From the IMG/VR virus record IMGVR_UViG_3300020119_000141, positions 1-42,706 of that record: a DNA stretch of 42,706 bases; one strand, written 5' to 3'. The position numbers and the translations under genes were made by a program. This DNA comes from a virus. Positions within the stretch are counted from its first letter, which is position 1. Each line of letters starts with the position of its first letter. The notes below the pieces were generated by a model. That model was not told where the DNA came from. It saw nothing but the letters and a program-made list of their open reading frames with translations, and made no database searches. Below are positions 1 through 42,706 of the stretch, one piece after another.

Positions 1-101
1 ACGCAGTCCAGAACGACGCGGCGGTAGCACTCGGGCAAAAACTCGAATCGCTCGTCTATCGTCTCTTCCATCGGATGCGTCTCGGGATGGTTATTTTTCA
101 T
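1..101 (-). CDS. 5' part of the gene at 42297-42680 (duplicated by the circular overlap)
   Basis: This is the same DNA as 42580-42680 and encodes the first 33 residues of the 127-residue protein described at 42297-42680. It runs off the left edge and should not be counted as a second gene. Its value is that the true upstream leader (102-144) is visible here: an A-rich, G-poor stretch with no Shine-Dalgarno site before the ATG at 101. Confidence 0.85.
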   Translation of the reverse strand, partial: MKNNHPETHPMEETIDERFEFLPECYRRVVLDC

Positions 102-127
102 CGGTGCTTTTGTTTCTCTGGTTTCGG
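1..127. repeat. Terminal direct repeat, left copy (circular overlap)
   Basis: These 127 bases are identical to the last 127 bases of the window (42580-42706). The repeat cuts through the 5' part of a gene and has no insertion-sequence or attachment-site features. An exact length of 127 is a common assembler k-mer, so the simplest reading is an assembly overlap on a circular or circularly permuted genome of 42,579 bp. True short terminal repeats are the alternative. Confidence 0.95.
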
Positions 128-144
128 AGTGGGGGGAATAAAGG

Positions 145-477
145 TCAGCCGGCGGCGGCTTCATCGAGTAACTTCTGAACTGCGACGGCCTGCGCCACGA
201 CGCCGATGGGGACGCCATGTTTAACTGCCTGCACGTATTTGACGACCGGCTGCATCAGTTGCCGCGCTTCTTCGATGGGACTCGGCGGCATCTTGATTTG
301 ATCGCGCACCCGCTGCGCCGCATACTCGTCTGCGCGATTCCATCTGTTTCCGATACTCTGCCGAATGTCTCCCACTATGACGACGGCATCGGTGAGTTCG
401 CGTGAACCCCCAGCGGCCTCGATTTTCTCCATCGCCAGCCCGAGGGCAGCGTAAAGTTCTTCCTGATTAAGTTTCAT
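145..477 (-). CDS. Hypothetical protein, first gene of the leftward operon
   Basis: The product has 110 residues and is not recognised. It is mildly acidic at the N terminus, probably largely helical, and ends in an Ala-rich tail. The start is the ATG at 477, preceded by a G-poor leader (CACACAAAACTCAATACAAT) with no Shine-Dalgarno match. On the circle it is the first gene after the only long intergenic region (478-1297), and it is followed across the junction by the gene at 42680-42297. That position suggests an early gene. Confidence 0.75.
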   Translation of the reverse strand: MKLNQEELYAALGLAMEKIEAAGGSRELTDAVVIVGDIRQSIGNRWNRADEYAAQRVRDQIKMPPSPIEEARQLMQPVVKYVQAVKHGVPIGVVAQAVAVQKLLDEAAAG

Positions 478-949
478 AATTGTATTGAGTTTTGTGTGAC
501 TGTTGGGGCCTAGCGTTTTGGTTCGTGGAAACTATGCGGCAATGGCTCACCCTGTTAAAGGCGAGCCATTGTTGAGGCGAAGCGAATTGGACTGTGGTAT
601 CGCGGACAACTGCGGAGGGTCGCTCGGGAGTGCCATCTACGCACACGACCTTGATCCGCGCTCACTGCCCTTGCGGGCACACTTTTATCCGGGTGGGAGT
701 AGGGACGGCAATGGAGAGACGCAGGTGTTTCTATGCGGATCAATCTTGCGATTGGTTGGCAGAGCCTTTTTCCGCGATGCCGGATTTCCCGTCATACCAT
801 GCCAGCGCCTCACCAGTGCCGTCCTTTGCGGTTCGACCGCCCCGGCACCGATCACTCTCTCGCACTCTTCCGGAGTGGGAGCAGGTTTCGCGGCTGTTAT
901 CACGGCCCGCGGAGCGCGTATCGTTTCAAGCGATGGCAAAAACGTAGGA

Positions 950-967
950 CGGGAAATTTCCCGATGG
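950..967. promoter_or_regulatory. GGGAAATTTCCC palindrome, copy E
   Basis: A perfect 12-bp palindrome flanked by CATC on the minus strand (ATCGGGAAATTTCCCG). Related sequences sit in the late-operon gaps at 5749, 10965, 22039 and 24665. This copy lies just downstream, in the leftward sense, of the terminator at 974-1010. A protein-binding dyad or promoter-linked element is possible; the function is unknown. Confidence 0.5.
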
Positions 968-973
968 CAATAA

Positions 974-1010
974 CGAAAAAGCCCCCAGCGCGGACGCCGA
1001 GGGCTTTTCG
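974..1010. terminator. Bidirectional rho-independent terminator
   Basis: CGAAAAAGCCCCC at 974-986 pairs with GAGGGCTTTTCG at 999-1010 across a 12-base loop. The minus-strand transcript ends in GGGGGCTTTTT and the plus-strand transcript in GGGCTTTT. It could back up the terminator at 1186-1220 for the late operon and also stop rightward transcription from the 478-950 region. Confidence 0.7.
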
Positions 1011-1185
1011 TGAAACGATACGAGCTTTGAAGGCGCAATCTTTCCGGCGTTCTCCTGATTTCCGCAAGCACTATTTTTGAGCTACCGTTCTGCCCTCCTC
1101 ACAAAGCGCCCTCTACTGGTGCGAGGAAGCCTTGGAAGTGCTGCGCGGGCCGGCGCGCACGGCTCATAAGTTATGGACCGGGAAC

Positions 1186-1220
1186 AAAAACGCCTCGCAG
1201 GTCAATCCCGCGAGGCGTTT
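1186..1220 (-). terminator. Rho-independent terminator ending the late operon
   Basis: AAACGCCTCGC (1188-1198) pairs with GCGAGGCGTTT (1210-1220) through an 11-base loop. On the minus strand the stem is followed by a T run and TGTTCC. It lies about 80 bases downstream of the last lysis-type gene (stop at 1298) and is the natural end of the leftward transcript. Bases 1221-1297 hold no gene that I can see. Confidence 0.8.
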
Positions 1221-1297
1221 GCACGCCCACTCATGGACTACGTGCTGCATTGCTGTAGCTACGTGTAGCCACGCGCCGCCCTCGGTCAACCCCGGAT

Positions 1298-1459
1298 TTA
1301 CCGGGTGTAAACGACTCGCTCCAAGTTCTGCACCTTCGCCGTCAGGCTGGCCATCTGCTCCCCCTGCTCCGAAACCTTTTTCAGCGTCCAGCCCGACAGC
1401 ATCAGCAGAATGCTAATCAACAGGGTGTTGAAGTTGAGGTTGTGGCTACGGGTGATCAT
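1298..1459 (-). CDS. Small inner-membrane protein with a coiled-coil tail (spanin- or lysis-like)
   Basis: The product has 53 residues. One transmembrane helix (about residues 10-24, LLISILLMLSGW) is followed by a short amphipathic coiled coil containing LTAKVQNLE. The ATG at 1459 was chosen because it lies four bases after the stop of the preceding gene and excludes a basic, low-quality N-terminal extension. It is the last gene of the late operon, beside a lipoprotein and a holin-like protein, which suggests a lysis accessory such as an inner-membrane spanin. It is shorter than typical Rz proteins, so the role is inferred. Confidence 0.65.
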   Translation of the reverse strand: MITRSHNLNFNTLLISILLMLSGWTLKKVSEQGEQMASLTAKVQNLERVVYTR

Positions 1460-1463
1460 AGGG

Positions 1464-1961
1464 TCATTGTTTAATCGCCGCCAGTGCATCCCGCAGACCA
1501 TCCCCAAAGGCCATTGCGTAGAGTTTAACGCGGGGATCGGCGGTCGAGACGATAGATTCACCGTAGGTCGCGGCAAAGAGGCTGTGCGCGGTCTGCACGA
1601 GGGCTATGAAGGCCGGCACGTCGGCGGGTGGAATCTCGTGCGCTTGGCAGACGGACCGCACCCAATTAGCAAGGGAGGCCGAGCTGACTTCGGAATCTTT
1701 GCTCAAAGCTCCGGCGATGCCATCGGCCAACGCTTGCGCGGCTGGCGCATATCTCGGGTTTTTGGCGAGAGCCAGGGTCGCGCCGGCTGAAACCGTCACC
1801 CGCATGAACGCCGCGCCTTGTTCGGGCGTCAGGGATGGGCTTCCAACCGTGCTGCAACCCGTCGTGACAAACGCGGCCCACACCGCGATCCCGACTAGCG
1901 CCAAGGCGAAGAAAAGACCGCGCAGGGCGGTCGAGTTGTAATGATTGCGGCGGATTTTCAT
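1464..1961 (-). CDS. Lipoprotein of the lysis cassette
   Basis: The product has 165 residues. The N terminus has basic residues (MKIRR), a hydrophobic helix (GLFFALALVGIAVWAAF) and the lipobox-like sequence VTTGC, so signal peptidase II processing at the Cys is expected. The rest is Ala-rich and helical without a recognised domain. The ATG at 1961 overlaps the upstream stop as ATGA. An outer-membrane spanin subunit is one possibility given the context, although it is longer than Rz1-type lipoproteins. No peptidoglycan-hydrolase motif was seen. Confidence 0.7.
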   Translation of the reverse strand: MKIRRNHYNSTALRGLFFALALVGIAVWAAFVTTGCSTVGSPSLTPEQGAAFMRVTVSAGATLALAKNPRYAPAAQALADGIAGALSKDSEVSSASLANWVRSVCQAHEIPPADVPAFIALVQTAHSLFAATYGESIVSTADPRVKLYAMAFGDGLRDALAAIKQ

Positions 1962-2257
1962 GGAGTCTTGGTCAGGCTTTCGGTTTTGGTTTCCGTTGTC
2001 GTGGCGCTCACGGTGTCGCCCTTCGGCTCGGGTCCTTTGAGCAAATATCCAACCACGATGCCAACGGCGAAAGAGAGCGATTTCAGCACCGCGGCGAGCA
2101 CTTGCCACCAGCCGAGTTTAGCCATGTCTGCCGGCTCAATCGGCCAGAAGTTGTCGTAAAATCCCGTGCCGAACGCCTGCAACCCGAACCCGCCCGCGAT
2201 GAGATAAAACAGCGCGTGCTTTCCGGCGTGGTGTCTGAGGGCTTGCCACATGGTCAT
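1958..2257 (-). CDS. Holin-like membrane protein
   Basis: The product has 99 residues. Two hydrophobic segments are visible (about 15-35, ALFYLIAGGFGLQAFGTGFY, and about 51-73, VLAAVLKSLSFAVGIVVGYLL), with a charged Lys/Glu/Thr-rich C terminus. Size, two-helix topology and position between a secreted coiled-coil protein and a lipoprotein match class II holins, but there is no family signature. Both ends overlap neighbours by ATGA, so expression is translationally coupled. Confidence 0.6.
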   Translation of the reverse strand: MTMWQALRHHAGKHALFYLIAGGFGLQAFGTGFYDNFWPIEPADMAKLGWWQVLAAVLKSLSFAVGIVVGYLLKGPEPKGDTVSATTTETKTESLTKTP

Positions 2258-2547
2258 TGTGCGGGCTTCTCGGGCTTCGTGGCCTTTTCTGCCGCGGCCA
2301 ATTTGTCCTTCGCGGCCGCCAACTCACGCGACAGTTCCGCAATCTTCGCGTTCGCGAGCTGGAGTTGCACCTGCAATTCCTGCACCGCCTGCGCGTTCTG
2401 GTCGCGCTGCTGGCGGATGATCGCAACCGTCATCGCCTGCTGCTGGCGCTGCTCGGCGGCTTGCTGGGATTCGGGTTGCGGGGGTGACTCAGCGGCGAGC
2501 GCCGCGGCGAATAAAGCAATGAATACAAAAACGAGTGGTTTTCTCAT
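2254..2547 (-). CDS. Exported coiled-coil protein
   Basis: The product has 97 residues. MRKPLVFVFIALFAAALAAES is a classical signal peptide with a likely cleavage after Ala-Leu-Ala-Ala. A Gln-rich linker and a long heptad-type coiled coil follow (about residues 38-90, with LQLANAKIAELSREL). The ATG at 2547 was chosen because the open frame upstream runs antisense-like through the spike gene. The tail-spike stop lies 12 bases upstream. A periplasmic spanin-like or lysis-regulating role is inferred from the operon. Confidence 0.7.
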   Translation of the reverse strand: MRKPLVFVFIALFAAALAAESPPQPESQQAAEQRQQQAMTVAIIRQQRDQNAQAVQELQVQLQLANAKIAELSRELAAAKDKLAAAEKATKPEKPAQ

Positions 2548-2558
2548 TGGGCAAAAAG

Positions 2559-4601
2559 TTACGGCGCGCTCATTACTCCGTTTGCATCGACGACCACAGC
2601 GCGCGTCCCGGTGCCAGATAGTCCTACGACTTGTAAGTTTGTCATCTTTAGCGACCCGGCAAAACTTCCCCCCGCGCCGGTTCCGACCCCAATCAATCCC
2701 GGTGAGATGCGCGAAAAGGCCGAGTCTTGGGTGTTGTAGTCGGCGCTCGTATCGTTGGAGGAAAAGCCAATTATTCCACCTCCGGGGACCAAAGCGCCAC
2801 CGTAACCAGAGCCGGTCAGGACGCCGAGAAGGATGCGGTTTGAGGTGGTATCCTTGATGAAAACAGTGCCGTGGGTGTTTTCTCCGGTGAAGGCGACGCG
2901 GTTTCCGCTGGCAGACTGTCCCAAAGAACCTGTGACGGTGATGTCGGCGGGCAGGGAGAGCGTAACCGGGCCCGTGGCGGCCGAAGCGGTGATTTGGTTC
3001 GCCGTTCCGGCGATTGAAGTGACGCCGCCGCCTACCGCATCCCAGGTGATTGTTCCGCCCGTGTGCCACGTCGGAACGTAGCCGTCGCTCGGCGTGCTGC
3101 TCGCGAGAACGCCAACCAAAAACGTGTTGGCCGTGCCGTCGTAGAGCTGCATCGCGCCGCGGCCACTCGCCCAAGCGTTCGTGTCGAAGGCAAATTGTCC
3201 AGCCGCCGCGGTCGTCACGCTCGTCGCGGCATACGGGGTGATGGCGCTGGCAACAATGTCGGCGTAGTACGACCCATCCTCTGCGTTCTGCACATGGACG
3301 CGCGCCTGATTAACCGCCGTCCCTGTAAGTGTTCCCAGCGCAATGCGTACCGTCGTGTCGACGAGCGTGGTTCCGATACCGTTGTCGACGAGGCTGTTTA
3401 TCCGTCCCCCGTGAATCTTTCCGCTGCGCGATGGCGAAGAAAACGTGACGGTCGAGTCGGATAGGATGCCGTGATATTCGTTGGCAAAGCCGAGATCCTC
3501 CACATCTCCACCCGTATTGACCTCAAAGTCTGTTTTGAAAAAACCGTTGCTCGTGCTGTCTGAGGTGAGCGTAACCCCTTTTGCATTGGCCTCCGACGCC
3601 CCGCCCAGAAAGGTCATCATCGTTGCGTGCTGCAAAACGATTCCCGTTCCTGTGACCCCCTGCACCAGCACGTCCTCAAATACACAAGCCGAAGCGTAAT
3701 CGCTACTCGAGCCGCGGCGGTCGATCACGATGCCGTTTAGTGGAGTAGCGCCAACGGCAAAGCCTTGATTCACGGAAACCGTGATCTTCCGGTAAAGGCT
3801 CGCGACAGAAGACTCGATCTTGAGCCCTGCGCTGGATGTTCCTGCACCCGACACGCGAAATTGAAATTCGCTGTAATGAACACCCCGGATGTAAACCGCG
3901 TCGCTGGCCGATCCGTTGCTTTGCACAACGAAGTTGCCCAGGAACCGCACGCCATAGGTTTCGCCCGAGGCTCCAGTGTCAAACGTCAGCGCGTTCCCGG
4001 TCCCGGTGTATTTCAACGTCACTTGACCATAGGCTGAAATATCAACCCCGCCGATGGCCCAATTCGGCCCCGAGCTGTAGGAGTAGGTGCCAACCGGGAA
4101 CGCCAACCTCTCTTTGGTTGAAGCGATGTAGTTGCGAAGAGCGAGGAGCCGGGTCGCGTTGTCGGTCGTTCCGTCGCCGATTACTCCGAACCACGGCGCG
4201 AGGATGGCGCCCGAATAAAGCCGCAACCATCTGCCGCTGCCAGCAGTCGGAGCCACAACAGTTCCGTCATTCGCGGTCGAAGAACTTGAGGAGTCGTAAT
4301 AAAACGGTCCGCCGCCGCCGTCTGCTGCGGCGTAATATCCCGCAACATCCACGGCATCGCCAGTGGATAACGGAGTTACGCTTAAGGCTTTTAGTGCGGC
4401 AATGGTCGAAACGGTTTTGGTTTTGGTCGCGCCGATGACGCCTGTTCCCGTCGCCGTGATGGCAATGCCACTGCCGGCTGTAATGTTGCCGGTCAGCCCG
4501 TTTGTGCTGCGGTCCTTTTGGACATTAGCCGGCGGCTCGGCGGCGATGACCTGCGCGAGCGAGAACCAAAAGAGAAGCGGAATCAGTAGTTTGTTTTTCA
4601 T
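2559..4601 (-). CDS. Tail spike/fibre with pectate-lyase-like beta-helix and an N-terminal signal peptide
   Basis: The product has 680 residues. Residues 1-21 look like a cleavable signal peptide (MKNKLLIPLLFWFSLAQVIA), which is unusual for a phage tail protein. Residues 22-130 are Gly/Thr/Ser-rich. The motif FGVIGDGTTDNATRL near residue 138 is the hallmark opening of pectate-lyase-superfamily beta-helices, and the repetitive beta-rich body continues to about 420. The C-terminal 260 residues are fibre-like and end in GTGTRAVVVDANGVMSAP. It is probably the receptor-binding or polysaccharide-degrading protein. The start overlaps the stop of the next tail gene by ATGA. Confidence 0.8.
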   Translation of the reverse strand: MKNKLLIPLLFWFSLAQVIAAEPPANVQKDRSTNGLTGNITAGSGIAITATGTGVIGATKTKTVSTIAALKALSVTPLSTGDAVDVAGYYAAADGGGGPFYYDSSSSSTANDGTVVAPTAGSGRWLRLYSGAILAPWFGVIGDGTTDNATRLLALRNYIASTKERLAFPVGTYSYSSGPNWAIGGVDISAYGQVTLKYTGTGNALTFDTGASGETYGVRFLGNFVVQSNGSASDAVYIRGVHYSEFQFRVSGAGTSSAGLKIESSVASLYRKITVSVNQGFAVGATPLNGIVIDRRGSSSDYASACVFEDVLVQGVTGTGIVLQHATMMTFLGGASEANAKGVTLTSDSTSNGFFKTDFEVNTGGDVEDLGFANEYHGILSDSTVTFSSPSRSGKIHGGRINSLVDNGIGTTLVDTTVRIALGTLTGTAVNQARVHVQNAEDGSYYADIVASAITPYAATSVTTAAAGQFAFDTNAWASGRGAMQLYDGTANTFLVGVLASSTPSDGYVPTWHTGGTITWDAVGGGVTSIAGTANQITASAATGPVTLSLPADITVTGSLGQSASGNRVAFTGENTHGTVFIKDTTSNRILLGVLTGSGYGGALVPGGGIIGFSSNDTSADYNTQDSAFSRISPGLIGVGTGAGGSFAGSLKMTNLQVVGLSGTGTRAVVVDANGVMSAP

Positions 4602-5716
4602 GCGTCGGTGTAGGCCGGAACGACTTGTTCCACGTTGTCGAAATTGCTGTTCCCATCGGAGCGCAGCGCGAAATAACAGTTCGTGTCGCCAGAGGCTTTC
4701 GTGAACTGAATCTTTTTCGTGTCGCCTGTGTTATTCTGGTAAACATTCACCACGACCCCGTCATTCAGTCCCGATAAATCAAACACGAGGTCGACGTGCG
4801 CCCCGTCTGTCAGCCCTGTCGTGCCGATAACGACATTGCGCGTGCCGGTCCCAGTGAAGGTGACGAGCTCCGTGTGAATCTGCGACGTCGGGGTGATGGT
4901 GACGGTGCCAGCGACAGATGAAGCCTGATCGTGGCGGGTTGGGCCGGTGGTGAGCATCGTTGATGTGGTGAAGTGGTTCAGGCCGCGCAGCGTGATTTGG
5001 GTTTGATAGACGGGTGTTGGGATACCGTCGGCGTCGATGACCTCGAGCGTGAGGAGAGTTTGGAGTTGGAGATATTCGCCGATGCGCTCGCCCTTGAGCC
5101 AGAGAATTTGAAGTGCCACAGAGCCAGTCAGATCAACCGTGCCAGACCATCCGCCGTAAGGGGATGAGACCGCAGCGAAAACTTGCGTTTGCAGTGCCAC
5201 AGGCCGCGGTAGGGAAAGGATCATCAACTGACGGGCCATCGAAGTGCCGGTCGTCAGCACGGTCAGATTGGCGCTGATGTCGGGCACCAAAAGTTCGCCC
5301 GAAACAGACAAGGCGGTCACGGCCCCGAGTTCCTTGTAGGCGATGAGATAGCGGCCAAACCCGCGATCAAAGACGTAAACGCCGCCTTCCCCTGAAATCG
5401 TCGGGTCATCGTTGAGCGCATTTTGCAGCCCGGCTGCGTCGAGGTCGTAAGGGAGCGTCAGCGTCGCGCCGCCGTCCACGTCGATTTCAAACGTGCCGTT
5501 GATGGGCCGGGATGTCACATCGCCGATGGTCAGCCGAATCCGGTAGTCCACATTCCCGCTCCAGCTTTCCAGCGTCCCCCGATTGGCGAAGAAGAACGAT
5601 TGCACGCTCTTGGAGCCAATGACGAGAACCGGGAACGGCTCCGGCGCTAGCTGGTTAAGCCCTACGGTGCGCGCCCGTGCGATGTCCGAGGCGGCGGTGT
5701 TGATGTAGTTTTCCAT
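4598..5716 (-). CDS. Tail tip or fibre-attachment structural protein
   Basis: The product has 372 residues when started at the ATG at 5716 (MENYINTAASD); a TTG at 5743 would add nine residues. The sequence is beta-rich with Thr/Val/Gly repeats and no catalytic motif. It begins after a 73-base gap that carries a GGGAAATTCCC element and ends by ATGA overlap with the spike gene. Position between the other tail-tip genes and the spike suggests a baseplate or upper-fibre component. Family not recognised. Confidence 0.65.
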   Translation of the reverse strand: MENYINTAASDIARARTVGLNQLAPEPFPVLVIGSKSVQSFFFANRGTLESWSGNVDYRIRLTIGDVTSRPINGTFEIDVDGGATLTLPYDLDAAGLQNALNDDPTISGEGGVYVFDRGFGRYLIAYKELGAVTALSVSGELLVPDISANLTVLTTGTSMARQLMILSLPRPVALQTQVFAAVSSPYGGWSGTVDLTGSVALQILWLKGERIGEYLQLQTLLTLEVIDADGIPTPVYQTQITLRGLNHFTTSTMLTTGPTRHDQASSVAGTVTITPTSQIHTELVTFTGTGTRNVVIGTTGLTDGAHVDLVFDLSGLNDGVVVNVYQNNTGDTKKIQFTKASGDTNCYFALRSDGNSNFDNVEQVVPAYTDA

Positions 5717-5748
5717 GCGCGGCGCGGAGAGGTTCTGGTGCAACGCAT

Positions 5749-5763
5749 GGGGAAATTCCCGCG
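5749..5763. promoter_or_regulatory. GGGAAATTTCCC-type element, copy D
   Basis: GGGGAAATTCCCGCG lies in the gap between the tail gene ending at 5790 and the one starting at 5716. It is a near-palindrome matching the elements at 950, 10965, 22039 and 24665. This is one of the few breaks in an otherwise overlapping late operon. Confidence 0.45.
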
Positions 5764-5789
5764 TTTGGGCAAGGTTTTACCCGATGCAG

Positions 5790-6494
5790 TCAGACGTAGG
5801 TGTAATCGCTGCTGCTGCCACTGAGGGCGGGCGTTGTGCCTATGGTTGGCGAGCCCGTGCCGGTCACGTAGGCATACCAGTTGAAGGTCAGTCCTCCGAT
5901 TGTGACCGTGCCGCTATTCACCGAGCCGCCAAAGTCCTGCTCGGAAAATGAAATCTGGACGTCGTTGCTTGGGCTCGCGCGACCCGTCACCGCGAAATTG
6001 AAACCGTAATAGATGCGAAATTTCCCGGCGTTTGACGGGTCTGGCCCGACGTAAAAAAATAGGCTGAAAAACGTTTCCAGAGGAAGCCCGGAATAGTTGC
6101 CTTGCAGCGCATAGATATTTCCAAGCAACCCGCTAACAAGTGCGGGTGCGCAAACCCGCTCCATTGGAATCCGATTTGCCGGCCATGATGCCCACGCCGT
6201 GTTCACCGCCGCTCCTGGCGTCCACATACCACTTCCGCCGCCGCGATCGTAGGCGGTCGCGCTCGGCCCGCTTCCGTCAACTGTCAGTGTATTAGCCGCA
6301 TTGACGCTCGATGTCCCGTTTGTAGCCGTGCCTACGGTTGAAATCGTGAACGACTCCAAGTTCCACGCGAACGCCATCACTTGCGTCAGCGTCAGATTGT
6401 CGAGATGGGTGAAACCCAATCCGGTTCCGTCCCCCATCCCGCAGAACGACTGCGGGAAGTAACCATCGCAGCCAAACTTCGGCGTGTTGCTCAC
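5790..6494 (-). CDS. Tail protein, downstream half reached by a putative +1 frameshift
   Basis: This frame encodes about 235 residues, beta-rich with Gly/Ser/Thr, ending GSSSDYTYV. Its open frame extends upstream to 6674, but the codon pattern there fits the overlapping gene better. Good coding resembles this frame only from the GAA/GTG codons at 6497-6492, immediately after the TGA that closes the upstream ORF. No convincing start codon or ribosome site exists at that point. I read it as the C-terminal half of one protein with 6496-7101. Alternatives are a GTG start at 6494, or a sequencing or biological frameshift. Structural role is inferred from position. Confidence 0.6.
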   Translation of the reverse strand: MSNTPKFGCDGYFPQSFCGMGDGTGLGFTHLDNLTLTQVMAFAWNLESFTISTVGTATNGTSSVNAANTLTVDGSGPSATAYDRGGGSGMWTPGAAVNTAWASWPANRIPMERVCAPALVSGLLGNIYALQGNYSGLPLETFFSLFFYVGPDPSNAGKFRIYYGFNFAVTGRASPSNDVQISFSEQDFGGSVNSGTVTIGGLTFNWYAYVTGTGSPTIGTTPALSGSSSDYTYV

Positions 6495-6495
6495 T

Positions 6496-6504
6496 TCAAA
6501 AGAA
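6496..6504 (-). other. Putative +1 programmed frameshift site (TTC TTT TGA)
   Basis: The upstream frame reads TTC TTT TGA. Sliding one base forward keeps the P-site Phe codon as TTT (6500-6498) and replaces the stop by GAA, which opens the 5790-6494 frame. Stop-triggered +1 slippage with perfect re-pairing resembles the prfB (RF2) arrangement. No stimulatory Shine-Dalgarno-like sequence is visible just upstream, so the site is a hypothesis. Confidence 0.45.
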
Positions 6505-7101
6505 ATCAGATGCGACCACGAGATAGTTTGCCGGAGTCCCTGAATTGCATCCGACGCGCTGGCGGATGCCGATGTTATGAAGCAACGCAGAATAATTGAT
6601 GCTGAAAATGTTCGTCCCGTCGCTCTGATAGATTCCCGCGTCGTCGTCGGCTGTGAGTTGGGCAACCCTAGCACTATTCGCTTTCGCCGCCGTGAAGCCG
6701 GACGTCATTGAAGCAAAAGCACTATTTGAGCATGTAGTCCACGCGGTCGGATAATCGAAGCCCACTGCGGCGGAAGGAACGGAAATCGTGGCGATAGTGC
6801 TTCCCGATGTAACAATGTTTACGTTTACCGTGTTGGAATTGCCGGCACCTCCTGAGACTCCAATTCCGTTGATCGCCGACGGTCGCAGCGTGAACAGGAT
6901 TTTCCCGCGGGGCTGTTCCTTCGGTCTCGGCTGGCCTTTGGGTGGCGCGACTATTTTGCGCGGTGAGTGCGCCACCTGCACGTCAATCCCCGGACCGCCC
7001 TGAATGCTCGCGAGCAAATCGACCTGCTGGTTGAAGTTCTTTGCGAAGCCAGCGAAGGCCGCGGGCACCCGCTTGATCTTGAGATGGTCGAGCTTGCCCA
7101 T
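6496..7101 (-). CDS. Tail protein, upstream half
   Basis: The product has 201 residues from the ATG at 7101, which lies four bases after the preceding stop. The N-terminal 70 residues are basic with a Pro/Lys-rich segment (PPKGQPRPKEQPRGK). The remainder is beta-rich and Ser/Thr-rich (NTVNVNIVTSGSTIATI). The codon pattern stays good up to the closing TGA (6498-6496), after which it continues in the +1 frame (5790-6494), suggesting a fused product of about 436 residues. It lies among tail-tip genes and is probably structural. Confidence 0.65.
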   Translation of the reverse strand: MGKLDHLKIKRVPAAFAGFAKNFNQQVDLLASIQGGPGIDVQVAHSPRKIVAPPKGQPRPKEQPRGKILFTLRPSAINGIGVSGGAGNSNTVNVNIVTSGSTIATISVPSAAVGFDYPTAWTTCSNSAFASMTSGFTAAKANSARVAQLTADDDAGIYQSDGTNIFSINYSALLHNIGIRQRVGCNSGTPANYLVVASDFF

Positions 7102-7105
7102 GGGC

Positions 7106-8341
7106 TCACCGCGCCTTCACGAAATGCCGCTGCCGCTGCCATATGGAGCCCTGCCACAGACTGAGCGTGGAGTCAGCGGACTCGATGGAGTAGGAGGCCG
7201 TGCCGTTGCTGCTGTTCGCCGCGTCAGTCGAAACGTAATTATTATACGTGTTGATGTTGGGCGAAGTCCCACCGTCCAAGTATTCCGCCGCGACGTTCTG
7301 GCTCCACTGGTAAATGTATTGGAGTCCGAACTTCACCGGAATCACGTCGGCACTCGCCACGGGATAATTGGTTGAGCCATCGCCGGCCAATGTTGGCGGA
7401 ACGGTCGCATGAGGAATCGCGTTCCCATTCAAAAGCTGTGCTCGCCATGCGTAATAATAGGAACCGTTTCCCGTGTACACATTTGTTCCGTCCCTTGCGG
7501 CGAGGGATTGAAGTATGATCGATGAGCCGGAGTTTGGAGAGTTTCCGATGATGCCCACACGATACCAACCATCGCCGATGGCCGAGACATCAAAATATGC
7601 CGCGTTTTGACTCGTGACGGCTCCAGTGTTCAGGTCGGTCTTGCCCCAAGCGTCGAGGGTTCCGCCCGCACTGAAAATGCCAACGAGCAAATAGGGATTG
7701 GTTCCGGCTTTAACGAAAACCGACGCCGCGACATTGCCCGCAAACAATCCTGCGACCGCACCAGCGCCCCATTGATGCACGGTGTTCGCGTTGGTATCCG
7801 AAATCATGGCGGCGACGTTAATCCCGCCGGCACATACCGGAATTGTGGTCGCGTTGGCGCCGCGGGTTGAACCTGTTCCACCCCAATTAAGCGCAGCCAA
7901 ATTGTCGTAATTCGCTACTCCGTTCGTAAAGGTCGTAAGGTCGCCGACCAAGTAATAATCCTGAATGATTTTCTCCGTCACCGTCTTTGAGACCGGCACG
8001 CGGATGCCGCTCAACCCTGGGAACGTGTAAGCCGTGCTCGAGAAATCATTCCAGCTTGTCGGTAACGTCGAGTAAACGCGCGTCCACTCGATGAGCCCAC
8101 TCGTCTTGTCCTGAAAGTCCACATCGTCGACAAAGTAAACTTGCGGCAGGTTCGGGTGCGGCGTGTTCGCCGCGGGCCTCATATAGTATGCCCGCAGTTG
8201 CTTGAACCGCGCACGGTAGATGATGGCGAGCGGGTTTTGCGGATACGGCCTCGTTGGCTCAAACGCCTGCGTGCATACTTCCTCGCTGAATGCGGGCTGG
8301 CCCGGAGCGGTGAAGAAAAAGAGGGGGGCGGGTGAGGTCAT
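7106..8341 (-). CDS. Tail tip protein with an inserted jelly-roll-like domain
   Basis: The product has 411 residues. The N terminus is rich in aromatic residues and resembles tail-tip proteins. From about residue 170 to 310 there is a carbohydrate-binding-like jelly-roll pattern (SVFVKAGTNPYLLVGI, then GDGWYRVGIIGNS, then YYYAWRAQL) often seen inside phage tail and head-fibre proteins. It starts three bases after the tape-measure stop and ends five bases before the next gene. Adsorption or tail-tip assembly is likely; no enzymatic residues are evident. Confidence 0.7.
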   Translation of the reverse strand: MTSPAPLFFFTAPGQPAFSEEVCTQAFEPTRPYPQNPLAIIYRARFKQLRAYYMRPAANTPHPNLPQVYFVDDVDFQDKTSGLIEWTRVYSTLPTSWNDFSSTAYTFPGLSGIRVPVSKTVTEKIIQDYYLVGDLTTFTNGVANYDNLAALNWGGTGSTRGANATTIPVCAGGINVAAMISDTNANTVHQWGAGAVAGLFAGNVAASVFVKAGTNPYLLVGIFSAGGTLDAWGKTDLNTGAVTSQNAAYFDVSAIGDGWYRVGIIGNSPNSGSSIILQSLAARDGTNVYTGNGSYYYAWRAQLLNGNAIPHATVPPTLAGDGSTNYPVASADVIPVKFGLQYIYQWSQNVAAEYLDGGTSPNINTYNNYVSTDAANSSNGTASYSIESADSTLSLWQGSIWQRQRHFVKAR

Positions 8342-8344
8342 GGC

Positions 8345-9736
8345 TTAGTCGACGTCGACCGGCGCGAGCGAGTTTTTGATTGATTCGAGCAGTTGATTCG
8401 AGCGCACGATCTCCGGTTTGATGCTGGTTGCGTCCGCGACGTTCTTCGGCGTCACGCCGGCACTCGCGGCGCTCAACCTGTTCGCCACCGTTGCCTCGTC
8501 TCCGATGGCCGAGTCAATGAAGCGTCCAGCGTCGCCGCCTGCCCCCGTCAGGATTCCACGGCGAGCCCGTTCGCGGAATTGCTGCGCCCGGCGCGCCAGC
8601 CTCTCGGTCTCGCTCAGTGGCCGCGCCCGACCGTTGGCGAATGTGCGGCCCTCTGCTGCTTGGCCGGTCAGGTCTTGATTGACGTCGAGCAACCGTTGAC
8701 GGAGTTGCTGCTGCGCAAGGTCGGTAACGCCGCGGTGTTTTTCTTCCGCAAGCCGCGCCTCGCGCGCTGACTCCGGCGTCCCAAACTTTTCCTCCGCAAT
8801 CGTGATGCGCTTCAACCGGAACGCCTCCACGTCGGCGAGCTTTGTTTCGCTCGCAAGCCCTTTGCTCCGGAGATCGTTTATCTGCTCAACGGAGGTTTTC
8901 TCGGCATTGTAGTGACGAGTCTGACGGTTGAGGTCGCGTTCGATTAGCGCGTTGGCATCGTGCTGCTTTTGGATTTCGCCGTTCAACTTGGCGATAGCGG
9001 TTTCGCTTTTCTCCAATTCTTCGGGCGCTACCAAGCTGACCGCGCCCTGCGCGCCTGTGGTCAAAAAGTTGCGCCGCTGTTCCTCAAACTGCTTTTGCCG
9101 TTCGAGGTCTTTCAGTGTCCCTTGGCCCTGTGTCAGCTGACCGCGCAGTCCCCCGACCGTCGCAAATCGTGACCGCAAGCTTGCGAGACCTTCGGCGTTG
9201 CCCGCGCCCTGCGCATCCGATACTCGCACGCGAGATTCATTGTAGGCAATGACCCGCTGGAGCCCGAAGGCGATTGCTCCGCCAATGGCACGGAAAGCCA
9301 GTTGCCCGATGCCTAAACCACTTCGCCCTTGTGACTCTTCGCCGGCCGCGGCTCCAGCAGCAGTGCCGGCCCCGAGATTATCCGACGCCTGCTGCTTCCT
9401 TAGAATCGCCAGCTTGGCCCGCTCCTTGTCGAAATCCAACTGGAGTTTCTTTTGCCGCGTCGTCCCCGTTTCGGCCCGTGAAATCTGATACGACAGCGCC
9501 GCCAGCCGCTCCGTCGTGATTTTGATTTTGCCGACGGTGTTCGCTTCCTCGAAAGCAACCTTCCGCCGAAACTCCAACAGCCCGCGCGAACTCGTCACCT
9601 TGTCGATCCGCGACAAACTTTTCTCCATCGCCTTGCCTGCCGTCTCGGCCATTGCCGTGGCCTGCACAAACGAAGCGCGCAGCGGACTGGTATCGCCGCC
9701 GATTTTGAAACGAACCTCGTTTGAAAAGCCGCCCAT
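8345..9736 (-). CDS. Tape measure protein (short)
   Basis: The product has 463 residues from the ATG at 9736, which shares a base with the upstream stop (TGATG). It is Ala/Arg/Glu/Gln-rich and mostly helical, with long coiled-coil stretches and a Gly/Ala hydrophobic segment near residues 125-160 (GIGQLAFRAIGGAIAFGL). The N terminus MGGFSNEVRFKIGGDTSPL resembles the opening of siphovirus tape measures. Following the tail tube and a chaperone-position gene supports the call. The length is small for this family and predicts a short tail, roughly 70 nm at 1.5 angstrom per residue. Confidence 0.8.
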   Translation of the reverse strand: MGGFSNEVRFKIGGDTSPLRASFVQATAMAETAGKAMEKSLSRIDKVTSSRGLLEFRRKVAFEEANTVGKIKITTERLAALSYQISRAETGTTRQKKLQLDFDKERAKLAILRKQQASDNLGAGTAAGAAAGEESQGRSGLGIGQLAFRAIGGAIAFGLQRVIAYNESRVRVSDAQGAGNAEGLASLRSRFATVGGLRGQLTQGQGTLKDLERQKQFEEQRRNFLTTGAQGAVSLVAPEELEKSETAIAKLNGEIQKQHDANALIERDLNRQTRHYNAEKTSVEQINDLRSKGLASETKLADVEAFRLKRITIAEEKFGTPESAREARLAEEKHRGVTDLAQQQLRQRLLDVNQDLTGQAAEGRTFANGRARPLSETERLARRAQQFRERARRGILTGAGGDAGRFIDSAIGDEATVANRLSAASAGVTPKNVADATSIKPEIVRSNQLLESIKNSLAPVDVD

Positions 9737-10470
9737 CAGCCTGCCTTCTGTTTGTTGCGTCGCTCCTGCATGATGTTGTTCACTTCTTCCAAGCACCTTG
9801 AGCGGTAGCTGTCAAAGGACGTTGCAGCCGCTTCCCCGGTCTTTCGCTCTACGGCGCTGCGCTGGTATTGGAGTAGCCGCGGAATCGGCGTATCCGCGAG
9901 CAAACGACCGCTCATGGGGTCCACCGCCCCGAGTGTTCCTGCGACGTTCACCATCAGCGGCGCGAGGCAGTAAACCCCGGACGGCTTCCGCTCCTTCGCC
10001 TGCCCTCCCGCGATGTCGGGCGGTTCGTCGGCCGGCGTGTCCAGCCACAGCCGATCGAGATAGTGGTACACCTCCGACACGTCCGCCTCGAAGTCCGTCC
10101 GCTGCGCTACCCTCTGAGAACATCGGCCCTTGCGCCAGTGGTTCCGCCAGGAGCGCGAGCCGTCGTTCTGCACGTTGAGCGTCCAAAGGATGAACGCCAG
10201 ATCGTCCGCCGTCGGCTCCGTCGCACACACAAAGGCGTTCTCGAATCCGTCCAACATCAGCAGGTCGCGTGGCGTCATCAACCGCAACTCCTCCTCGCAG
10301 ACCGTGAACGTAACCCCGTCCGCAAAAGCATCAGCCCGCCTCGCCGCTTCCTTCGCCGCAACCTCCGCAATCTCCGGGCCGTATTTAGTATGCCACAGCC
10401 AGCCGAACAATTCATTCGGCCCCATCGTTTCGGGGTCCGGCTGTGGGATTACTTCGGCGGTGTCGTTCAT
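9736..10470 (-). CDS. Protein in the tail-assembly-chaperone position
   Basis: The product has 244 residues from the ATG at 10470. An upstream GTG-type extension would read through a terminator hairpin and was rejected. The sequence is Glu/Asp/Ala-rich with a WLWHTKYGPEIAE segment and a basic Arg/Lys C terminus (QERRNKQKAG). It lies between the tail-tube gene and the tape measure, where siphoviruses encode tail assembly chaperones. No slippery heptamer or second overlapping frame was seen, so the usual frameshifted partner is absent. The function is inferred from position. Confidence 0.6.
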   Translation of the reverse strand: MNDTAEVIPQPDPETMGPNELFGWLWHTKYGPEIAEVAAKEAARRADAFADGVTFTVCEEELRLMTPRDLLMLDGFENAFVCATEPTADDLAFILWTLNVQNDGSRSWRNHWRKGRCSQRVAQRTDFEADVSEVYHYLDRLWLDTPADEPPDIAGGQAKERKPSGVYCLAPLMVNVAGTLGAVDPMSGRLLADTPIPRLLQYQRSAVERKTGEAAATSFDSYRSRCLEEVNNIMQERRNKQKAG

Positions 10471-10474
10471 CGGG

Positions 10475-10516
10475 TAAAAAAAGGGCGCCGCCTCGGTCCA
10501 GCTTCCGAGCGGCGCC
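10475..10516 (-). terminator. Terminator after the tail-tube gene
   Basis: GGCGCCG-CCTCGG (10484-10496) pairs with CCGAG-CGGCGCC (10505-10516). On the minus strand the stem is followed by a run of seven T before the ATG of the chaperone-position gene. It would reduce expression of the tape measure and tail-tip genes relative to the abundant tail-tube protein. Confidence 0.8.
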
Positions 10517-10538
10517 ATCTAATCACTTCCCCAAAAAA

Positions 10539-10931
10539 TCAAATCTTCTCGGTCGCTGCGGCTTCGATCTTCCAGAAATCCCGCTGGCGCTTTGGCTCGC
10601 CGATTTCATCGAAGGCATACGTTACGTTGACGGTGGCCGGCGTGCCGTTCGTGCTTGTGGTGATTTGCGACAGGATGAACTCGTCGCCCGTGTCCGGGTG
10701 GGCCGTGACATTCGTTGCCAGTTGCAGTGTTCCGCGCCACGTCCGGCGCTCCTGAAAACCGATCCAGCCGTTCGGCGCCCCCAACTCCGTTTCGCGCGGG
10801 GTCTTTGCCAGCGTGCGCGTCGGCGTCGATTCCTCGGCGATGAAGGCCACTCCGTTCGCGTTGCCGGTCGTCGGAGTCAGGATGATTGAGCCGTAACCGT
10901 AATTCGGTGCAACGAGGTAAGGAATTGCCAT
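10539..10931 (-). CDS. Putative major tail (tube) protein
   Basis: The product has 130 residues and is beta-rich (YGSIILTPTTGNANGVAF, then ATVNVTYAFDEIG). A single tube-sized gene before the tape measure, followed by a strong terminator, fits a highly expressed tail-tube subunit. It has its own 73-base upstream gap with a palindromic element (10965-10980) and a leader without a Shine-Dalgarno site. No family signature was recognised, so the assignment depends on order and size. Confidence 0.6.
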   Translation of the reverse strand: MAIPYLVAPNYGYGSIILTPTTGNANGVAFIAEESTPTRTLAKTPRETELGAPNGWIGFQERRTWRGTLQLATNVTAHPDTGDEFILSQITTSTNGTPATVNVTYAFDEIGEPKRQRDFWKIEAAATEKI

Positions 10932-10964
10932 GTGAGGGATTGGTTAACCGTCTGCCGAACCAAT

Positions 10965-10980
10965 CGGAAAAATCCCTACG
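10965..10980. promoter_or_regulatory. GGGAAATTTCCC-type element, copy C
   Basis: CGGAAAAATCCCTACG lies in the gap before the tail-tube gene. The following plus-strand bases (GCCTCGCAAGCC, then CCCTAC) resemble those after copy B at 22039 (GCCTTGTAAACG, then CCCTAC), so the similarity extends over roughly 40 bases. Confidence 0.45.
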
Positions 10981-11004
10981 CCTCGCAAGCCAAAACCGGA
11001 AGCC

Positions 11005-11499
11005 CTACCCGTCCACGTAAAGTTCGGGCGGTAGCCAAATCTCGATTTGAAAGCGCACTTCGGTCCGGTCGGTCCGCGTGGTGAGGTCAACCGAGTAGGT
11101 GTCGCCTTGGTCGATCAGGTCGACGACTTGGTAGCCGCTGACGCTCCCCGGAATCAGCTTTTGCGTCGTAATCGACATCAGGTAGCGAAACCGCCCGATG
11201 GCCTCGGCGTGTTTGGAGTCCGGGCCGGTTTGCGTGAGGGTGTGCCGCTGCGAAACGATTGTCGCGCTGACGAAGCCTCTCCGGTGGGCATAATACCACT
11301 TTCCTGCCGCATTACAGGCCATCTGGTCGCTGGCCCGGATGAATCCGCCCGCTCGCACCTCGCATCGGCTCTTATCCATCGGAATCGTGTCCCGCGGGCC
11401 AAAGGCGGGGAATGGGAAGTCTTGCCCGTCGGCCTTGATTATTTCGACGACTCCCGCCGCCACGTTGTCCCCCAGCTTTTCTTGGGTGGTGATGCTCAC
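11005..11499 (-). CDS. Putative tail completion/terminator protein
   Basis: The product has 164 residues, alpha/beta, ending QIEIWLPPELYVDG. It contains FRYLMSITTQ and a beta-rich C-terminal half (YSVDLTTRTDRTEVRFQIEI), resembling the shape of siphovirus tail-terminator proteins. It sits between a gp10-like connector gene and the tail-tube gene, the normal location for a tail terminator. The start is the ATG at 11499, 22 bases after the preceding stop. Recognition is by position and general pattern only. Confidence 0.5.
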   Translation of the reverse strand: MSITTQEKLGDNVAAGVVEIIKADGQDFPFPAFGPRDTIPMDKSRCEVRAGGFIRASDQMACNAAGKWYYAHRRGFVSATIVSQRHTLTQTGPDSKHAEAIGRFRYLMSITTQKLIPGSVSGYQVVDLIDQGDTYSVDLTTRTDRTEVRFQIEIWLPPELYVDG

Positions 11500-11521
11500 G
11501 AGTTGGGACCGTGGCTGATTC

Positions 11522-12301
11522 TCATCGCACCTGCAAATACGGAAACGACCGCGCCACGTTTTGCGCCCCGAGCCCCAGCTTGTCGTTGAGCGCCGCCGCC
11601 ATCAGTTCAGTGCGCTCGCTCACGACCTGCACCAGCGCCGAATCAATCTTCGCCGCGTGCAGGTTCGGGTAGCGATTAATCAGCTCGATGGAAAACTGCG
11701 TGCCGTTCTTCTGCCTCACGCCAAAACCGTTTTGATAGCTCTGCCCGTCCGACGCGACGGCACCGCGCGCCTTTACAATGTCTGCCGCGGGTAAGCCTCC
11801 AGCGAACCGCTCGAGCGCAATTCCGAGCATGTCGCCAATCTGAATGATGGACTGCCGCGCGAGCCCGATTGTCCGCTTTGCCATCGCAATGACGCCCGCT
11901 TCGCCCTGGTAGAGTTTCACGCTATCTTGCGCCGCGCCCCATTCGCCGGTCGCGAGCTTCTGTTTCGTCGGCGTGAAGGCTCCCGCGTTGTGCGCCACGA
12001 CGCCCGCGAGATGATATTTGCCGCGCCGCGTCTTCACCCACACCCGCCCCTCCGGTCCGCGCACGCCGCTGTTGATGGTCTCGGCTCCCTTGGTCAGCCC
12101 GAGCTTGTTCAGCACGCGGTTCCGGCTGCGCTTCTCCGCTTGCTCCTGCGTCTGCGCGTTCACGAGTGCGGCCCAGCCACTCAGGATTTGCGCCGATTCG
12201 CCTTCAGCCCACTGCTCAACGGAGACCCCCGCGGCCTGCGTGAGCGCAAAGCCTGCCTCGGTGAATTTGCGCAGCTCGCCGGAATCAAAGCCTGATTTCA
12301 T
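11522..12301 (-). CDS. Head-tail connector or minor virion protein (gp10-like position)
   Basis: The product has 259 residues from the ATG at 12301, which overlaps the previous stop by ATGA. It is helical and Ala/Gln/Gly-rich with a basic middle segment containing RGPEGRVWVKTRRGKYH and a C terminus ending ARSFPYLQVR. Its place before the putative tail terminator corresponds to HK97 gp10-type neck proteins, but it is longer than those and no clear motif was seen. Confidence 0.5.
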   Translation of the reverse strand: MKSGFDSGELRKFTEAGFALTQAAGVSVEQWAEGESAQILSGWAALVNAQTQEQAEKRSRNRVLNKLGLTKGAETINSGVRGPEGRVWVKTRRGKYHLAGVVAHNAGAFTPTKQKLATGEWGAAQDSVKLYQGEAGVIAMAKRTIGLARQSIIQIGDMLGIALERFAGGLPAADIVKARGAVASDGQSYQNGFGVRQKNGTQFSIELINRYPNLHAAKIDSALVQVVSERTELMAAALNDKLGLGAQNVARSFPYLQVR

Positions 12302-12435
12302 TCGTCGTCGTTGTCGAACGAGCCGAACAGCGAAAGAAGCACGAGGCAAGCGACAGCCTGAATTGCCAACATAGCGAACACGCCGAGAAGAAAAGAACCC
12401 CAATTTACCGCGCCGATGATGACGCCGAAGTTCAT
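12298..12435 (-). CDS. Small single-pass membrane protein
   Basis: The product has 45 residues. One long hydrophobic helix (about 5-37, with GSFLLGVFAMLAIQAVACLVLL) is followed by an acidic tail (FDNDDE). Start and stop overlap neighbours by ATGA, which supports a real gene despite its size. A membrane protein inside the connector genes is unusual; the function is unknown. Confidence 0.6.
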   Translation of the reverse strand: MNFGVIIGAVNWGSFLLGVFAMLAIQAVACLVLLSLFGSFDNDDE

Positions 12436-12749
12436 TCGCTCGCCTCGCAGGTCATGGTGAAGTTCGCGTTGTCCGCCACACACCCGGTCAAAACCCACTT
12501 CCCGGCGAACGGGCCCTCCAACACCTGAACGATCTCGGAAGTCTTGGGTGAGGGTGGCCGCGTGAAGTTCGCCACCGGCTCCACGATGATAATTCCGTCC
12601 TTCGCCACCATTCCGGGCTCCGTCAGGTCAACATCGCCGCCCGTCGCCTTGATAACGCCCTTGTGTTCATCGTTGGTCAGCGTGTAGCGCGTCGCCATCG
12701 GTTCGGCACCTTCGTTGAAGCCTGCGGCAAATTCTTCGGCGAGGTTCAT
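12432..12749 (-). CDS. Putative head-tail joining protein
   Basis: The product has 105 residues from the ATG at 12749 (MNLAEEFAAGFNEGAEP). The C-terminal half is beta-rich (GKWVLTGCVADNANFTMTCE). Small beta proteins at this position in siphoviruses are often lambda FII-like joining proteins, and size and order agree. No diagnostic motif is present. Both ends overlap neighbours by four bases. Confidence 0.5.
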   Translation of the reverse strand: MNLAEEFAAGFNEGAEPMATRYTLTNDEHKGVIKATGGDVDLTEPGMVAKDGIIIVEPVANFTRPPSPKTSEIVQVLEGPFAGKWVLTGCVADNANFTMTCEASE

Positions 12750-12919
12750 CGGTTGTAATTGACCAAGCACACCGCTTTTTCTGGTGCCTCTGGATAGCCC
12801 AATATTGCGATGGTCTCGTCGTCCAAAAACTCCTTGTCGACGATGCGAAATGGCATCCCAAGCAATTCGCCAGCGGGCTTTGAGTGCTCCATCGCGAGCC
12901 TTATTTCATCCGTGGTCAC
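12746..12919 (-). CDS. Small hypothetical protein in the connector block
   Basis: The product has 57 residues when started at the GTG at 12919, which overlaps the preceding stop as GTGA. A GTG at 12943 would add eight residues. It contains GELLGMPFRIVDKEFLDDE and ends LVNYNR. It is not recognised. The overlaps on both sides are the main evidence that it is expressed. Confidence 0.55.
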   Translation of the reverse strand: MTTDEIRLAMEHSKPAGELLGMPFRIVDKEFLDDETIAILGYPEAPEKAVCLVNYNR

Positions 12920-13083
12920 GGCGTCCCCCTCAATTTGCACCACTCAACTAAAAAGCAAAACAATGCTCCAGCAGTGAGCGCAACACCAAGCGCCCCGCGG
13001 CCGTCGAAAAATGAAACGGCCGCGGCTGCGCAAAGAACTACTCCGAGGGCGCACGCATCACCGGCAGAAAGTTTGGCGTTCAC
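12916..13083 (-). CDS. Small membrane protein, GTG start
   Basis: The product has 55 residues (VNAKLSAGDACALGVVLC at the N terminus), with two hydrophobic segments (about 11-25 and 31-47) and a short basic end (KLRGTP). The GTG at 13083 overlaps the stop of the glycosyltransferase-FkbM gene as GTGA, and the stop overlaps the next GTG the same way. A two-helix membrane protein directly downstream of sugar and methyl transferases could help place substrates at the membrane, but this is speculation. Confidence 0.55.
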   Translation of the reverse strand: MNAKLSAGDACALGVVLCAAAAVSFFDGRGALGVALTAGALFCFLVEWCKLRGTP

Positions 13084-14570
13084 GGCGTCCCCCTCCGCAG
13101 AAACTTGATGACACCCGTGTTCTCCTTCGCAAACGACTGCCGGTTGTGCCGGAAGTGCGTCGGCGCCAAAAGCGTCTCGATGAAATACGCCGTCAATTCG
13201 TCGTAGTATTTGATCATGATGGCGTCAAAGTCGCCCAGCCGCCCGACTGCGCTCAGGGCTTCGACTATTTCGCGCTCCATCCCCGCGGCGTCAATCTTGA
13301 TGACGCGCGCCGACGGCAAGCCCTCAACGTCCTTCGCCCGCACTTCGCCCGCGTAAACCGTCGGTTTCAGGCCGTGCTTTTCGCCGATGGCGTTCGCCGT
13401 GCAGTTCAGCGACTCCATCAGCTTAGGATTCGCCTCGTAACAGTGAATCGGGCACTTCGGCCAACGCTTGCTCGCCCAGCGTGCGAAGCCTCCAACGTCC
13501 GCCCCAATGTCGATCACGTCGAACGGTTTTCCTTCCTCCGCGTAGTAGGGCACGTCGTAGCAACCGGCCAGAACGTCGCCTTGGTGCAAGTCGCCCACCG
13601 GGTATTCCCGCGGCCAGTGCCGCACCCCGACTTCCCGATGTCCACCCATCAGTCCCGGCGTCTTCTGTCCCGAGGCAATGAAGGTCCGAACGTGGTCGGG
13701 GTGGATGTGGTAGCGGTGGACAACGATGTCCACGACTTCCTCGTCCGTGAGCGTGAATTGCAGCGGATAGACGATTTTGCCGATGTGCCGAAGTTGGCTT
13801 TTGGTATCGACCCAAATGTCCCAGCCGTCGGCGCGTGCCTTCTCACAGAATTTCCAATCTTCCGACAAGTAGCGCCCTCCCTCCGCGTGCATCGGAAACA
13901 AATCCCACCGCACCGCATCCGGTGAAGGGTCTCCCCGATATTCAATCTCCGGGTGCTTCGCGATGAAGTCTTTCAGCATCTCGCGCGTGATTGCCATGGC
14001 TCCGGTCCCCGCGTGCTTGACCTTCAAATACCCGTCAGCGTCGGGAATTTCGCCGGGCAAATAGTTCACGACCCAATCAAGCGTCGGCTGTTTCTTCGGA
14101 TACAGCGCGCAGACGATCCCGCGCTTCCCCGAGCGCATCCCATCGACGACCGCGGGCAACGCCTGCGCCAGCGTGTCCGCGAGAGTAACCGGCGTCACTG
14201 CGTCGGCGAACGGCGCCAGGACCGTCCGCTCAAAGTGCCGCGGCTCGACGATGATGTCGTTGTCCAAAAACCACAGGACGTCGCAGTCTCCCTCGAGGAA
14301 CGCCGCCGCGAGATTGTTCCGAGCCCGCGCCACCCCGTCGTTCATCATGTAGCGGACGACCAACTCCGCGTTGCACGACCGCCCGATGTTGCGGACTGAT
14401 TCGCTCGTGTGCGCCTCGCTCTGCCAGTCTCGGGTGCAGAGAGCGACGAAGACTTTCAGCGGTCGCTTGACGACTTCGGGCGCTGGAATTGCCGCAATGC
14501 CGTCGTTCGGCGTGCCGAATGCGTGGACGGGCGGGGAGAGTTTGTCGGAATCGGGAAGTGTTTCGGTCAT
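13080..14570 (-). CDS. Glycosyltransferase fused to an FkbM-type methyltransferase
   Basis: The product has 496 residues from the ATG at 14570. Residues about 35-330 form a GT-A-like glycosyltransferase domain, with VLWFLDNDII near 98-107 (DND as the metal-binding DXD-type motif) and SEDWKFCEKAR. Residues about 350-496 form a SAM methyltransferase: VIDIGADVGGFARW (352-365) is the SAM-binding loop, and IKIDAAGMEREIVEAL near 424 matches the FkbM signature. A TTG at 14732 overlaps the preceding stop as TTGA and would add 54 low-complexity residues. The product probably adds an O-methylated sugar; the acceptor is unknown. Confidence 0.8.
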   Translation of the reverse strand: MTETLPDSDKLSPPVHAFGTPNDGIAAIPAPEVVKRPLKVFVALCTRDWQSEAHTSESVRNIGRSCNAELVVRYMMNDGVARARNNLAAAFLEGDCDVLWFLDNDIIVEPRHFERTVLAPFADAVTPVTLADTLAQALPAVVDGMRSGKRGIVCALYPKKQPTLDWVVNYLPGEIPDADGYLKVKHAGTGAMAITREMLKDFIAKHPEIEYRGDPSPDAVRWDLFPMHAEGGRYLSEDWKFCEKARADGWDIWVDTKSQLRHIGKIVYPLQFTLTDEEVVDIVVHRYHIHPDHVRTFIASGQKTPGLMGGHREVGVRHWPREYPVGDLHQGDVLAGCYDVPYYAEEGKPFDVIDIGADVGGFARWASKRWPKCPIHCYEANPKLMESLNCTANAIGEKHGLKPTVYAGEVRAKDVEGLPSARVIKIDAAGMEREIVEALSAVGRLGDFDAIMIKYYDELTAYFIETLLAPTHFRHNRQSFAKENTGVIKFLRRGTP

Positions 14571-14728
14571 TGGGATTGAAGTTGGGCGAGATAAATCATT
14601 TACTCCCGTCCGTGCTGACTGAACACCGGAAGGAAGTTTTGCGTAAGTGGAAAGTGTCGATTCTCCGGCGTTTCGCGAGGCGTGGGCGTTGTCGAATCTA
14701 CAGCCGCTTTGGAAGCGCGATAACTTAG

Positions 14729-15472
14729 TCAAGCAAGCCCGTTGGTGCGGATGATGGAAGCCGTGAATTCACACATTTCCTGCGGCGTTGCTTGCATATG
14801 AACCCATTCTCCATCTTTCCGAATCACGGCGAATTCGGCTGTCAGCCCTCGCCAAATGCTGACGCCACCGGCTTCTAGTGAAGCGCAAACCAGTGACTCA
14901 GGATGGAACGGACACCCCGCCTCAAGCAATGATGGAATTCGATCATAGGTCTCGAAATAGTGCCGTGCGGCAGACGTGCCAAGGATCGCAAACCTATCAT
15001 TCACCCCGCCGTAATTACCGAACCACGGAGTGAAAGCGTCGTAGGCGCCCGCCGGCCTCATGTATTTGAAGCGGTGGAAATTCAAATCCGGCCGGCAGCG
15101 CACGAACACTTCGCACTCGCCCGCCCCGTTTTCGACGGCGAACTTGTAGGCCCGCGAAAGGTGCCACAGTTGCCGCATGATGCCCTGCAACGGCCCGACT
15201 CCGGGTGTCTGTGTCGGCGTGATGCTGTAAGGCGCATGGAGCGTGTGAATCATCGGCGGCTCCGATAGCGTCGGCTGCTCGACAACCTCGATATGCACGG
15301 GCGCGGCCGGATACTTCACCCGCAGCATTTCCACCGAGGAAGCATCCGCGTCCTTCGCCACCGAGCAAAAGAAGTTCGGGTTTTCAAGCTTGGAGAATAC
15401 GGCCCAAGCGAGGTTCGGGAGGCAGCGCGCAAAAGAACGAGCTTGGCCGCTGATGATGACGGCGGTTTTCAT
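14729..15472 (-). CDS. Glycosyltransferase-like protein
   Basis: The product has 247 residues. The N terminus MKTAVIISGQARSFA and the motif VFVRCRPDLNF (R125, R127, D129) resemble a family of small GT-A-like enzymes, often viral, that open with a strand-loop and use an R-x-R-x-D pattern. Residues 150-215 contain NDRFAILGTSAA, then CPFHPESLV. It starts by ATGA overlap with a small gene and precedes the fused glycosyltransferase-FkbM gene. Transfer of a sugar to a virion or host glycan is inferred from the pairing of enzymes. Confidence 0.65.
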   Translation of the reverse strand: MKTAVIISGQARSFARCLPNLAWAVFSKLENPNFFCSVAKDADASSVEMLRVKYPAAPVHIEVVEQPTLSEPPMIHTLHAPYSITPTQTPGVGPLQGIMRQLWHLSRAYKFAVENGAGECEVFVRCRPDLNFHRFKYMRPAGAYDAFTPWFGNYGGVNDRFAILGTSAARHYFETYDRIPSLLEAGCPFHPESLVCASLEAGGVSIWRGLTAEFAVIRKDGEWVHMQATPQEMCEFTASIIRTNGLA

Positions 15473-15636
15473 TTTTCAGGTGCCCAACCAAATTTCAGCC
15501 ATATTTCGTCACCCTTTCGCGCCACTTCCACGAGTGGCATGTCGTCTCCCTCGCAACCGCCCTGTCCAACGCAGTCGCCCCACACTTCGCGGTCCGGCAT
15601 TTCCAGCAATTTCTTGGCTAATTCGTGAGAGGTCAT
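15469..15636 (-). CDS. Small acidic hypothetical protein
   Basis: The product has 55 residues from the ATG at 15636, flanked by ATGA overlaps. The pattern SHELAKKLLEMPDREVW is common to many small phage proteins of unknown role. CVGQGGCEGDD gives a possible metal-binding Cys pair. It sits between a methyltransferase and a glycosyltransferase. Function unknown. Confidence 0.6.
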   Translation of the reverse strand: MTSHELAKKLLEMPDREVWGDCVGQGGCEGDDMPLVEVARKGDEIWLKFGWAPEK

Positions 15637-16289
15637 TTTCGCGACGGGTGATTGGAAAACCAGATGCGGCCAAACAGAACCCCGTGGTGCGGCAGCAATT
15701 CCTTCACCGCCTTTTCGACGCCCCATTCTGCCGGCCCGGTGTAGTCGTCGCCCGCGAGGAAGCCGTTCGGTCGGAGTGCCACCGCCGCCGCGCCTATCTC
15801 CCGCCGCACCGTCCATTCATCATGCGACGTGTCGAGGTAAACAAAATCAAACGCATTCGGCGTCTGGAACATGTAGTTCGCCGCATCCTGCTGAACAATG
15901 CTTGCCTGGGGCGCGTTCTTCCACGCCAGCGCCAAGGTCGGCGGCTCGCCGTATCCTGCCGCCTGCCACGACATCCCGCACTTCTCCTGCGGCCAATCCG
16001 CGCACGGCTTCCCGCTGAAAAGGTCCACGCCCGTAAACTTCACGTCCGTCCGCCCCGCCAGATTAGCCGCGTCCTCCAATAGCGCCAAGTCGAGCCCGTG
16101 ATACACTCCGCACACCAACACGTCTTTGATCGCTGGATCCTTCATCACCGCATCGAAAAACGCCAGATGCGCCGTCGTCGACCATCCGGCGATCCGCTCT
16201 TTGACGACCTTGAAACGGTCGTGCACGCGCGTGGAGATACCGACCTCCAGTGAGAAGGCGTTTGTGAAGTGTGCGACTGGATAGGTCAT
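15633..16289 (-). CDS. Class I SAM-dependent methyltransferase
   Basis: The product has 218 residues. VLVCGVYHGLDLALL (57-71) is the SAM-binding glycine loop, TGVDLFSG (86-93) the second strand, and FDFVYLDTSHDEW (147-159) with NGFLAGDDY the catalytic-face strands. This is the arrangement of the Methyltransf_24 type that modifies small molecules or sugars. Start and stop overlap neighbours by four bases. It is likely to act with the neighbouring transferases; the substrate is unknown. Confidence 0.75.
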   Translation of the reverse strand: MTYPVAHFTNAFSLEVGISTRVHDRFKVVKERIAGWSTTAHLAFFDAVMKDPAIKDVLVCGVYHGLDLALLEDAANLAGRTDVKFTGVDLFSGKPCADWPQEKCGMSWQAAGYGEPPTLALAWKNAPQASIVQQDAANYMFQTPNAFDFVYLDTSHDEWTVRREIGAAAVALRPNGFLAGDDYTGPAEWGVEKAVKELLPHHGVLFGRIWFSNHPSRK

Positions 16290-16501
16290 TTTCGCGCGCC
16301 GCTTTCGCGGATAATCGCAATGTCGGATTCCGTTTTGCGAAGGCGTTTCTTTGCCACCGCATCGCGCAGAGCGTCGGTGAGTTCGTCCGTCGTGAGTCCA
16401 AATTCTGCGGCGATCTTACTCATGCTTTCGGCGAGTTGTTCCAGCTTCCGCTTGCGTTCTTCTTCGCGGCTCTGGCCTGTAAAATAATCAATGACGCTCA
16501 C
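16286..16501 (-). CDS. Helical charged hypothetical protein
   Basis: The product has 71 residues when started at the GTG at 16501, which overlaps the previous stop as GTGA. An ATG at 16558 would add 19 residues but overlaps the upstream gene deeply. The sequence is strongly helical and charged (REEERKRKLEQLAES, then LTTDELTDALRDAVAKKRLRK). It could be a small coiled-coil partner of the adjacent enzymes. Not recognised. Confidence 0.55.
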   Translation of the reverse strand: MSVIDYFTGQSREEERKRKLEQLAESMSKIAAEFGLTTDELTDALRDAVAKKRLRKTESDIAIIRESGARK

Positions 16502-16692
16502 TTCGTCGTCCCTTCGGCTTTGGGTTTGTCCGGTTGTGTTAGATTTTGAGTGAGCCACATTGTCAGCGACTCGAAAGTCTCGAAAACAAACGGGGCAGAG
16601 GACGCCATCATGTCGCGATTTCCGTATGGGATTTCATCGCGCACCACGTAGCCGTTTTGCGCCGCTTCAATCGTGATTCGGTCTTTGCTCAT
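16498..16692 (-). CDS. Small hypothetical protein
   Basis: The product has 64 residues: ITIEAAQNGYVVRDE opens a short beta-alpha fold, and VFETFESLTMWLTQNL forms a helix. This layout is shared by many small phage proteins of unknown function. Start and stop overlap neighbours by ATGA and GTGA. It lies directly after the radical SAM gene. Confidence 0.6.
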   Translation of the reverse strand: MSKDRITIEAAQNGYVVRDEIPYGNRDMMASSAPFVFETFESLTMWLTQNLTQPDKPKAEGTTK

Positions 16693-18062
16693 TTGGTCAT
16701 CCCTTCGACTTTATGCACCCCGTCCGCGTCGCGCACAAACCCCGCCGCCAGCGCGCCTGGATACGCCTTCAACGCTTCGCCCTTCGCCAGCGTGTCGAGC
16801 GGCGTCCCTTCAATCGTGGCGGTGCCGCTCAGTTGATAGGTGTCGCACCACCCGTCGCGCTGGCAGGTATTCGCGAAATCAATCGTTGCCCGCTTCTCTT
16901 CTTCGGTCTCGCCGGGGAGTCCGACCGTCAGCGTCAGATGCACCGTCATGCCAATTGAGCGGAGCCACTTCGCTGTTTCCAGCGCCTTCGGCACCTCGAG
17001 CCGCTTGTTCACGATCTCCGTCACGACCCGCTGAGAAATGGACTCAATGCCGAGTTTCACGCCAAAGCATCCGGCGTCCTTCATCGCCTGCCAGACTTCG
17101 CGCGTGCTCGTGTCGGCCCGGCACATCGCGGACCACGGGAGCCCGATCCGCTTCATCACTTCGCAAATCGCGAGCGTGTGTTTGTCGGAAAGGTTGGCGG
17201 TATCATCGTCCAGATAAATTGAGCGCAACGGAGTCCCGCGGTCGAATGCCTTCTGCATCCGGTCACGGATGAAACCCTCCACCCATTCCGGCGAATAGAA
17301 GCGCACCGCCCGCGGCTGCGTCCCGTCCGGGTCGTTCCCGGTCATCGTCGCTGGCCATGCGCAGAAGCAACATTTATACGGACAGCCGCGCGAGGTCAGA
17401 AGTTGCAGATGCGGTGCCTGCTGTCCCTGCGGGCAGGCGTCCCAATAGTTGAGTGCGCACATCTCGTCGAACTTCGGGAACGGCAGCTTATGCAATTCCT
17501 CGCGCGTGAGCATCTGAAAGGGGAGCAGACCGTTCGCGCCTCGGATGAAATCCACGGCGTTCTTCTCGTATTCGCCCTGCAACCACGCAGAGATGACCGG
17601 ACCGTCAATGCCCCATTCGCAGTTCAGCGGAGTGTGCGGACCTACGCTCCATTCGTAGGCGGTTTTGGCTGTCGGTCCGGCCACCGCAATCCGCAGCATT
17701 GGCCGCATCTTTTTGAGGTAGCATAGCAACTCAAAATCGTGGCTCCAGCTCGCCGCGCCAGTTTCCAACACCACGCAATCCGGTTTCAGTTCGGCGAAGT
17801 AGCGGAAAAACGTCTGGTAGCTCTCCCCGCGCGCGATGCTGTCCCGCAGAATGACCGTGTGCTCGCCGTCCATGGCGCGCTCGGCGTAGGCTGCGGCAGA
17901 CTGTAGGAAGAATGGCGCCGGCAGATAGTGCCCGAACTGGAATCGGTCTGGCTGGTAGCCGCTCGGCATGGTGAAGGGCCAGCGGCTTCCGGCGCGGATA
18001 CCCCTGCGCAGTTGGCCGTTTTCCTGAGTCCACCACGGCGGATTTGTGAAAAGGATCGTCAT
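16689..18062 (-). CDS. Radical SAM enzyme with an N-terminal B12-binding-like domain
   Basis: The product has 457 residues from the ATG at 18062 (ATGA overlap). The N-terminal 200 residues begin MTILFTNPPWW and contain PDCVVLETG and LRIAVAGPT, the layout of B12-binding-like domains found before radical SAM cores. The cluster SRGCPYKCCFC gives C227-x3-C231-x2-C234, the 4Fe-4S ligands. GVKLGIESISQ and LTLTVGLPGETEEE are typical later core motifs. B12-radical SAM enzymes often methylate or rearrange unactivated carbons. Whether cobalamin is bound here is uncertain, since no DxHxxG motif was seen. Confidence 0.8.
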   Translation of the reverse strand: MTILFTNPPWWTQENGQLRRGIRAGSRWPFTMPSGYQPDRFQFGHYLPAPFFLQSAAAYAERAMDGEHTVILRDSIARGESYQTFFRYFAELKPDCVVLETGAASWSHDFELLCYLKKMRPMLRIAVAGPTAKTAYEWSVGPHTPLNCEWGIDGPVISAWLQGEYEKNAVDFIRGANGLLPFQMLTREELHKLPFPKFDEMCALNYWDACPQGQQAPHLQLLTSRGCPYKCCFCAWPATMTGNDPDGTQPRAVRFYSPEWVEGFIRDRMQKAFDRGTPLRSIYLDDDTANLSDKHTLAICEVMKRIGLPWSAMCRADTSTREVWQAMKDAGCFGVKLGIESISQRVVTEIVNKRLEVPKALETAKWLRSIGMTVHLTLTVGLPGETEEEKRATIDFANTCQRDGWCDTYQLSGTATIEGTPLDTLAKGEALKAYPGALAAGFVRDADGVHKVEGMTK

Positions 18063-18589
18063 TGAGAAATTCTTTCGAGCACCGTCAGCCCCCGGCAGTT
18101 GTTCCAGTGCGCGGCGATCCGCCACGTCCGGTTATTCTCCGCGAGGAAGGGGAACAGCGCCAGATTGATGCCCGGTTTGTCGTGCTCGCCCTTCGTGCCC
18201 CATTCGATCGTGTCGTGCATGATGATGAAGCGCCGCACACTCACATGATGCCGCAACTCGGCCCGCACCTGTTCCTCGTTGTGCGCCGAATCAATCATCA
18301 GGAGGTCGCACGGCGGGATTGATTCGAGTTTCGCCGTGTCCGCGCGCATGAAGCGCCAGAGGCTTTGCACTTCGGGCGGGCAATCGAATCCGTGATTCTC
18401 GATGTCGTAACTGAAAACCGCTGCACCGCCCGCGAGGAAAGCGGACGTCGTGTTTCCCGTGCGCGTGCCGAACTCCACCACCGTCGAGCACATCGCCGCA
18501 TATTTCCGCAGCGTCGGCAAATGCTCCGTGATGTCAGGATACGGCGCTTCGCCTCTCGCGCGCTGCTGGTAAAGTTCCTCGATGGTCAT
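18059..18589 (-). CDS. SAM methyltransferase, CmcI-like
   Basis: The product has 176 residues. STVVEFGTRTGNTTSAFL (35-52) is the glycine-rich SAM loop, FSYDIE the second strand, and CDLLMIDSAHNEEQV (93-107) with FIIMHDT the later strands. This order matches the cephalosporin hydroxylase/CmcI-type and related Methyltransf_24 proteins found in polysaccharide-modification clusters. It starts and ends by ATGA overlap and precedes the radical SAM gene. A sugar or glycan substrate is inferred from the cluster. Confidence 0.75.
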   Translation of the reverse strand: MTIEELYQQRARGEAPYPDITEHLPTLRKYAAMCSTVVEFGTRTGNTTSAFLAGGAAVFSYDIENHGFDCPPEVQSLWRFMRADTAKLESIPPCDLLMIDSAHNEEQVRAELRHHVSVRRFIIMHDTIEWGTKGEHDKPGINLALFPFLAENNRTWRIAAHWNNCRGLTVLERISQ

Positions 18590-18810
18590 TTTTCGATGGC
18601 TCCATACGAGCGCGTGTTGAGTTGGTGAACCACGGGCTCGCCGGCCGTCGTGATGATTTTCGTTTTCCCCATCACGCTAACGGAGACCGTGCGATTGTTC
18701 GCCCAGTTCTCGATCACGTCCGCCTGACTTCCCCCGATGGCCTTCGCCTGCTTTTTGATTATCTGCAAAGTCTGCTTTCTCAGGCGGCAGCAAAACGGGA
18801 TTTTTCTCAT
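18586..18810 (-). CDS. Ribbon-helix-helix-like protein
   Basis: The product has 74 residues from the ATG at 18810; an ATG at 18831 is an alternative. IPFCCRLRKQTLQIIKKQAKAIGGSQADVIENW reads as a beta strand followed by two helices (shown here in full only as positions 4-36), with the AKAIGGSQADVIENW turn typical of CopG-type ribbon-helix-helix DNA-binding proteins. The last 35 residues are beta-rich. It is the first gene of the modification cluster and could regulate it. The call is based on pattern, not a strict signature. Confidence 0.45.
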   Translation of the reverse strand: MRKIPFCCRLRKQTLQIIKKQAKAIGGSQADVIENWANNRTVSVSVMGKTKIITTAGEPVVHQLNTRSYGAIEK

Positions 18811-18860
18811 GCCGTCGGTGAATGCGCGCATGTATTGCGCAAAGCAAGACCAAAAAACCG

Positions 18861-19520
18861 TCAGAGTCCCAATTCCGTTTGCCGCGCCACCCGGTCCCGT
18901 TTGGCCAAATTCTCCGGCGCCCAGAGCGGTTGGAGATTCGTGTAATGGCATAAACGGTAAACATCGTTCATTGATTTCGCCGATGCTAGCGGCGTCGCGT
19001 GGTCAACGTGCCATGCCGTCCCGTAGTTCTCCCACGTCATGCCCGGTTTGAATCGCGCCTCAAGATACGCACGAACGAAACTCAGCGAGCACCCAAGAAT
19101 AGCTTTGGTTTCACGCGCTCTTTTCCCGCGGTTTCTCTTAATGGCAACCGCCAGCCGCGCGCGAAGCGACTTTTTCAAACGGCACATTGGATTTTCTTGC
19201 TCGCGGCGATACGCGCTGCGTTTCCATTCAGCTACTTTTTCCGGCTGCTCGCGCCTCTGTTTGGCGTGCCTGATTCGGGCCATTGCATTGACCTTAGCCC
19301 TGTTCTTTTCTCGCCATGCATTATCGTAGGCCCGCTTTTCTGTGTAATTGGTTTTAGGTCTGCGCCGCCATGCGGCCTTCCTTTTTTCAACATAGGCGGC
19401 GAATTTCTCATCTGTCAGCCATGACTCATAAGTTCCGTATGGCTTTACCTGATATGCCCAAAAAATCTTCCCGGTTACTGGATGCCTTTCCCCCTGTCGC
19501 CATTTTTTAACTACGTCCAT
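18861..19520 (-). CDS. HNH endonuclease (free-standing)
   Basis: The product has 219 residues from the ATG at 19520. Earlier in-frame starts would place a terminator hairpin inside the gene. The N-terminal 120 residues are very basic (Lys/Arg-rich, DNA-binding). The nuclease core is WHVDHATPLASAKSMNDVYRL, then HYTNLQPLWAPENLAKRD, giving the H-D-H / N / H pattern of HNH enzymes. The same core occurs in the protein at 27468-28328, so the two are related. Position between head genes and the modification cluster fits a homing-type insertion. Confidence 0.75.
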   Translation of the reverse strand: MDVVKKWRQGERHPVTGKIFWAYQVKPYGTYESWLTDEKFAAYVEKRKAAWRRRPKTNYTEKRAYDNAWREKNRAKVNAMARIRHAKQRREQPEKVAEWKRSAYRREQENPMCRLKKSLRARLAVAIKRNRGKRARETKAILGCSLSFVRAYLEARFKPGMTWENYGTAWHVDHATPLASAKSMNDVYRLCHYTNLQPLWAPENLAKRDRVARQTELGL

Positions 19521-19560
19521 TTTCGCAGGGTTTATTTTCTGCCGGGTGCGAGACTTGGGC

Positions 19561-19598
19561 AAACAAAAATGCCCCGCGCTTTTGACGGCGCGGGGCAT
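19561..19598 (-). terminator. Strong rho-independent terminator after the capsid genes
   Basis: ATGCCCCGCGC (19569-19579) pairs perfectly with GCGCGGGGCAT (19588-19598) over an 8-base loop. On the minus strand a T-rich run follows (TTTTTGTTT). It lies 25 bases after the stop of the probable capsid accessory gene and should separate high capsid expression from the HNH gene and modification cluster. Confidence 0.85.
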
Positions 19599-19622
19599 TC
19601 TCAGAGCACCTAACCCTGTGCG

Positions 19623-20018
19623 TTAAGCAGGATTATATTGTTTAATTCCAACGCCAACGACCGAGACCGGGAAGCTCGGCGAATTGGCCCCGCCAATGGT
19701 TCCATCGAGACGGATGTAGCGGTAGCCATCGCCCAACGCCCGCGGGTCGATGGTGACGGTCTGCACGCTGGTCGCATTCGCCTGCGTGTAGTTGATGTTT
19801 GCGGCAACCCAGTTGCCGTTGTCCGTCGACTTCTTGAACGCCAAATCGAGCGTCGGCGAAGTGCCGGCGGTCGCGTTGCCGATGTCGGCCCGGACAGGAA
19901 TCGCGCCCTCGTAACCGATGAGGTCAATCGAGGCGCCGTTGTAGTTGGCCGCAACTGCCACCGCGGGTTTGAACGCGAGGAAGGTGACGACATTCGGGAG
20001 ATCGTATGACTTAGGCAT
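19623..20018 (-). CDS. Probable capsid decoration/accessory protein
   Basis: The product has 131 residues from the ATG at 20018, preceded by AAGGAGA at a spacing suited to a Shine-Dalgarno site, the best one I saw in the window. The sequence is beta-rich (ASIDLIGYEGAIPVRADIG, then LGDGYRYIRLDGTIGG). Small beta proteins directly after the major capsid protein, before a strong terminator, are commonly decoration or stabilisation proteins. The family is not recognised; the role is inferred from order and expression signals. Confidence 0.6.
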   Translation of the reverse strand: MPKSYDLPNVVTFLAFKPAVAVAANYNGASIDLIGYEGAIPVRADIGNATAGTSPTLDLAFKKSTDNGNWVAANINYTQANATSVQTVTIDPRALGDGYRYIRLDGTIGGANSPSFPVSVVGVGIKQYNPA

Positions 20019-20040
20019 GGTAGTGTTCTCCTTGGTTGAG

Positions 20041-21858
20041 TTACTGGGCTCCCGAGTCCGTCGAGATGGCGAAGGAGGGCCAGTGGCGAACAATGAAGTC
20101 CGTCATTAGGTTCACCGTCACCACGACTTGGTTTTTCGCGGCCTGTGAGTAGGGGTCCACGACGATGTCGTAGCCGGCCCAATCGCAGAACATCGCCTGA
20201 CCCCACGCACCGAGGATCGTCCGGTTGGCATACGTGCCAGTGGTCGAAATCTGGTTCGTGATCGGGGTCGGGTAGCCGATGGACATTCCCTCGTCATTCG
20301 TGAGAAAGACGGGGTAGTTCGGAACCTGCGGGATGCTCTGCCACTTGGCGCGCACCGTCGGGTTCGTGAGCCACTGGATGGTCCCCAAGTCGGCGTTCGC
20401 CGTCTGAATCGCCGCCATGAATGCGAGCTGATTCGCCCGAGTCGCCTGAGTGCCCCACGTCAGCGACGTGATGTTGTTCCCGCCGCCCGTGGAATCGGTC
20501 GTCGGCCCGTTCAGGATGCCGCGCGGCTGCACGCCGCCCGTCCCCTGAATGCCGGCGAGATCCTTCGCCAGAGCGATGATGCGGACGTGGTCGTCGCGAA
20601 TCAGCGCCTCGACATCAAGCGTGGACTGCGCGAGCAGTTGCTTGTTGTAGGCCGTCTGCGCGGCGAGACGCTTCGGAGTCGCCATGACCTGCGCGAACGC
20701 CTGATTGCTTGCCGTCACCGTGCCGGCTTCGTCGAGCCAGTAGGCGGTTGCGGCGCCGCCCTGCCGCGGGATGGCGACGTTGCCTTGCAACCCGGAGAGC
20801 GTGCCCACCCCAAGGGAGGTCAGCAGCGCCCGGTTGCGCAGCAATTCGATGAAGGAACCTCCGAGAAAGTCCTCCGCGATGAGTGCGCCGGCCGACGTGA
20901 AGTTGTTGGCCAGCAAGTCGCGTTGCAACGACTTCCCATAAGCCGTCCACGCGAGGGATGGACTCACGCGGAGCATTGCGGCCATCAGCTCACGGTCGCC
21001 GTGCATGGCCACGTCGTGCGGCATGAAGAAGCCGTTTTGCTGCGGCTCGCGCTTGTAGAGCTTCGCGGAGGCTTCCGACGCCTCGCGCTCCAAGCCTTCG
21101 AGCGGCTGGAGATTCGCGATGCGGTTGATCGCGCGTTGCAGCGAATAACGCCGCCTTTCCGCGCGATTCATGCCGATGGTCGGTGGTGCCGCGATGGGCT
21201 CGGCGCGGGCGAACTCCGTCAGGCAGACGTGCGCGAAGGCGTCGCGGGTTTCGTTTTCCGCCAGCGCCTTGTTGATGCGCTCCTGCGGGACGTTGAACGC
21301 TTTTCCGAGAGAGATGATCTCCTGGATGCGGTTATCGGCAGGCGGCGCTTTGCGCTCCTGCGCTACGACCTCGGTTTTCTTCTCCTCGGTCTTGGTTTCG
21401 GTTTCGAGAGGCATGATGCGTGAATTGGTTTTGGTTTCTGTGCGCTCCTTGCTGCGCCCCACGCCGACGGAGTCATCGGCCGGGATGCTGACGAGGCTGA
21501 TTTCATAGGGCTCCCATTCCGTCACCCGGTAGCTGTCCCCAGCCTCCGAGTCCGTTTCCGCGAGCACCATGTTTTTGACGCGATACCCGACCGAGACCAG
21601 CGAGCGGATACCGTCGATCACGTCCTGAAAGATTTCCTGGGCGCGGGCACTTTTGGAGAAGCGCACGACTGCCCTGCATTTCCCGCCTTCGATTTTGGCC
21701 GACTCGACCACGCCGATTTGGTCGCGCGAGTTGTGGTCAAGGAGCAGAGCCCCGCCGTTGCGGAGCCGCTTCAAATCGCAAGCGGTTGACGAACACTCCA
21801 ACACTTCCGAGCCGAACCATCGCTCAACCGGCGTCTCCGAAGCGAACGACAGCGGCAC
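20041..21858 (-). CDS. Fused prohead protease and HK97-type major capsid protein
   Basis: The product has 605 residues, starting with GTG at 21858. Residues 1-145 resemble the HK97-type prohead protease: LLLDHNSRDQIGVV holds the catalytic His (H42) and IRSLVSVGYRV the Ser (probably S89), with YEISLVSIPADDSV following. Residues about 150-270 are charged and helical, like a scaffolding or delta domain. Residues about 290-605 are the capsid fold (GGSFIELLRNRALLTSLG, then GNVAIPRQGGAATAYWLDE, ending FIVRHWPSFAISTDSGAQ). Fusion of protease and shell is known in other phages. The start lies 12 bases after a 40-residue gene. Confidence 0.9.
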   Translation of the reverse strand: MPLSFASETPVERWFGSEVLECSSTACDLKRLRNGGALLLDHNSRDQIGVVESAKIEGGKCRAVVRFSKSARAQEIFQDVIDGIRSLVSVGYRVKNMVLAETDSEAGDSYRVTEWEPYEISLVSIPADDSVGVGRSKERTETKTNSRIMPLETETKTEEKKTEVVAQERKAPPADNRIQEIISLGKAFNVPQERINKALAENETRDAFAHVCLTEFARAEPIAAPPTIGMNRAERRRYSLQRAINRIANLQPLEGLEREASEASAKLYKREPQQNGFFMPHDVAMHGDRELMAAMLRVSPSLAWTAYGKSLQRDLLANNFTSAGALIAEDFLGGSFIELLRNRALLTSLGVGTLSGLQGNVAIPRQGGAATAYWLDEAGTVTASNQAFAQVMATPKRLAAQTAYNKQLLAQSTLDVEALIRDDHVRIIALAKDLAGIQGTGGVQPRGILNGPTTDSTGGGNNITSLTWGTQATRANQLAFMAAIQTANADLGTIQWLTNPTVRAKWQSIPQVPNYPVFLTNDEGMSIGYPTPITNQISTTGTYANRTILGAWGQAMFCDWAGYDIVVDPYSQAAKNQVVVTVNLMTDFIVRHWPSFAISTDSGAQ

Positions 21859-21870
21859 CGTCCGGGCTTT

Positions 21871-21993
21871 TTAGTCGATGTCCGCACGGACGAGATTGAA
21901 CTCGCGCGTGGCTTCCTGACTGCGCTTGTCGGCGAGGATGTCCGACAGAATCCGGGTCACTTCCTGCGCGGAACGCTTAGTGATAGTCGGCAT
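21871..21993 (-). CDS. Small helical protein before the capsid gene
   Basis: The product has 40 residues: MPTITKRSAQEVTRIL followed by a charged helix ending LVRADID. It is too short for common ORF cut-offs. It lies between the portal and the protease-capsid gene, directly downstream of two tandem stem-loops (21995-22029), and its stop is 12 bases before the capsid GTG. It may be a true head-assembly peptide or a leader peptide for the capsid gene. Confidence 0.5.
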   Translation of the reverse strand: MPTITKRSAQEVTRILSDILADKRSQEATREFNLVRADID

Positions 21994-21994
21994 T

Positions 21995-22029
21995 TTGGGT
22001 GTATGCACCCAATGGGTGATTGCACCCAA
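21995..22029 (-). promoter_or_regulatory. Two tandem stem-loops directly upstream of the capsid segment
   Basis: On the minus strand TTGGGTGCAATCACCCAT (22029-22012) is followed directly by TTGGGTGCATACACCCAA (22012-21995). Each is an inverted repeat GGGTG-N4-CACCC with a tetraloop; the second has a perfect 7-bp stem. The second ends one base before the ATG of the 40-residue gene. They could be a tandem operator, or an RNA element controlling translation of the following genes. Confidence 0.6.
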
Positions 22030-22038
22030 CGAAGCAAG

Positions 22039-22054
22039 CGGGAAAATCCCGATG
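22039..22054. promoter_or_regulatory. GGGAAATTTCCC-type element, copy B
   Basis: CGGGAAAATCCCGATG lies between the end of the portal gene (22074) and the twin stem-loops before the capsid segment. It shares the core and the flanking GATG with copies at 950 and 24665, and extended similarity with the one at 10965. Confidence 0.5.
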
Positions 22055-22073
22055 CCTTGTAAACGGGTCGGCC

Positions 22074-23726
22074 CTACTTGGCCGGTTTATTCTTTGCCTT
22101 CCCCTCGCCGCCGTTGTCGTTTTCGTCGCCGTCGGGCTCCGGTTTTTCGGGCATGGCTCCAGCCACGGGCGGCAGTTCGACGCTGTGCTGTTCGGCGAAC
22201 TCCTGCTCCTTCTCCTGCTCCAAAATCGTTTCCTCAAAGGTGGACTGTGACGATTCCTCGATTACCTCCGACCGGGATTTCAGACGGTTGTCGACGGCAA
22301 TGACGTTCGCGTTCGCGTCCTTTTCCGGGTCCACCCATGGCCAGCGGCGCGGGCGGAATTTGTGGTTGCTGAACTTTTCCAGCTTGGAAAACGGGAGTGA
22401 CGTTCCGGTCGTCGGGTCTTTGAGCGAACCGTTCGCCAGCGCGATTTGCAGCCAGAACAGGAAAACCGGCGTCTCGTGATGGTAAATCCACCATGTTTGC
22501 AGTGCCTTGAAATGCTCACGATCCTCCAACAGTCCGGCCCGGATGCTGGAGAAATTTACTTCGGTCAGGTCGTTCGCGATGGCGTAGTAGCTCATGTCGA
22601 GCCCGGCTCCGATTCGGCGGATGCGCGACTTCACGAAATCAGGATATTGCTCGTGCGGATACGCCGGATCCCATTTCTCGAACTTGAGGCCGGGCACCTG
22701 CGACAAGTCCTCGATGAGCCCCGCCTCCGCGTCCATCGAGCGATCCCCGTCCTTCGGTTGCTCGCCCGTGTAGCCTTCGCCCGGTTCGTTGAAATCCCGC
22801 ATGAACCATCCCATTTTGGCCGCTCCGGTGCGCGCGGCCACGATCGCCGCTTCGTCGTAACCATCGAGCATCTTGAGATCGCGCATGATGCCGTGAAACC
22901 ATGTGCAGTCCCGCACCTGAGTAATCCGCTGCTTCTTGAACGGGTGGATGAAGTCCTTCGCGTCGTGAAAATCCGAGAGGTAGCCGTCCGTATTCCACCA
23001 CATTTGATCGCCAGGGTGGGCTTTCAAAATCCAGTAGCCTTGCGGGCGCATGTAGCCATCAACCTGCACTCCCATGCGAACCTCGGAGAGAATCTTTCCG
23101 CCGTTCCCTTGGTCGGCCACGCGGATCACTTCGTTGCGCATGTCGTCGCACATGTCGGCTTCAAGCATTTGCAAGGCACACCCAAACTCGTTATTCGCCG
23201 TCACGACTTTGCGGCTCAACATGTCGCCGTCGCGCGCGGTGCTCCGAAGGGCGAGCCGTCCGCCCTCGTTCAGCGACATGCCGCCCGACACGTAAGGGTT
23301 TTTCTTCCATTTCGTGTAGGCGCTCTCGATGACCGCCGCGTCCATTTCATCGAGCACGTAAACGAGCCGTTTCGCCTTCGGGTCTTTTCGCCATTCCCCA
23401 GCTAGCGACGAAAACGTCATGCCGTGGTGGTCGTAAACGTTGTCCTCGAGACGCGAAAGGTAGCGCAGCGTGTAGGGCTCGTTCCGCTCCAACTCACGCG
23501 CCCGACCGCGCAGTGTGCGCAAACGTGTCCGCATTTCCGCATCGCCTGTCGTAAGCGGCGACGCCCAGTCCTGCGTCAGCCGGTCGTATTGGGCTCCCGA
23601 GTACGACCGTTTTTTCAGTTCAGCATCCCGCACCGCCCGCATTGAAATTGGCCGCGGGAAAGACTGCGCCGGCTTCGCGGTGAACGCGGCGATGGCTGAT
23701 TTCAGCCGTTGGCGGAAGGTCGGCAT
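22074..23726 (-). CDS. Portal protein (lambda-type)
   Basis: The product has 550 residues from the ATG at 23726, which overlaps the previous stop (TGATG). Features of lambda-family portals are the early ARELERNEPYTLRYLSRLEDNV segment (substrate of the conserved R/N-rich region), WWNTDGYLSDFHDAKDFIHPF, FHGIMRDLKMLDGYDEAAIVAARTGA, and the Asp/Glu/Lys-rich tail. It lies after the terminase and before protease-capsid, as expected. The dodecameric portal is the DNA entry channel and the terminase docking site. Confidence 0.85.
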   Translation of the reverse strand: MPTFRQRLKSAIAAFTAKPAQSFPRPISMRAVRDAELKKRSYSGAQYDRLTQDWASPLTTGDAEMRTRLRTLRGRARELERNEPYTLRYLSRLEDNVYDHHGMTFSSLAGEWRKDPKAKRLVYVLDEMDAAVIESAYTKWKKNPYVSGGMSLNEGGRLALRSTARDGDMLSRKVVTANNEFGCALQMLEADMCDDMRNEVIRVADQGNGGKILSEVRMGVQVDGYMRPQGYWILKAHPGDQMWWNTDGYLSDFHDAKDFIHPFKKQRITQVRDCTWFHGIMRDLKMLDGYDEAAIVAARTGAAKMGWFMRDFNEPGEGYTGEQPKDGDRSMDAEAGLIEDLSQVPGLKFEKWDPAYPHEQYPDFVKSRIRRIGAGLDMSYYAIANDLTEVNFSSIRAGLLEDREHFKALQTWWIYHHETPVFLFWLQIALANGSLKDPTTGTSLPFSKLEKFSNHKFRPRRWPWVDPEKDANANVIAVDNRLKSRSEVIEESSQSTFEETILEQEKEQEFAEQHSVELPPVAGAMPEKPEPDGDENDNGGEGKAKNKPAK

Positions 23727-23917
23727 CAGGGTTTTGTGTTCACGAGCGCCACGACGCAAAGCGCAAGAAAGTGCTGATAACTCCACCCGCGTTTAATGAT
23801 AAGCCCGGCCAAATCTTTGACGATCGGATTATTCGCCTTCGCCCATGCGAGATGCGCTTCGAGGTTGGCGGTGTCCTCACACTGCCGCACGAGGTTGGCC
23901 AGTTCTTCCGCGTTCAT
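23726..23917 (-). CDS. Small hypothetical protein before the portal
   Basis: The product has 63 residues. The N-terminal half is a charged helix (AEELANLVRQCEDTANLEAH) and the C-terminal half ends in a hydrophobic segment (YQHFLALCVVALVNTKP). Both ends overlap neighbours by TGATG. The lambda equivalent of this position is the head-tail joining protein W, but the sequence lacks a recognisable match. Confidence 0.55.
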   Translation of the reverse strand: MNAEELANLVRQCEDTANLEAHLAWAKANNPIVKDLAGLIIKRGWSYQHFLALCVVALVNTKP

Positions 23918-24036
23918 CAGAACATCAGCCGGCGATTGCGAAAGATGAAGAAGAGACGCGCGCAGATATTCGCCTCACGGCTGAATCGCCACGCATGACA
24001 CGCGACACGGATCGGACGGGGTAGGAGTTTATTCAT
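23917..24036 (-). CDS. Very small basic protein with overlaps at both ends
   Basis: The product has 39 residues (MNKLLPRPIRVACHAWRFSRE, the last residue omitted in some readings), with 9 Arg and a hydrophobic/aromatic middle (ARLFFIFRNRRLMF). The ATG at 24036 overlaps the preceding stop as ATGA and its stop overlaps the next ATG as TGATG. Such double coupling is the main evidence; it may serve only to carry ribosomes to the next gene. Confidence 0.4.
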   Translation of the reverse strand: MNKLLPRPIRVACHAWRFSREANICARLFFIFRNRRLMF

Positions 24037-24650
24037 TGCCACGGCACCCACTGATATTGCGGGTAAGCGGTTTGATTCATCGGGCGGAAGCGGACGCCGA
24101 TTTTGTTGCCGGCCCCGAGCCCGGCGTTAAGCCGTTCCTGTTGTTCCTCGCGCGCCACTTCGGATTTGAACCGCTCACGCAGTTTGAACAGGTCGCCGAT
24201 ATTGTTTAGCGTGTAGGCGCTCCCGTTGACCGAGGCGGTCTCGACCGTCCTCGACGTCAGCTTGAAAATCGTCGCCTCAATCGCGGCCAAACATTGCGCC
24301 GCCCATGAAATCGTCGGCGCCCCGTTTGGGTTGGCCGCAAGATTCGGCCCGACAGTCATGTTCGGAAACGTCGTGCGCACCTGGTGCTGCGCGCCCGTTT
24401 TCGTGACGTAGGCGCCAATCAGGTATTTGCCCGGAACCCATGCCGCGGTCGTGGCACTCGGCAAATCCGTTTTGAATAGTCCTCCATCATTCGTCGCGTC
24501 CCACTTGTAGATATTCGCCCCGTTGCGGATGATGTAGTGCAACGTCCATTCGGTCGGCGAATAGTCGTTGAATTGCCGCCAAAACACCACGTTATCGCCC
24601 GCGGCAATGACCTGCGGCTCCCTGCGGCAGTTTTGGTCGGTTAGGCTCAA
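24033..24650 (-). CDS. Structural-type protein between terminase and portal
   Basis: The product has 205 residues with a TTG start at 24650; no ATG exists in the first 90 residues. The N-terminal 95 residues form an Ig-like beta domain (NVVFWRQFNDYSPTEWTLHYI, slightly over a strand pair, then GKYLIGAYVTKTGAQHQV), and residues 110-165 are helical (AAQCLAAIEATIFKLTSR). It occupies the slot of head completion or joining proteins. The gap upstream carries copy A of the palindromic element. Confidence 0.6.
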   Translation of the reverse strand: MSLTDQNCRREPQVIAAGDNVVFWRQFNDYSPTEWTLHYIIRNGANIYKWDATNDGGLFKTDLPSATTAAWVPGKYLIGAYVTKTGAQHQVRTTFPNMTVGPNLAANPNGAPTISWAAQCLAAIEATIFKLTSRTVETASVNGSAYTLNNIGDLFKLRERFKSEVAREEQQERLNAGLGAGNKIGVRFRPMNQTAYPQYQWVPWQ

Positions 24651-24664
24651 TGCCTACCCATTGC

Positions 24665-24680
24665 AGGGAATTTCCCGATG
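24665..24680. promoter_or_regulatory. GGGAAATTTCCC-type element, copy A
   Basis: AGGGAATTTCCCGATG lies in the 48-base gap between the genes at 24699-24923 and 24033-24650. On the minus strand it is preceded by TGTTTCGCATTGAAACA, a 6-bp stem with a 5-base loop, and the TTG start codon follows about 15 bases after the palindrome. Confidence 0.5.
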
Positions 24681-24698
24681 TTTCAATGCGAAACACCC

Positions 24699-24923
24699 TT
24701 ACGCCTTGTCCAGACGCTTTCGCATCTCGGGGTCGGTGATGAGTCTTTCCACGCAGAGTCGCATTTCGTGTTTTGTGATGCGGTCGGCCGCAACTTCCGC
24801 AGCGAGGCCGGCGATGGCGTCCAACGGGACCGGCGAAGTTTCCAACGTCAGTTTGTGCCGCGACAACATCCCCGCGTATTCGTTGACCATGAATTTTCCG
24901 ACTATCAGCGCCACGTTCATCAC
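24699..24923 (-). CDS. Hypothetical protein after the large terminase
   Basis: The product has 74 residues, largely helical, with AIAGLAAEVAADRITKHEM and a Lys/Arg-rich end (MRKRLDKA). Two adjacent ATG codons lie at the start; the first overlaps the terminase stop by ATGA. No family recognised. A head or packaging accessory role would fit the neighbours. Confidence 0.6.
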   Translation of the reverse strand: MMNVALIVGKFMVNEYAGMLSRHKLTLETSPVPLDAIAGLAAEVAADRITKHEMRLCVERLITDPEMRKRLDKA

Positions 24924-27001
24924 CAGCGAGGCCTACGTCTAAATCCCGCGGCTTTGCGCCAGTGGGCAGGGATTGGACGTTCGGGCTCGGTAGCGGGCGC
25001 CATTTTCGTTTCTTCGGCGGTTAGCGGGGTCGCTGGCGTGATGTGGCCGGCGTCGTTCATTTCGGCAGAGGATTCCGACGCGGCGTCCCGTTCGTTAGAA
25101 CCGGCCTGCGGTATTCCGGTATCCGCTGGTGCCCCATCGGAAAGTTTCGGCTTCATCTCTTCTGCCACCATCTGCGCCGACTTCGCCGCGTTCTGCGCCT
25201 GTGCCTGCTTCTTCAAATTGGCTGCTAACTTGGCCCACATGATCGGCGCGAGCGAGTGCAAAGCGGCTAGCGCATACACGTTCAGGTCCAGCGCCTCGTT
25301 TCGGACGTGCTCGTGCTCTTTTTCAAAAATGAAGTATTGTTTGCCGTATTGGAACTTTCGGCGGCGGCGCTCGGCTGTGAGTTGTTTGAAAAATTCCGAG
25401 TCATAGGTTTTGGCGAAGTGCATCGACCGCGCCTCTCCGACGGGCAGAAGTAACCGATCGTAGATCGTGGACTTCGCCACCGTCACGCCGATGTTCCAAT
25501 GCGGGATTCGCGCCTTGTTGTTCGTGCTCGGTTTGGCGGGTAAAAGCGGTGGCGTATTCAATCCCACGCGATTTATCCCGCGGCACGGGAAAATCCCACG
25601 AGAGAGGCGCGCGACGCAGAATCCCAGCACGCGCTTATCTTTGTGCCCCATGTCAACAAAGGTGCGCTCGATTTTCATTTGCAGGCCGTCCTCACGCCTG
25701 AACGTCTGCAATAGGAATTTGTCGAGGTTCGCCCAAACTTCATCCTTTTCCGTGTCCCCGTGAAAAACCTTTTGGACGATGCCCCAGCTTTCCTCCTCAA
25801 GTCCCCAGCCCTTCACATCAACCTCGATGCGTAAGCGGTGAACGTCCACGCCGGCCGTGAGCACAAGCACGCCTTCCGGCATGTCTTCCGGGCCGTATTC
25901 CTCGCATCGCTTCAAAATCTCGTTCCCGTCGATCTTCTCACCTTCCTCTTCGTAGGTTTCCGAGAGAAATGTGTTTTGCCACGTCTTGACGGCTGCGGCG
26001 CCTGCGTCCTTCGCCGTCAGGTGCTCCATCACAAACTGATGGATTTTCGTGACGAAGCCCTTTTTCGCCGGGAAAAGTGAGTTGATGCCGTTCAGCCAAT
26101 AACCGCGAATCCCGGTAAACGGCAGCGTCGGGCGCCATTCGCCCGCTTTCACCGATGCAATGCGCTGCGCGTCATCCAGCGTTTTCTCGCATTTCTCGCA
26201 AATCAGGTGCGCGGCCTTCTCATTGCCTCTTTCCCATTTCACATGCCGCCACATCCACACCTGAAACTCTCCGCAGTGAGGACAAGGGCAAAACCATTTG
26301 CGAAAATCGCTTCGCTCCAGCCATGACCACACGCGCGAGGCTCCGGTGATGGTTGGCGTCGAGCTGACGATCTGAACGGAATCAGGGTAGTTGTCGGCGC
26401 GTTTGAACGCCAACACCACCGGATCTCCCTCCGGGGAGTTTTCCATCGCGTCAACCTCTTCACAGATTACCCGCGGCGCCTGAATCTGCCGAAACCCCGA
26501 CGGAGAGTTTGCCCCGATTGCCGCGCACCGTCCGCCAGGGAACGCCACCGACAAAAGCGTATTGTCAGCGTCCCGTGAGTAGGCGTCCCGAATCTTTCCG
26601 CGGAAACATGGCGACGCGGCGATCATCGGATTGAAAAACTCTTTCCGCCATTTCTTCGCGGAATCCAAAGTCGGATAACACCAGAGAATGTGACACGGAT
26701 CATAATCGACCGTGTAGCCGGTCAGATTCATCTCGCATTCGGTTTTTCCGGTTCGAGAGGCCCAACACATCACCGTCGTCTGCACCTCGGGGTCGAAAAA
26801 CGAATCCTGCGGCTCGGCTGAATACGGGGTGAGCGCGAGCGAGTAAGGCCCAGCTTTGGCCGTTACTGATTTGGGCATGATTCTGCGCTTCACCGCCCAG
26901 TCCTTAACGGGTAGCGGCGGCGGAATCGTCAGGATCGCGTCAAGGTTCCTCTTCGCCAATCTTATCGCGCGCCGCAAGTGCTGCTTCCGCGTAATCATCA
27001 A
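24920..27001 (-). CDS. terL: Terminase large subunit (lambda gpA type)
   Basis: The product has 693 residues. CWASRTGKTE (79-88) is the Walker A-like ATP site of the gpA family and APRVICEEVDAM (175-186) the Walker B with catalytic Glu. CPCPHCGEF near 238-245 with CEKCEK near 268-273 forms a zinc-ribbon-like insert. TAGVDVHRLRIEVDVKGWG near 400 opens the RNase-H-like nuclease. The C-terminal 90 residues are Ala/Pro/Lys-rich. It cuts and packages DNA through the portal. The start overlaps the small-subunit gene by 62 bases; no better start was found inside. Confidence 0.92.
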   Translation of the reverse strand: MMITRKQHLRRAIRLAKRNLDAILTIPPPLPVKDWAVKRRIMPKSVTAKAGPYSLALTPYSAEPQDSFFDPEVQTTVMCWASRTGKTECEMNLTGYTVDYDPCHILWCYPTLDSAKKWRKEFFNPMIAASPCFRGKIRDAYSRDADNTLLSVAFPGGRCAAIGANSPSGFRQIQAPRVICEEVDAMENSPEGDPVVLAFKRADNYPDSVQIVSSTPTITGASRVWSWLERSDFRKWFCPCPHCGEFQVWMWRHVKWERGNEKAAHLICEKCEKTLDDAQRIASVKAGEWRPTLPFTGIRGYWLNGINSLFPAKKGFVTKIHQFVMEHLTAKDAGAAAVKTWQNTFLSETYEEEGEKIDGNEILKRCEEYGPEDMPEGVLVLTAGVDVHRLRIEVDVKGWGLEEESWGIVQKVFHGDTEKDEVWANLDKFLLQTFRREDGLQMKIERTFVDMGHKDKRVLGFCVARLSRGIFPCRGINRVGLNTPPLLPAKPSTNNKARIPHWNIGVTVAKSTIYDRLLLPVGEARSMHFAKTYDSEFFKQLTAERRRRKFQYGKQYFIFEKEHEHVRNEALDLNVYALAALHSLAPIMWAKLAANLKKQAQAQNAAKSAQMVAEEMKPKLSDGAPADTGIPQAGSNERDAASESSAEMNDAGHITPATPLTAEETKMAPATEPERPIPAHWRKAAGFRRRPRW

Positions 27002-27374
27002 GTGGGATTTGTTTCATCTGCTCAAGCAGACGGTGCCTAAGTTCCTTGGGGATGTCGGCCGAACTGACAACCGCCTTCATTCCCTCCAACGCTCCTTCCC
27101 AAACGATTTCAACTATCTCCGACGGCAGGAGCATGCGCGCCCGCTCGTCTCGCTCCATCTCCGCAAGGTCGGCTTCCGCTTTCAACTTCCTGAGTTTCTC
27201 GCTTTCGCTGTCCCCAAATACGGCCGCGCAAATCTGCGCCGTCGTGTAGGTGCCCGACTCGTCCGACTTCACACCAACAACTCCGAGCCGTTTGGTCAGC
27301 GTCCGCCGATCGATACCAAACTCCAAAGCGGCCTGATTGACGCTCCAATAGATGCGGTCGGATTTTACGCCCAT
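26940..27374 (-). CDS. Terminase small subunit, Nu1-like
   Basis: The product has 144 residues from the ATG at 27374; a GTG at 27434 would add 20 residues. YWSVNQAALEFGIDRRTLTKRL (about 8-29, longer than the core NQAALEFGIDRRTLTKRL) is a winged-helix or MerR-like DNA-binding start typical of Nu1-type small terminases. TYTTAQICAAVFGD follows, then a long charged helix (KLKAEADLAEMERDERARML). It recognises the packaging site and recruits the large subunit. Location directly before terL and after an HNH gene is standard. Confidence 0.75.
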   Translation of the reverse strand: MGVKSDRIYWSVNQAALEFGIDRRTLTKRLGVVGVKSDESGTYTTAQICAAVFGDSESEKLRKLKAEADLAEMERDERARMLLPSEIVEIVWEGALEGMKAVVSSADIPKELRHRLLEQMKQIPLDDYAEAALAARDKIGEEEP

Positions 27375-27467
27375 TGGGGAGAAGTGCCAAAAGTTTCCGG
27401 AATCCGCAAGAGGCGCACCTCGCGTTCCCTCCACGGCAGCCTTTTTTCCAAGTACCTTGGCGTTTTT

Positions 27468-28328
27468 TTACCCATGGGCCTCGTGGAGCACGAACTGCCC
27501 TTGTCCCTCGATGACAGGCGGCAATGTGAGCGTGCGCCTCACTTCCTTGTCGCCTTTGGCTATGTTATCACGCGCCCACAATGGGCGAAGGTTTGTATAG
27601 TGGAAGCAGCGCAACACGTCTTCTCGCTTCGTCAGGTCGAAGCGTGCGCAGGCTGTGATGTGGTCAATGTGCCAGACCTTGCCATGGTTGGCCCACGTCA
27701 TGCCGGGCGCAAACTGCTTCTCAATGTGACGCTTCAGGTGTTGGTACGTGCAGCCGGCCAACTCTGCCGTGCGACATGGGCGCCGTATGCCTTTCAGCAG
27801 GTTCTTTAGTCGCTTCCGCAGATAGAACTTAATGCGTAGATGGGGGGTGCGCATAATGCGCTCACCCTGCGCTTTTACCTTCCTTCGTGTGTCACCACAT
27901 GGCAGCGCGTCGTGTGGTTTATTCGCACGCGTCCATGCTGCGTCATGCGCTCGCTCCATTATGCCGAATAGGGCGACTTCGCGAAGCGATGCCTTTTTGT
28001 AAGTGAAATCAGTTCTGGCCCCTTTTGGGGTCATTGCCCCGGTGTGGAATGGTGATGGCCGCTTGCTGTCGAAAACGTTAACCGATTTCAGGTGCCGCGT
28101 GATGCTCGGTGCGGTTCGCCGCGGGTCGCGCTTCAGGCGTTTGGCGATGGCTTTTGCCCCCATTCCTGAATGGTAAAGAGCGATACATATAGGGATCGGC
28201 AGTTGGCAATCGCCCTCAACGCTTTTGCGCTTCTCGGTGTGGCCGGTGATGAGGCGCACTTCGACGGGCATGTGCTCGTCGCGGGGTAAGGCGAAAGAGG
28301 CGTCCACCCAAGTGTCACCGAGCGACAT
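27468..28328 (-). CDS. HNH endonuclease with N-terminal helix-turn-helix, next to terminase
   Basis: The product has 286 residues. Residues about 45-85 look like a helix-turn-helix (SGMGAKAIAKRLKRDP, then SITRHLKS). The nuclease core near 215-260 reads WHIDHITACARFDLTKREDV, then HYTNLRPLWARDNIAKGD, closely parallel to the HNH protein at 18861-19520. HNH proteins beside terminase often assist DNA cleavage at packaging in HK97-like phages, though a homing enzyme is the alternative. The first ATG at 28328 overlaps the previous gene by 14 bases. Confidence 0.75.
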   Translation of the reverse strand: MSLGDTWVDASFALPRDEHMPVEVRLITGHTEKRKSVEGDCQLPIPICIALYHSGMGAKAIAKRLKRDPRRTAPSITRHLKSVNVFDSKRPSPFHTGAMTPKGARTDFTYKKASLREVALFGIMERAHDAAWTRANKPHDALPCGDTRRKVKAQGERIMRTPHLRIKFYLRKRLKNLLKGIRRPCRTAELAGCTYQHLKRHIEKQFAPGMTWANHGKVWHIDHITACARFDLTKREDVLRCFHYTNLRPLWARDNIAKGDKEVRRTLTLPPVIEGQGQFVLHEAHG

Positions 28329-28635
28329 CTTCTCTCCTGTTCGCCTCGCGCAGTCGGTTCTCTGCCTGCACTTCGGTCAATAGGTGGAAGCGGTTGCGAT
28401 GCCAACCGACATACTGGCCAGTCACCCTACAAAACACGGGCTTGCCGATTAGGTGTAGCCGTGGGGTTGTCCTAGCGATCCCATTTTCACGAAACGTCTC
28501 CTCCTTGATGCTCTCCACCACGTAAACCGCGTTATGGACAACGAAGCCGTTCGGGAACTCGAAGTCGCCCGAGAACGCCCCGCTTCGTGGCACAGCGTCC
28601 ACGCAGACTACTTTGTCGCTGGTTTTGAAGCTCAT
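28315..28635 (-). CDS. Small conserved-type phage protein
   Basis: The product has 106 residues from the ATG at 28635 (ATGA overlap). A beta-rich core contains DKVVCVDAVP, then VYVVESIKEETF, then PRLHLIGKPV and YVGWHRNRFHLL. This small-barrel-like layout is common in phage early proteins whose role is unknown. It ends in a charged helix (ENRLREANRREDVAR). Confidence 0.65.
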   Translation of the reverse strand: MSFKTSDKVVCVDAVPRSGAFSGDFEFPNGFVVHNAVYVVESIKEETFRENGIARTTPRLHLIGKPVFCRVTGQYVGWHRNRFHLLTEVQAENRLREANRREDVAR

Positions 28636-28850
28636 GGCTTGGCGTCCCTCTGCGCCCGGAGGAAGGCGAGCAGGTTGGCGAGGTTGGTGCGCTCGGTCAG
28701 CAAATCTGATTGAGCGCAAAAGTTGGTGCCGGCCAGAGCCTCGAAAATCTCGTCGAGCCCCTTGATCGTCTTTTCCAGTTGGGCGATGGCCGCTTCGGTG
28801 GCGCGCTGGTAGCGCAGGGAGGAGACGACTTGGTCGGTGGGTGTGCTCAT
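28632..28850 (-). CDS. Small helical hypothetical protein
   Basis: The product has 72 residues from the ATG at 28850 (MSTPTDQVVSSLRYQR), with ATGA overlaps at both ends. It is entirely helical and charged, with AAIAQLEKTIKGLDEI and LTERTNLANLLAFLRAQ, suggesting a small coiled-coil protein. Not recognised. Confidence 0.6.
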   Translation of the reverse strand: MSTPTDQVVSSLRYQRATEAAIAQLEKTIKGLDEIFEALAGTNFCAQSDLLTERTNLANLLAFLRAQRDAKP

Positions 28851-29377
28851 GCGATCCTTTCGTGGGCGAGTAGTTCGTCCATGCGTGCAATAGCTTCCTC
28901 GCGTGTGATGTTTCGGCCCTCGTATTTGTGAGCGTAGAAGCCGGCCGCGTAAGGCTTGAACCACCCCGAATGTTCGAGAAAATACGGGTGTTGCGGGTTG
29001 AGTCGCGTCTGGATTTGCAGGTGGCATCTCTGGCAGAGCGACAGGAGATTCCACCATTCGCAGTTCGATTTGTTGCCGTCGAGATGGTGGACGGTGAGAA
29101 TGCGCCATTCGGCGTAAATGCTGATGCCAGCTCGCACCAATTCTCCAGCAACGGCCGACGCAAGGCGTCGCGGCTCAGCCTCTCCTTTATGGAATATCGC
29201 GATCGGCCCTTTGTGCGTGCAGTAGTTGTCGCACGGCGTCCATTGCCCTTTCCCGTGCTCGCCGGTCTTGTAGCGGTGCCCGCACCGAATGCAGCGATGA
29301 CCAGCCTCCGCGCGCACGCGGTCGCCTATTGCGCACCAGTCGGCGGGATATTCGCCTTTGATGTGGAGTCGGCTCAT
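28847..29377 (-). CDS. HNH endonuclease with zinc-binding Cys pairs
   Basis: The product has 176 residues. RCIRCGHRYK (30s) provides the first CxxC pair. WRILTVHHLDGNKSNCEWWN and LLSLCQRCHLQIQTRLNP supply the HH-N and second CxxCH parts of a zinc-ribbon HNH fold. It differs from the two HNH genes at 18861 and 27468. It is embedded by ATGA overlaps between a DnaA-domain gene and small genes. Nicking or double-strand cleavage in replication or packaging is possible; no target is evident. Confidence 0.8.
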   Translation of the reverse strand: MSRLHIKGEYPADWCAIGDRVRAEAGHRCIRCGHRYKTGEHGKGQWTPCDNYCTHKGPIAIFHKGEAEPRRLASAVAGELVRAGISIYAEWRILTVHHLDGNKSNCEWWNLLSLCQRCHLQIQTRLNPQHPYFLEHSGWFKPYAAGFYAHKYEGRNITREEAIARMDELLAHERIA

Positions 29378-29700
29378 GCGGCGTTCCTACGCAGCTTGGC
29401 CCGCAAACGGGTCCAGGTTGGCCAGCGGTCTTTCCCGTGCCGCCCACTTCGGATTCTGACGGCTGCCGCGGCGTGCTGGGCCGTAAAGTGCCGTTCCCTG
29501 CCAAAAGCGGCCGCTATTTCCTGCCAGCCTAGTTCCGGCTGCACAAACTCACGGATCAGCGCCATGGCGATTTGTCGGGCCATTGCCGCAGGCTGCTTAT
29601 TGTCGGGTGCGTTCAGTTCGGCCACGGCGATCCCGTATTCGGCGGCGACTAGGCTTTTGACCGTGGCGATGGAGCGGGACTGAGAGCGGGTAGGGGTCAT
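29374..29700 (-). CDS. Stand-alone DnaA domain IV-like protein
   Basis: The product has 108 residues. Residues about 13-85 follow the C-terminal DNA-binding domain of DnaA: VKSLVAAEYGIAVAEL, then ARQIAMALIREFV, WQEIAAAFGRERHFTAQHA, and AVRI. The last part aligns with the DnaA signature (GGRDHSTVxHA), although Asp and Ser are replaced. AAA+ and other DnaA domains are missing. Such a protein could bind host- or phage-type DnaA boxes, to hijack or block initiation. It starts after a 95-base A/T-rich gap. Confidence 0.75.
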   Translation of the reverse strand: MTPTRSQSRSIATVKSLVAAEYGIAVAELNAPDNKQPAAMARQIAMALIREFVQPELGWQEIAAAFGRERHFTAQHAAAAVRIRSGRHGKDRWPTWTRLRAKLRRNAA

Positions 29701-29795
29701 GAATTCGGACTGTCCGGTTTTATTGTGCTTGTCGCATCTTCACGAAATCGTGCGAATGAGGCTTCTTCTTTTTACCGTTTTTCTTCTTAAAACGT
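29701..29795. other. A/T-rich gap upstream of the DnaA-like gene
   Basis: The 95 bases have an unusually long pyrimidine-rich plus-strand run (29761-29800, CTTCTTCTTTTTACCG and similar) in a GC-rich genome, and a palindrome CACGAAATCGTG (29741-29752). No gene fits. It may hold the promoter or leader of the DnaA-like gene or an unwinding region; I see no consensus DnaA box. Confidence 0.4.
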
Positions 29796-29969
29796 TTATT
29801 CTTCTCCCGTGAGTTCGGCTGCGGTGCAGTCGCCCATCGCCAGTAAGCGGATGATGGTGTTTTTCCGGTCAAGGATCTCGTGAAACTCTTCAAGGCGCTT
29901 TTCGGCGGCGTCGAGTTCGCATCGCAGTTTGCTGACGGTCTCGGCGGCTCGCTGTTCTGGTGTGCTCAT
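29796..29969 (-). CDS. Small coiled-coil hypothetical protein
   Basis: The product has 57 residues from the ATG at 29969 (ATGA overlap). LRCELDAAEKRLEEFHEIL is a strong coiled coil, followed by IIRLLAMGDCTAAELTGEE. Not recognised. It closes a run of coupled genes before the A/T-rich gap. Confidence 0.6.
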   Translation of the reverse strand: MSTPEQRAAETVSKLRCELDAAEKRLEEFHEILDRKNTIIRLLAMGDCTAAELTGEE

Positions 29970-30223
29970 GGGCAAACGCGGTTGAATAGCTCGTGAAACT
30001 CGCTGTTGTGGCCCGGTGGCGTGCGATTGTCCCAAAGGACGAGCGCAGCGCCGCGGGTGCGAGTCAATGGCCCTTGCGAGGCGCAGCAAATGCAAACGGT
30101 GGCAAACAAATCGCCTTCGTTGTCGTGCAAAACTAGCTCCGTGTTCGGGTGCCGTTCGTCACCACAAAACGGGCATGGTCTCGGCCTGACGGCCTCGACC
30201 TGTTCGGAAAGGGGGACGCTCAT
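29966..30223 (-). CDS. Lar-like zinc-ribbon protein
   Basis: The product has 85 residues. RPRPCPFCGDE (14-24) and TVCICCASQGPL (about 43-54) supply the two Cys pairs, and AALVLWDNRTPP corresponds to the conserved A-xxx-WNxR end of Lar-type restriction-alleviation proteins. Rac Lar modulates type I restriction; most phage members are uncharacterised, so the role here is a family-based guess. Both ends overlap neighbours by ATGA. Confidence 0.65.
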   Translation of the reverse strand: MSVPLSEQVEAVRPRPCPFCGDERHPNTELVLHDNEGDLFATVCICCASQGPLTRTRGAALVLWDNRTPPGHNSEFHELFNRVCP

Positions 30224-30414
30224 CGGAAAATGATTTGAACGCCGGGGAGTATCGCGGGCAGTTCGGCCTTTGCTTCATCCTTGGTCAGCCAAAACGCCGC
30301 GCTCGCCGCATGGGTGTTGCCGGGCACCGGGCGAAGGACTGGCGAAGATTTGCCCGAGAGATACGCGACGAATCCGCCACTACGCGGCTCGATTGTGATT
30401 TCAACGGCTTTCAC
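30220..30414 (-). CDS. Small hypothetical protein
   Basis: The product has 64 residues. A beta start (VEITIEPRSGGFVAYLSGK) is followed by a short helix (WLTKDEAKAELPAIL), the pattern of small phage proteins that resemble HicB-like or DUF-type folds without catalytic residues. ATGA overlaps at both ends. Not recognised. Confidence 0.6.
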   Translation of the reverse strand: MKAVEITIEPRSGGFVAYLSGKSSPVLRPVPGNTHAASAAFWLTKDEAKAELPAILPGVQIIFR

Positions 30415-30872
30415 AGCGCCTCCTCAATCTGGTCCAGCCCCGAGCGCAGGTCCGAAATCAGGTCGCGGGTACGCTGTTCACGAGTGCCGGCACTCAACCC
30501 GTGTATGTGGCCGATGGCCTCCGAGATGAGGTCTTGCGCGCGTTTGAGGGCGGCGTCCTTTTCGGCGAGGGTGGCGGGGCGCGCGGGAATCTCAGCGACT
30601 TCTGCGGCAGGGCAGCGAACAGTTCGCCCGTCGTCGCATTTCACCACGCACCACTCGACCGGCTGATTCGCACCGTTGAGGCAGGTGTCGCGCGATAGGA
30701 CCGTGCAGCGACGCTCAACGATGCCGTCCGTGCGATACTTCATCGTGCGCGGGATACGCGCCAACTGTAGCTCGCGCCAGATGTGCGTAAATTCCGGCTT
30801 TGCGGGCTCCTGTTGGGCCTTGGCAAAGGAGTTCAGGGCGGAGGAGAAGAGGGGATGCACGTGGGAGTTCAT
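30411..30872 (-). CDS. Hypothetical protein
   Basis: The product has 153 residues. The middle part has a beta-like segment with Cys residues (VERRCTVLSRDTCLNG, then WCVVKCDDGRTVRCP) and the C-terminal part is helical and charged (LISEAIGHIHGL, then LISDLRSGLDQIEEAL). The start is the ATG at 30872, ten bases after the PAPS-reductase-like gene. Function unknown. Confidence 0.6.
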   Translation of the reverse strand: MNSHVHPLFSSALNSFAKAQQEPAKPEFTHIWRELQLARIPRTMKYRTDGIVERRCTVLSRDTCLNGANQPVEWCVVKCDDGRTVRCPAAEVAEIPARPATLAEKDAALKRAQDLISEAIGHIHGLSAGTREQRTRDLISDLRSGLDQIEEAL

Positions 30873-30881
30873 GGTGTGAGT

Positions 30882-31793
30882 TTATTCGCAAGAAAGGTAT
30901 CCAACGTGACAGGCTGGCGAAGCGTTCAACTCAGCTTCGCTCATGCGCTCTTTTCCGCCGCGCTTCGTGTGAGCCCATTCGACCACGCTACGAATTGAGG
31001 CTGTGCCCCACAGTTTACCGTCTGAATCCGTGTAGGTCAGATCGCGAAAGCGCGCGGTTGCTGTCTTCGCGTGAAAGAATGTCGAGATGCGCCCGTTCGC
31101 CGCGTGCCGTTTCTCTTCGGCTTCGATGGCATCAATCTTTTCCGGGCGCGTATTCGCCACCAATCGGATTTCTTCTTTCCCGCAGTTGATGCACGGCCAG
31201 CAACCAACGCGCCGCGCACCCAACGCATACAGCGGATTGAGTGGCACGTTGTATTCCCGGTGAATCGCCAGCACGTCCGCAAGTGTCCAATCGCGGAGCG
31301 GCGTCCATTCCTCGCAGCCCCAAAAGTCTGAAAAACCGCGTGTGGGTTGGTCTGCCATTTTCCGTCCACGCTCATCCGATTCGTCGATGCGCTTCCCGTT
31401 AATCAAAACAACGTCCTCGCCCGCTGCCCATTGCCGCTCAACCCACCGCTTCAGTGGTTCGATCTTCAACTCGATGGAGCAGAACTGCGCGACGCGAGAT
31501 GGAAACCGCCCTTTCTTGAAACAGAGGTCGAAGAATTGCAGGGGCGGAATCAGCGTCTCGATTCCGAACGGAACGCCCGCTGCTTCTACAACCTGCCGTA
31601 AAACTTCAAGGTGTTGATACGTCAGCGCGTCCTCGTTGCCCGTATCGCTAAACGTGATGCGTAGTCGATTGCGCGGCAACCCGGATTTGAACAGTGCCCA
31701 CAGCAGCGCAGCCGCCGAATCTTTGCCTGTGGAAATCCCCACGTTGTAAAGCGGTTCGCGCGTGTATGGGAAAACTGTCTGAGTGTGAATCAT
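30882..31793 (-). CDS. PAPS-reductase-like PP-loop enzyme
   Basis: The product has 303 residues. NVGISTGKDSAAALLWALF (17-35) is the PP-loop of adenine-nucleotide alpha hydrolases. FSDTGNEDALTYQHL and FCSIELKIEPLKRWV are typical PAPS-reductase-family segments. GCWPCINCGKEEIRL near residue 195 is the Cys motif of phage members. Relatives include the phosphorothioation protein DndC and sulfate-assimilation reductases. No other Dnd gene is present, so DNA sulfur modification is unproven; thiol or nucleotide metabolism is equally possible. Confidence 0.8.
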   Translation of the reverse strand: MIHTQTVFPYTREPLYNVGISTGKDSAAALLWALFKSGLPRNRLRITFSDTGNEDALTYQHLEVLRQVVEAAGVPFGIETLIPPLQFFDLCFKKGRFPSRVAQFCSIELKIEPLKRWVERQWAAGEDVVLINGKRIDESDERGRKMADQPTRGFSDFWGCEEWTPLRDWTLADVLAIHREYNVPLNPLYALGARRVGCWPCINCGKEEIRLVANTRPEKIDAIEAEEKRHAANGRISTFFHAKTATARFRDLTYTDSDGKLWGTASIRSVVEWAHTKRGGKERMSEAELNASPACHVGYLSCE

Positions 31794-31795
31794 GC

Positions 31796-31948
31796 TCAGA
31801 CGATAGAAACCGTCGCCAGCTTGGAGCGACCTTTTGCGGCACGCTCAATGCGTTTCGCGATGCGCTGCCACCGCTGCATTGCCGCTTTCTCACTCATGCC
31901 GCGCGGATAGGTGTCGATGCACACGACAACGGAAAACGACAACTTCAT
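31796..31948 (-). CDS. Small basic hypothetical protein
   Basis: The product has 50 residues from the ATG at 31948 (ATGA overlap). A hydrophobic strand (LSFSVVVCIDTYP) is followed by a very basic helix (MQRWQRIAKRIERAAKGRSK). It ends two bases before the PP-loop gene. Nucleic-acid binding is possible but not shown. Confidence 0.55.
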   Translation of the reverse strand: MKLSFSVVVCIDTYPRGMSEKAAMQRWQRIAKRIERAAKGRSKLATVSIV

Positions 31949-32295
31949 AGCGCCTCGCCTTGATTGTCGCACCTCACGAGCGGGCAAACATCCGTCACGA
32001 CCGCCGCGGGAACATCACTGCGGAGCCGATAGCGTTTCGCCAAAGACGGGCGCGGCGGTGAGACGGTGGCGGCGCATTCGTCAACCGCAGCAATCCCGCG
32101 CTTATTCAGTTTCACCCAACCGTCAGCGCGGTTCTCGTAGAAGTGCTGAACCCCTTGGACTTGGATGCAGATGACCACGAAGCATGATTGCATGTGAATC
32201 CCTCGGAGATGGGCGCGGCGCTTTTCTTCGGTGTCGAGGTAGTCTTCAAGCAAGTCCTGCGTGAATGAGATGGTGGCGGTGCCGTGAGCTTTCAT
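31945..32295 (-). CDS. Hypothetical protein with a structured leader
   Basis: The product has 116 residues from the ATG at 32295. The N terminus is helical (FTQDLLEDYLDTEEKRRAHL), the middle beta-rich (CFVVICIQVQGVQHFYE). It is the first gene after a 95-base leader with paired repeats, a hairpin and an A/C-rich stretch, which suggests a new transcription or translation start here. Not recognised. Confidence 0.65.
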   Translation of the reverse strand: MKAHGTATISFTQDLLEDYLDTEEKRRAHLRGIHMQSCFVVICIQVQGVQHFYENRADGWVKLNKRGIAAVDECAATVSPPRPSLAKRYRLRSDVPAAVVTDVCPLVRCDNQGEAL

Positions 32296-32401
32296 GTGCG
32301 TTTCCTGCGTTCGTGTTGTTCGTTTTTCCGAGAGACCGCCTCTCGGATGGCACGGAGGCAATCCGATTTGTTGGCAGAGCGCAAGTTTATTTATTGGCAG
32401 A
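32296..32401 (-). promoter_or_regulatory. Leader with paired 13-mers, hairpin and A/C-rich tail (copy 1)
   Basis: On the minus strand, in order: TCTGCCAATAAAT (32401-32389), TCTGCCAACAAAT (32378-32366), a 7-bp hairpin CCGAGAG-loop-CTCTCGG (32346-32328), then AAACGAACAACACGAA running to the ATG at 32295. The same order occurs at 42158-42265. The 13-mers repeat at 23-base spacing, about two helical turns. No Shine-Dalgarno site is present. A tandem operator or promoter-linked site is likely. Confidence 0.65.
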
Positions 32402-32837
32402 GGTTCAAAGCGGTTTGCGGGTCCGGTTTGATGCCGCGTTCGGCGTTGGTCTTCTGCTGGTGGCACGCCTTGCAGAGCACTTGAAAGCACGCGGGGTCTT
32501 CCTCGGTGAGCCGCGCAATCCATCCCGGCAGGTCATCGAAACTCCGCAGGCTTCCCGCTGGTTTGATGTGGTCGACTTGGACGAGCTTTTCGCCCTCCGG
32601 CCCTTCCTCTTTCAGCGGGAACCACGCCTTGCAGATCGCGCAACAGTATTCCCACTTGAGCAGCGGACGATCCGCCCTCTGCGATGGACGACGCGCCCGC
32701 TTCATCGCTTCGGCCATCGGCTTCCACGCGGCAAAGGTCTTGCGCAGCGCACTCCGAATGCGCCCCCAAAATTCACTCTCCGTCATCGTGCCGCCGTTGC
32801 GCGTGCGCGGGACCATCTGGCGTTTCGGCTTCTTCAT
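32391..32837 (-). CDS. HNH endonuclease, CxxC type
   Basis: The product has 148 residues from the ATG at 32837 (ATGA overlap). The N terminus is Lys/Arg-rich. YCCAICKAWF gives the first Cys pair, VQVDHIKPAGSLRSFDDL the H-containing strand, and FQVLCKACHQQKTNAE the second Cys pair and final His. This is a canonical zinc-HNH arrangement. Its last codons overlap the first 13-mer of the downstream leader. It may act in recombination, packaging or exclusion; no partner is obvious. Confidence 0.8.
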   Translation of the reverse strand: MKKPKRQMVPRTRNGGTMTESEFWGRIRSALRKTFAAWKPMAEAMKRARRPSQRADRPLLKWEYCCAICKAWFPLKEEGPEGEKLVQVDHIKPAGSLRSFDDLPGWIARLTEEDPACFQVLCKACHQQKTNAERGIKPDPQTALNLCQ

Positions 32838-33322
32838 GGCTTGAGAAAAACAATCCAGTGGCTCCGCGAGTTCTTCCCGCAGCGGTTCCCGAATAGCGGC
32901 CGCTCCGGTGTCAGCGCCAAGATTCGCGAGACCGGAATATCGCCGTCGTTCCACTTGAAAATCAAAGTGCCTTTCGGCTTCAGCACGCGAAAGCACTCCA
33001 CGAATCCCTTGCGCAGCATCTCCTGCCACTCACCGGAGAGCGTGCCATATTTCTTACCCATCCAGCTTTTGACTCCGTTGCGCGTCAGGTGCGGCGGGTC
33101 GAATACGACCAAGTAAAACCGCGAATCCTGAAACGGCAGCGATGTGAAGTCGGCGAGAACGTCAGGCGCAACGTGAATTGCTCTGCGTCCCTGTCGGCTG
33201 TCGGCAACCAGACTCTCCCGCCTGTTGTCCACGAAGCACGCGCGCGGGTCTTTCGGGTTGAACCATAACATGCGCGGCCCGCAGCACACGTCCAACACCA
33301 GCGGCAACTCGTCTTGTTTCAT
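32834..33322 (-). CDS. SAM-dependent methyltransferase with a DPPH motif
   Basis: The product has 162 residues. LVLDVCCGPRMLWFN (8-22) is the SAM-binding loop and YLVVFDPPHLTRNG the DPPY-like catalytic motif (DPPH), which occurs in N6-adenine and N4-cytosine DNA methyltransferases. FRVLKPKGTLIFKWND matches strand 5 and the following loop. It lacks a visible target-recognition domain and is shorter than typical DNA methylases, so RNA or another substrate is possible. The remnant at 33319-33459 next to it suggests a methylase locus. Confidence 0.75.
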   Translation of the reverse strand: MKQDELPLVLDVCCGPRMLWFNPKDPRACFVDNRRESLVADSRQGRRAIHVAPDVLADFTSLPFQDSRFYLVVFDPPHLTRNGVKSWMGKKYGTLSGEWQEMLRKGFVECFRVLKPKGTLIFKWNDGDIPVSRILALTPERPLFGNRCGKNSRSHWIVFLKP

Positions 33323-33459
33323 TGCAGGGCAAGCTCGGGCTGAGGGTGCGGGGTGGGTTCAAAGGAGAGCGGCAACATCTCCTGCTCCATGCGCTTCGCG
33401 GCGATCTCCGCATATTTCTCGTAGATCGTCACCGCTGCATCCTGAAAGTAGGGTTTCAC
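33319..33459 (-). pseudogene. Miniature remnant of a DNA methyltransferase
   Basis: The 46-residue frame starts with GTG at 33459 (GTGA overlap). Its start, VKPYFQDAAVTIY, resembles the N terminus of phage DNA methylases (MKPYY-x2-x2-VTIYHGD). Its continuation, EKYAEIAAKRMEQEMLPL, resembles their C terminus (the E-KY-EIAAKRL-QE motif after the SAM loop). The roughly 200 residues between, with the SAM and catalytic motifs, are missing without a frame break. I read this as an in-frame internal deletion. It may still be translated. Confidence 0.6.
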
Positions 33460-33905
33460 TTCCCGGCCCTCGCGCGCATGAAGGCTTCGGTGGGCAGAGC
33501 CTTTTGGCCGTCGCCCCACTCACCATCGGCGTTCGCCTGAATTGGTAGGAGAAACCCGTGCTCGCGGGCGAATCCCTTGTTATTTTCGATGAACTCATGA
33601 CTGCCTAAATTCGTGGCCATCCACCATCGCTCATCGTTGAGCCGCGCGCCGTGGCATTTGAGCCTATGATGAATCTGGTCGGACCGCCATATCTTCGCAA
33701 CACCATCATGCCCGACGGCCCATTCCACGAAGCCGCGCCCCTCGCCTGCTCGGATTATCGTTGCCTCGTCGAGCCCGAAAAGGGCAATCGCCACTTGGTC
33801 AAACGGGTGCGCGGCCAGATACGCCTTCCGCCTCTTTGCGTATTCCCTCCGCTCGGCTGCTCTCTCTGCGCTCTGGCGACGGACTGGTTTAGTGCGAGTT
33901 AGCAT
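33456..33905 (-). CDS. HNH-like protein with degenerate active site
   Basis: The product has 149 residues. The N terminus is basic (ERAAERREYAKRRKAYLAAHP), and SDQIHHRLKCHGARLNDERWWMA followed by GSHEFIENNKGFAREHGFL matches the HH / GR / lLxderyW / cH-x-wI / ArexGll pattern of a phage HNH family. The Cys that usually follows the AHP and the one before the third His are replaced (AHPFD, LGSH). Zinc binding is doubtful. It may be an inactive or diverged nuclease. Confidence 0.6.
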   Translation of the reverse strand: MLTRTKPVRRQSAERAAERREYAKRRKAYLAAHPFDQVAIALFGLDEATIIRAGEGRGFVEWAVGHDGVAKIWRSDQIHHRLKCHGARLNDERWWMATNLGSHEFIENNKGFAREHGFLLPIQANADGEWGDGQKALPTEAFMRARAGK

Positions 33906-34194
33906 GGTGTTTTTCGGGTGGGGTCATTTCAGATTCGGCCATCGCGCGGAACAACTCTTGCATGAAGTGCCGCGCTACTTTGCGGAGGTGTTTGCAGGTG
34001 GATTGCCGCGTCCATGTTTCGGCGCCGTCATCAAGGGCGTCCTGCTTGCGTATCCGAAAATCTGGACAGCTACAAAATCCGGCACCCCCGTTTGCGACAA
34101 GATCACAACGAAATTTCACAGCCGGGTTGCTTTCGCTCGCGCACCAATAAACCATCCGGTCTCCTGTCGGGGTTATTCCTGGTTCGGTGGGCAT
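33889..34194 (-). CDS. SWIM-like zinc-finger protein
   Basis: The product has 101 residues from the ATG at 34194; a GTG at 34215 is possible. FCSCPDFRIRKQD followed by STCKHLRKVARHF gives C-x-C ... C-x-H, the SWIM zinc-binding pattern, after a beta segment (KFRCDLVANGGAG). SWIM domains bind DNA or proteins and often occur beside recombination factors. Here it overlaps the degenerate HNH gene by 17 bases. Confidence 0.65.
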   Translation of the reverse strand: MPTEPGITPTGDRMVYWCASESNPAVKFRCDLVANGGAGFCSCPDFRIRKQDALDDGAETWTRQSTCKHLRKVARHFMQELFRAMAESEMTPPEKHHANSH

Positions 34195-34198
34195 CGGG

Positions 34199-34876
34199 TC
34201 AGGGCTCGCGGACACTCAGGGAGTAGCGCACGCCCGCCCGCCTCGCGATGGCGAGAAAGAGCGTCACGAGGATGTCGAGGGTGGTCAGCTCGACCGACAA
34301 TTCCGGTTTGGCTGGTCGACCGTTGAGGGCTGGGGTGGCCTCGCGGATGATTAGGCGTTGCGGCGTCTTCAACTTGGCGGCGTCGGCCGGGTCTCGAGGA
34401 GTGATGACAAAGGAGAAGGCGAGCGCGTTGTGCAGCCCGGCCGCGATTTCCCGCGGGGTCAGGTTGCGCATGTCCTCGCCTTCTTCGAGGGCGTACTGGC
34501 CGATGGGCAGCTCGGTCAGGATGGAATCCAAAAGTGCGGCGGCGCCGGCGGGGTCGTGCTCGGTCGCCACCTTGGGCGCGATCTTCTCCCATTCTCCGGG
34601 CGCTCCGTCCGTCACGGCAGACAGGCGGTAGGGTGTGCCGACGGCTTCACCGAACCGCTCCACCAGAAACATCAGGGCTTGCACGTGCGCCCCGCGCTTC
34701 CCGATGAGGATCGGTTCGTCCTCCGGGGAACAGGTAACGATGAAAAGCAGGTGCGCTGGCGTGGTCGGCGTCGCCGCAATGTCCCGCGCCATCACCTTCA
34801 AGTCTGCCGGGTGCTCCACGAAGGCAGAGAGGAGGTCGCGCAAAAGAACCGTGATTTGCTGTGGGGCTGTGGTCAT
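34199..34876 (-). CDS. KH-domain (KhpA-like) RNA-binding protein
   Basis: The product has 225 residues. Residues about 20-80 resemble the bacterial KH domain of the YlqC/KhpA type: HPADLKVMARDIA, then LLFIVTCSPEDEPILIGKRG, in which GKRG is the GxxG loop, followed by AHVQALMFLVERFG. The remaining 145 residues are not recognised (LTPREIAAGLHNALAF, then LTTLDILVTLFLAIARRAG). It may bind phage or host RNA and influence translation. Its first 14 codons are duplicated at 35406-35447. Confidence 0.65.
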   Translation of the reverse strand: MTTAPQQITVLLRDLLSAFVEHPADLKVMARDIAATPTTPAHLLFIVTCSPEDEPILIGKRGAHVQALMFLVERFGEAVGTPYRLSAVTDGAPGEWEKIAPKVATEHDPAGAAALLDSILTELPIGQYALEEGEDMRNLTPREIAAGLHNALAFSFVITPRDPADAAKLKTPQRLIIREATPALNGRPAKPELSVELTTLDILVTLFLAIARRAGVRYSLSVREP

Positions 34877-35382
34877 CGAACGGGGATTGCTGTGTCGGGT
34901 TCGTCGCGTGGTGCGGGCAGCGCGAGCGTGCCGCGCTCAACCATGTGCTCGTAGAAACTCTTCCCTCCGATTTGCACGAAGGGCATCATTATCTGCTCAA
35001 ACTTCGCGTTGCCGATTGAGGACATGGCGATCTGCGCTTCCAGCCAGTCCTTAACGATGCGCCACGCGATGCGCTCGGCCTGTGCCTTGTTATTGAACAG
35101 CGAACGTGGGATTTTACGGCGGTAGTTGCTGCGCTGATTCACCCGCGCGCTCTCCGCTTTGATTTGCGCATTCAGCGTTGCGATGACTTCGCCAATTTTC
35201 GCCGGCAATGTGAAAGGCAGAACGCCGAAGGTCGTCGGCATCTGGAACGTCACTGCGACGACTTCACGCTCAACGCCGTATTGAAACATCAGCGCCGTAG
35301 CGCCGCCTTCTTGGAGAATTTCCGTTATCTCGGCAATGCTGCGCGATGCCGGAACCTCAGTCGTGTAGTTCAGGAGAGCCAT
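34873..35382 (-). CDS. Hypothetical protein with its own A/C-rich leader
   Basis: The product has 169 residues. TTEVPASRSIAEITEILQEG and ATALMFQYGVEREVVAVTF begin an alpha/beta fold; AWRIVKDWLEAQIAM and FYEHMVERGTLALP follow. I recall proteins opening with this pattern in many phages, without an assigned function. The ATG at 35382 is preceded by GAACAACACGAACACAC and the gene lies between two copies of the KH-gene start, as if inserted there. It overlaps the KH gene by ATGA. Confidence 0.65.
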   Translation of the reverse strand: MALLNYTTEVPASRSIAEITEILQEGGATALMFQYGVEREVVAVTFQMPTTFGVLPFTLPAKIGEVIATLNAQIKAESARVNQRSNYRRKIPRSLFNNKAQAERIAWRIVKDWLEAQIAMSSIGNAKFEQIMMPFVQIGGKSFYEHMVERGTLALPAPRDEPDTAIPVR

Positions 35383-35447
35383 GTGTGTTCGTGTTGTTCG
35401 GTTGGGTCGCGCAGCAAGACGGTGATCTGTTGGGGGGCGGTCGTCAT
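35370..35447 (-). pseudogene. Duplicated 5' end of the KH gene
   Basis: The 25-residue frame begins MTTAPQQITVLLRD, identical in protein to the first 14 residues of the KH protein (34876-34835), with several synonymous differences. It then runs into PTEQHEHTWLS and stops inside the next gene. The ATG at 35447 overlaps the previous stop (TGATG). It is best read as a scar of a recombination that placed the 34873-35382 gene and its leader here. Confidence 0.7.
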
Positions 35448-35638
35448 CAGATTTCGGTGATGGCGACGCGCACGATGCGCTCGTCGTCCCGTTTGTTATG
35501 CTTGGCCGCGGCCTTAGTCGCGTAAATCGCGACGGCTTCCATGCGTGGGGTCATGCCGCCGATGCTCACGTCGATCAGCATCACGCGGCCTGTCTCGTCG
35601 TTCACGATGGCCCATGCTCTGACGGTGTGTTTGCTCAT
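35447..35638 (-). CDS. Small hypothetical protein
   Basis: The product has 63 residues: VRAWAIVNDETGRVMLIDVS opens a beta hairpin (the first strand pair), and AVAIYATKAAAKHNKRDDE a helix. This beta-beta-alpha layout is common in small phage early proteins. The ATG at 35638 follows a hairpin and the leader CCACAAAACAACCT. Not recognised. Confidence 0.65.
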   Translation of the reverse strand: MSKHTVRAWAIVNDETGRVMLIDVSIGGMTPRMEAVAIYATKAAAKHNKRDDERIVRVAITEI

Positions 35639-35680
35639 AGGTTGTTTTGTGGCCCTCGGGTTACGTTCTCCCCGAGGGCG
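35639..35680 (-). promoter_or_regulatory. Leader hairpin with A/C-rich spacer
   Basis: GCCCTCGGG (35652-35660) and CCCGAGGGC (35671-35679) form a perfect 9-bp stem with a 10-base loop. On the minus strand it is followed by CACAAAACAACCT and the ATG at 35638. It lacks a T run, so it is more likely a leader structure or RNA-processing site than a terminator. It matches the hairpin-then-A/C-rich arrangement of the leaders at 32296 and 42158. Confidence 0.55.
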
Positions 35681-35693
35681 CGAGGGGAATCAA

Positions 35694-36101
35694 TTATTTC
35701 GCGGCGGCTTTGTCGGTGGTGGGCGCGAACGGCAGTTCCTCGCCCTCTTTGCCGTCACCGTCGTCCTCGTCTTCATCGCCGTCGAACTGGATTTCGCCTT
35801 GGGCGCGATTGCCGAAGACGTATTGCTTCGCCTGCTCGATCATTTCTTCGACGAGTGCTACGTCGTCCTTCGGGAGTGGCGGCGTGTATTTGCCTTCCTG
35901 CGTCGGGTGCGCGAGCAAGCGTTCCGGCGTCTTGAACGCAAACTCCTTGGCCGCGTCGTCAATGTCTTTGCGGCAGTGGAGTGCCACGGTTGGCGCTCCG
36001 CCCTTCTCGCCCACGTCCAGCTTCACCACCCGCAAACCGCTTTTAACGTAGTTGGCTCCGAGGTGGCAGATCGTGCCGGCTTTGGATTTCTTCTTAGCCA
36101 T
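35694..36101 (-). CDS. Acidic-tailed hypothetical protein
   Basis: The product has 135 residues. The N terminus is basic (MAKKKSKAGTICHLG), with a beta-like SGLRVVKLDVGEKGG, and the C terminus is strongly acidic (DGDEDEDDGDGKEGEELPF). A basic head with a flexible acidic tail recalls DNA-mimic or SSB-type regulators, but there is no family match. The start follows the A/C-rich AAACGAAAGCACCCAAC. Confidence 0.6.
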   Translation of the reverse strand: MAKKKSKAGTICHLGANYVKSGLRVVKLDVGEKGGAPTVALHCRKDIDDAAKEFAFKTPERLLAHPTQEGKYTPPLPKDDVALVEEMIEQAKQYVFGNRAQGEIQFDGDEDEDDGDGKEGEELPFAPTTDKAAAK

Positions 36102-36117
36102 GTTGGGTGCTTTCGTT

Positions 36118-36492
36118 TTATTGCTCTGGTTGGGCCGGAGTTGCCGGCGAAAATGGAAGTTCGGCCACCGCTCCAGGGAGGAATGTCCCGTCGCCTAGAA
36201 ACTTTTGCCACGAGCTGCGCTGCGCCTCCGTCCAGTGGGCGGTTTTCTCGGCAAACAGCTTTTGCGCGCGTTCGGCCCACGCCTTCTCCACGGTCGCGAA
36301 CTGTTCCTCGGTCTCGTGAATCGTGCCGGGTGCGGCCACTTCCGCCGCGTGTCGGCATCCGCTGAAAAAGTAGCAGTCGAGTCCCCGCTTGATGCTGGTG
36401 TTGTGCGCGTGCCGCCACATCGGGCGCCAGAGTCCTACACGGGTTGAACAGGCAGGGCAGGCGGGAAGTTGGAATGAGGGTTGCGCGCTCAT
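36118..36492 (-). CDS. Hypothetical protein with a zinc-ribbon-like N terminus
   Basis: The product has 124 residues from the ATG at 36492 (ATGA overlap). LPACPACSTRVGLW holds a CxxC pair and DCYFFSGCRHAAEV supplies further Cys and His, so a zinc site is likely. The second half is a charged helix (FATVEKAWAERAQKLFAEK). The pattern resembles phage zinc-ribbon proteins in replication regions. Function unknown. Confidence 0.6.
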   Translation of the reverse strand: MSAQPSFQLPACPACSTRVGLWRPMWRHAHNTSIKRGLDCYFFSGCRHAAEVAAPGTIHETEEQFATVEKAWAERAQKLFAEKTAHWTEAQRSSWQKFLGDGTFLPGAVAELPFSPATPAQPEQ

Positions 36493-37037
36493 TGCACCAT
36501 CTCCTGCCGAATGGTGATCGGCACATCCAGCCACTTGCCGGCTGACAATTCTTTCAGGCGTTCGGCGTCGTAGGGAAGCGAAACGATTCGCACGCGCCAG
36601 TCCATAGGCTCCGCGTAGGGGTTGCCGCGCTGCGGTCCGGCGAAAGAGGATTTGCCCGCGCCGTTCACCGCTACAGGACGTTCAACCCGGTTCAGCCAGT
36701 TGACGAAGCGTTTTCGCGAGATGCGCCGCCCGTTCGCCCCCGCCCACGCCTGCGCCTTCCCCAGCTCTCTCCGCACGTCGATTCCGTCGTAGGCCCGCAA
36801 CTGCTCCAATTCGCAGAGCCACACTTCGTCGATCTCCGCGGCGGTCGGGTTTACGGGCCGTTTCCCTTTCGTTTTAGGCGATTTCTCGGCAAGGTGGGCC
36901 GCGAGTGCCTCGTCCAGCAAAGCGGCCATTTTGGGGGCAAGGACGGCGCGAGAGGTGGCGCGCGGTTCGCCGCTCAACTTCGCCCGATCAAACAGGGCAA
37001 AGAGGCTCTCCGTTGCGCGGGTGCCGAAAGAGGTCAT
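36489..37037 (-). CDS. Helical protein, possible replication accessory
   Basis: The product has 182 residues from the ATG at 37037 (ATGA overlap). After a helical start, EIDEVWLCELEQLRAYDG, RRELGKAQAWAGANGRRIS and RKRFVNWLNRVERPV form a helical DNA-binding-like region that resembles the C-terminal parts of some phage replisome proteins. A beta segment (DWRVRIVSLPYD) follows. The likeness is weak; no ATPase or primase motif exists. Confidence 0.5.
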   Translation of the reverse strand: MTSFGTRATESLFALFDRAKLSGEPRATSRAVLAPKMAALLDEALAAHLAEKSPKTKGKRPVNPTAAEIDEVWLCELEQLRAYDGIDVRRELGKAQAWAGANGRRISRKRFVNWLNRVERPVAVNGAGKSSFAGPQRGNPYAEPMDWRVRIVSLPYDAERLKELSAGKWLDVPITIRQEMVQ

Positions 37038-37243
37038 GAGTACCATTTCCCGATCTTGTCGAATGCGTCGGCTATTTCGGGGTGGCCGATTTCGCGGATA
37101 AAATCCGTCAAAACGGCGTCGGCTTCGATGTGCGCAACCTCCGTATCGTCGTACAGCAATAGCTTCTTCAACTTCATCAGCGCGCGTTGCTTTGCTTTTG
37201 CGTGGGCGACGGCTGCAATGTCGGCTTTTGTTGGCTGGGTCAT
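37034..37243 (-). CDS. Small basic-acidic helical protein
   Basis: The product has 69 residues from the ATG at 37243 (ATGA overlap). The N-terminal helix is Ala/Lys-rich (VAHAKAKQRALMKLKKLLL), the second half acidic (YDDTEVAHIEADAVL). It may be a small DNA-associated or regulatory protein. Not recognised. Confidence 0.6.
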   Translation of the reverse strand: MTQPTKADIAAVAHAKAKQRALMKLKKLLLYDDTEVAHIEADAVLTDFIREIGHPEIADAFDKIGKWYS

Positions 37244-37614
37244 GGGTTGGCTCCTCCTTTGCTGGCACGAGCGGCCAAAAGGGACTCGGTTCGGCGGTCG
37301 CGGAGTAGAGCGATTGCCATTGCTCGCGCGAGAGACGGCGACGTTGCGCCTTCGTCCCCAACGCTCACAGTCCATTCCTTTTTGGATGGGACGAACGTAA
37401 ACGTGGAGATATAGCGGTGACTTTCAATCCACGGCTGGACGTAGTTTGCGCACGAACAGAAAGCGGGGATGTGAGCCGGCGCGTGTTGTATCGTGTGCCC
37501 GTCGCCGCTCAACCATTGGCGAGGCGTCTTCGTGTCCAGTCCAGCAACTTCGGCGGCGAACAACTCATTCAGTTGCGCGTCCGTCATCTGGTCTAGTTGT
37601 TGGTCGGTGCTCAT
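37240..37614 (-). CDS. Phage ABA-sandwich-like hypothetical protein
   Basis: The product has 124 residues. The start QLNELFAAEVAGLDT and the later AFCSCANYVQPWIESH, FTFVPSKKEWTVSV and SLARAMAIALLRD correspond to a small alpha/beta fold seen in many phage proteins (start with helix, then strands with a W, then an ARA-x-x-A helix). The function is unknown. ATGA overlaps at both ends. Confidence 0.6.
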   Translation of the reverse strand: MSTDQQLDQMTDAQLNELFAAEVAGLDTKTPRQWLSGDGHTIQHAPAHIPAFCSCANYVQPWIESHRYISTFTFVPSKKEWTVSVGDEGATSPSLARAMAIALLRDRRTESLLAARASKGGANP

Positions 37615-38114
37615 GGGGTCTCCTTGCGGGCGGCGCGCAACGCGAACCGAAACTCAAAATTCTTTTGCCACGCCAGCGTCAGAGCCTTGCTGAGATTGAC
37701 CATCGGGTCTTTTTGCAGCCAATCGACCGTCTCTTTGTCCTCTCTCAAGCTGGCCAGCTCTCGCAGCATCCTGACTTCGCGCTCATTTGCTGGCGTGCAA
37801 CTGTCGCGAATAATTGAAGCCTGATTTTCAAGCTGCTCGCGCAGTTTGGCCAGCTCGGACGCGGCGCTCTCAGGGGTCGCGTCAGCCAGTCGCTTGAGAG
37901 CTTTTGCGCGCAAAGCGGTGAAGGCGGGCGACTGATAGGCCCACTGGCGAAATTCGGCTTCTTCGGTGTGATACGGCGCAACCTCGCTCGGTGCGCAATG
38001 CTCGTAGCCGCAATCGCCGTTGAAGCCTTCCCGCGAGACCATGAAGCCAAGCAAGAACGCTTCGGCGATCTGCTGGCGCAACCCCTCCGCGTAGTCTAGG
38101 TCCGAGGGGGTCAT
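37611..38114 (-). CDS. Hypothetical coiled-coil protein
   Basis: The product has 167 residues. The first half contains YAEGLRQQIAEAFLLGFMVS and a Cys/His stretch (GDCGYEHCAPSE). The second half is a long coiled coil (ASELAKLREQLENQAS, then VRMLRELASLREDKE). Not recognised. Overlaps both neighbours by ATGA. Confidence 0.6.
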   Translation of the reverse strand: MTPSDLDYAEGLRQQIAEAFLLGFMVSREGFNGDCGYEHCAPSEVAPYHTEEAEFRQWAYQSPAFTALRAKALKRLADATPESAASELAKLREQLENQASIIRDSCTPANEREVRMLRELASLREDKETVDWLQKDPMVNLSKALTLAWQKNFEFRFALRAARKETP

Positions 38115-38572
38115 GGCTGGGCCTTTGGTTCGACCTTCACAACTTCGTATTCTCCGCCGTAGTTAATCGGTATCGGTCCAAGCGCGGGGCACATTCCGCG
38201 ACCTTCTGGCCAGTTGTGATACGCTGCATAATACCCCTTCGAGTAATAATCCTGCATCGCTTTCGCGGAAATCAGGGATCGTTTCAGTCCATCGATTTGT
38301 TGCTGCGCGACTTCGCCGGCCCGCAACCCCAACTCACGCCTAGCGCGGTCTAGAGCAGTTGATGGTTCCGCGTCCTCGCCGCACGACCTTGCGCCGTGGC
38401 TTGAACGTTCAGTCCACCCGTCGAGAAGTTGCGCCGACACGTCGGCGATGATGCTTTCTTCGCACGCCAAGCTATCCACGAGTTCCCGCTTTTGTTCGTC
38501 ATCGAGCGCGCTGAGAAGCCACGACAGCTCGATAACGATCTGCCGCTTGTCGTTAAGTTGGATTGCGCTCAC
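38111..38572 (-). CDS. Hypothetical protein, GTG start
   Basis: The product has 153 residues from the GTG at 38572, which overlaps the previous stop as GTGA; earlier starts would add a basic shadow peptide. IVIELSWLLSALDDEQKREL and AQQQIDGLKRSLISAK are helical. The C terminus contains a Tyr/Trp-rich stretch (YYSKGYYAAYHNW). Not recognised. Confidence 0.55.
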   Translation of the reverse strand: MSAIQLNDKRQIVIELSWLLSALDDEQKRELVDSLACEESIIADVSAQLLDGWTERSSHGARSCGEDAEPSTALDRARRELGLRAGEVAQQQIDGLKRSLISAKAMQDYYSKGYYAAYHNWPEGRGMCPALGPIPINYGGEYEVVKVEPKAQP

Positions 38573-38856
38573 GGCTTCGGCCCTCCCTTGAACTCTGCGG
38601 TGCGCAAGTGTTCGTCGGCAGAAGTCAGGCGGAAAGTGCCGTAGTTGGGCCGCGCGAAGCCTCCGCGCACCGTGCTGTCCTGCATGTTGGGCTCGTTCAC
38701 CAGCCCGCGCTTTTCGAGTACGCGGTTCGCGGCCTCGCACACCTCGCGACTTGAATCCCGGTATTTTCTCCGCGGCTTCCGCTTCGCGCCAAACTGAATG
38801 CTAAAACCTCCGGGGACGTGGCCCGAGGGGATATTACGACCGATCATGTGTTTCAT
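38569..38856 (-). CDS. Small basic hypothetical protein
   Basis: The product has 95 residues. The middle is strongly basic (FGAKRKPRRKYRDSSRE), followed by a helix (EVCEAANRVLEKRGL). A nucleic-acid-binding role is possible from charge alone. ATGA at the start, GTGA at the end. Confidence 0.6.
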   Translation of the reverse strand: MKHMIGRNIPSGHVPGGFSIQFGAKRKPRRKYRDSSREVCEAANRVLEKRGLVNEPNMQDSTVRGGFARPNYGTFRLTSADEHLRTAEFKGGPKP

Positions 38857-39176
38857 GCTTCGTTGAAGGCTTTCATCAGCCCGATTGCGTTTTCGAGTTT
38901 CGGCACTTTTTCGATGTCAACCTCCACGCCAGACATCAGCGCGGAAAGATACCGCAACGAATCGAGTTCGGCTTTGATGCGTTCCTGCGTCACTTCGTCG
39001 CTCAGTTCGTAGATGGCGCAAACCGCTCCGTGAAACTGTTCGTTTTCGTCCGTGACCATCCAGTGATGTTTCGCGGCCTTCATCGCCTTCGCGACGCGCC
39101 CTTCAAGGGTTGTTTCGTCTTTGCAGGCGGTGCGGCACTCGTGAGCCACAAGGGAAATCAGCGTTGTATTGCTCAT
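38853..39176 (-). CDS. Hypothetical helical protein
   Basis: The product has 107 residues, helical throughout (LEGRVAKAMKAAKHHWMV, then SDEVTQERIKAELDSLRYL). The ATG at 39176 follows a 45-base gap with a small stem (GACGC/GCGTC) and a C/A-rich leader (CCCATCCCCGCAAAAAC). Not recognised. Confidence 0.6.
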   Translation of the reverse strand: MSNTTLISLVAHECRTACKDETTLEGRVAKAMKAAKHHWMVTDENEQFHGAVCAIYELSDEVTQERIKAELDSLRYLSALMSGVEVDIEKVPKLENAIGLMKAFNEA

Positions 39177-39221
39177 GTTTTTGCGGGGATGGGTTGAAGG
39201 CCGAACGCGACGCGCGCGGCG

Positions 39222-39953
39222 TCAGCGAACGATTGCCTTTTGTTCTTTCCAGTGCCGAACGCCTGGAAGTTTCTGTTCGCCAGTCAGCCCTTTCAAAGCG
39301 GCTTTGATGGCGGAATTGTTTGGCGTGAGGCTGACGAGGTAGGGCGCGGCTTCGTAGAGCGCCACGAGGTCCAGCACTTCAAAGCAGATTTCCTCGCGGG
39401 TGGATAGTCCTGCTGGTTTAGCCGGCATGACCGCAGCGGCGCTGACGCGCGTATCCACGATTTCCTTCATCGCGGCGGCTTCAATCTTTTCGGCCTTCTT
39501 CTCAAATGACGCTTCGGTCCGGCTGTGCTGGCGCGCTTCTTCGATCTTCCGGTTGGCCTCGTCTTTGATCCGCTGTTCCTCCTCCCATGCTTTGCGGCGC
39601 GCTTCCTCCGCGATCTTGTTCTGTTCGGCCTGCCACGCTCCGACGAGTCGGCTGATACGCGCGGCTTCGTTGTTCAGGTCGTCCGTCAGTTCGCGCGCCA
39701 GCCCGTCAATCCGTTTTCCGATTTCAAGGACCGGCTCTTTCACTTCCTTGCGCGCGTCCTCGATGGAGCGCGTGAAGGCTTTGAGGTCGCGCAGCAAGAT
39801 GCCCGCGTTCTCAGCGGACGCGGCGGAAACTACCGCGGTGCCCTTGCGAGCTCGCACGAGTAGCGCGTCGCGTTTCGCTCGCGCGTCATCGGTCGCGGTG
39901 ATGGCTGCGGACTCGATGCCGCTCACGGTCAGAAATTCAGAAACGGTATTCAT
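39222..39953 (-). CDS. Coiled-coil phage protein (DUF1351-like)
   Basis: The product has 243 residues. It opens with a helix-rich segment (ARAKRDALLVRARKGTAVV), then LLRDLKAFTRSIEDARKEVKE, a long charged coiled coil (about 110-165, ARRKAWEEEQRIKDEANRK), and a C-terminal part with ALYEAAPYLVSLTPNNSAIK and LTGEQKLPGVRHW. Proteins of this type commonly lie beside phage SSB and recombination genes; here the SSB-like gene is upstream. A role in recombination or replication is inferred. Confidence 0.65.
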   Translation of the reverse strand: MNTVSEFLTVSGIESAAITATDDARAKRDALLVRARKGTAVVSAASAENAGILLRDLKAFTRSIEDARKEVKEPVLEIGKRIDGLARELTDDLNNEAARISRLVGAWQAEQNKIAEEARRKAWEEEQRIKDEANRKIEEARQHSRTEASFEKKAEKIEAAAMKEIVDTRVSAAAVMPAKPAGLSTREEICFEVLDLVALYEAAPYLVSLTPNNSAIKAALKGLTGEQKLPGVRHWKEQKAIVR

Positions 39954-39995
39954 TGAAAAAAGATTTGGCCGGGTAACGCGCCGGCCTCGCGGTTG
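39954..39995 (-). promoter_or_regulatory. Hairpin in the leader of the coiled-coil gene
   Basis: GGCCGG (39967-39972) pairs with CCGGCC (39981-39986). On the minus strand AAATCTTTTTTCA and the ATG at 39953 follow. The T run makes it terminator-like, but its position just before a start codon also fits the leader-hairpin pattern of this operon. It may attenuate read-through. Confidence 0.5.
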
Positions 39996-40009
39996 GTCAG
40001 TCGTTCAAA

Positions 40010-40411
40010 TCAGAACGGAACATCTTCGTCTGCGCCGGTTGGTGCGGCCACTGGCGGCGGGGGCGGTGGAGCTACGTTGCCCGCAGGGGCGGCGGGTTTC
40101 TGCAACGACACTCGGATTGCCCAAACCATGCTGCCCTGAAACTCGACCTCACGCGGGCAAAGCGTGATGCGCTGTCCGGCCCACGCGGTGATTTCCTCTC
40201 CGTAGAGTCCAGCAATCACTTTGGCGTTGGTCTTGTTGCACACGAGTTTCTTGGTTTTCCCAGCGAGCGAAACGATGATCTTGCGTTCGCGATTCTGACC
40301 CTGGCCAATTTCGTCGATCTTGGCGGATGCGATGGTAACGGTCACGTTCTTGCCTTGCAGGTCTTCGACTTTGAGGAAGTCGGACGGGAAGGCGTCATTG
40401 ATGGTTGGCAT
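40010..40411 (-). CDS. Single-stranded DNA-binding-like protein
   Basis: The product has 133 residues. An OB-fold-like beta core is seen (LQGKNVTVTIASAKIDEI, then REVEFQGSMVWAIRVSLQ), followed by a Pro-rich flexible linker and the acidic tip GADEDVPF, the hallmark of SSB-type proteins that recruit partners. KLVCNKTNAKVIAGLYGEE lies between the strands. It probably coats phage ssDNA during replication or recombination. The leader before ATG 40411 is A/C-rich (AAACGAAACCAAAAACC) without a Shine-Dalgarno site. Confidence 0.7.
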   Translation of the reverse strand: MPTINDAFPSDFLKVEDLQGKNVTVTIASAKIDEIGQGQNRERKIIVSLAGKTKKLVCNKTNAKVIAGLYGEEITAWAGQRITLCPREVEFQGSMVWAIRVSLQKPAAPAGNVAPPPPPPVAAPTGADEDVPF

Positions 40412-40443
40412 ATGCGTATTTGGTTTTTGGTTTCGTTTAATCT

Positions 40444-40644
40444 CTAGGCGGAATGCCTGTGAGAAAAAGTCGGCTTAAAAGATTTTTCGTCAGCCTGTAA
40501 TTCTTTTTGTGCGCGATTTGCGGCGGCAGTCATAATCACTAATTCGTGATGCGTTTTGGCAATTTGAGAATGCCACGCGCGATCATGACCGTCGCATTCA
40601 CCGCGATGGGCCATACGATCTAATTCTTTTTCGCGTTCAGTCAT
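40444..40644 (-). CDS. Small hypothetical protein, His-rich
   Basis: The product has 66 residues from the ATG at 40644 (MTEREKELDRMAHRGE), overlapping the previous gene by 8 bases. It contains ECDGHDRAWHSQIAKTHHEL and ends FSHRHSA, with seven His and one Cys. A metal site is possible. Not recognised. Confidence 0.55.
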   Translation of the reverse strand: MTEREKELDRMAHRGECDGHDRAWHSQIAKTHHELVIMTAAANRAQKELQADEKSFKPTFSHRHSA

Positions 40645-40879
40645 GGGGGTTACGCGCAGCCATGGATTCGGCCTCGTGGTAAATGCGGCCTTCAGTGTGG
40701 CGCTCGGCCTCTTCGTGGGCCAACTGCTGCTGACGTTGAAGCTGCAAGCGGCGGGTGGCTTCGTTGAAGGTAGCCCAGCCGCGCGTTTGGCGCTTTGCGT
40801 CCAATTCGGCCAGTTCACGTTCAGCTAGGACCGCGGGCGCGAGTGATTCGGTGTCGGGGATGGCAGAGGGGGAGGTCAT
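40637..40879 (-). CDS. Small helical hypothetical protein
   Basis: The product has 80 residues from the ATG at 40879, two bases after the previous stop. Gln/Glu/Ala-rich helices (LAERELAELDAKRQ, then RRLQLQRQQQLAHEEAERH) suggest a coiled coil. Not recognised. Confidence 0.55.
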   Translation of the reverse strand: MTSPSAIPDTESLAPAVLAERELAELDAKRQTRGWATFNEATRRLQLQRQQQLAHEEAERHTEGRIYHEAESMAARNPHD

Positions 40880-40881
40880 GG

Positions 40882-41691
40882 TCAAATGTGACAATCAACA
40901 ACGGTTAGCTGCGTTTCGTCGGGAAGGTCGTCTATCAGTTTTGCGAACATTGAGACCCACGTTTCCTCGTCTTTCTCGTTCGCGACGCAGGCCCACCATC
41001 CCATCTTGCCGCGTTCATACCACTTCCCGTCTTTCACGACGGCGAACGTAGTGCCCGCGCGATTACGCGCTGACGTGATGTAGCTTTCTCGGCTTACAAG
41101 GAATTGATCGGGTTGGTCGTAGAATGGGTGGATGCCTGCCGCCTCGAAATCGGCGCGCCTGTTCTTCTCAACCTCTTTCCACGCCACGCATCGGGGTTGG
41201 TCCCAATAAGCATTTCGCGCGGTGTCGTGCCTATTCTCGTGCTGCGCGCGAACTTCCTCCCATGACGTATTCTTTGGAAGGTCACCGAAGATAGCCGCCG
41301 CAAAATCATATTTCTTCGCAGCTTTGTCGCCGGCCGCATCGCGCATCGCGGTCCAATCAATTTCCCCTTTGCGCAAAACGTCCGCGGTGCCCGCCTTGGG
41401 CGCGTCTTGTAGTCCGAGAGTCACTTCATAGCCGCCAACTGGCGCAGCGGCTTTTACACCATCCTTCAAGGTGAAGAAGCCTGCCCACCGCCCTCCAGCT
41501 CGGTAGTAATCCCATTTCGCATTAGGGTTGCTCCAGTAACCTTTTTTGCCCGTCTCTTCGTCCACGTCGGAATCTTCGTCCTCGTGGAATACGAGAAACT
41601 GTTTTGGGCAGTCGCCCATGTTGTTCTCTTGGTAAGGAGCGAGCTGCTCCTCGACGTTTTCGCCGATAACTAAGACACTGAAATGGCTCAT
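40882..41691 (-). CDS. Conserved phage protein, YxxGGRW family
   Basis: The product has 269 residues. MSHFSVLVIGENVEEQLAPY opens the protein, and GYWSNPNAKWDYYRAGGRWAG (about 51-71, quoted here as its key parts GYW-NPNAKWD-YY-GGRW) is a motif I recall from many phage and bacterial proteins of unknown function. It is followed by a helical acidic region and KMGWWACVANEKDEETW. It is abundant in early regions of phages. ATGA overlap at the start. Confidence 0.65.
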   Translation of the reverse strand: MSHFSVLVIGENVEEQLAPYQENNMGDCPKQFLVFHEDEDSDVDEETGKKGYWSNPNAKWDYYRAGGRWAGFFTLKDGVKAAAPVGGYEVTLGLQDAPKAGTADVLRKGEIDWTAMRDAAGDKAAKKYDFAAAIFGDLPKNTSWEEVRAQHENRHDTARNAYWDQPRCVAWKEVEKNRRADFEAAGIHPFYDQPDQFLVSRESYITSARNRAGTTFAVVKDGKWYERGKMGWWACVANEKDEETWVSMFAKLIDDLPDETQLTVVDCHI

Positions 41692-41993
41692 GGTTGGTCT
41701 CCCTTCGTTGCGTTTTGGTCGAGCAGGGCTTGCGCCTCCGCTAAGAGTTTGTCGGCGTCATACCGTAGTTGCGCCGCGCGTTGCTCCTTTGTCGGCATCG
41801 ACGCTTTGAGTTTGGCCATCGCGCCGTCAATCGTCACGTCGGATTCCATCTGTCCGTGCGTCGAGACAATGAACCGGCCAATGTTCCAATCCTCCTTGCC
41901 TCCGGTCGTGGCGATAATCTCTAGGCAAAATGGATTCGCCCGCTGCTTCGCCTGTAGGTAGGCTATCAACTCCGCGTCGGATGTGATGTTCAT
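41688..41993 (-). CDS. Hypothetical protein
   Basis: The product has 101 residues. A beta-rich middle (FCLEIIATTGGKEDWNIGRF) is followed by a helical Ala/Gln/Lys-rich C terminus (EQRAAQLRYDADKLLAEAQ). ATGA overlaps at both ends. Not recognised. Confidence 0.6.
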   Translation of the reverse strand: MNITSDAELIAYLQAKQRANPFCLEIIATTGGKEDWNIGRFIVSTHGQMESDVTIDGAMAKLKASMPTKEQRAAQLRYDADKLLAEAQALLDQNATKGDQP

Positions 41994-42157
41994 GGGGTGC
42001 CCCTGTGTCGTTCGGCCATCAGTTTCGCGAGCAACGCCACTTCCGCGGCAAGGTCGCGCACAATTCTCGGCATGTCGGTTTTGCCGTGCTCACATTCATC
42101 GTTAGCCCTGACTTCGAGCGCCTTCACGCGCTCATGGATATTATCGAAGTGATTCAT
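41990..42157 (-). CDS. Small helical protein with a structured leader
   Basis: The product has 55 residues (MNHFDNIHERVKALEVRA at the start), helical and charged, with DLAAEVALLAKLMAERH. The ATG at 42157 is preceded by the same A/C-rich leader, hairpin and paired 13-mers as the gene at 32295. Its stop overlaps the next ATG. Too short for usual ORF cut-offs, but the leader and coupling support it. Confidence 0.65.
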   Translation of the reverse strand: MNHFDNIHERVKALEVRANDECEHGKTDMPRIVRDLAAEVALLAKLMAERHRGTP

Positions 42158-42265
42158 TTTGTCCCCTGCGTTCGTGTTGTTCGTTTACCTGCCGCGGACG
42201 GTGGCCCGCTTCGGCAGGGAGGAAGGCCCGATTTATTGGCAGATGCAAGCCTATTTGTTGGCAGA
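42158..42265 (-). promoter_or_regulatory. Leader with paired 13-mers, hairpin and A/C-rich tail (copy 2)
   Basis: On the minus strand: TCTGCCAACAAAT (42265-42253), TCTGCCAATAAAT (42243-42231), a hairpin CCTGCCG/CGGCAGG (42218-42212 with 42194-42188), then AAACGAACAACACGAA to the ATG at 42157. The 22-base stretch 42165-42186 is identical to 32304-32325, whereas the hairpin sequences differ but keep pairing. Conservation of pairing rather than sequence suggests the RNA structure matters. Confidence 0.65.
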
Positions 42266-42296
42266 GGCGAAAAAAGTTTTCTCGGGCCTTCGTGAT

Positions 42297-42680
42297 TCAT
42301 GTTGGGAGTCCGAAGAGTTGGCGGTATTCGGTGGCGTGGATTGCGCGCCACTCTTCCTCGCTCTTCACGTGGCAACCGTGACGCGCGAGCATCGCCTTCA
42401 TTCGCACGAAACCTTCCTCGCAGTTGTGGCCCGCTGCGGTCAGCTCCTCGCGGATTTGTTCCGGCGTGCATTTCTCGATCCGCTGCCACTCACACTCGGA
42501 ATCAATGTGCAACGCCAGCTCGCGCACGATGTCTTCCAGCACTTGCCGCGCGTTCAGAGGAAGCAACGGCGGATTTTTCACGCAGTCCAGAACGACGCGG
42601 CGGTAGCACTCGGGCAAAAACTCGAATCGCTCGTCTATCGTCTCTTCCATCGGATGCGTCTCGGGATGGTTATTTTTCAT
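42297..42680 (-). CDS. Hypothetical protein spanning the circular junction
   Basis: The product has 127 residues from the ATG at 42680; an ATG at 42650 (MEETIDERFEF) is possible. It is helical and charged, with CYRRVVLDCVKNPPLLP, RQVLEDIVRELALHID and FVRMKAMLARHGCHV, and six Cys. Not recognised. The gene lies between the first operon gene (477-145) and the leader at 42158-42265. Its 5' third is repeated at 1-101. Confidence 0.65.
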   Translation of the reverse strand: MKNNHPETHPMEETIDERFEFLPECYRRVVLDCVKNPPLLPLNARQVLEDIVRELALHIDSECEWQRIEKCTPEQIREELTAAGHNCEEGFVRMKAMLARHGCHVKSEEEWRAIHATEYRQLFGLPT

Positions 42681-42706
42681 CGGTGCTTTTGTTTCTCTGG
42701 TTTCGG
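42580..42706. repeat. Terminal direct repeat, right copy (circular overlap)
   Basis: This is identical to bases 1-127. One copy should be removed to obtain the 42,579-bp circular sequence. Confidence 0.95.

Follow-up and report, generated by a model that had tools for sequence, protein, structure and literature searches.

An enzyme run inside a virion operon

The window, a stretch of 42,706 nucleotides from an uncultivated tailed phage, contains a module of eleven genes (18810–12746), with capsid genes on one side and further virion genes on the other. All features named here lie on the minus strand, so gene order runs from high to low coordinates. Upstream of the module are a gpA-type terminase, a portal protein (22074–23786; phrog_21, E = 1e-77) and a major capsid protein fused to a head-maturation protease (20041–21858; phrog_617, E = 1e-115), the likely glycan acceptor. 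Directly 3' of the capsid gene lies the small conserved gene g156 (19623–20018; phrog_5707, E = 3e-9), present at the same position in L002, L007, L135, L225, L199 and L201, whose product is a possible decoration protein and alternative acceptor. It is followed by an HNH/endonuclease VII-like gene (18861–19598; phrog_1035, E = 1e-8), an insertion with no gene at that spot in the relative L046.

The coupled run opens with s75 (18586–18810), a small protein whose L046 homologue occupies the same position. Between the enzymes are small unknown proteins s64 (16498–16692), s71 (16286–16501) and s55 (15469–15636), and the module closes with a small membrane protein (12916–13083; hydropathy peak 1.92; absent from L046) and the small unknown protein s65 (12746–12919). 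No counterpart of s64 or s71 was found in the relatives. The first virion-region gene past the module, g103 (12432–12749), overlaps s65 by 4 bases and is 75% identical in L046, with no PHROG match.

Recomputing the junctions gave a 4-base overlap at every one from s75 through the 259-aa virion-region gene at 12301, reading ATGA or GTGA (GTGA at 12919–12916 between the membrane peptide and s65). The unbroken series requires TTG at 14732 as the start of the GT2-FkbM gene, where the junction reads TTGA; starting at ATG 14570 instead leaves a 158-base gap, the sole exception. Since the L046 homologue begins directly on an ATGA junction, the 158 bases constitute an extra stretch in this genome. These results bear out the sequence-only reading, which had described at least seven modification-type genes joined by 4-base overlaps to each other and to head-tail genes, except for 158 bases before 14570 unless a TTG start is used. 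Its placement of the run between capsid and connector genes holds on the capsid side (phrog_617), but the downstream “connector” genes matched no profile themselves and are assigned by synteny. Both membrane proteins it counted exist, but the second, s66 (12435–12298), lies outside the 12746–18810 range given for the cluster.

Enzyme families and predicted folds

The radical SAM enzyme (16689–18062) has an N-terminal Rossmann-like domain, a PF04055 core (E = 8e-16) and the cluster motif GCPYKCCFC, placing it in the superfamily and agreeing with the C-x3-C-x2-C originally noted; the three motif cysteines are invariant across 34 aligned homologues. Its structural model (pLDDT 90) has AprD4 as best PDB match (E = 1.4e-17) and resembles in fold AprD4 and the B12 enzymes TsrM, MgmA and OxsB. 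AprD4, the closest solved structure, acts on an aminosugar (a small aminoglycoside). HpnJ was the best NCBIfam match at 117.9 bits, far under the curated cut-off of 577.6 bits, and we rejected that equivalog identity. Eighteen of 20 viral representatives of the family are separated from cellular sequences by a starred branch, and the family therefore appears mostly viral rather than a fresh capture from hosts.

In cellular genomes, the radical SAM homologues have nucleotide-sugar epimerases and glycosyltransferases as neighbours; most of these homologues belong to clusters of polysaccharide type that lack flagellin. In Opitutaceae L054 and L060, two related genomes only, a pair of radical SAM and GT247 genes lies directly 3' of two tandem flagellin genes. 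Flagellin is, like capsid, an abundant self-assembling surface protein. A GT247 search of 273 genomes from the order to which G006 (Opitutaceae) belongs recovered the known genome and, beyond it, just two weak matches, so the flagellin link could not be extended.

Two genes encode predicted Methyltransf_24 enzymes. MT218 (15633–16289) matches PF13578 with E = 6e-10, and its homologues occur near GT247 in L003, L004, L135, L138, L149 and L165. MT176 (18059–18589), a probable SAM methyltransferase of the same type that is 76% identical to its L046 counterpart, scores 23.3 bits against the same profile (E = 1e-4), just below the gathering cut-off of 26.3, which its homologue in L136 clears (32.9 bits, E = 1e-7). 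For the methyltransferase initially called CmcI-like, Methyltransf_24 is the more exact label.

GT247 (14729–15472) is predicted to be a glycosyltransferase of GT-A fold (DUF7796-like), in line with the “glycosyltransferase-like” call made earlier. Its sequence alone has no significant Pfam match; the AlphaFold model (pLDDT 89.7) matches GT6 by Foldseek (E = 6e-6, probability 1.00), COLGALT1 by VIA (Z 12.8, rmsd 3.6 over 195 residues) and chlorovirus MT325 M177L (E = 2e-12). DUF7796 matches two scanned cellular neighbours (best E = 5e-14), which we take as the GT247 homologues of L054 and L060. The next gene (13080–14732, or from ATG 14570) encodes the proposed fusion of a GT2-like glycosyltransferase (PF13641, E = 1.4e-6) to an FkbM methyltransferase, the C-terminal domain matching TIGR01444 at model positions 2–39 only (32.6 bits, E = 9e-8, under the cut-off of 37.7). 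A PDB sequence search with this protein returned nothing useful.

Conservation and recurrence among viruses

L046, whose capsid is 85% identical, keeps four of the core enzymes in the same place and order; the cluster is thus not absent from close relatives, a check that the sequence-only reading had set for itself. These four enzymes are under purifying selection, with dN/dS of 0.08–0.25 against L046, inside the range spanned by the measured virion genes (portal left out). Not shared with L046 are s64, s71, s55, the small membrane protein, s65 and the HNH gene.

GT247 homologues comprise 53 distinct sequences from viruses of at least four capsid types (phrog_617, 283, 1005 and 3437), 41 of which have a terminase, portal or capsid gene in the same locus. 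The proposed virion-operon wiring holds up here, and the arrangement recurs in viruses whose capsids are unrelated. A radical SAM gene accompanies 35 of the 53 GT247 loci; it is missing from 18, in some only because the locus ends, and is therefore not essential to the module. Where both are present, their divergence is correlated (Mantel r = 0.61, 0 of 5000 permutations as high). In nearly all phrog_283-type viruses the start of the GT2-like transferase gene comes no more than about 120 bases after the capsid stop; in four phrog_617-type relatives the gene follows g156. The same slot in L199 and L201 holds an E1/TPP enzyme pair and a Zn-alcohol dehydrogenase instead, and the L156 module has a nucleotide-sugar epimerase and further glycosyltransferases.

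Other contexts were also found. In four viruses (group D: L148, L166, L167 and L169) the radical SAM–GT247 pair is flanked by replication genes on one side and unknown genes on the other, and a virion protein appears only some 6 kb downstream. Among 50,697 phage records (INPHARED), tblastn gave no match to the radical SAM enzyme, GT247 or the group B MT176, and the matches to GT2-FkbM and to its homologue from group B were weak and mainly in T4-like phages. Those T4-like homologues, where examined, lie among replication genes, so capsid adjacency is not general to the GT2-like family. Across 289 genomes of the phylum, the homologues of the capsid protein were too remote for a host to be named.

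Proposed function and comparison with known systems

Enzyme families, folds, gene order, coupling, conservation and recurrence are established by computation. A role in glycan modification is well supported, by the GT-A fold, the cellular context and the viral epimerase group. We consider it about 60% probable that the run is a virion-protein glycosylation module, in which the transferases stay constant and the sugar-tailoring enzymes can be exchanged. The glycosylation enzymes would be made together with the virion proteins, translational coupling delivering them as capsid subunits are made. Two GT-A glycosyltransferases, GT247 and GT2-FkbM, would form the constant part and use host nucleotide sugars; the variable part here would comprise the two Methyltransf_24 methyltransferases, the FkbM domain and the radical SAM enzyme. 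The methyltransferases may O-methylate the sugar, and tailoring may also alter its carbon skeleton or hydroxyls by deoxygenation, C-methylation or similar. The most likely acceptor would be the major capsid protein or g156, both products of preceding genes. This would give the particle an unusual glycan bearing methyl groups; its sugar structure and the order of steps are inferred, and it might serve masking, stability or adhesion. The group D context, the T4-like GT2 homologues among replication genes and the cellular polysaccharide-type clusters count against a virion module.

The sequence-only reading left two targets open, virions or host surface sugars late in infection. Operon wiring suggests that the product decorates virions, not the host surface. 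An unlikely alternative, though the strongest of those weighed, is that late in infection the module alters polysaccharide on the host surface, perhaps to prevent superinfection or progeny re-adsorption; SAR11 myophage glycosyltransferases have been interpreted so (PMC7029224), and the neighbours of the cellular radical SAM homologues, nucleotide-sugar epimerases and GT2 enzymes, are of a kind typical for surface polysaccharide clusters. However, the module enzymes are without a strong membrane segment, no flippase or Gtr-type membrane-anchored transferase was recognised in the module, and repeated coupling to head and packaging genes across different capsids is unexpected for a host-surface modifier.

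That the enzymes modify something else, such as phage DNA bases, a small molecule or tRNA, seems improbable. Some radical SAM and glycosyltransferase enzymes do act on nucleic acids, AprD4, nearest in fold, works on a small aminoglycoside, and MT218 has a weak match to a PHROG that carries the name DNA methyltransferase; yet a scan of other proteins recognised no base-hypermodification genes, the DNA methyltransferase matches in that scan come from genes that are not part of the module, and the cellular context is one of glycan synthesis and the gene position that of a virion operon. We give slightly less credence still to a passive cargo island, whose genes merely entered where the head region tolerates insertions and have no functional tie to the virion. 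The small genes and HNH gene not common to L046 imply that the slot accepts insertions, but purifying selection on all four shared enzymes, conserved order with 4-base coupling and the way radical SAM and GT247 diverge together among viruses argue otherwise.

A broader form of the virion glycosylation reading, which we hold tentatively and at somewhat under even odds, is that many unrelated uncultivated tailed phages share one exchangeable glycosylation slot, in which GT247 and the GT2-like transferase stay by the capsid while tailoring enzymes are swapped. The capsid sugar coat would then vary by cassette exchange, with radical SAM chemistry on a virion glycan. The tailoring sets seen are radical SAM with methyltransferases, a TPP-enzyme pair with alcohol dehydrogenase, and an epimerase with extra transferases. 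Among cultured phages, few examples of virion glycosylation are known, mainly in mycobacteriophages. A GT247 gene next to capsid or terminase genes would be a sequence-level marker predicting virion glycosylation in metagenomic viruses, and the slot would raise the question of whether phages alter their capsid sugars through exchange of tailoring cassettes. The flagellin-linked Opitutaceae counterpart is a possible cellular route to the chemistry.

Known glycosylation systems offer comparisons. Bacterial flagellin glycosylation islands resemble the module in having radical SAM and GT247 homologues beside tandem flagellins in two Opitutaceae, but they are cellular and have another acceptor, and flagellin glycosylation by the L054 and L060 loci is itself presumed. 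In chlorovirus PBCV-1, A064R (a glycosyltransferase–methyltransferase fusion) and the methyltransferase A061L finish a methylated capsid glycan (PMC9614988). The likeness, a fusion plus an extra methyltransferase, is one of function and domains; PBCV-1 is a eukaryotic algal virus with an N-glycan and, unlike the present module, has no radical SAM enzyme. The cluster O mycobacteriophages Corndog and Firecracker carry an O-methyltransferase and three glycosyltransferases between portal and capsid-protease/capsid genes (PMC4351075), reported in that paper and in PMC11600133 (citing Freeman 2023) to modify capsid and tail-tube proteins. The present locus likewise has glycosyltransferase and methyltransferase genes, tightly coupled, in the same part of the structural operon, and adds a radical SAM enzyme that the Corndog/Firecracker cluster does not have. 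Profiles of MT176, MT218, GT247 and the GT2-like family match none of the four Firecracker enzymes (gp33–gp36), making this a functional parallel rather than a homologous cluster. The sequence-only reading knew of no such enzyme set, and we found no paper describing it in a virion operon; the layout is less new than it supposed, given that Corndog-type phages have an O-methyltransferase and glycosyltransferases in the same operon part (PMC4351075). The layout is already known from the Corndog type, and the new part is the enzyme set.

Gene order and coupling in the virion operon

The minus-strand cluster is flanked by the capsid genes on one side and, from 12749 towards lower coordinates, by other virion-region genes on the other. 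It is preceded on the same strand by the portal (23786–22074; phrog_21), a capsid-protease fusion (21858–20041; phrog_617) and the small gene g156 (20018–19623; phrog_5707). Eleven genes, from s75 (18810) to s65 (12746), both encoding small proteins, form a coupled run with a 4-base overlap at each junction: ATGA, GTGA, or TTGA, the last if GT-FkbM (a GT2-like glycosyltransferase fused to an FkbM domain) starts at TTG 14732. The overlaps extend past s65 into g103, the first virion-region gene beyond the module, the small gene s66 and a downstream 259-aa gene; thirteen consecutive 4-base junctions indicate translational coupling, not chance spacing. The overlaps that the sequence-only reading had described, joining cluster genes to each other and to virion genes, were thus borne out, and its single 158-base exception is real with ATG 14570 as the GT-FkbM start and absent if TTG 14732 is used.

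The nearest relative, IMG/VR contig 3300032421_000023 (loci L002 and L046), has a capsid 85% identical to that of the window. It carries MT176 (a Methyltransf_24-type methyltransferase), the radical SAM gene, GT247 (a glycosyltransferase) and GT-FkbM in the window's order between g156 and g103, and lacks MT218 (a second such methyltransferase), the small genes except s75, the membrane peptide and the HNH gene. These four shared genes form the island core, and the remaining genes are accessory. Approximate dN/dS values, rough since dS is near saturation, were 0.08 for MT176, 0.25 for radical SAM, 0.22 for GT247 and 0.18 for GT-FkbM, with 0.16 for the capsid. In the relative, GT247 and GT-FkbM meet in a simple ATGA overlap, which makes the 158 bases an addition in the window genome. 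This stretch (14571–14731), open in frame from TTG 14732 and reaching from GT247 to the GT-FkbM ATG, has no repeat elsewhere within the window and is absent from L046. An HNH/endonuclease VII-like gene (18861–19598) is a further insertion, between g156 and the module. Elsewhere in the window, a protein with a KH-like GxxG motif (34199–34876) was assigned by eye the one match to the KhpA/KhpB KH domain (Pfam) among scanned proteins.

Enzyme families and folds

MT218 matched Methyltransf_24 with E 6e-10 and MT176 with E 1e-4, under the Pfam cut-off, which the L136 homologue of MT176 exceeds. The radical SAM protein matched PF04055 (E 8e-16), and its three cluster cysteines are invariant across the 34 homologues compared. 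AprD4, a radical SAM diol dehydratase with an aminosugar substrate, was the structure nearest to its AlphaFold model (pLDDT 90) at E 1.4e-17; cobalamin-dependent methylases ranked next. Because the top NCBIfam match, HpnJ, scored far under its cut-off and these were the nearest folds, we left the reaction without assignment.

Five viral radical SAM genes (L007:4650–6485, L165:8540–10696, L166:2275–4596, L167:10001–11743 and L169:1245–3098) carry an intein at one identical site within the cluster motif, between the lysine and the second cysteine (GCPYK / CCFC). Three inteins have an HNH-like endonuclease region, those in L167 and L169 are shortened, and the carriers fall in three different virus groups.

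GT247 alone gave no significant Pfam match. Its AlphaFold model (pLDDT 89.7) predicts a GT-A fold, resembling GT6 enzymes (Foldseek probability 1.00) and the collagen galactosyltransferase COLGALT1 (VIA Z 12.8). DUF7796 was matched at up to E 5e-14 by two of the cellular neighbour proteins, a set that contains the homologues from Opitutaceae genomes L054 and L060. GT-FkbM combines a GT2-like domain (E 1.4e-6) with a partial FkbM-like match (E 9e-8). The GT2 family is not capsid-adjacent as such, since in phages phiM12 and OC the gene sits among replication genes.

Recurrence and cassette exchange

Profile searches recovered 45 viral contigs with radical SAM and 59 loci with GT247; the combined sets held 53 distinct GT247 sequences. 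Terminase, portal or capsid occurred in the same locus for 41 of the 53, and a radical SAM gene for 35, although some of the other 18 are truncated at the locus edge (L188 shares a contig with L130, which has one). The window, L002 and L007 share the order capsid-g156-module (layout A). In L135 (layout A') it is terminase-portal-capsid-g156-GT2-radical SAM-MT218-GT247; L225 has the same slot, and its last genes are homologous to those downstream of the module in the window. A large group (B) reads small and large terminase-radical SAM-MT176-GT247-small gene-portal-gene-capsid (phrog_283)-GT2, and L151 to L160 (C) read capsid (phrog_1005)-double GT-small gene-methyltransferase-radical SAM-GT247-(epimerase)-GT2. 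L150 has radical SAM-MT-GT247-GT2 followed by a phrog_3437 capsid and tail genes. Layout D (L148, L166, L167, L169) lies away from head genes, with a RusA resolvase on one side and unknown genes on the other. In nearly all group B contigs with both, the distance from the capsid stop to the start of the GT2-like gene is about 40–120 bases; in four relatives of the phrog_617 type the two are separated by no more than g156 or a short stretch.

In L199 (4935–8004) and L201 (1965–5696), the slot homologous to the window cluster keeps GT247, followed by the GT2-like enzyme. Between g156 and GT247, the radical SAM and methyltransferase genes are replaced by an E1/TPP enzyme pair (a transketolase-type domain and a dehydrogenase E1 component), a Zn-alcohol dehydrogenase and a protein of unknown family. 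No other result hints as strongly at a constant role for the transferases, with the other enzymes tailoring the sugar.

Among 41 dereplicated cellular radical SAM homologues, GT247 was nearby in only two, both Opitutaceae, where two tandem flagellin genes are directly followed by radical SAM-GT247 (L054:7915–12051; L060:7637–12054). Other cellular neighbours were nucleotide-sugar epimerases or dehydratases, GT2 enzymes and methyltransferases. In a quick radical SAM tree, with several long branches, 18 of 20 viral representatives fell together on the same side of a starred branch, and group D stood beside Opitutaceae. Radical SAM and GT247 divergences were correlated (Mantel r 0.61, or 0.33 among pairs below 75% identity), which indicates that both genes have for the most part moved together. 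Phosphoadenosine phosphosulfate reductase-like genes occur in the window (30882–31793, assigned by eye) and in the group D virus L167 (611–2089), with no detectable similarity on direct comparison.

Proposed virion glycosylation and known systems

From the families and folds of the enzymes, their coupling, the repeated occurrence next to virion genes and the slot exchange, all of which were observed, we read the cluster as a virion-protein glycosylation module, with a probability of roughly 0.6. In this reading a virion protein would be the acceptor, the capsid protein or g156 being the likeliest candidates, and the sugar would carry both methylation and a radical SAM-dependent change; its purpose, too, is inferred. 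The main rival, modification of the host surface, is less likely: the enzymes are soluble and the module sits in the virion operon, both of which weaken it.

Virion glycosylation as an idea is already known. Cluster O mycobacteriophages encode an O-methyltransferase and three transferases between the portal and capsid-protease genes (PMC4351075). PMC11600133, citing Freeman 2023, states that these modify capsid and tail-tube proteins, as is likewise stated for related phages (PMC11256854); the family profiles built here gave no match to the Cluster O enzymes. In chloroviruses, the terminal part of the capsid glycan is built and methylated by A061L and A064R, the latter itself a transferase-methyltransferase fusion (PMC9614988). 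The literature searched, with most subscription journals outside it, held no description of the present enzyme set in a virion operon. The new elements are this set of enzymes, its occurrence across phages whose capsids differ, and the exchange of cassettes.
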